Virus record (IMG/VR): IMGVR_UViG_3300025598_000121
Span: 1-30,029 of that record
DNA length: 30,029 nt
Direction: 5' to 3' (one strand)
Source: a virus
Position numbers and translations under genes: made by a program
Part shown: piece by piece, positions 1-30,029 of the stretch
How positions within the stretch are numbered: position 1 is the first letter of the stretch
How the letters are laid out: every line of letters starts with the position of its first letter
Notes under the pieces: model-generated
Told to the model about the DNA's origin: nothing
Seen by the model: the letters and a program-made list of their open reading frames with translations, nothing else
Database searches by the model: none

Positions 1-2538
1 GTGAAGAACCATGCGATGCTTCTTCACGAAGTCATCGTGCAGTTTATCACCAGTAAGATGATATTCTCTACAGATGAGTTGCATCATCTTGTCGATCTTA
101 TCATAGTTGAACTTAGTGCCGCGCTCTTTTGCCTTCAATAATGCTCGTTCTAGCATCTCTACTGCGCCGGGTTTCTCTTTACCTGTCACATGTGTTGGCT
201 TCATATCACCTTCATCCATGCGTGAAGAGAAGAGTTCTTCATAAGGATATATGGCAGCGATGTCTGTTGCTAGGGCTTTATCCAACTTAGCATCAGGTAA
301 ATCTTCCGCCTTGAGTTTTCTAGCACCTGTTGCATGGGCCATCTCGTTTTTATTGAAACGAGCGATCATAGATTTCAATGAACCAGCTGGACCATCGAAG
401 TCATGATAAGTATCATTCTTTTTTACTACTGCATGTTGTGCTTTGCCATTTTTATCGACCAGAACAACGATGTCACCACTGATACGATTTTTAATCGCCT
501 GTGCAGCAGTGAGGCATCCACCATCGAACGGACCTGAACCAAGACGGTTGATAAAGAGTTCATATACTTTATCTTTGTCATATTCAGGCTTCTTGGATTC
601 GCTGAGTTGCTTCGTAGCCTTATTATACATGCTGATGAGTTTTACCTTCTCATCGAACGGAGTTGATTCCGAAATGATAAGCGGACTGATGCGTTCTACA
701 AACTCTTTTAACTTACGACCTTTTGGTTTCTCTTTATGAAACTGTGCTAAGTTTTGCTTAGCAGTGTTCATCATACGCATGACTTCTTCGTCGCTGAGTT
801 TAGGGCTTATCGCCTGTCTCCATACTGCGAACTGTTCTTCTTCTGTCTTGTCCGGATCTAATAGGACTTCGCGCATAGGCGTCGCTCTGGGACCTTCATG
901 ATAGGTGGAACTTTCTGGATCGCTGCCTGGCGCTTTAGTGTCTTGTCTGCTCATGATGGTGAGGCTATTCAGACCAAACTTCTTGTAAGGTTCAGTACCA
1001 GACTTATCAGGACGCGTTAGATATCCGAATGCTTCTTTCTGATCAGCACCTACGATGAGCGTGACATCTGTGAAACCTTTAGCGGCCAAATCTGCTAGAA
1101 CATCATTGAGTGTAGGCTTATCTGCTGTGGGAAGGCTGAACATATCAGCATACTTAGGAAACTTCTTCTTGTATAAGTCTAGTTTCATCTCGGGTGGAAT
1201 AGGATCATCCTTACCGAAACTGCGAGATACGATGAAGAATGGTGTAGCATTCGTCTTTATCGCTTGATGTAAGACTGCGACTACGAGCGCATCATGTCCA
1301 GTATGTCCCATGCCGCGACCCCAACCTAGAACTGCTCGCTTGCCCTGAGCATGTTCCTCAGTGATCGCTGGCTTCTTGTTCATGATGCTTTCTTTTGGTG
1401 ACCATGTCTTCTGGTCGATAGTCTTGATGAACTGTCCGGGCAAGTCATTCGCGAACTTAGAACCAGGATGTGCTTGTGCGTATCCTTCTGGCTTAGTCTG
1501 CCTTATGCCACCGTGCAGACCTTTGCTGAGTTCGTCGATCAATAGTTGCTTGTGAATACCGATGGCTTCTACTGCACCTAGCGTTGCCTTCAATCCTTCC
1601 GGATCTGATAGCATCGTCTCTGCTTTCTTAGGGCTGAGTTTCGATTTAGCCCAAGCCGGAAAGTCGCTGACTAATCCTTCGATGCGTAGATGATCATTTA
1701 GATAGGAGTAGAGTTCGCCGCCTGGATTGCTCAGACCTGGCTTGGCCGCGAGATATTGGTCGATCTTCTTGGCATTTGCCTTGATGAATGTGTCTAGTTT
1801 GTTCAGACCTTCTTGATCTAATGCTACTGGATCTTCTACATAAGTCGTTCCTTGAACGATGATGCCTGGCTTGCTCAGTGCAGCAGCATCAGGATAACGC
1901 GCTTCATCGCTGGATCCCAATGCAGGGAAATATCCAGTCGCAGCGACCATCATCTTTGCGCCGGCGATCTTTTTACCTAGTTCGCTATCTACCGGTACAT
2001 GGAATGTCGTGACATTTGGAGTAAAATCATATGTATTCGCTGCCTTATTGAGTACAGGCATAGCAGTAGAACCGTCTCTCTTGGTACCAGGATAGAATAA
2101 CAATCCGCCTTCTAGGAATCCTTTGCTGGGGCTGATCTGTGCGAAGTAAGGCCATAAACTAGCAAACTGATTTGCGAAATCTTCTCTATCTTCAGGATCA
2201 CCGCCGCCAGTACCTAGAACAAACTTCTTCACATCTTCTGGATTTCTCATCACAGTAGGTGCACCTGATGCAGTCTCTGTCTTGCCCCTCTTTAGATATG
2301 CCCAAGCATTCTTGGGAATCATCATGAAGTTGCCTTTATCATCACGGCCCCAATATACCACTGGCATACCGTCCCATTTGAGTTCGATAGTCCCGCCTTG
2401 CTGGCTCATATGACGCAGCCTCTCGACCGCATGTAGGCCACCTTGAGCACCATTGCTCAACACTAAATCTTCGATGTGTTGATACTTACGACCTACTTTA
2501 GGCGCGGCTGCTTCTGTGATTATGGCTTTTATTTTCAC
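1..2538 (-). CDS. Tri-domain enzyme: ligase-like KxDG, HxGH nucleotidyltransferase, papain-like domain (3' end off the window)
   Basis: The frame stays open for 846 codons to the left edge, so the C-terminus is missing. Residues about 1-300 resemble a family of T4-like marine phages that I remember as DUF6267. They carry K54-W-D-G, like motif I (adenylated lysine) of DNA/RNA ligases, and F141-L-E-G-G-L-L, like ligase motif III. Residues about 400-610 look like a Rossmann-type nucleotidyltransferase: H412-T-G-H415 fits the HxGH signature, followed by L-I-V-G-A-D and by A-T-P-M-R556, comparable to the ISSTxxR motif. Residues about 655-730 hold C675, H702 and D713/D715 in a papain/transglutaminase-like order. 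Start: GTG at 2538, sharing GTGA with the preceding stop; an in-frame ATG at 2568 is the alternative. Domain calls come from motifs read by eye. Substrate and role are unknown; RNA end modification or nucleotide-cofactor chemistry is only a guess. Confidence 0.75.
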   Translation of the reverse strand, partial: MKIKAIITEAAAPKVGRKYQHIEDLVLSNGAQGGLHAVERLRHMSQQGGTIELKWDGMPVVYWGRDDKGNFMMIPKNAWAYLKRGKTETASGAPTVMRNPEDVKKFVLGTGGGDPEDREDFANQFASLWPYFAQISPSKGFLEGGLLFYPGTKRDGSTAMPVLNKAANTYDFTPNVTTFHVPVDSELGKKIAGAKMMVAATGYFPALGSSDEARYPDAAALSKPGIIVQGTTYVEDPVALDQEGLNKLDTFIKANAKKIDQYLAAKPGLSNPGGELYSYLNDHLRIEGLVSDFPAWAKSKLSPKKAETMLSDPEGLKATLGAVEAIGIHKQLLIDELSKGLHGGIRQTKPEGYAQAHPGSKFANDLPGQFIKTIDQKTWSPKESIMNKKPAITEEHAQGKRAVLGWGRGMGHTGHDALVVAVLHQAIKTNATPFFIVSRSFGKDDPIPPEMKLDLYKKKFPKYADMFSLPTADKPTLNDVLADLAAKGFTDVTLIVGADQKEAFGYLTRPDKSGTEPYKKFGLNSLTIMSRQDTKAPGSDPESSTYHEGPRATPMREVLLDPDKTEEEQFAVWRQAISPKLSDEEVMRMMNTAKQNLAQFHKEKPKGRKLKEFVERISPLIISESTPFDEKVKLISMYNKATKQLSESKKPEYDKDKVYELFINRLGSGPFDGGCLTAAQAIKNRISGDIVVLVDKNGKAQHAVVKKNDTYHDFDGPAGSLKSMIARFNKNEMAHATGARKLKAEDLPDAKLDKALATDIAAIYPYEELFSSRMDEGDMKPTHVTGKEKPGAVEMLERALLKAKERGTKFNYDKIDKMMQLICREYHLTGDKLHDDFVKKHRMVLH

Positions 2539-3263
2539 TTCAGCAAATCCATAGTCTTGCGGAACCATTCTCTGCTGCCCTCAGCGACCGTTTCTGGGAA
2601 ATACTTATCTTTAATAGCAGCATATTTTTCAGGATATTGCTTCAATGCATTTAATATCTTAGTGGGATTACCTAGATCACTGGCTGTAGCCGTCGGGCCG
2701 ATGATAATCTTAGCGATTCCGTCTTTATCTTTTGCTAGCAACTCTTTGGTATCTCTGTCTACCAATCCTTTATATGGACTCATCATCAATCTATCATGAC
2801 CTGCGACACGGCTGATATTAGCCAAATCTGCCCAGATACGCTGAACCGTGCCACCGCTCATCTCTTCGCTATCATAATCATGTGTATGCAGGGGCTGTGC
2901 ATCTCGTGCATTCTCTACAGCCATTAGATCCACTTGAACGATATCATTGCCAGCACCAGTAGGCACACCAACATGAACGCTGACGCCAGTCCTCGCAGCA
3001 AATAAACCCTTGTCCTTGAAATAATCTTCGAGTTCTTTTCTGCTGGTCTTTAGGTCTTTTGCTGGAAATGCTCGCATCAGTTCATCAGCATCGATCAACG
3101 CATCGATGTCACTTGATACCGTCTTCTTTCCTGCGCTGCCGATCGGATAGAGATTTAATCCTTTGGGTAGGACATGCTGAAGGTTTCGCATAGCCGTAGC
3201 AAAGTTTTCCCGCTTGATAGGGACTGCATTTGGTACTACATTTCCGCCTTCAGATAAAATCAT
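2535..3263 (-). CDS. Pol-beta-superfamily nucleotidyltransferase
   Basis: The 242-residue protein has the minimal nucleotidyltransferase signature: G42-S43, then S51-D52-I-D54 for metal binding, and a third acidic residue D112 in V-Q-V-D-L-M. Enzymes of this fold move NMP from an NTP to an RNA, a protein or a small molecule. The target cannot be read here. The spacing from GS to DxD is normal, so the active site looks intact. An AAGGA ribosome site lies 8 bases before the ATG and overlaps the stop codon of the gene before it. The 3' end overlaps the putative GTG of the tri-domain enzyme by 3 bases (GTGA), which suggests translational coupling and perhaps a shared pathway. Similar proteins exist in T4-like marine phages; I know of no demonstrated function. 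Confidence 0.8.
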   Translation of the reverse strand: MILSEGGNVVPNAVPIKRENFATAMRNLQHVLPKGLNLYPIGSAGKKTVSSDIDALIDADELMRAFPAKDLKTSRKELEDYFKDKGLFAARTGVSVHVGVPTGAGNDIVQVDLMAVENARDAQPLHTHDYDSEEMSGGTVQRIWADLANISRVAGHDRLMMSPYKGLVDRDTKELLAKDKDGIAKIIIGPTATASDLGNPTKILNALKQYPEKYAAIKDKYFPETVAEGSREWFRKTMDLLK

Positions 3264-3274
3264 CTTGTTATTCC

Positions 3275-3628
3275 TTAGTATGAGAGATTGATATAATTGA
3301 CCGCACCATAACTAAAATCTTCAATGCGGGCTCGCATATACACAAATGTACCTACGATATTTGTATAAGCCGATGTATCAGTGTTTGCTGTTTCCAGCAT
3401 ATAGACTTGAAACCAGTCAGTATCAGTGGGCTTGCTAGCGAGTGAAGCCTCTATGATAATATTGCCGGTACACATTGCTGTTGATAGATTTACTGTCTGC
3501 AGGCTCTGATTGCCTAGATAATAAGCAGCAGCAGGCTGGGCATTCCCTATAACAGTATAAGGAGCACCATTGCCTGGATTAGCATATGTAGTTTGCGGTA
3601 AAAGTTGTAGGGTGACGCCTTGAGACAT
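3275..3628 (-). CDS. Small virion structural protein (probable)
   Basis: The 117-residue protein is beta-rich and rich in Thr, Asn and Tyr, with few charges. From memory it resembles small structural proteins of T4-like cyanophages: a G-N-A-x-P-A-A-x-Y-Y segment near residue 30, A-S-L-A-S-K-P-T-x-x-D-W-F near 62-74, and V-x-M-R-A-R-I near 96-102. That points to a capsid- or tail-decorating beta-sandwich, but the placement in the particle is inferred. Its ATG overlaps the stop of the 54-residue gene before it by one base (TAATG), so the two are probably co-translated. The next gene starts 11 bases after its stop. Confidence 0.65.
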   Translation of the reverse strand: MSQGVTLQLLPQTTYANPGNGAPYTVIGNAQPAAAYYLGNQSLQTVNLSTAMCTGNIIIEASLASKPTDTDWFQVYMLETANTDTSAYTNIVGTFVYMRARIEDFSYGAVNYINLSY

Positions 3629-3792
3629 TATGCCGACTCGACCTCGACCAATACGCCGTCACCTGCTAGTTCTTGTGTGACTTGTTCTAGTGCTGTCTGT
3701 AGATCCTCAGTGAGTACAGGAGTAGCCTCTTCGCTATCCTTGATCAACTTACTCAGCTTTATGACGAGTACGCTCTCGACCAGCTTTGCCAT
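3628..3792 (-). CDS. Small conserved phage protein, 54 residues
   Basis: This short gene begins MAKLVESVLV and ends EVESA. A GGAG ribosome site sits 8 bases before the ATG, and a GATAAATA late-promoter motif lies 28 bases upstream of the start. The TAATG overlap with the 117-residue gene supports it being real. Very similar N-termini (V-x-S-V-L-V-I-K-x-S-K-L) occur, as I remember, in small proteins of T4-like cyanophages beside structural genes. Residues about 1-22 and 28-43 could form amphipathic helices. No catalytic motif and no membrane segment is visible. Function is unknown; a minor virion or assembly protein is the likeliest guess from its neighbour. Confidence 0.7.
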   Translation of the reverse strand: MAKLVESVLVIKLSKLIKDSEEATPVLTEDLQTALEQVTQELAGDGVLVEVESA

Positions 3793-3794
3793 GG

Positions 3795-3825
3795 TAAATA
3801 CTCCAATATATATATAGAGTATTTA
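3795..3825 (-). promoter_or_regulatory. Hairpin that can bury the ribosome site of the 54-residue gene
   Basis: On the minus strand TAAATACTC (3825-3817) pairs perfectly with GAGTATTTA (3803-3795) across a 13-base loop. The downstream arm contains three bases of the GGAG ribosome site and ends two bases before the ATG. The upstream arm overlaps the late-promoter motif at 3820-3827. A transcript started from that promoter (expected near 3814) would lack the upstream arm. Confidence 0.55.
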
Positions 3826-3827
3826 TC
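3820..3827 (-). promoter_or_regulatory. T4-type late promoter motif GATAAATA
   Basis: This matches the T4 late -10 element TATAAATA in 7 of 8 positions. With the usual late-promoter geometry transcription would begin near 3814, giving about 22 bases of leader before the 54-residue gene. Confidence 0.6.
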
Positions 3828-3833
3828 ATGTTC

Positions 3834-4490
3834 TTATTTTCTCTCTAGTTTATAAGATTTGCCAACCAGCTTGGGAATGATGAGATGCATCATGGTAAGT
3901 GTAGAGGGCTCATCATAATCGATGAAATGCTTATCATTTGAATATAGATACGAGAACCTATGATCACGCTTCAACCAAGCTTCTAGCGCATTACATGGAT
4001 AAGCATCCCTAGTCCTGCCTAGATATTCGATCAGATCATCGCGCAACTCGCGTTCGATCTTATCGCCCTTTAGATAGACACGATATCGATGTTTAGGTTC
4101 GCGAGCAAAGGTGATCACTCCTGGAGGCATCACATGCACTTCAGTGATAACAGAATACGGACTAAATCGCCATACTTCTTTCAAGAGTTCGAGATCGTTG
4201 CTATAGAAGGCTAGGGAATCAAACTCTTGCCTAGTCGTGATATCAAACTTTTTCTTAACCTTATTACGATATTCTATTATATTTTCTACTAGAACGAGTT
4301 GTGCAGGAGTCATATTAGCAGTACGGCGATTTATGAATACGCTATCCTTTGCTTCTTCTAGCTTTGTCAGAAACTCTGCATAGGTTCGGCACCATTGAAT
4401 GCGGTTTAGATTGGGTGCCTGAACTGATACCTTATATCTATATTCGTTATAATATAGATTTTGTTTATCCTCCGATTTCAATAACACCAT
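3834..4490 (-). CDS. Conserved T4-like phage protein, unknown function
   Basis: The 218-residue soluble protein begins MVLLKSEDKQNLYYNEYRYK. Its pattern resembles, from memory, a conserved unknown of T4-like marine phages: Y-x-N-E-Y-R-Y-K near the start, F-Y-S-N-D-L-E-L-L-K mid-protein, E-P-K-H-R-Y-R-V-Y, and a C-terminal D-E-P-S-T-L-T-x-M-x-L with G-K-S-Y-K-L-E. No signal peptide, membrane segment or recognised catalytic motif is seen. It overlaps the last 26 bases of the clpA-like gene. A GGAGG lies only 2 bases before the ATG at 4490 but 5 bases before the GTG that is codon 2, so translation may start at 4487. The overlap implies translation coupled to the unfoldase. Confidence 0.7.
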   Translation of the reverse strand: MVLLKSEDKQNLYYNEYRYKVSVQAPNLNRIQWCRTYAEFLTKLEEAKDSVFINRRTANMTPAQLVLVENIIEYRNKVKKKFDITTRQEFDSLAFYSNDLELLKEVWRFSPYSVITEVHVMPPGVITFAREPKHRYRVYLKGDKIERELRDDLIEYLGRTRDAYPCNALEAWLKRDHRFSYLYSNDKHFIDYDEPSTLTMMHLIIPKLVGKSYKLERK

Positions 4491-6732
4491 TACCTCCGAT
4501 TACTGCCACTGGCTTAGGAGTCACACGGAATACGATCTCGTCATTTTCTATCATTGCTACGACATTAGAGTTCTTGATGCGCTCGAACAGGATCTTCTTC
4601 GAGAGCGGAACACGGATGAGTTCATCGATCTTGCGAGCTAGAGGACGAGCGCCCATCTTGCTATCATAACCTTGATCTGCGAGATAGTTTACCACAGGCT
4701 CTATCAGATGCAGCGTGATATCATGCTTATCCAGCAGAGACTTCTTCAACTCTTCGGTAAACTTGATAACGATCTTCTTGATAGAGAGCGTATCCAGCTT
4801 GTTGAACTTGCAGACCATATCGAGGCGATTGCGGAACTCAGGCTTGAAGAACTGCTTCAGTGCCTTATCATCTTCTCCAGTGCGTTCTTGTGTACCGAAG
4901 CCGATGTTGTTGCGCTCATTGTCTGCTGATCCAAGATTGGAAGTAAGAATGATGAGAGTATTCTTCATAGATACTTCCTTACCATTCGATCCAGTCACAC
5001 GACCTTCATCCAGCATCTGCAAGAAGATATTGAAGATATCAGGATGAGCCTTCTCGACTTCATCGAACAACAGAATAGAATGCGGATTCTTGCTCAGGTC
5101 TGAGATTAGGCGTCCACCTTGTACTTGTGAATCGCCAAAGCCTACATAGCCAGGGGGCGGGCCGATCAAACTGCTTACGCTGTGCTTCTCGCTGTACTCA
5201 CTCATGTCGTACTTGATAAGCGGCATATCCAAGTTCTTGGACAGCAGTTTAGCCAGTTCTGTTTTACCTGTGCCTGTTGGGCCCAAGAACAAGAAGCTCG
5301 CGATGGGCTTCTTATCGTTGCTGATACCAGCAAACGATACATAAACTCGCTCAAGAACCTTATCCACAGTCTCATCTTGACCATAGAGCTTGTTCTTGAC
5401 ATTCATCTCTAGGCTATGAACACGTTCGAAGTTATCGCCGCTCAGCTTATCTGCCGGGACGCCGGTGAACTTCTCGACTTGTTCATAGACAAGAGCCTTA
5501 GTGATAGTCGCATTTTTATTCATCAGGACGCGCTGCTTCGCACATGCAGCGTCTAGTAGGTCGATTGACTTATCTGGATTCTTGCGATCATGAATATATC
5601 GTGCGCTGCATTCTACTGCAGCTTCGATTGCTTCTTGCGAGATAGTGACATTATGGAAGTCATTCAATCGTGCAGAGAGGCCCTTCAGAATACGCACGGT
5701 GCTTTCTTCGCTGGGTTCATCCACGACCACCTTATAAAATCGACGCATAAGAGCGCGATCCTTCTCGAATGATTCATAGAACTCTTCCCAGGTAGTCGAA
5801 GCGATAACCTTGAGAGTGCCCTTCGTGATAGCAGGCTTGATCATGTTCGCGAAATCGACACTACCATTGCCCACGCTGCCTGCACCCTGCATCGTATGCG
5901 CTTCATCGATGAACAGGATCGCCTTCTTCTTGACGTTCAGAGAATCCAGCACCTGCTTGACCTTCTCTTCGAAATCACCGCGATAACGTGATCCAGCGAG
6001 CAGAGAACCGATCTCAAGGGAATACAACTCATATCCCCGAAGGAAGTCCGGAACCTCATCATTGACGATTGCGAGCGCGATGCCTTCGGCGATAGCAGTC
6101 TTACCCACACCAGGATCACCTACCATCAGCACATTACTCTTGAAACGCTTTGCGAGGACATTGACGATATCATCGATCTCTTTGGTACGACCGATGACAG
6201 GCTCTAGCTTGTCTTGCTTTGCTAGAGCAGTCAGGTTAGTCGTATATTCTTCTAGGATCTCATCAGCTTGTCCAGGAGTCATCGTCCCTGTATATTCGCC
6301 GCCCTTGTAAGTCTTCTGCCAATGAACGACAAACTCATTCTTGCTCACACCGTACTTCAGCAGGAAATAATGACCATGAGTATTGGCTTCATTGATGATG
6401 CTCAGAAAGAGGTCAATCGTCATCATCTGATGGCGACCAGTAAATAGAACCTGAGTGACGCTGCGGTTCATGATACGCTCTAGCGTATTCGTCTTCTTTG
6501 GTTGAGTGTTTGGTTCTTTGGATTCGATTGCATGAAGGGAGTCAAGATACGCCTCGACTTCACCTATCATAAGATCAGTATCTACATTGAAACTATTCAA
6601 GCACTTCTTGAAAGGGGGATGAGAGATGAGAGCCCAGAGAAGGTGTTCAGTCGTGCAATATAGATGATTCCTTTCCTTTGCTGCTTCGATAGCTCGTTCT
6701 ATGATGTGTTCGATTTCTGGCGAGTTTTGCAA
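4465..6732 (-). CDS. clpA: ClpA-like AAA+ protein unfoldase
   Basis: This is a 755-residue Hsp100 protein of ClpA architecture. Residues 1-140 form a Clp N-domain. AAA-1 has Walker A G205-DPGVGK-T212, pore loop around S248-R-Y-R-G, and Walker B with D276-E277. AAA-2 has Walker A G484-PTGTGK-T491, pore motif G528-Y-V-G, Walker B near 553-559 and sensor-2 G694-A-R-P-L. There is no coiled-coil M-domain between the ATPases, so it is not a ClpB disaggregase. I610-G-F612 sits where ClpA has its ClpP-docking loop, so it probably feeds substrates to host ClpP; no clpP is in the window. The start is TTG at 6732, with AGGA 8 bases upstream and no in-frame ATG near by; the ClpA N-domain alignment fits this start. 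It lies just downstream of the dnaJ-like gene. Confidence 0.93.
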   Translation of the reverse strand: MQNSPEIEHIIERAIEAAKERNHLYCTTEHLLWALISHPPFKKCLNSFNVDTDLMIGEVEAYLDSLHAIESKEPNTQPKKTNTLERIMNRSVTQVLFTGRHQMMTIDLFLSIINEANTHGHYFLLKYGVSKNEFVVHWQKTYKGGEYTGTMTPGQADEILEEYTTNLTALAKQDKLEPVIGRTKEIDDIVNVLAKRFKSNVLMVGDPGVGKTAIAEGIALAIVNDEVPDFLRGYELYSLEIGSLLAGSRYRGDFEEKVKQVLDSLNVKKKAILFIDEAHTMQGAGSVGNGSVDFANMIKPAITKGTLKVIASTTWEEFYESFEKDRALMRRFYKVVVDEPSEESTVRILKGLSARLNDFHNVTISQEAIEAAVECSARYIHDRKNPDKSIDLLDAACAKQRVLMNKNATITKALVYEQVEKFTGVPADKLSGDNFERVHSLEMNVKNKLYGQDETVDKVLERVYVSFAGISNDKKPIASFLFLGPTGTGKTELAKLLSKNLDMPLIKYDMSEYSEKHSVSSLIGPPPGYVGFGDSQVQGGRLISDLSKNPHSILLFDEVEKAHPDIFNIFLQMLDEGRVTGSNGKEVSMKNTLIILTSNLGSADNERNNIGFGTQERTGEDDKALKQFFKPEFRNRLDMVCKFNKLDTLSIKKIVIKFTEELKKSLLDKHDITLHLIEPVVNYLADQGYDSKMGARPLARKIDELIRVPLSKKILFERIKNSNVVAMIENDEIVFRVTPKPVAVIGGNGVIEIGG

Positions 6733-6761
6733 CTTAGGGTTCCTTTTGATAACTACTAATA

Positions 6762-7595
6762 TTATTTATTCTGACACCGCATGATAGCTTCTACGATCTC
6801 ATCATCTATATTAGCAGGAGTTAGCGGCTTTAGCAAGACTATTTGGTCACCATATTTGCCCGTATTCTGTATGGGCATACCTTCTCCTGATAATCTAAAC
6901 GACATATATGGCTGTGTTCTCGGTGGAACGGTGATGCTGAGCATCCTGTCATTGATCGTCTTGAACTCTAATTTGGTTCCTACGATTAAATCTAGTATAG
7001 AGATAGGAATATTTGTGTATAGATCATTGCCGCGACGTTCGAACTTGAGATCAGGTGATACGACGAAATCGATGATGAGATGTGCATTGTCTAGCACGTT
7101 ATCATATCTTACCTGATTACCGGTATTGATACCTTCAGGAACCTTGATATTTATAGTGCGAGCACCTTCAGGAGTGCTGACTTGTAATATCTTCTCTGTA
7201 CCATGATAGGATTCTAACAAGCTTATGCCCAGCTGGGTCCTATATACCTGTTTACCTGGTCCTTGTTGCCTGAAAGGATCGACGAAAGGATTGGTATGGG
7301 CGCTGCCGTGACCTTGCCTGAAAGCACCGCTAAAAATATCATTCAAATTGAATCCATTGACGGTGAATTCGAACCCTCCAGGATGGTTATTAAATCCATG
7401 AGAACGGGGAGGATTGTCGTAAGCAGCCCGCTTATTAGGATCGCCCAGTGTCTCATAAGCCAGGCTGATTTCTTGGAATTTTTGTATATCACCGCCTTTG
7501 TCAGGGTGATGTTGCATCGCGAGTTTGCGAAATGCTTGCTTTATCTCATCCGGTGATGCGGTTCTAGAGATGCCTAATGTAGTGTAATGATCCAT
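6762..7595 (-). CDS. dnaJ: DnaJ-like co-chaperone (class B, CbpA type)
   Basis: The 277-residue protein starts with a J-domain (residues 1-65) holding H30-P31-D32, the motif that stimulates DnaK ATPase. A Gly/Phe-rich linker follows (about 65-115), then two beta-rich client-binding domains from about 118 to 260. The zinc-finger domain of classical DnaJ is absent, as in CbpA. It likely recruits host DnaK, since no dnaK is seen here. Its position directly upstream of the clpA-like gene suggests a joint role in remodelling or removing host or aberrant virion proteins. AAGGA lies 7 bases before the ATG at 7595. A perfect TATAAATA and an inverted repeat precede it, suggesting late and possibly structure-gated expression. 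Confidence 0.93.
   Translation of the reverse strand: MDHYTTLGISRTASPDEIKQAFRKLAMQHHPDKGGDIQKFQEISLAYETLGDPNKRAAYDNPPRSHGFNNHPGGFEFTVNGFNLNDIFSGAFRQGHGSAHTNPFVDPFRQQGPGKQVYRTQLGISLLESYHGTEKILQVSTPEGARTINIKVPEGINTGNQVRYDNVLDNAHLIIDFVVSPDLKFERRGNDLYTNIPISILDLIVGTKLEFKTINDRMLSITVPPRTQPYMSFRLSGEGMPIQNTGKYGDQIVLLKPLTPANIDDEIVEAIMRCQNK
6763..6770 (-). promoter_or_regulatory. Late promoter-like AATAAATA before clpA
   Basis: The motif differs from TATAAATA at one base and overlaps the dnaJ stop codon. Its predicted start near 6757 would give a 25-base leader to the TTG-started clpA. Confidence 0.4.
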
Positions 7596-7600
7596 TATCG

Positions 7601-7626
7601 ATTCCTTAATGATATTTATAAGGAAT
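7601..7626 (-). promoter_or_regulatory. Hairpin that can bury the dnaJ ribosome site
   Basis: On the minus strand ATTCCTTA (7626-7619) pairs perfectly with TAAGGAAT (7608-7601) over a 10-base loop. The downstream arm contains the AAGGA ribosome site. The upstream arm overlaps the TATAAATA promoter, so promoter-proximal transcripts (start expected near 7607) would lack it. Confidence 0.6.
7613..7620 (-). promoter_or_regulatory. T4-type late promoter TATAAATA before dnaJ
   Basis: This is an exact match to the T4 late -10 element, 17 bases upstream of the dnaJ ATG. The expected leader is about 12 bases and begins at the AAGGA ribosome site. Confidence 0.7.
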
Positions 7627-7637
7627 AAGGGAGCGTA

Positions 7638-8180
7638 TTACATTCCTGCCATAGCCTTGATATTCTTGATATACTCATCTTGTGGCACATCATCTCGCTT
7701 TGGTTCGATGCCCGCTAGCTGCCTCACTTCATTGAGCTTCTCATCTTCTTCTTTCTTCATCTTATATTCATTTGGATTGAGGATCATCTCGCTTCTGATC
7801 TTCTCCTCATCTGCTGGAACTTCTGTTCCTTGAATATCGACTACCCATTCTGATAGGGGACGGTCTGTGAGAGTTTCTAGGTCAGATAATAGGGTGATCA
7901 ATCTTCTAGGAACAGCCATGCGGCGATCCATCTCTACGAATACCAACCACTTGCCTGGCTCTAGTTCGCCATCACTCACGCTGGCATCTAGCACGAAGTT
8001 ATATCCACGCTCGAACCAAGATACTAAATCTTTCGCAGCCAGCTTAGAACCTACATTAAATGTGATGGTGACGATATCGTTGTCACTTCCCATCTTCGCT
8101 GAATATTCATCGACGGTCATGACCTTTCCGATCTGACCCTTCATATCCTGATAATCTAAACTCTCGTGTAAGTTTCTCAT
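7638..8180 (-). CDS. Conserved T4-like phage protein, unknown function
   Basis: The 180-residue protein begins MRNLHESLDYQDMKG. Motifs include D-L-V-S-W-F-E-R-G-Y-N-F-V-L-D-A near 52-67, W-L-V-F-V-E-M-D-R-R near 78-87 and V-P-R-R-L near 90-94. As I recall, T4-like marine phages have a close relative beside a relative of the next gene (8182-8772), so the two are a conserved neighbour pair. The C-terminal third is highly charged and probably helical or disordered. No catalytic motif or membrane segment is visible. Its AGG ribosome site overlaps the end of the previous gene, whose stop lies one base before this ATG. It could be a virion or host-takeover protein; the sequence does not decide. Confidence 0.7.
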   Translation of the reverse strand: MRNLHESLDYQDMKGQIGKVMTVDEYSAKMGSDNDIVTITFNVGSKLAAKDLVSWFERGYNFVLDASVSDGELEPGKWLVFVEMDRRMAVPRRLITLLSDLETLTDRPLSEWVVDIQGTEVPADEEKIRSEMILNPNEYKMKKEEDEKLNEVRQLAGIEPKRDDVPQDEYIKNIKAMAGM

Positions 8181-8181
8181 A

Positions 8182-8772
8182 TTAACCTGCTGGCATCTCT
8201 GGTTGTTGTGATTGATCTGCTGCTGTTTCTGCTCCTACATCTTCTCTGTTAGTAGAATCATCCAGACCCTCATCATAAGCATCTTCGATCTCTGATAGGT
8301 CGATAGTAGCATCAGCGATGTCGATAGAACCTTCTTTGATGTCATCCATGAGTTCGAACGGAACCTCGATCTGAACGAACCATACCTTTCTAGGATGCAT
8401 CTTTGGATAGCGTGTTCCAGGAACGAAATCTTCATAGTCCTGCACTTCTACAGGAACTTCTAGCTCACCCTTGTCAATCTGTACTTTGCATCCGATCGCG
8501 ATGAGGCGCATTATACCACGGGGATCAGGCATGAGTTTATAAGGCCACATGAAGGTACACTTGCATGAATATCTGCCGATTACTGGGCCATCTACGAGTT
8601 CGCCGATGATCCAGTTCTTGTAAGCATATAGATCCGCTTCATCTAATACACGCTCATAGTCTAACAATACAGACATAGAACCGTCGCTCATATACACACC
8701 GCGAATAGTATTCACGATGCTGACGAAATTTACATCATTGAAGAATTTATCTGCTGGTAAAGTTTTGCTCAT
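8182..8772 (-). CDS. Conserved T4-like phage protein, unknown function
   Basis: About 196 residues from MSKTLPADKFFNDVNF, where I place the start because homologues that I remember begin close to this point. An in-frame ATG at 8814 would add 14 residues. Conserved-looking stretches are G-V-Y-M-S-D-G-S-M-S, L-D-E-A-D-L-Y-A-Y-K-N-W, M-W-P-Y-K-L-M-P-D-P-R-G and K-V-W-F-V-Q-I-E-V-P. The C-terminus is a very acidic tail ending in a Gln/Pro-rich stretch, which is probably disordered. No enzyme motif is recognised. It pairs with the downstream 180-residue gene (1-base gap). The upstream region carries two late-promoter-like motifs. Confidence 0.7.
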   Translation of the reverse strand: MSKTLPADKFFNDVNFVSIVNTIRGVYMSDGSMSVLLDYERVLDEADLYAYKNWIIGELVDGPVIGRYSCKCTFMWPYKLMPDPRGIMRLIAIGCKVQIDKGELEVPVEVQDYEDFVPGTRYPKMHPRKVWFVQIEVPFELMDDIKEGSIDIADATIDLSEIEDAYDEGLDDSTNREDVGAETAADQSQQPEMPAG

Positions 8773-8777
8773 AAAAG

Positions 8778-8785
8778 TATTTATG
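8778..8785 (-). promoter_or_regulatory. Late promoter-like CATAAATA abutting the start codon
   Basis: The motif matches 7 of 8 positions, but its predicted start falls on the A of the ATG at 8772. CATAAA and TTTATG also form a 6-base hairpin containing that ATG. It may be chance or a start-codon-blocking structure. Confidence 0.3.
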
Positions 8786-8829
8786 CTTCTTGTCACGGGA
8801 AGAGCAACAATCATCTTTTGCTGAGATTG

Positions 8830-8837
8830 TATTTATC
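8830..8837 (-). promoter_or_regulatory. Late promoter-like GATAAATA in the divergent region
   Basis: The sequence is identical to the motifs at 3820 and 27832. It would start transcription near 8824 and serve the leftward genes from 8772. Confidence 0.5.
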
Positions 8838-8893
8838 ACTAAAACATATAACCTACATACTGCTTCATTACTCACGCGCATAGCCTTAAATAT

Positions 8894-8920
8894 TTGCGAG
8901 AAAGAAATTTCTCTTATAGT
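8894..8920 (+). promoter_or_regulatory. Possible host-type promoter with palindrome before phoH
   Basis: TTGCGA (8894-8899) and TATAGT (8915-8920) are spaced by 15 bases, and GAGAAAGAAATTTCTC (8898-8913), with matching 6-base arms, lies between them. The spacing is short and the predicted start falls on the ribosome site, so support is weak. The rest of 8815-8938 shows nothing clear on the plus strand. Confidence 0.3.
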
Positions 8921-8938
8921 ATCAATGGAGACACTTAA

Positions 8939-9721
8939 GTGGCCAAACGGAAAACAATCGAATCAAGACAAAGAGATACCCGTTCAAAGAGATATGCAGA
9001 TGAAGGCACTACGTTTTACATGAAAGAGACAAAGACAATAGACTTTAATCGCAATCAATCCAATCAGCCTAAAAGACAGAAGAAACCAGTGGAGCTAATC
9101 CCACAGAGTATAAATCAGGAAAAATATATTATCGCATTGACCGACCCTGATGTAGATATAGTGATGGTTTCTGGTCCAGCAGGTACTGGAAAAACATATC
9201 TCGCTATGGTTGCTGCAATAAAAGCGATGAAGCAAGGAAATTGTGAGAAAATCCTTCTCACACGTCCAGCAGTTGCAGTTGACGATGAGAAGCACGGGTT
9301 CTTGCCAGGCGACCTCAACGAGAAAATGGAACCTTGGGTAAGACCACTATTCGATGTCATCAGGGAGTTTTATACTGCTACTGAGATCGAATACATGGTA
9401 AAAGAGCAAGTTATAGAGATCGCACCACTCGCATATTGCCGTGGTCGTAACTTCAAACATAGCTGGATCATACTAGATGAAGCACAGAATGCTACACCTA
9501 GCCAGTTAAAAATGCTCATGACTAGAATCGGTGACGGTAGTAAAATTGTTATTACCGGCGACACAGAACAAACTGATCGCAAGACTCCTGATAATGGGCT
9601 ACTTGATCTAAAAAATAGGATTCGAAGAAGCAATGTTCCAGGCATGGTCGCTTGTGAATTTGACACAAGAGACATCCGAAGACATGCTATCATAGAACAT
9701 ATCTTACAGATGTATGCTTAA
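8939..9721 (+). CDS. phoH: PhoH-like P-loop ATPase
   Basis: The 260-residue protein has a PhoH NTPase domain over residues about 55-258: Walker A G79-PAGTGK-T86, R-P-A-V near 109-112, Walker B I177-I-L-D-E-A-Q-N, and I-T-G-D-T-E-Q near 205-211. A basic, low-complexity N-terminal tail of about 50 residues precedes it. PhoH is common in marine phages; proposed roles include RNA metabolism and phosphate stress, but its phage function is unproven. The start is GTG at 8939 with GGAG 8 bases upstream. It is the only plus-strand gene, divergent from the leftward block and convergent with the clamp-loader block, and it ends at a hairpin shared by both strands. Confidence 0.93.
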   Translation: MAKRKTIESRQRDTRSKRYADEGTTFYMKETKTIDFNRNQSNQPKRQKKPVELIPQSINQEKYIIALTDPDVDIVMVSGPAGTGKTYLAMVAAIKAMKQGNCEKILLTRPAVAVDDEKHGFLPGDLNEKMEPWVRPLFDVIREFYTATEIEYMVKEQVIEIAPLAYCRGRNFKHSWIILDEAQNATPSQLKMLMTRIGDGSKIVITGDTEQTDRKTPDNGLLDLKNRIRRSNVPGMVACEFDTRDIRRHAIIEHILQMYA

Positions 9722-9723
9722 GG

Positions 9724-9748
9724 TTAGTGGGGCCATGTGCCCCACTAA
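9724..9748. terminator. Hairpin between convergent phoH and the 101-residue gene
   Basis: A perfect 10-base stem (TTAGTGGGGC with GCCCCACTAA) and 5-base loop fills the gap between two convergent stop codons. The plus side is followed by a loose T-rich stretch (ATTATTTCTT); the minus side has no T tract. It probably ends phoH transcription and perhaps both directions. Confidence 0.7.
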
Positions 9749-10054
9749 TTATTTCTTGCTGGCAGGACTCCGCTGCTTGCTCATGGCTTTTTCTTGAGCA
9801 GCAGTGATAGGAGCCTCTTTCTCTAGTTGTTCGATGAGATTTGGGTAGATTTTGCTATAATAATCTCGCATGATCTCGAAGGTAGTATCATGCGGCTTAC
9901 CTTCGATGATGCACTTCACCACCTTTTTCTCAGCGAAATCTAGGATGACATTGGATTGGTTCATGTCAGATACTTGAACCTGTTTGCGAACATTCACGAC
10001 CTCATCGATCTGACCGCTCTTCTTTCTTGTAAAAACTAATAATAGATATCTCAT
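9749..10054 (-). CDS. Conserved small T4-like phage protein next to clamp loader
   Basis: The 101-residue protein begins MRYLLLVFTRKKSGQIDE and has V-I-L-D-F-x-E-K-K-V-V-K-C-I-I-E-G mid-protein, then Y-Y-x-x-I-Y-P-N-L-I-E-Q-L-E, ending in a basic Lys/Ser tail. Similar short proteins occur in T4-like marine phages, from memory, with no known function. Its ATG overlaps the clamp-loader stop by 4 bases (ATGA), so the two are co-translated. In T4 the place after gene 44 belongs to gene 62 (small clamp-loader subunit), but this protein does not look like gp62. A replication-associated role is an inference from position only. Confidence 0.75.
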   Translation of the reverse strand: MRYLLLVFTRKKSGQIDEVVNVRKQVQVSDMNQSNVILDFAEKKVVKCIIEGKPHDTTFEIMRDYYSKIYPNLIEQLEKEAPITAAQEKAMSKQRSPASKK

Positions 10055-10977
10055 GCTGTTAGCTCCGCGAGTGATGCTGCCAGTGAAATCTCAGGGATTC
10101 CCACAAGCGAAAGATTTGCGAGACCGTTACGGATAATGATGATCGCAGCATCCTTCTTCTCTTGTGACTTTCCCCAGAGATCAAGATTATCATACATGAA
10201 GCGATAACAATCTTCTACGCGGGTTGGATACAGGCTGATATATTGCATCAGTCGCTGACGACCTTCGAGGATCTTTCCCGTCTTGAATAGTTCAGTAGCA
10301 GTGATGAGTAGTTCAGCCTCGCTATTTCCTTCTTCATGAATAGGAAGAAGCTTGCCAGACTTTGAATTATTCTGCAGTTCATTCAGACACTTGCGAAGAT
10401 CGGGATATGTGGCTCGCACATAAGTATCTAGAATATCTAGCTCGAAATCTACATTCTCGCTCAGTAGCACCGTTGCAGCACGAGCAGTGAAATCATTCAT
10501 ATCTGGCTTAGCGATATGCATCTTATAGCAGCGGGATTCACGCAGTGCTGGGATGATCTTGTGTTCATAGTTACAAGTCAGAATATATCGCACGGTCTGA
10601 TAATATGTCTCCATATCACCGCGAAGGGCAGCTTGTGATTGTTGCGTCAGATAATCTGCCTCGTCCAGCAATACGACTTTGAACTTACCAAACGGAATCG
10701 TCTGCACGAATCCATTGATCTTTTCTCGCAGCGTATCGATACCGTTCTCACGAGAAGCATTGATATAGAGCACATCATACTCTTCGATGCCTAGATCATG
10801 AATGAGAACTTTTGCGAGCGTGGTCTTACCTGTGCCCGGTTCTCCCGACAACAGCAGATGTGGAATAGACCCTTCGCTGATCCATCCTTCTACTTGTTGT
10901 CGCTGACGATCATCCACAAATACATAATCACTTACCGTGTTAGGACGGTATGCTTCAACCCATAGTGTATTTTTCAT
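10051..10977 (-). CDS. 44: Sliding-clamp loader large subunit (gp44-like)
   Basis: The 308-residue AAA+ protein resembles the RFC small subunit and T4 gp44. It shows W-V-E-A-Y-R-P at residues 6-12, Walker A G45-EPGTGK-T52, Walker B with L103-L-D-E-A-D108, T-C-N-Y (sensor 1) near 134-137, and the S148-R-C150 arginine-finger motif typical of clamp loaders. A helical C-terminal collar-like domain follows. It should load the gp45-type clamp onto primer-template DNA at replication forks; in T4 the clamp also activates late transcription, which fits the late promoters seen here. Neither clamp nor gp62 is in the window. The ATG overlaps the stop of the small membrane gene by one base. Confidence 0.93.
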   Translation of the reverse strand: MKNTLWVEAYRPNTVSDYVFVDDRQRQQVEGWISEGSIPHLLLSGEPGTGKTTLAKVLIHDLGIEEYDVLYINASRENGIDTLREKINGFVQTIPFGKFKVVLLDEADYLTQQSQAALRGDMETYYQTVRYILTCNYEHKIIPALRESRCYKMHIAKPDMNDFTARAATVLLSENVDFELDILDTYVRATYPDLRKCLNELQNNSKSGKLLPIHEEGNSEAELLITATELFKTGKILEGRQRLMQYISLYPTRVEDCYRFMYDNLDLWGKSQEKKDAAIIIIRNGLANLSLVGIPEISLAASLAELTA

Positions 10978-11168
10978 TAGTACTTTCTTTCAGATTCCGA
11001 TTCATCGTAATCAGTATATGCTTCTTCGATGTCGTAGTCAAGAGCAGCTTTGACATCATTTGCCCGTTCTACAAGCTTTGCCGCAGCATAAACGATTATT
11101 CCCATTCCTGCGAAGGCAGAAAGATACGGCAAAGCGGCAGTTAGATGTTCTTTAATTTTGTGTTTCAT
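10977..11168 (-). CDS. Small predicted membrane protein, 63 residues
   Basis: A hydrophobic segment at residues about 12-31 (L-P-Y-L-S-A-F-A-G-M-G-I-I-V-Y-A-A-A-K-L) could span the membrane once. The N-terminus is basic and the C-terminus strongly acidic with several Tyr and Glu residues. The last base of its stop region overlaps the clamp-loader ATG (TAATG), so it is positioned to be co-translated. A weak AAGAG lies about 10 bases before the ATG. It follows a terminator-like hairpin after the co-chaperonin gene. No family is recognised. A holin-like role would be unusual at this place, and nothing supports it. Confidence 0.6.
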   Translation of the reverse strand: MKHKIKEHLTAALPYLSAFAGMGIIVYAAAKLVERANDVKAALDYDIEEAYTDYDESESERKY

Positions 11169-11186
11169 CTGTGTGGCTCTTAAAAT

Positions 11187-11210
11187 GGGAGTGAGATTGC
11201 TCTCACTCCC
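11187..11210 (-). terminator. Hairpin after the GroES-like gene
   Basis: A perfect 10-base stem (GGGAGTGAGA with TCTCACTCCC) and 4-base loop lies 9 bases after the GroES-like stop. On the minus strand it is followed by ATTTTAAG, a short T run, so a moderate intrinsic terminator is plausible. Confidence 0.6.
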
Positions 11211-11218
11211 TATCTCTT

Positions 11219-11581
11219 TTAATAATCTTTATCACTCATTGTGTAGTCTTGTACTTTTTCGTCGCTTATTAATAAAATGTCCTTTGGATCTACCTTACGG
11301 ATAATTTTCTCGCCGTCATCGTCTTCGATAGTTTGACCACGTGACCAACGACCGTGTGCTACCATAATATAATCACCTACTTTAATATCTTGTACCTGTG
11401 GTCCTGTTGCATAAACTCTGGCCCAGCGGGGTCGAATTCCTGCACTCTTCATATCATCATCCAGGAGGATCAATCCTCCACGGCTGAGACGTTCCTTAAA
11501 TTCCATATCATAAACAAGTATAGTGTCCTTTACTGGACGTAGCTTAGAGATTTTTGTTCTAGTAAGATTGACTTTAGTCAT
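11219..11581 (-). CDS. groES: GroES/gp31-like co-chaperonin
   Basis: The 120-residue protein aligns by eye with the Cpn10 fold: L-R-P-V-K-D-T-I-L-V at residues 14-23 (the GroES L-H-D-R-V-I-V strand), a mobile-loop region about 26-45, G-D-Y-I-M-V near 69-74, and D-P-K-D-I-L-L-I near 98-105. In the loop, R-G-G-L-I-L-L fits the GroES G-G-I-V-L segment that binds GroEL, so the docking tripeptide is likely L37-I-L39. T4 gp31 replaces GroES to fold the capsid protein; the same purpose is a fair inference here. It overlaps the preceding gene by 8 bases. No strong ribosome site is seen, so translation may rely on that overlap. Confidence 0.85.
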   Translation of the reverse strand: MTKVNLTRTKISKLRPVKDTILVYDMEFKERLSRGGLILLDDDMKSAGIRPRWARVYATGPQVQDIKVGDYIMVAHGRWSRGQTIEDDDGEKIIRKVDPKDILLISDEKVQDYTMSDKDY

Positions 11582-12005
11582 TTGTGGGTTTTGCTCGTTT
11601 TGTTTCTGGTTTTACATATAGAGGAGCTTCACTTGCTGGCTTGATCACAAATGCAGGCTCTTCTTCCTTTACAAATTCGCTATCGAATTCTTCTTCTAGC
11701 ATAGCGACTGGTGTTTCTTCTATTGCTGCTGGTGGTGTATAAACAGGAGGAGCAGCAGGTTGCACTCTATCTGGAATAATTCTTTCTTGAGTAGACTTTA
11801 TGATATTTGCTGCGGGATTACCCACAGTCTTCTGATACGCATCAGATGCTTTCTTAGAAGCAGGGGTAATTATATTACCTTTGCTATCGATAGTATCACC
11901 CCTAGCATTGACCTTCATATTGCCAACTGCAGGAGTGCGCTCATTTCTAGCAGCCATAGCTCCCATATCTACTACTTTTCCACGCGCTGATCTATATTGT
12001 CCCAT
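11574..12005 (-). CDS. Conserved T4-like phage protein with disordered C-terminus
   Basis: The 143-residue protein begins MGQYRSARGKVVDMGAMAAR and continues V-G-N-M-K-V-N-A-R-G-D-T-I-D, an N-terminal pattern that I recall from a conserved protein of T4-like cyanophages. From residue about 75 on it is rich in Pro, Ala and Glu and probably disordered. No enzymatic motif is visible. An excellent AAGGAG lies 7 bases before the ATG, with a late-promoter-like motif immediately upstream. It overlaps the GroES-like gene by 8 bases, which suggests co-expression; it might be a folding client or virion component, but this is speculation. Confidence 0.75.
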   Translation of the reverse strand: MGQYRSARGKVVDMGAMAARNERTPAVGNMKVNARGDTIDSKGNIITPASKKASDAYQKTVGNPAANIIKSTQERIIPDRVQPAAPPVYTPPAAIEETPVAMLEEEFDSEFVKEEEPAFVIKPASEAPLYVKPETKRAKPTND

Positions 12006-12022
12006 AAATCATCTCCTTCATT

Positions 12023-12043
12023 CTATTTAGTCGTAGTAAATAG
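12023..12043 (-). promoter_or_regulatory. Inverted repeat containing a late promoter-like ACTAAATA
   Basis: CTATTTA and TAAATAG form a perfect 7-base stem with a 7-base loop. The ACTAAATA at 12031-12024 is the same variant as before the 16788 fibre gene. Its predicted start (about 12018) falls at the first base of AAGGAG. It could be promoter, terminator-like structure, or both. Confidence 0.35.
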
Positions 12044-12044
12044 G

Positions 12045-12551
12045 TTATTTCAAAAACTCATAGATAGAGAGATCATAATATAACGAATTAATCCTATGAA
12101 CACCGATCAAGTATAGAACGAAACTACTAACACTCGATCCTCTACCTACACCCCATACTATTTTATGTTCGCGCATCGTATCTACAAAGTATTTCAAATA
12201 CCTCAATAGCATGAACATATCACGTTCTTGATAGAGTAATAGTTCTTCGCCGGCTCGTTGTAGTTCAGCATCGTTTTTGCACTGATCCAATACGAATTTT
12301 GCGATATCAAGATTCCGGTACGCATCTGGTATATACCATTCATCGCGACATTTCGCGTCGAAATCTTCTATACTCAACTCTTCTGTGATATTATATGGTA
12401 TCAGTTCTGGTGTATCACGCAGATTGAGAGCATTAAACTTTATATCGGAAGTCGTGAGAACTCGTCGCAATGAACGATCAGGATCGCTCATATACATATC
12501 ACATAGATCGTTCTCATCATAGATGAGTTGTCCATATTTGTCGGTAATCAT
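12045..12551 (-). CDS. Short DnaE/Pol III alpha-like fragment protein
   Basis: The 168-residue protein ends with about 50 residues like the start of the C-family polymerase palm: Y-L-K-Y-F-V near 118-123, W133-G-V-G-R-G-S-S140, then L-I-G-V-H and Y-D-L-S-I-Y-E-F-L-K at the C-terminus. In DnaE this is followed by N-P-E-R and P-D-x-D, which carry the catalytic aspartates; here the stop codon comes just before them. It therefore cannot polymerise by itself. It may bind DNA or nucleotides, act as a decoy for host Pol III parts, or be a repurposed relic. I recall stand-alone relatives in other T4-like marine phages, so it is probably a stable gene and not fresh decay. A consensus host-type promoter lies just before it. 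Confidence 0.75.
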   Translation of the reverse strand: MITDKYGQLIYDENDLCDMYMSDPDRSLRRVLTTSDIKFNALNLRDTPELIPYNITEELSIEDFDAKCRDEWYIPDAYRNLDIAKFVLDQCKNDAELQRAGEELLLYQERDMFMLLRYLKYFVDTMREHKIVWGVGRGSSVSSFVLYLIGVHRINSLYYDLSIYEFLK

Positions 12552-12557
12552 ATCTTT

Positions 12558-12586
12558 AATATAGCACGATTTCGACGATATGTCAA
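12558..12586 (-). promoter_or_regulatory. Consensus sigma-70-type promoter before the DnaE-like gene
   Basis: TTGACA (12586-12581) and TATATT (12563-12558) are separated by exactly 17 bases, one base off the full bacterial consensus. The expected start is at or next to the A of the ATG at 12551, implying a leaderless or nearly leaderless message. It lies just past the end of the previous gene. Confidence 0.65.
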
Positions 12587-12587
12587 C

Positions 12588-13139
12588 CTATTTCTTTACT
12601 TTCCAAGTTAAATCAAATTCGCCCCAGCTGCTGTCATCAAAGAGTTTCACGATATTATCATCAGTGATATCAGTTTCTTCGCATTCTTTTATGTGTGTGC
12701 AGCTTTTATTCCACCAGTGATTTCCGCTATAGAGTCCTTCAGCGATCTCCATTACCACATTATACTTAGTGCCGCCGCCTAATGTGGATTTTAGCATGAG
12801 ATCAGTTATCTTGAGCCTGCCTTCTAATATGGAATTTAGCTTGAGCAATATGATCATGGATACCACTTTATCACAGGGTTCGTCTGGAAGTTCGCAAGTA
12901 CGGATTCCTGCTTTAATATATTTTCTCAGAGCGACTTTGTTTTTAGTGAATATGAATATGCTGTCTTGTAATACATGTTCTAAGAAATAAGTGATCCTGC
13001 TGAGCGCGATATTCTGTTCTCTGAGTGATTCCGTCTCTACCAGCATGGATAGCGTGAGCGCATATGAGTTGACCTCAAACTTGTTCTCGAAATGCACTGC
13101 GCTGCGGAATCTGAAATCTTTCTCAATTCTTGTGGTCAT
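12588..13139 (-). CDS. Conserved phage protein, unknown function
   Basis: The 183-residue protein begins MTTRIEKDFRFRSAVHFENK, a start that I associate with a conserved unknown of T4-like marine phages. The middle is mixed helix and strand, with many Leu/Ile residues (residues about 25-60). The C-terminal part has N-H-W-W-N-K-S and an acidic segment. Five cysteines are scattered without a zinc-binding pattern. No catalytic motif or membrane segment is seen. It overlaps the previous gene by 17 bases and has no strong ribosome site, suggesting coupled translation. Confidence 0.7.
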   Translation of the reverse strand: MTTRIEKDFRFRSAVHFENKFEVNSYALTLSMLVETESLREQNIALSRITYFLEHVLQDSIFIFTKNKVALRKYIKAGIRTCELPDEPCDKVVSMIILLKLNSILEGRLKITDLMLKSTLGGGTKYNVVMEIAEGLYSGNHWWNKSCTHIKECEETDITDDNIVKLFDDSSWGEFDLTWKVKK

Positions 13140-13368
13140 TGTCTGTCTGAATGTTTATCTTGTTATTTAACTTTTGTTTCTCGAATAACGCATCCATCTT
13201 CTTCCGCTGTTGATTTTTATAGCTTTCGAGAGCCATCGTCAATTGGTGGATCAAGGGTCCATTATTCGTGCGATATGCGAATGTAAGTTTCTTGGTCAAT
13301 CCGTCTATCACCGTGTGTAGTTCTTCTATAGACTTATCACCTAGGTTATTGATAAAAGGATGTTCCAT
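13123..13368 (-). CDS. Small conserved T4-like phage protein, 81 residues
   Basis: The sequence begins MEHPFINNLGDKSIEELHTV and is mostly helical and charged, with a likely coiled coil or helical hairpin over residues 14-65. Similar proteins of about this size (H-P-x-x-N-x-x at the start, then E-L-x-x-x-I-x-x-L-x-K-K-L) occur, as I recall, in T4-like cyanophages, with no known role. AAGG lies 6 bases before the ATG at 13368. It starts 15 bases after the fibre gene, so it probably shares its transcript. Confidence 0.7.
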   Translation of the reverse strand: MEHPFINNLGDKSIEELHTVIDGLTKKLTFAYRTNNGPLIHQLTMALESYKNQQRKKMDALFEKQKLNNKINIQTDNDHKN

Positions 13369-13383
13369 CGGTTACCTTAAAAA

Positions 13384-16300
13384 TTAGAATTTTATGACTG
13401 GTAATAATGCTATGTTAGTTGGTCTAGTTTCAGTTGCAGTCCGTATTGCTACGTTACTGCCACTAGGAGGAACTGGCGATGAAGTGACAGGTTGAGTATT
13501 TCCTGGACTTGTGGGATTTTGATAGATAGCATTATCACCCCCGGATGCCATATTTGCATAGACACCGCTGTTGTTTGCAGTTGTCACGCTGAAGTTATGT
13601 GCATGATTTTGCATAGCATCTAACTGCTTACTACCGAATTGACGACCCGGATCTACCTGATTAGTGCTGTCATACCCTCGGATGAACTGCCCTTGAAGAT
13701 TGGGCACATTGAAGTCAGGCCCGCCAGGATTTGATGTATATATGTATCCTATGACATCGAATAAGCCCGGATAATCAGTTTTAGCATAAGATTGTCCTCC
13801 ACATACTAGATAGCCAGTAGGAGCATTCTGCGCTGCTAACCAGAATATAGCACCAGTTGGCACACCGTTCACAGCAGAATCTGCAGTATTAGCATGTCCT
13901 GCTTCTAGCGCATATGATGCATTAGCGACTGTACCGGATACATTACCGCCTGCTACTGAGTTGGCAACATTTGCGAAAGCAACTTGTCCGCTGACATTAG
14001 CACCGGGAAGGCTGCCTACTAGATTCCCTGCATATGAAGAATAATTTGCAGTAGGTACTATTCCAGCAACATTAGCACCAGTAATATTGGCTAATCGGCT
14101 ACCGTCTCCGACGAAATAACTACCAGTATTTGCGATTACATTACCATTAACCTGCATATTACCATTAGAAAATACACCAGTGCCAGCAACTACTAATACA
14201 TTTGCTACTGCATTTGAAGAGAAATTGATATTTCCATTTACAGCAGGAATATTGATATTAGAAGTACCATTGGAAATACCAGATCCTACTGGAACTGCAG
14301 CCCAAGTTAGTCCGCCTGAACCATTCGTTTGTAGATACTGACCGCTAGCACCACCTGCAATAGCAACATTACCTACAGGACCTAGGTTAACAGCAGTAGA
14401 ATTAGAGAAATTAGCAGTTCCGCCTGTAGCGACAAATGAATTTGAAGAAGTAGTTCCGGTAACCGTTAAGTTGGCATTGCCTGAGTTGTTGTATATGTTT
14501 AGATTACCAGTACCGCTAGGTATGATATTTATGTCATGATTGGTGCTGGATGGTGCATTGATTCCGATAGTGAGATTACCGGCATTACCGTATAAACCGT
14601 TCCCCAAGAAACTATTAGATACATATGCATCACCGTTAATATTGATCTTGCCTGAAGTGATCTGTAATACATTTGAACCGGGGCCCGGACTCAATACATC
14701 GGGCGAGAAGTTTATATTGCTATTACCAGTATCCAGCGCGATCCTCATTCTGCCGCCCACAGTTGTTAGATAACTATCTGCGGGGATGAGAATATTTCCA
14801 GGAGTCGTGAGATTTCCTGTATTGTCGAACGTCCAATCATTTTGATGATTAGTTTCTACAGTTATAGTGAAGGAAGCAGCAGTTCCGCTTGCTCCGCCGA
14901 CTTTAGGAATCGTGATCGTCTCACCAGTAGTGTAGCCTGATCCTTGATTATTGATACGCACAAATCCGATAGGGCCACCTGCATTTTGCACTGCGATATC
15001 TACGGTGAGACCAGTACCAGCGCCAGACGCTGTAGTAGCAACATTGGTAGATATTCCTACAGGATAACCAGTAGGTGCTGTACCATAATTGATGCTGTCA
15101 TAGTTGATGACGACTTGATATATGGTAGTTGTTCGCACATCTACGTTGCTCGTATAAGAAGAGAGCGTTAATGCATTTGCTGCATCTACGCCTATGTTAG
15201 CGTTAGAAGTGATATTACCTGTGTTATCTAGTACAGTTCCACCTGGGGTTGTGAGGTTACCAGTAGTATCAAAATTCCATTGGTTGTCAGTACCGCTATT
15301 CGCATTTATATAGACATTTCCGTTTGCTACTGGAATAGAAATGTTAGAAAAACCATTTGACAAATTGTCGAATGTTACCGGAGAACCGTTGCGATAATTT
15401 ACTGCGAATGTATTAGCTGGTAGTGTGAGATTTCCTGTGCTATCGAACACCCAAGGATTAGAAGAAGCAGTATTGCCGTTAGTGGATATAGTGACATTTC
15501 CGCTAGTCGCATCGCTGAGACTAATCTTGCTGTATGAAGTCGTGTTACCATTGACGATATTGATTATAGTTCCAGCATTTGCTGTGATAACAGCATTGTT
15601 CTGTGTTGTATTGGAATCTTCATAAGTTGCTAGTGTCATTGCACCAGTAGTATCGAACACCCATTGATAATCTACACCTGCATTCGCGTTTAAGTAGATA
15701 TTGCTGTTGGGATTAGGAATACTAACATTACTTTCACCAGAATAAATTCTATTATTGCTACCTAAAAGCGAATTTAGTTCGAGGAGTTTCCATATTTGAG
15801 AGCCATTATTATAAGTAGTGGCTACCATATTTCCTTGACCAGCTGTCAATGCAAATACACTTCCGGCTTCTCCGTTAAATCCGGATGCTGATATCGTAAT
15901 ATTTGCGCTATCTGGAATAGTTTTGATGTAATAAACTGTATTTGCAGCGACACCGCCGAACACATTACCAGAAAATACGATTGGATTATTGACAAACAAG
16001 TTAGAAGTGGTGCCGCAATTTAGATGATTATCAGAAGTTGCAATAGTCACGTCTTTCTGAACAACATTAGCATTGAAATCTGCGGTACAGACATACATAT
16101 AGTCTGCGTCAACTGCTACTGTGCCCGGAACATCTCCTGGAAATCCTACTGGACTCGGAGTGCGTTGCTGTATCTCAGTTGATTGGAAAGGTCTATTGAT
16201 TGGTGTTACAGTGATCGTGTTACCGCAATCTAATGAAGAGAACCTAAACTCTAGAATACCCGCATCTGCTGGTGCCGTCAGTGTGGCGACGTTTGAGATA

Positions 16301-16788
16301 TTGGCATAATTCTCTAATAGCGTCACGCCATAATTGTTATTAGAAGAAACACATGCACGGGGAAGGGAGATCGTAGCCGTGGGATCAGTCATAGTCAAGC
16401 GTAATACGACATTGCTCTCGGTATTAGTAGGACTCCAACCGCCAAATTGTAGCGCGATATTGCCAGTGACTGCACCGAACTGAACATCTGCTTGATTGAC
16501 GTTGACTAGCACCGTGCCAGCTAATGCATTTCCTAGATTATAAGTAGTAGACCTGAAGCCGCTGGTAGCAGCATTGCTGATCAGGGTATTTCCCATATCA
16601 TTGTTTAACGGAATATTATTCAGCGCCGCTTTAAGCACAGACTTAGATTGAAGGTCAGTGATCTCAGCCGCAGCAGTGTTTAACTGTGTGGTGATCTGCG
16701 TGAAGTTATCCCTGAAAGGCTGGGTACTATTGTTCGTGCCTGGAACAGGGAAGTTTGTATTGATGCCGTTGGTATTGATTTGTGACAA
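13384..16788 (-). CDS. Tail fibre with tail-collar C-terminus
   Basis: The 1134-residue protein has an N-terminal helical segment (residues about 20-52, F-R-D-N-F-T-Q-I and later L-Q-S-K) like those anchoring fibres of T4-like marine phages. A module shared with the He_PIG protein follows (about 247-327). The long shaft is Gly/Asn-rich and repetitive, with one G-Q-Y-L-Q-T-N-G-S-G-G-L-T-W unit of the giant-fibre type. The C-terminus, from residue 979, is a phage tail-collar domain with N-H-A-H (as in the metal-binding HxH of T4 fibres) and the typical E-T-R-P-T-N-I-A-L-L-P ending. It probably contacts the host surface. The start is TTG at 16788, with AGGA 8 bases upstream and no in-frame ATG before a stop. 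Confidence 0.88.
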   Translation of the reverse strand: MSQINTNGINTNFPVPGTNNSTQPFRDNFTQITTQLNTAAAEITDLQSKSVLKAALNNIPLNNDMGNTLISNAATSGFRSTTYNLGNALAGTVLVNVNQADVQFGAVTGNIALQFGGWSPTNTESNVVLRLTMTDPTATISLPRACVSSNNNYGVTLLENYANISNVATLTAPADAGILEFRFSSLDCGNTITVTPINRPFQSTEIQQRTPSPVGFPGDVPGTVAVDADYMYVCTADFNANVVQKDVTIATSDNHLNCGTTSNLFVNNPIVFSGNVFGGVAANTVYYIKTIPDSANITISASGFNGEAGSVFALTAGQGNMVATTYNNGSQIWKLLELNSLLGSNNRIYSGESNVSIPNPNSNIYLNANAGVDYQWVFDTTGAMTLATYEDSNTTQNNAVITANAGTIINIVNGNTTSYSKISLSDATSGNVTISTNGNTASSNPWVFDSTGNLTLPANTFAVNYRNGSPVTFDNLSNGFSNISIPVANGNVYINANSGTDNQWNFDTTGNLTTPGGTVLDNTGNITSNANIGVDAANALTLSSYTSNVDVRTTTIYQVVINYDSINYGTAPTGYPVGISTNVATTASGAGTGLTVDIAVQNAGGPIGFVRINNQGSGYTTGETITIPKVGGASGTAASFTITVETNHQNDWTFDNTGNLTTPGNILIPADSYLTTVGGRMRIALDTGNSNINFSPDVLSPGPGSNVLQITSGKININGDAYVSNSFLGNGLYGNAGNLTIGINAPSSTNHDINIIPSGTGNLNIYNNSGNANLTVTGTTSSNSFVATGGTANFSNSTAVNLGPVGNVAIAGGASGQYLQTNGSGGLTWAAVPVGSGISNGTSNINIPAVNGNINFSSNAVANVLVVAGTGVFSNGNMQVNGNVIANTGSYFVGDGSRLANITGANVAGIVPTANYSSYAGNLVGSLPGANVSGQVAFANVANSVAGGNVSGTVANASYALEAGHANTADSAVNGVPTGAIFWLAAQNAPTGYLVCGGQSYAKTDYPGLFDVIGYIYTSNPGGPDFNVPNLQGQFIRGYDSTNQVDPGRQFGSKQLDAMQNHAHNFSVTTANNSGVYANMASGGDNAIYQNPTSPGNTQPVTSSPVPPSGSNVAIRTATETRPTNIALLPVIKF
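15808..16050 (-). repeat. Wandering domain, copy 3 (in the tail-collar fibre)
   Basis: About 80 residues with N-P-I-V-F-S-G-N-V-F-G-G, then V-Y-Y-I, I-T-I-S and G-N-M. It interrupts an otherwise continuous Y-V-C-T-A-D-F...I-W-K unit. Confidence 0.6.
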
Positions 16789-16814
16789 TATTCTATTCCT
16801 AATCTAGTATAAAG

Positions 16815-16822
16815 TATTTAGT
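16815..16822 (-). promoter_or_regulatory. Late promoter-like ACTAAATA before the tail-collar fibre
   Basis: The motif matches 6 of 8 T4 late positions and repeats the variant at 12024-12031. The predicted start near 16809 gives about 20 bases of leader with AGGA before the TTG. The rest of the 60-base gap (16789-16848) holds only AT-rich sequence. Confidence 0.4.
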
Positions 16823-16848
16823 CTTATATAAAATACACATACATTAAA

Positions 16849-19800
16849 TCACCAATAGTTACCGTTCGAGATTGTTACGGGTGTATATGGAGTAAATGTT
16901 GCAGGGAATCGGAATGTTCCTGGTAATGCTGGATTGAGTGAGTTCATGGGTACAGGATTCGAGATCGTCCAGTTTCCTTCGCCAGTATAACTCGTGTCTA
17001 CGGGACTCATATACAACTGTCCCATAACAGCATTATATGCTAATCTCACTAGACCATTGGGTCTGATATAAGGCAATTGATCTGGGAATGTGCTGCTGTT
17101 GTCCCATGTGACATTCCATATATACGCTGTCCCATCCACTGCCATTCCTGTAGTCTGAAAAGCAGAGATTATCTGTTGCCTCAAATCAGCAGAACCGGCA
17201 GCGGGCGGGACGCTTGCCAAAGCATACCAAGCATCAGTGATGGTGCTATCCAGCTCTTCTAATACAGTAAACCCTACAATAGGAGTTATTCCTGGCCCAT
17301 TGATGATAGATATTCTAGAATTCGAAGATGCAGATTGTAGATTAAAATCAGTGCTTGTTACAGTAAAATGCGGAACTTGCGGTTCGACTGGTAATATAGT
17401 CTGTTGCGGAAATAGCACATAAAAATCTTTGCTATTTATAGGATCTGGAACAGGAGTCGCACTGGGCAAGTTCGTCCAGATATTTGGTACGATATTATTA
17501 TCATAATTATATGTGAGGCTCTTGTTCACCGTAAATCTATCGATCTCGAAGTTTATGGTGTTCAGCGTGTTGAGTTCGCCATATGGTGTCAGCCAGCTAT
17601 TGTTTATCTGATACTGAATATATTGTGCATAGGTTGGAGTGCCGGTCGCAGTTCCATCTGGTAATACCACAGTCACGCTACCGGTCATGTGTGTAGTTGA
17701 TACTGCGGCGCTGGGAATGAGCATCTTCACAGGACCGAGGAATGTATCTGAAATAGAGAATGTCGTGGAAGAGGAAACATTCTGAACATAATATGTTTTT
17801 CCTGGAACCAATCCACCGAACATATCACCCACAAACGAGATCCTATTTCCTACAATTAATCCAGCGGTAGTACCAGAAGCCAGCGTAAATGAATATGCAT
17901 CGCAACTCGCGACTTGTACTACGGGCAATACCTCAGTCTCAGGAAGGCAATAGGCGATGACCCACGCTTGTATATAACCCAATGTCGAACCATCGCTCTG
18001 TTGTGTAGTCATCCAAGCGGGCAATAGTTCGTAGTTGGTCTGTTGCCCCAGAACATTCACTACCTGCTGCCTCATGTTTATCAGAGAGTTGGGATATACA
18101 TCCAATGCATATCCTCCTGCTGGAAGCGGAATAGGTTTTGGCCAGGTTATATCTTTCGCTACGCTGATACCATTTGGATTCTGTTTATTAGTCTGCCTGG
18201 TATTATTAAACTGTCCAGTATTATAATTAACAAGATTATCGATAACTTCACTATAGACTACTTCGTATACAACATTACCGGTAGTCTCACTTATTGCTTG
18301 TGCTATATTGACTTCACCTAGAGTAATGTTTCTCCAATAATGATTGATCTTGATAGCCGAGAGATATTCTTCGAGATTGCTGGCATTCACGCCGTAAGCA
18401 TGTTCATAGATAACATCTGTCGCTTTGCCGAAATTTGGATCCGTTGGTCTATATAGATAGTTTTCTGGAATCAGGAAATCGCTTGTCAATAATGTATTGA
18501 TAGACTGCCTATCGCTAAAACCAGGTGTGCATTGGATATATAGCGTATCGAATGGTTGCTCAAACTCCTGATAGACAGTGAGCGTAAATTCTTGCGTAGA
18601 AGTTACTACAGTGCTGAACTGCGGATTATATGCCTCTACTGTAAATGTGAATACAGTGCTATCACCTTGAGCTAACTTATTTGTAGTAGGCTGGAATGCT
18701 ACTGTACCTGTTATTTCACCATCGGCCTGTAATGCAAGATTTGGAGGAAGCGAATTGGATCCGGTTGCTAGTCTATACTGTAGTGGGACATCACATACCG
18801 CACGTACTTGTAGTGTACTGACTACTGCATTGTTTATTTTTCCTAAATCAGCAGGTGTAGTCCAAACGATAGTGCCGTTGATATTATTGGTTAGGTTGAA
18901 TGAGAAGTAAAATACAGCAGATGTGATAGTATTATTTGTCTTCTTCGATACCGAAACGCTGAAGTTAAAATTACCTATATTATTCGTGCTAATCGTGGGT
19001 GTACCAGTAATCCAACCGGTATTTGAATCACCTGTCAATCCTAATGGTAAATTCGTGAATGTATATCGTAGTGCATCCCCGTCAAAATCATGTCCTAAAA
19101 TAGAGAATGCAAAGAAATCACCGCTATCGAACTCGCCGATATAAGCTATATCAGAAGGAGCATATGTCTCTCCGGGAATAGCAGGATTTTTCGGAAGAAC
19201 ATAATAGCCAAATTCAGTCAGATGCTGTCCTAACGCATAAGTTTCTGGTCTGGTATTATACATCGTAGGAATTCGAGTATTAGGGGGATATCCGGGGCCA
19301 CCTTCGCTTATTGGTAAATTCTGATTAGCTATCGTCATAGTATATGTCTGTGTCGCTGATCCTAGCGCACTCAATATCCTTAGCGTAAATGAGAAAGTTT
19401 CAGTGATAGGGGTGCCGACTGAGATAGCAGGTAGCGTCACTGTCATATTACCAATATCACTCGTTAATGGAATTGTAGCACCGCCTACACTTCCTGATAT
19501 AGTGAAACTTGTATTATTGATTATATTATTGATATAGTATGTCTGATTAGATGCTATTCCACCAAAAGTAGTACCGGTGAAGTTGACAGGTCTGTTCAGA
19601 ACAAATCCTGCTGTGCTATAGCAAGAGATAGAGTTTGTATCGCCATTTGTCGCAGTAGCAACAGTCGTCACCGATTGAGTACTACGTTGAATAGTAGGGG
19701 GTTGTGCATAACCACGTATTAATCCGGCTTCATTGATCTCTACCCCGGGAGGAAGGGTACCAGATAACAGTTCTATGATAATAGCGTTTGTTGATAGGGG

Positions 19801-20199
19801 ATTAGAATATTCGATGGGAATCTCTATCCAGGTACTATCCAAGAAACTATAAGGGAATTTATTGCTCCATGGCACGGGATTAGGAATAGCGCCTGCTGGT
19901 GTCGTAAATGCAGGAGCAGCAGTTCCTGATATGGATATGCTGAATGATCTGTCCCTGAGATTACCGAGAGCGTCAGTCGCTCGAACCACGATGGGATATT
20001 TGGTGAGCGACGTGACTATGCCAGGAGTGCCTGATATCGACCCATGAACATCCATGGTCACGCTATCAGGAAGAGAACCGCTGATAATAACATAAGTGAG
20101 GGATGTAGTTGCAGTAGCGATGAGTTGTGCATTGAATGGAGTGGCAGCGGGAAATGTTCCCAAAGTTCCTGCAGGTGTTATCCAGGTTGGCTGTGTCAT
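16849..20199 (-). CDS. Large virion protein with Ig-like (He_PIG) domains
   Basis: The 1116-residue protein begins with tandem Ig-like domains of the He_PIG type. Signature turns include L-P-D-S-V...G-S-I-S-G-T-P (about 43-59), L-P-P-G-V...G-L-I-R-G (149-163), L-P-L-G-L...G-W-I-T-G-T-P (384-401) and L-P-P-N-L...G-E-I-T-G-T (484-499). From about 545 on it becomes a different region rich in Tyr, Asn and Pro. Such proteins occur on virions of T4-like marine phages and may bind carbohydrate or bridge fibres; the exact location is unknown. Two copies of an ~80-residue module (about 178-256 and 762-846) interrupt other domains. AAGGA lies 5 bases before the ATG. It sits between the lysin and the collar fibre. 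Confidence 0.82.
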   Translation of the reverse strand: MTQPTWITPAGTLGTFPAATPFNAQLIATATTSLTYVIISGSLPDSVTMDVHGSISGTPGIVTSLTKYPIVVRATDALGNLRDRSFSISISGTAAPAFTTPAGAIPNPVPWSNKFPYSFLDSTWIEIPIEYSNPLSTNAIIIELLSGTLPPGVEINEAGLIRGYAQPPTIQRSTQSVTTVATATNGDTNSISCYSTAGFVLNRPVNFTGTTFGGIASNQTYYINNIINNTSFTISGSVGGATIPLTSDIGNMTVTLPAISVGTPITETFSFTLRILSALGSATQTYTMTIANQNLPISEGGPGYPPNTRIPTMYNTRPETYALGQHLTEFGYYVLPKNPAIPGETYAPSDIAYIGEFDSGDFFAFSILGHDFDGDALRYTFTNLPLGLTGDSNTGWITGTPTISTNNIGNFNFSVSVSKKTNNTITSAVFYFSFNLTNNINGTIVWTTPADLGKINNAVVSTLQVRAVCDVPLQYRLATGSNSLPPNLALQADGEITGTVAFQPTTNKLAQGDSTVFTFTVEAYNPQFSTVVTSTQEFTLTVYQEFEQPFDTLYIQCTPGFSDRQSINTLLTSDFLIPENYLYRPTDPNFGKATDVIYEHAYGVNASNLEEYLSAIKINHYWRNITLGEVNIAQAISETTGNVVYEVVYSEVIDNLVNYNTGQFNNTRQTNKQNPNGISVAKDITWPKPIPLPAGGYALDVYPNSLINMRQQVVNVLGQQTNYELLPAWMTTQQSDGSTLGYIQAWVIAYCLPETEVLPVVQVASCDAYSFTLASGTTAGLIVGNRISFVGDMFGGLVPGKTYYVQNVSSSTTFSISDTFLGPVKMLIPSAAVSTTHMTGSVTVVLPDGTATGTPTYAQYIQYQINNSWLTPYGELNTLNTINFEIDRFTVNKSLTYNYDNNIVPNIWTNLPSATPVPDPINSKDFYVLFPQQTILPVEPQVPHFTVTSTDFNLQSASSNSRISIINGPGITPIVGFTVLEELDSTITDAWYALASVPPAAGSADLRQQIISAFQTTGMAVDGTAYIWNVTWDNSSTFPDQLPYIRPNGLVRLAYNAVMGQLYMSPVDTSYTGEGNWTISNPVPMNSLNPALPGTFRFPATFTPYTPVTISNGNYW
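17662..17916 (-). repeat. Wandering domain, copy 2 (in the He_PIG protein)
   Basis: Residues about 762-846, with I-S-F-V-G-D-M-F-G-G, T-Y-Y-V, F-S-I-S and a closing M-T-G-S-V-T-V-V. It lies between V-I-A-Y-C-L-P and T-Y-A-Q-Y-I-Q-Y. Confidence 0.55.
19432..19668 (-). repeat. Wandering domain, copy 1 (in the He_PIG protein)
   Basis: Residues about 178-256, with V-N-F-T-G-T-T-F-G-G, T-Y-Y-I, F-T-I-S and G-N-M-T-V. It splits the second He_PIG domain after the G-L-I-R-G strand; the domain resumes at T-F-S-F-T-L-R-I. Confidence 0.6.
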
Positions 20200-20211
20200 C
20201 TCATTCCTTAA

Positions 20212-20829
20212 TCAACTCAATGCTTTCAGAGCAACGGCATACTGCCGTTGTCTGATATCTAACCCGTTAGTTCCGCCGTTTATGTGTTTAGTGAGACCAA
20301 CAAAATCATTATTATCTACATATTTATTCAGTGATTTAAGGGTCCAAAACCATCCTGCTGATAAGGTCGCACCTTCTACGGATTCTAAATATAACACAGT
20401 GTCTGATAGGCTTTTTTTGATTGAGTTAGCATATTGTTGATATGTGGATTTGCCTGTTAGTTGTATGATTCCTCTGCCGCGATATGTCCAACCGTCACCC
20501 GAAGCCTCGTTGCCATTACCTAATATGTTCGCATAAACTTTATCAGCTATTCGTTCTGGGTTGTGCGCGTATGGTTGTGCATCAGATAGAGTAGCAAAAT
20601 TATTAAGGAATGTATTGAGTAACCCCTGCGCACTATAGTTTAGATTTTCTTGTATCTTGTTGAAATATGCGGATTCATATGAAGTCTGTGCCAAAAATGC
20701 AGCCGTCCTATTCTTGTTACCATTCAACTGTGCTTGAACAATAACCATATTTAGGGGATCGATGAAAGATGATAACACTGTTGCATCTGTCTTGGGGCAT
20801 ATTTGTTGTAATATATTTAGAGTTATCAT
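20212..20829 (-). CDS. GH19 chitinase-like lysin
   Basis: About 205 residues from the ATG at 20829, with an AAAGAAAG-type weak ribosome site. An ATG at 20859 would add 10 residues and overlap the fibre gene. It is a single glycoside hydrolase 19 domain: A-Q-T-S-Y-E52-S with the presumed acid Glu, E61-N-L-N-Y-S-A with the second Glu, and Y-R-G-R-G-I-I-Q-L-T-G at 116-126. Phage GH19 enzymes cut peptidoglycan as endolysins, and this is the likely role. The residue before E52 is Tyr where many family members have His (HES). There is no signal peptide. Its place between two fibre genes also allows a tail-associated wall-piercing function. No holin or spanin is recognised beside it. Confidence 0.88.
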   Translation of the reverse strand: MITLNILQQICPKTDATVLSSFIDPLNMVIVQAQLNGNKNRTAAFLAQTSYESAYFNKIQENLNYSAQGLLNTFLNNFATLSDAQPYAHNPERIADKVYANILGNGNEASGDGWTYRGRGIIQLTGKSTYQQYANSIKKSLSDTVLYLESVEGATLSAGWFWTLKSLNKYVDNNDFVGLTKHINGGTNGLDIRQRQYAVALKALS

Positions 20830-20843
20830 TTTGCGATCTTTCT

Positions 20844-23800
20844 TTATGCGACATACCACTGAGTGGCAGTTGCAGCGATGAATTGATGTGTAGTATTGGC
20901 TGTCAATGTATAAGCAGCATTTGCTGCGCCTGGATAGATGGCTGCACCTGTATTGGGATATACTGCCAGACTATTCGCACCTGCGTTAGTGATATAGATG
21001 ATCATCCCTGCTTGTGCTACAGGGAGTTTGCCGCCGGATCCTGATGGTACAGTAGTGAAGATATTGATCTCGGTTGTGGTCTGGTATGCGTTGGCCTGCA
21101 CAGTTCCTGTAGCAGTTATACCTGTAGTCACGGAACGTAATATATAACCTGCTGCAGTGAAGGTGTTCGCAGAGACGACATTAGCGCCTGTGATATTAGC
21201 ACCAGAACCAGCGCCGATAGTCATATTACCAGAGACATTTAATATGTTCGCAGAGATGACATTAGCACCAGAGATGTTTGCCCCTGTTCCGCCGCCGATA
21301 GTCATATTACCAGCAACATTGACGCCTACACCAGTGACCACTAATATGTTCGCATTACCTACTGCACTGAGAGTGATATTACCATTTGCTACTGGAATGC
21401 TGACATTAGAGTTGCCACTCGCGATAGTAGTAACATTACCACCTGCTACGTTAGACCAAGATAAATTTCCGTTGCCGTCTGTCTGCAGATACTGATTAGC
21501 GAGACCGCCCTTGATATGAACATTAGCGACATTGCCTAGCTGCACATTTGAGTTACCGGTGCTGAAATCTACTAATCCACCGTTGGACTTGAAGGAGTTC
21601 GCAGAGATGAGGTTAGCACCTCCGATGTTTCCGTTCGCTGTCATATTGATGTTGCCACCAATATTAGCATTCGCTGTAGCAGTCATATATCCAGCGACAT
21701 TGACACCCGTACCAGTGACTACAAATACGTTGGCATTGCCACCAACAGATGAGTTGATATTACCATTTGTTGCTGGGATGCTTACATTTGAAGTACCATT
21801 AGATATATTCGTGCTTGATGGTGCATTAGCCCAAGACAATGAGCCAGCGCCGCTAGTTGTGAGTACTTGACCAGATAGACCACCTGTTATAGTGAGATTT
21901 GCTACTGCACCGAGATTAGCACTACCTTGCACTGTGAGTGAACTGAGTATGCCTAAGCTAGTGATATTTGGCTGAGCATTCGTATATACTGTTCCGGCAA
22001 ATCTAGAATTTGAAACTTGACCAGTAACATTAGCACCCGTGACGTTGGCAAGACCGGCGCCATTACCAGCATAGTTTGATGCATTGAATAGTCCGATAAC
22101 TGTCGCACCGTTGGGACCTACTACCAACACATTCGCATTGCCACCTGCAGAAATAGCGACATTGCTTCCAGCAGAAGGAATGATTACATTACTATTTCCG
22201 TTCAGGAGTTGTGTCACTGCTGGGCTAGAAGACCAAGATAGATTACCAGCACCGTCAGTGAGTAGCACTTGACCTACGTTTCCGCCTGCGATCTTTACAT
22301 TGCTGACTGATCCTAGATTGGTTACGCCTTGAACAGAGAGATTGCTCAGTGTACCGACGAGCGTGATATTGGGCTGTTCGTGAGTTGCGACTGCACCTAA
22401 GAAGTAGTTAGCAGTTACAACGTTACCTAGATTTGCGTTCGCAGCAGTGATGTTACCTGTTATATTAGCATTAGATGCTACGATGCCGTTACCAGCGACT
22501 ACCAATACATTCGCATTGCTGCCAACACTCATCGTGATGTTGCCATCAGTGACTGGAATATTTACATTTGAGTTACCATTCAGGATAGTAGGGCCACCTG
22601 CTGAGTTAACCCAGTTGAGATTTCCTGCACCGTCTGTTGATAGATAGAAGCCAGAGTTTCCTCCAGTGATCTTGACATTGCCTACATTACCTAAGTTAGA
22701 GACGCCGGTGACGTTTAATCCGGTGAGAGTGCCCAATGAAGTGATGTTTGGTTGTGCATTTCCTGTAACATTTCCTGCATAGTTTGCAGTGTTTAATATC
22801 ACTCCGGTGAGATTGCTACCGTCACCATAGAAATAGTTTGCTTTGGCAATATTACTGTGCGTATTTCCTGTAAAATAACTGTTTCCTGTTACATTTAGAT
22901 TACCTGCAACAGAAGTACTTTGTCCATTAATACTTGCATTACCAGTAACGCCTAAGTTGAGACCTACACTTAAACTCTGTCCTGTACCTAAATTACCTCC
23001 AGTGCTTATATCACGATTGACACTTAAACTGCCGCTGAATGAGCCGCCTGCATTTACATTCAAGCTACCACCCAAGAATAAGTTAGATGTGATATTAGCA
23101 CTACCTGTTAAAAGTGCTCCTGTATTTGATATAACAAGCACATTCGCAGTTCCGCCAACTGAAGTTACGACATTGCCGCCGGATCCTACAACAAAGACGT
23201 TTGAGTTTCCGTTAGCGATACCGGGACCAGCTGCGACATACTGCCAAGATAGATTGCCAGTACCGTCTGTCTGTAGATATTGACCATTCGATCCGCCTGT
23301 TATACTGACGTTTCCGGGCGCGCCTAGCTTTGTATTACCAACTACAGTTAGTGCTGTCAGGTTACCTAGTGCAGTGATGTTTGGTTGATTTGCTGTAGTT
23401 ATCAGACCAGTTATCGTATTAGCATTGACTGTTCCGGAAGCATTGATACTACCTGCTATTAGATTTGAGATATTAGCATTGGCAATAATGACACCATTCG
23501 CAGTTGCTACTAATATGTTTGAGTTGCCGCCCGCAGATACTATAACATTTCCGCCGGCTACAGGAATATTGACGCTAGTGTTTCCATTGACGATAGAAGG
23601 ACCAGTTGCTGATGATACCCAAGATAGATTTCCGTTACCATCTGTTTGTAGATATTGACCGGTGAACCCGCCAGTGATTGTAACGTTGCTCACGCTTCCT
23701 AAATTTGCGATACCGCGCATATTCAGGGCAGCTAGATTGCCTAGTGAGGTGATGTTTGGTTGTGCGCTTGCTGAAACAACATTTGCGACTGCTGCAGTTG

Positions 23801-26800
23801 CTACTGTGCCTACGATGCTATTAGCAGGGAGGTCAGTTATATTAGCACCACTTCCCTTAATCGTACCTGCTACGACGATACCAAACGGAGTAACAGTCAA
23901 TACATTGGGATCGCCTGCTACAGAAATACAGACATTTCCGTCCAGCTGCGGAATGGTCACATTTGAGATTCCATTTGCTAATGCTGTTGGTTGAGGAGCC
24001 TGTGCCCAAGAAAGACCACCAACTCCATCAGTCTGTAGATATTGTCCAGGATTGCCACCAGTGATAGATAGATTATTGACACGACCTAAGCTTACGCTCC
24101 TAGCATTGATGAAATTTATAGTTCCAGTAGAAGTTAGATTGCTTAGAATGCCGATATTAGTGATGTTCGCTTGATTGGCATTTATCACATTTCCTGCAAA
24201 TGCTGCGTAGTTTGCAGTAGAAACTGTACCGACTACATTTGCACCGCTGATATTCGAGAGATTGCTACCATCACCTATGAAATAGTTCGAATAAGTTAGA
24301 TAAGCACCAACGATGTTTCCGCCCAATGCAGTCGTGAATGTGATATTTCCGCTGATATTCGCATTGCCGTTACCAACAATATCTCCTGATGTTGTAGAAC
24401 TGCCAGTAGTGACTATGCCTGTGCTCGTGACGACAAACACATTTGCATTACCACCAACTGATGTCGTGACATTTCCGTTAGTTACTGGAATGCGAACATT
24501 AGAATTTCCATTCACTATAGATAATGCGCTGGTAGCATTACCGATCGAACCTACGATATTTGAAGCGGGGATGTTAGTGAGATTGGCAGCAGAGATGACT
24601 CCTAAGTTAGCACTCCAAGTACCAGTCGTGATATTACCTACAGCAAAGAGATTGCTCGCAGTAGTGAGATTTGGCTGGGAGGCTGCGACGATAGTGATCG
24701 CAGTATTAGCGGTTCTGACATTACCTGTTATGTTGGCTGCATTGATATTTGATAGGTTTCCGCCGTCTAGTCCGGCTGAGAACTTAGCACTCCATGTACC
24801 AGCAATGATATTGCCCACATTCGTGAGATTATTTGCGATAGTAAGATTTGACTGTGCAGCACCTACTAAGTTGAGTGCAGCGTTGGCATATCCTGAATTG
24901 CTCGCATAGTTTGCATTTGCGACATTTGTTATATTGGTAATATTGCTGCCGTCACCTCTAAAGAAGTTTGCAGAGATGACATTAGCACCGGTGATATTAC
25001 CACCATTACCACTACCAGTTGTAATATTTCCTGTAACAGTAGTTGTACCTGCAACATTGATTCCTGAACCAGTGACGACCAATATATTCGCATTTCCACC
25101 AACTGAAGTAGTGACATTGCCATTTGTTACAGGAATGTTTACATTAGAAGTGCCATTGATGAGAGCAGTGCCCTCGCTGGGTGATACCCAATTGAGATTT
25201 CCAGCACCATCTGTTTGTAGATACTGTCCAGATGTTCCGCCTGTGATAGAAACATTACCCACATTACCCAGTGATGTATTACCTAAAACTGTTAGGGAAT
25301 CCAAATTACCTAAACTAGTGATGTTTGGTTGGGAGCTGGTTGTCAACGTACCTGTAAGGAGATTTGCGCTAACTGTTCCTGAATTTGCATAGACATTGCC
25401 TGCAGTAACATTGTTAGAAACAATGAGATAGTTCAGCGTACCAACACTAGTTATATTTGGTTGAGCACTACTAGTTACAGTCCCTGCAGAACTAGCGAAG
25501 TTCGAGTTAGCCACAGATCCTACTGATACGTTTGTAAGATTGCTACCATCACCGATAAAGTAGTTTGCAGAAATAGAATATGCACCGGTGAGATTGCCGC
25601 CGACGCCATTGCCAGCCAATACATTGCCAGCGATATTTGCATTTCCGCCTATATTGATATCACCGGTTGTAGTCAATGCAGTGAGCGTACCCACTGAAGT
25701 GATGTTGGGTTGTGCATTTGTATACACAGTGCTTGCTACCAATGCGTTTGGTACTTGACCAGTTACGTTTGCACCTGCTACTAGATTAGCACTATCAGCA
25801 ATATTTGCGTGTGCGGCGTTCGCTACGGTACCGGTAACATTTGCACCATCTACTGAGTAAGCCACATTCGCGATGTTCGCGATATTCGCATTACCAGAAT
25901 TACTTGCATAAGCAGCATTCGCTACTGTGCCATTTACATTAGCACCATCTACTGAATAAGATGTACCTGATATATTCGCATAAGCGGCATTTGCTACTGT
26001 GCCGGTTACATTGGCACCAGCTACAGTATTAGCAGTCGCAGCAAGAGTAGCAAAGGCTGCATTGGCAACTGTACCAGTTACATTAGCACCAGCTACTGTG
26101 TTAGCAGTCGCAGCCAAGGTCGCGAAGTTCGCATTAGCAACCGGACCAGTTATATTGCTGCCAGGGATAGAATAGAGACCATTGCCATTACCTGAGATAA
26201 TTCCAGTGACGGTGAGGACTCCGGCTACATTCACTCCTGTCGTAGCCATTGTTACGATATTCGGAGTTCCGCCCACTGCGAAGTTGATATTTCCGCCTTG
26301 GCTTACAAAGCTGATATTCGATGTTCCGCAAGCTAGGTTGCTGGCGACTGGAATATTTGCCCATGTCAATCCGCCGGTACCATTTGTACGCAGGAATTGT
26401 CCAGAAATGCCACCTGATATATTGACATTGCTTACAGGTCCCAGATTAGTAGTACCTGCAACATTTACGCCTGTGCCAGTGATCACCACGATGTTCGCAT
26501 TGCCAGCAGCACTTAGATTGATGTTTCCATTGGCTACAGGGATACTTACATTGGAGTTTCCGTTACTGAGATTGCTCAATCCTACTGTAGACCATACAAG
26601 ATTTCCAGTGCCGTCTGTTTTTAGATACTGACCATTGGATCCACCAGTCAGATGCACATTTGCTACTGCACCCAATGCGACATTATTCGTAGTAGTAAAA
26701 TCTACCTTATTAGCGATGGTGAGATTACTTCCAGAGATATTATTAGTCACATACAGATTACCATTGGCTCTGACAGTGTTAGCGAGGATATTGGCAGCAT

Positions 26801-27806
26801 TTACATTGTTTGCACTGATATTGCCAGTGATATTCGCATTACCGTTAGCTGTGATATCACGAGCAAAGTTACCGAAGTTAGCAGTTATGAGATTGCCTAG
26901 ATTTGCTGCACCGATCGCAGGGATGCTCAGGTTACCAGTGTTATCGAAATGTAATAGATAGTTTCCTGTATCAGCAACTGTCTGCATCCAAGCACCGTTA
27001 GCATTCGCGATCACATATGATTGACCATCATTGCTACCGATCTGTGCACCATCAGCACCTGCTTGGAGAGTAGTCAAGCCACCATTGTTCCACAGCAAGC
27101 CCATATCAGGAAGTGTGAAGTTACCTGTAGTATCTAATACCCATTGATAATCTGTACCAGCATTTGCATTGATATAGATATTACCACTGGGATTTGGAAT
27201 GCTTACATTAGAGTTGCCATTGAAGATATTATTGGCTGCTTGTATAGGTAAACCCGTCAAGAAACTACCGTTACCTACGAAATAGTTTGCGGTAGCAGTA
27301 TTACCTAAGTTAGCATTACCGGAGTTTACATTTCCAACAGCAGTGATGTTGCCTCTAGCATAGATGTCTCTATTCGCAACAATATTACCAGTATGATCTA
27401 TAGTGACGTTAGAAGTAGCATTACCTACTACAAGCGTACCAGTTATAGCAATATTTGTGACGCCGGTAACATTATTAGGTAAGTTTATGTATAATACTTG
27501 TGAACTCTGGGTCAGAGAAGTGAGTTGTGCTGCTGGATCCTGTGTTGGGAAGTCTCTGCTCACACTCAGCGTAGTTGTTGCAACCTGAACACACGCTATG
27601 TTAGCGGTGATAGTTACATCTCCAGTAGGCGAATTGACTGTAATACCAGGCGCAGGGGTCGAGTTTATAGATGTGACACCCTGTATCTGTTGTGCCTGAT
27701 TATTAAAGAGTTGGTCGAAGTTCTGCTGAACCTTCTGAAACGCAGTTCTTATCTGATCTGCACTTGGGTCGCTAGGAAAAGAACCAAAATCAATGTTTTG
27801 CTGCAT
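20844..27806 (-). CDS. Giant modular repeat tail fibre, 2320 residues
   Basis: The N-terminus (residues 1-45, with I-R-T-A-F-Q-K-V-Q-Q-N-F-D-Q-L-F) is a helical anchor like other T4-like marine fibres. The body repeats a composite unit: I-T-G-G-x-x-G-Q-Y-L-Q-T-D-G-x-G-N-L-x-W (10 copies by my count), N-G-x-S-N-V-x-I-P, G-G-N-A-N-V-L-V-V, N-Y-F-x-G-D-G-S-N-L and Q-P-N-I-T-S-x-G-x-L (about 11 copies). Composition is strongly Asn/Gly/Ala/Val with few charges, as expected for a long trimeric beta shaft. The last ~80 residues, with V-Y-P-N-T-G-A and ending T-Q-W-Y-V-A, form a distinct tip domain. It probably extends from the virion for adsorption. Start ATG 27806; the ribosome site is weak, and a GATAAATA late motif lies 25 bases upstream. 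Confidence 0.88.
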   Translation of the reverse strand: MQQNIDFGSFPSDPSADQIRTAFQKVQQNFDQLFNNQAQQIQGVTSINSTPAPGITVNSPTGDVTITANIACVQVATTTLSVSRDFPTQDPAAQLTSLTQSSQVLYINLPNNVTGVTNIAITGTLVVGNATSNVTIDHTGNIVANRDIYARGNITAVGNVNSGNANLGNTATANYFVGNGSFLTGLPIQAANNIFNGNSNVSIPNPSGNIYINANAGTDYQWVLDTTGNFTLPDMGLLWNNGGLTTLQAGADGAQIGSNDGQSYVIANANGAWMQTVADTGNYLLHFDNTGNLSIPAIGAANLGNLITANFGNFARDITANGNANITGNISANNVNAANILANTVRANGNLYVTNNISGSNLTIANKVDFTTTNNVALGAVANVHLTGGSNGQYLKTDGTGNLVWSTVGLSNLSNGNSNVSIPVANGNINLSAAGNANIVVITGTGVNVAGTTNLGPVSNVNISGGISGQFLRTNGTGGLTWANIPVASNLACGTSNISFVSQGGNINFAVGGTPNIVTMATTGVNVAGVLTVTGIISGNGNGLYSIPGSNITGPVANANFATLAATANTVAGANVTGTVANAAFATLAATANTVAGANVTGTVANAAYANISGTSYSVDGANVNGTVANAAYASNSGNANIANIANVAYSVDGANVTGTVANAAHANIADSANLVAGANVTGQVPNALVASTVYTNAQPNITSVGTLTALTTTGDINIGGNANIAGNVLAGNGVGGNLTGAYSISANYFIGDGSNLTNVSVGSVANSNFASSAGTVTSSAQPNITSVGTLNYLIVSNNVTAGNVYANSGTVSANLLTGTLTTSSQPNITSLGNLDSLTVLGNTSLGNVGNVSITGGTSGQYLQTDGAGNLNWVSPSEGTALINGTSNVNIPVTNGNVTTSVGGNANILVVTGSGINVAGTTTVTGNITTGSGNGGNITGANVISANFFRGDGSNITNITNVANANYASNSGYANAALNLVGAAQSNLTIANNLTNVGNIIAGTWSAKFSAGLDGGNLSNINAANITGNVRTANTAITIVAASQPNLTTASNLFAVGNITTGTWSANLGVISAANLTNIPASNIVGSIGNATSALSIVNGNSNVRIPVTNGNVTTSVGGNANVFVVTSTGIVTTGSSTTSGDIVGNGNANISGNITFTTALGGNIVGAYLTYSNYFIGDGSNLSNISGANVVGTVSTANYAAFAGNVINANQANITNIGILSNLTSTGTINFINARSVSLGRVNNLSITGGNPGQYLQTDGVGGLSWAQAPQPTALANGISNVTIPQLDGNVCISVAGDPNVLTVTPFGIVVAGTIKGSGANITDLPANSIVGTVATAAVANVVSASAQPNITSLGNLAALNMRGIANLGSVSNVTITGGFTGQYLQTDGNGNLSWVSSATGPSIVNGNTSVNIPVAGGNVIVSAGGNSNILVATANGVIIANANISNLIAGSINASGTVNANTITGLITTANQPNITALGNLTALTVVGNTKLGAPGNVSITGGSNGQYLQTDGTGNLSWQYVAAGPGIANGNSNVFVVGSGGNVVTSVGGTANVLVISNTGALLTGSANITSNLFLGGSLNVNAGGSFSGSLSVNRDISTGGNLGTGQSLSVGLNLGVTGNASINGQSTSVAGNLNVTGNSYFTGNTHSNIAKANYFYGDGSNLTGVILNTANYAGNVTGNAQPNITSLGTLTGLNVTGVSNLGNVGNVKITGGNSGFYLSTDGAGNLNWVNSAGGPTILNGNSNVNIPVTDGNITMSVGSNANVLVVAGNGIVASNANITGNITAANANLGNVVTANYFLGAVATHEQPNITLVGTLSNLSVQGVTNLGSVSNVKIAGGNVGQVLLTDGAGNLSWSSSPAVTQLLNGNSNVIIPSAGSNVAISAGGNANVLVVGPNGATVIGLFNASNYAGNGAGLANVTGANVTGQVSNSRFAGTVYTNAQPNITSLGILSSLTVQGSANLGAVANLTITGGLSGQVLTTSGAGSLSWANAPSSTNISNGTSNVSIPATNGNINSSVGGNANVFVVTGTGVNVAGYMTATANANIGGNINMTANGNIGGANLISANSFKSNGGLVDFSTGNSNVQLGNVANVHIKGGLANQYLQTDGNGNLSWSNVAGGNVTTIASGNSNVSIPVANGNITLSAVGNANILVVTGVGVNVAGNMTIGGGTGANISGANVISANILNVSGNMTIGAGSGANITGANVVSANTFTAAGYILRSVTTGITATGTVQANAYQTTTEINIFTTVPSGSGGKLPVAQAGMIIYITNAGANSLAVYPNTGAAIYPGAANAAYTLTANTTHQFIAATATQWYVA
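25750..26140 (-). repeat. Tandem 24-residue repeat array inside the giant fibre
   Basis: About five units of the type V-A-N-A-A-F-A-T-L...V-A-G-A-N-V-T-G-T, one unit with an extra insertion. Two adjacent units are nearly identical at the DNA level with a 72-base period (for example around 26032 and 26104). Confidence 0.7.
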
Positions 27807-27831
27807 GGGAAACTATTCTCGTTTTATCATA

Positions 27832-27839
27832 TATTTATC
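27832..27839 (-). promoter_or_regulatory. Late promoter motif GATAAATA before the giant fibre
   Basis: It matches 7 of 8 T4 late positions, 25 bases upstream of the ATG, with predicted start near 27826. Confidence 0.55.
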
Positions 27840-27868
27840 TTTATAGGTAGGTCCGCGGTAGCCAAAGG

Positions 27869-27895
27869 GATAGCCAGAAACGGGTTCTGGCTATC
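27869..27895 (-). terminator. Hairpin between the acidic protein and the giant fibre
   Basis: A perfect 11-base stem (GATAGCCAGAA with TTCTGGCTATC) and 5-base loop lies 14 bases after the stop at 27910. There is no proper T tract after it on the minus strand, so it may be a weak terminator or an RNA-processing or stability structure. Confidence 0.55.
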
Positions 27896-27909
27896 TGACT
27901 TTCTATATA

Positions 27910-30029
27910 CTAGAGTCCTGCTAGTTTCTTCCAATCACTGATGGATTCATTGACATCAGTCGTACCGAGAGTGTGCATACGCTCATCCTGACCAGCGATT
28001 ACTGGAACAGTTGTCTGACCGGTTGACTTAGGCTTGTTGAGACCACCTGCGATCACCTTAGTCATAAACTCGATATCTTGTTCGAAAGTAGTGTCTGAAA
28101 CTGACTTACCTGGACCAGCATCGTTAGCCCATTCGTCAAGCTTCTTATCCTTCTTGTCATCGTATTCGATATCTTTCTTTACCTTCTTGCCAGCTCTCTC
28201 AGCCTTGTCGTCATCTTTGCCCTTATGACCTTCGTCATATTCGATATCTTTGGCGATTTTCTTACCAGCCCGCTCTGCCTTGTCATCTTTCTCAGCAGTT
28301 GATTCCTCGGACAACATCGCCATCTTCTTGTAGAGATTTGCGAAAGAGAAGGATTCTTCTACTTTTTCATCATCACACTTGCATGGATCACAATGGCATT
28401 CATCGCATTCTTCGCTCTCTGCCATAGTAGGTCTGTCAGTCTGATCTGCACTTGCTAGTGAAGCATTTGCAGCAGCATTGCCTGCAGTATCATTAGCAGA
28501 GTTTGCTGAACCATTGTCCGGTGGATTATCTTCTGCCATCTGATATGTCATCTGATCTTCGGATTCGACTTCATCCATCATCTGACGACCATCGGATGGG
28601 CAACCGCATTCCATCATACCGCATTCATTGCAAGCTTCTTCTTCATCCGCATAATCATCATCGCCTTGCTGACCATTGATGCCTGATAGTCTCTTCATGA
28701 GAGACAACATCTTGTCATGATCACCTACAACTTCGATCTCACCTGGAGTGTTGATCTCGGAGGCGCCGCCCATCTGATGAGGATGCGCCATTGTTGCTTC
28801 TGCTTCATCAGCAAAGATACCCATTCCAGCATGTTTTACTAGAGCGAGTAACTTATCTGCTTCTTGATCAGTTGCATTGATATTCACTGAATCTGGAGCA
28901 CCTTGATTGCCCTTAGATACAGAGATAGATACGCCTTCATTGATGAGGTTCTCTAGTTGTCTGTCCCAGGATTCGAATGCTTTGGCGTCATAGCTGGACG
29001 TATCTTTGATCGTCTTGCCACCTAGCTTGAAGGTGCCACCCTTTGGAGTCTTGGCTAAACCTGCAGTGAATGCATTGCCTTCATCTACTTCATGATCAGC
29101 AGCATCGAAGCCCCAATCCTTCTTATCGCCGTGCTCTTCGTTATGATCATAACCTGCATGATATGCCTTGATCTCTGCTGGATCAGTTAGCTTTACCTTA
29201 GGAGGAGTGCCTGTGCCATTTGGATACTTATGAGGATCTCTTGCTCTACCATAGTAGCTGTCTGCACTTCCGCGGTCGAAGGCTGAACCATGAGAGGTAT
29301 CGTGTGCGGATTCTTCCATCTCACGGTTTACAGGAACAGTATCGTTATCATCATAGTAACCATGTTCAAGATCATCGATCACTTGATTGACCCAGATGCT
29401 GACATCGCTTGTGCCGATTTCTTCCAGATTGCCCTTGCCTTCTGCACAAGCTTCAATCGCTGCCATTATTCTGACTGGACCGTACTTAGCGATAAGGTCA
29501 CGATGACTGTGTAGGATTCTATGTCTGATAGCATTCACTACTGCGTCATATGTATTGCGACCTTCATCAAGAGCTTGATCAGCCATACCATGAACTGTTG
29601 CTGGAGGCATCTTGTCGTCAGTTAGTCCTACGATCGGAGCCATACCGTGGCACTCGTCAAGACCTAGCTTATAGCCTTCATGATATGCCCTAGCTTCTTC
29701 CATATTTTCATAGTTTCTACCACAGTGTGCATGACCCATGAGACCGTGTGATTTGCCCTCTAAATGGGCGGCTCGAATGCGCTTATTCATGTTTTCTTTA
29801 ACTGCCTTTTTATTAGTGAGCTTGTCCATGACCTTGCTCATCATAGACTTCTTTGGTGTTGCTTTTGGCTTTAGTTCATCTATAGCCGGAATCTTTCTCG
29901 GTGCGAACTGAGCATTAGGATCGATATTAGCAGGAAGATCACCTGCAGGACGATTTTGTGCTTCGAGTGTAGTCATGCTACGTCCAGCACCTAAACCAGC
30001 ACCCTTAGTATCGATGCCTGATGTTGAAG
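27910..30029 (-). CDS. Large acidic phage protein with two Cys clusters (5' end off the window)
   Basis: The frame is open to the right edge and reads protein-like upstream of the first ATG at 29976, so the start is probably outside. From that ATG it runs 688 residues. Features: two A-Y-H-x-G-Y motifs (97-102 and 271-276); a segment near 165-200 with E-E-I-G-T-S-D-V-S-x-W-V; Cys cluster 1 (C449, C452, C457, C459) and cluster 2 (C524, C527, C529, C532, C534), both CxxC-like and possibly metal-binding; and a 25-residue charged duplication (564-606). The C-terminus, with D-E-W-A-N and M-T-K-V-I-A-G-G-L-N-K-P-K, resembles from memory a conserved protein of T4-like cyanophages. It may be a virion or head-associated protein; the function is unknown. 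A hairpin follows its stop. Confidence 0.78.
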   Translation of the reverse strand, partial: STSGIDTKGAGLGAGRSMTTLEAQNRPAGDLPANIDPNAQFAPRKIPAIDELKPKATPKKSMMSKVMDKLTNKKAVKENMNKRIRAAHLEGKSHGLMGHAHCGRNYENMEEARAYHEGYKLGLDECHGMAPIVGLTDDKMPPATVHGMADQALDEGRNTYDAVVNAIRHRILHSHRDLIAKYGPVRIMAAIEACAEGKGNLEEIGTSDVSIWVNQVIDDLEHGYYDDNDTVPVNREMEESAHDTSHGSAFDRGSADSYYGRARDPHKYPNGTGTPPKVKLTDPAEIKAYHAGYDHNEEHGDKKDWGFDAADHEVDEGNAFTAGLAKTPKGGTFKLGGKTIKDTSSYDAKAFESWDRQLENLINEGVSISVSKGNQGAPDSVNINATDQEADKLLALVKHAGMGIFADEAEATMAHPHQMGGASEINTPGEIEVVGDHDKMLSLMKRLSGINGQQGDDDYADEEEACNECGMMECGCPSDGRQMMDEVESEDQMTYQMAEDNPPDNGSANSANDTAGNAAANASLASADQTDRPTMAESEECDECHCDPCKCDDEKVEESFSFANLYKKMAMLSEESTAEKDDKAERAGKKIAKDIEYDEGHKGKDDDKAERAGKKVKKDIEYDDKKDKKLDEWANDAGPGKSVSDTTFEQDIEFMTKVIAGGLNKPKSTGQTTVPVIAGQDERMHTLGTTDVNESISDWKKLAGL
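28159..28287 (-). repeat. 75-base in-frame tandem duplication in the acidic protein
   Basis: Two copies with a period of 75 bases (25 residues): D-D-K-A-E-R-A-G-K-K followed by K-D-I-E-Y-D. The second copy is partial (18 residues). The DNA differs at several third positions, so the duplication is not recent. Confidence 0.8.

Follow-up and report, generated by a model that had tools for sequence, protein, structure and literature searches.

The internal proteins of bacteriophage T4 are made with a 10-residue capsid-targeting propeptide, which is cut off by gp21 after L/I-x-E (PMC9026906). Homologues of an HxGH nucleotidyltransferase are listed in the published virion proteomes of S-CREM2, S-SZBM1, S-SCSM1 and S-SM1 (PMC10665884, PMC9602691, PMC9146016 and PMC3037559). 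Phages repair cut tRNAs with a pairing of a Pol-beta nucleotidyltransferase and a ligase (RlaP with RNA ligases, PMC7824862), and NAD synthesis is an activity of phage enzymes of the HIGH type (PMC9503650). For the polyvalent proteins, the accessible portion of the published account gives Pol-beta nucleotidyltransferases only in plasmid types, and ligase-like or HxGH domains do not figure in it (PMC5512222). T4 internal proteins, polyvalent proteins and virion cytidyltransferases are, each separately, already known. The sequence analysed here (the window) is the entire IMG/VR record IMGVR_UViG_3300025598_000121, of 30,029 bases. The reading frame at its left end probably encodes a multi-enzyme precursor of a T4-related phage that is packaged in the head, processed by the prohead protease and probably injected.

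The reading frame and its domains

The predicted precursor is encoded on the minus strand (2538..1), with 846 aa from a GTG at 2538; the frame is open at the left end of the window and its 3' end is missing. The single open reading frame at 1-2538 of the initial annotation is borne out, and the GTG start is backed by relatives beginning MKIKTILTEA. The missing 3' end was obtained by way of relatives of 78% identity (L005-L009), in which the full-length protein has 1020 aa and ends in NDYLEEK (L005:5031-8093). Residues are numbered from the GTG at 2538; so counted, K54-W-D-G, F141-L-E-G-G-L-L, H412-T-G-H415, T553-P-M-R and C675/H702/D713 are all found where they had been placed. The ligase-like and HxGH motifs are not due to chance, because there is both a Pfam match (DUF6267) and a PHROG match (cytidyltransferase). 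PDB sequence searches with the whole frame and with queries A1, A2 (the DUF6267 alignment) and A5 gave no meaningful match, and a Pfam search of the frame revealed no MPTase or other named polyvalent-protein marker domain.

Residues 17-377 (1408..2490, minus) match DUF6267 (Pfam PF19782, E 2e-11) with 44-47 bits against a gathering cut-off of 27, as do all 67 members of alignment A2. Motifs I, III, IV and V of the covalent nucleotidyltransferase (ligase/capping) superfamily are present in order. Motif I, K54-W-D-G, is invariant in 67/67 relatives, with identity as low as 18%; motif III, L142-EGGLL, has the form xGx with a single acid in 67/67; motif IV (P350-E351-G352) retains EG in 66/67, and motif V retains K372 in 66/67. 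Motifs I and III had been recognized correctly at the outset, and IV and V had been overlooked. The acid of motif III (A2 residues 143-145) is clade-dependent, with QGD in 43, EGG in 22 and KGD in 2 sequences, as if shifted by two places. The AlphaFold (AF2) model of the domain has a mean pLDDT of 87.6 and a pTM of 0.82; residues 1-16 (the leader) and 378-395 (the linker) are disordered. When the model was compared by VIA-align, 50/50 rows were ligases and the best Z was 6.0 over 180 residues, a Z below 8 being no proof by itself (Naegleria RNA ligase 6.0, REL1 5.8, Trl1 5.2, T4 DNA ligase 5.2, T4 Rnl1 4.8). The best Foldseek E value was 0.04. Since these structural scores are modest, the assignment draws on motifs and fold jointly, and on that basis DUF6267 holds as a predicted ligase-superfamily nucleotidyltransferase-like domain. 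A literature search, with subscription journals largely outside its coverage, found no account of DUF6267 as a ligase-type enzyme.

The HxGH nucleotidyltransferase, of the NMNAT/CoaD fold, occupies residues ~400-605 (724..1341, minus) and matches PHROG 3041 (cytidyltransferase, E 9e-16); Pfam CTP_transf_like is matched by 26/46 of its relatives. The signature of the superfamily, (H/T)xGH with a C-terminal (S/T)xxxR, is present together with the fold. G414, H415, G497, D499 and R556 are invariant across the 46 relatives, whereas position 412 is variable (H in 21, T in 25). The enzyme with a downstream TPMR that had been proposed is therefore upheld in its fold, H415 and R556, with H412 not an invariant residue. 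VIA-align of the HxGH model gave CoaD at Z 12.6 and NadD at Z 12.0, effectively a tie, and such a fold does not by itself fix the substrate. The cyanophage cytidylyltransferase also has stand-alone HxGH homologues in jumbo phages that infect Klebsiella, Escherichia, Pseudomonas, Erwinia and Cronobacter, among them Klebsiella phage RaK2 (L134) and Pseudomonas phage Paride (L135).

The HxGH domain is followed by a conserved LKEFI..I.PLL.E element and then by a hypervariable tail. In the window the element reads LKEFVERISPLIISE↓S (664..711, minus), the arrow marking a candidate cut, and in relatives it has the form L/I-K-E-x-I-x-x-I-x-P-L-L-x-E↓A/S. A second site of the post-HxGH element, LSE↓S, is at 598-606 (minus), and a tandem arrangement is seen in relatives, for example LKEFITKLRPLLKE↓ANTAQRLKVLKLIKE↓S. 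The variable cargo with C675/H702/D713 (274..576, minus) is papain- or YunG-like at best and is restricted to close relatives. The residues of the papain-like triad are present as described, and the fold is not confirmed: only relatives with 76-79% identity in this segment retain the triad, the model is of low confidence (pLDDT about 55-70), and the sole family lead is a Pfam YunG-like match at E 0.04 that falls short of the cut-off. A tblastn search of the papain-like and C-terminal part against 50,697 phage records gave no match. Rather than being integral to a self-contained three-part system, the papain-like part is one among many interchangeable tails. A candidate site, M-D-E↓G (211..219, minus; I-N-E↓G in L005), precedes the C-terminal helical module, which begins MKPTHVTGKEKPG (1..210, minus; phrog_10346) and is incomplete at the window edge. 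The module is common to otherwise different proteins in L014-L020. L014 was considered as a divergent version of the three-domain arrangement of the window and set aside, the likeness being at motif level only (hhalign probability 36-44%). Conserved C-terminal tags were observed on the hypervariable tails: those of L048, L050, L053, L063 and others, including L014-L020, are quite different in sequence, yet end in DYLxEK, as DYL(E/D/P)EK, and those of a second group (L059, L060, L061, L064, L065) end in KKNKYGI or a close form, (K/R)(K/R)N(K/R)YGI.

Upstream gene, fusion series and junction motifs

The gene directly upstream (2535..3263, minus), which starts MILSE↓GGNV, is predicted from GS...DxD and a third acid to encode a Pol-beta-type nucleotidyltransferase (nt) that is the partner of the precursor. 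G42, S43, D52-x-D54 and D112 are invariant in 16 sequences of the family, whose N-termini mostly read hydrophobic-x-E↓GGN or a close form. The match to Pfam NTP_transf_2 is weak (2/16, best E 0.013), Pfam RlaP is not matched, and tblastn of the nucleotidyltransferase against the 50,697 phage records found nothing. S-CREM2 gp156 was tried as a direct homologue, for which the comparison gave no support (hhalign 3%). Both this adjacent gene and the protease-site-like junctions described below had been overlooked in the initial annotation.

All collected loci were scanned with profiles of nt, DUF6267 (duf) and HxGH (hx). The domain order nt, duf, hx is constant and the gene boundaries vary, so that the conserved domain set occurs in four arrangements, one of them the fusion in the window. 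The three are separate genes in L050, L053, L056, L057 and L063; nt and duf are fused, beside a separate hx, in ten loci; duf and hx are fused, beside a separate nt, in the window, L005, L010, L048 and L049; and all three are fused in L011-L013, L051 and L052. Separate adjacent duf and hx genes were found in 43 of the loci tallied. Marine phages usually have the two as neighbouring genes without this nt, and in cyanophages they lie beside replication genes. The three-part layout as one obligate enzyme was rejected, because most relatives have the parts as separate genes.

The predicted precursor begins with the leader (GTG)KIKAIITE↓A (2512..2538, minus; MKIKTILTE↓A in L005), which resembles the T4 capsid-targeting sequence and carries a hydrophobic-x-E candidate prohead-protease site. 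A further candidate, I-T-E (AITE↓E, 1357..1365, minus; AITE↓A in L005), lies in the disordered linker at the ligase/HxGH junction. Where the domains are encoded separately, many of the genes begin with similar leaders (for example MYSFKQYLNE↓A, MQGFLDYLVE↓A, MKKFSEIIE↓A, MRFRQFIIE↓A, MKTFNGFITE↓A), and hydrophobic-x-E is present in the leaders of 38/56 free DUF6267 and 24/37 free HxGH proteins; isolated phages in which DUF6267 or HxGH bears a leader include Methylophilales phage Melnitz, Pelagibacter phage HTVC008M and Synechococcus phages S-CREM2 and syn9; leaderless homologues include the S-SZBM1 DUF6267 protein, the 187-aa cyanophage HxGH proteins and the L050 HxGH protein. In the fused proteins, [LIVFM]xE occurs within the 22 residues before the domain core at 14/14 nt/duf and 7/7 duf/hx junctions, against a background of 16% and 20% of windows, respectively, elsewhere in the same proteins (P ~2e-12 and ~1e-5, values that ignore relatedness and so overstate the independence of the sequences). 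The motif is followed by A or S at 12/14 and 5/7 of these junctions, compared with a background of 2-4%. The strict form L/I-x-E is present at only 9/14 and 3/7, and a protease broader than that of T4 at P3 is therefore assumed. The junction sequences have widely diverged (PINE, KFFE, VFE, ALLE, PLME, VVNE), yet hydrophobic-x-E is retained in 21/21, which suggests selection for the motif.

A whole-proteome leader scan of G002 found 5 leaders where 1.35 were expected from shuffles, a modest excess, and in G008 the strict pattern was found at 2/291 N-termini with 1.05 expected, no excess. Leaders resembling the capsid-targeting sequence (CTS) were also tried alone as a virion predictor in S-SZBM1 and discarded: 1/3 strict-leader proteins were detected, which is not significant and shows no enrichment. 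In the same literature coverage as above, with few subscription journals, no account was found of prohead-protease-type sites at every join of a multi-enzyme phage protein.

Links to the phage head and proposed processing

A gp21-type S77 protease (Peptidase_S77) is present in the large relatives G001, G002 and G008; in G008, the 260-kb contig to which L053 belongs, it occurs together with nt, duf and hx genes. At 30 kb the window record is a fragment, and its nearest relatives are short; G006, the sole close-relative contig searched, showed no S77 gene. In G002 and G008 the gp23-type capsid proteins carry near the N-terminus QLL(S/A)E↓SSAGTT, a like site and the candidate end of a propeptide. 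Virions of S-CREM2 contain gp154, the HxGH homologue, with its neighbours gp155 and gp156, and those of S-SZBM1 contain the homologue S-SZBM1_140 and the product of the next gene, _139. On translation both homologues start with T4-like leaders (MKNFSSFLTE↓ADEKQ in gp154, MRFRQFIIE↓AVAAA in S-SZBM1_140). S-CREM2 gp156, an NTP_transf_2 protein at the Pfam cut-off, is in virions without a leader of the CTS-like type; the S-SZBM1 DUF6267 protein is leaderless and absent from the S-SZBM1 virion list. S-CREM2 virions also contain an APH/ChoK-like kinase. A small protein that is kinase-like by eye and starts MKIQELLNE↓S is encoded near head genes in G002 (L033 124158-124736).

Several other genes of the window were noted. 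The product of 7638-8180 (minus) is assigned by PHROG to 'virion structural protein, head and packaging', starts MRNLHE↓SLDY, a hydrophobic-x-E leader, and carries RQLAGI. An acidic protein of 688 aa or longer (27910-29976, minus) ends in ISDWKKLAGL, and candidate prohead scaffold proteins end in DFKRLAGL (G008) and DIKRLAGL (G002); the similar endings may represent a shared prohead C-terminal tag. By sequence, a chaperone-like cluster lies near the virion genes (4465-6732, 6762-7595 and 11219-11581, minus), comprising a Clp-type AAA ATPase, a DnaJ-like protein and a GroES-like co-chaperonin. A 168-aa piece of DNA polymerase III alpha (12045-12551, minus; phrog_11127, E 3e-40) seems to be the split minimal Pol III known from jumbo phages (PMC7824862), and the protein encoded by G008 at 238133-238675 starts and ends similarly.

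In the proposed mechanism, the short capsid-targeting-like N-terminal leader would bring the precursor into the prohead core. A prohead protease of the gp21 type (Peptidase_S77) would then cut after Glu at hydrophobic-x-E sites in disordered linkers, that is, before the ligase-like domain, at the join of the ligase-like and HxGH domains, at the LKEFI..PLL.E element and before the C-terminal module. Several small enzymes would be freed inside the head and ejected with the DNA; the protease-site-like motifs at fused junctions suggest that the parts end as separate proteins in the phage head. A general polyprotein logic for injected enzymes, with one targeting signal and cuts by the head-maturation protease at every join, delivering three nucleotidyltransferases and interchangeable cargo at infection, has about an even chance of being correct. 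The Pol-beta nucleotidyltransferase, the RNA-ligase-like domain and the HxGH nucleotidyltransferase may act as infection begins by repairing or tagging RNA or nucleotide cofactors, for example by resealing tRNAs that host anticodon nucleases have cut and by topping up NAD. Early RNA repair or nucleotide-cofactor maintenance is tentatively taken as the likeliest job of the predicted enzymes, at somewhat less than even odds, because of the pairing of RlaP with RNA ligases and the NAD-making phage enzymes of the HIGH type; the main alternative is that they modify a host protein or RNA. Nucleotidyl transfer of the kind seen in RNA end repair, as first suggested, is in keeping with the ligase-superfamily and HxGH domains and is the likeliest chemistry; the self-contained three-part system to which it had been attributed is not sustained.

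It is unlikely that the protein is a permanent multi-domain virion effector of the polyvalent type, injected as one chain with the leader alone removed and with the internal hydrophobic-x-E motifs as uncut relics of fusion. Large multi-domain injected phage proteins are known, some of them uncut, such as the N4 virion RNA polymerase (PMC5512222), and fusion relics would account for leader-like motifs at the joins. The retention of the motif at every one of the diverged junctions, suggestive of selection, and that of the tandem site after HxGH argue against this reading. Less probable again is a cytoplasmic multi-functional enzyme of infection, for RNA repair or cofactor synthesis, in which fusion holds the partners together, as in the original view, and which is not part of the virion. 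The domain chemistry fits nucleotidyl transfer, RlaP nucleotidyltransferases of phages have RNA ligases as partners (PMC7824862), leaders are missing from some DUF6267 and HxGH homologues, and the cyanophage genes adjoin replication genes; this view is opposed by the CTS-like leaders, by the variable-tail architecture and by the detection of HxGH homologues in virions of four cyanophages by mass spectrometry, both of the two that were checked bearing leaders. It is very improbable that the leaders and hydrophobic-x-E motifs have no particular role, being just flexible sequence rich in Glu and Ala, and that the virion homologues are contamination by abundant proteins. Short motifs arise easily in linkers, and the S-CREM2 authors themselves caution that contamination is possible; on the other side are the excess over background at the junctions, the independent virion detection in four phages, and the group's capsid protein with the same motif near its N-terminus.

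Comparison with known systems

If true, processing of a head-packaged precursor would explain mechanistically why 'cytidyltransferases' have been found repeatedly in cyanophage virions, and would widen the reach of the T4 capsid-targeting system beyond single proteins to polyproteins. The ligase-type nucleotidyltransferases would gain DUF6267, a family that is widespread but unnamed. The leader and junction motifs would form a simple rule to predict injected phage enzymes, and new proteins for host takeover and anti-defence could be sought in the hypervariable post-HxGH tails.

DUF6267 shares motifs I, III, IV and V and, at modest structural scores, a predicted core fold with ATP-grasp-type RNA and DNA ligases (Naegleria RNA ligase, REL1, Trl1, T4 Rnl1, T4 DNA ligase), and differs in its ~10% identity, Z of at most 6, a large insertion and a displaced motif III acid (EGG here, QGD in cyanophages). 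As in RlaP systems (PMC7824862), a Pol-beta-type nucleotidyltransferase is coupled with a ligase-type enzyme; here, however, its partners are DUF6267 and an HxGH enzyme, the setting is probably a head protein, and it is not matched by the RlaP family of Pfam. The cytidylyltransferase/NMNAT-like proteins of purified cyanophage virions (PMC10665884, PMC9602691, PMC9146016, PMC3037559) have a homologous HxGH domain, often with adjoining DUF6267 genes, but are separate single-domain or short proteins, and the accessible parts of those reports mention no leader or processing. The polyvalent proteins, which occur in phages and in conjugative elements (PMC5512222), likewise join many effector domains in one chain, are mosaic and rapidly exchanged, and are thought to be codelivered with DNA and split; they have an internal zincin-like (MPTase) domain or are uncut, whereas a separate prohead protease is implied for the window protein. 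T4 IPI-III and Alt, with gp21-cut capsid-targeting propeptides (PMC9026906), are matched by the short leader ending in hydrophobic-x-E↓A and by the S77 protease of the large relatives. They are destined for the head and Alt is ejected into the host, a fate similar to that proposed for the window protein. Each T4 internal protein has one mature domain, whereas the window protein strings together several enzymes and has a candidate site at every join, and these enzymes are predicted nucleotidyltransferases, the T4 counterparts being ADP-ribosyltransferases or restriction inhibitors.
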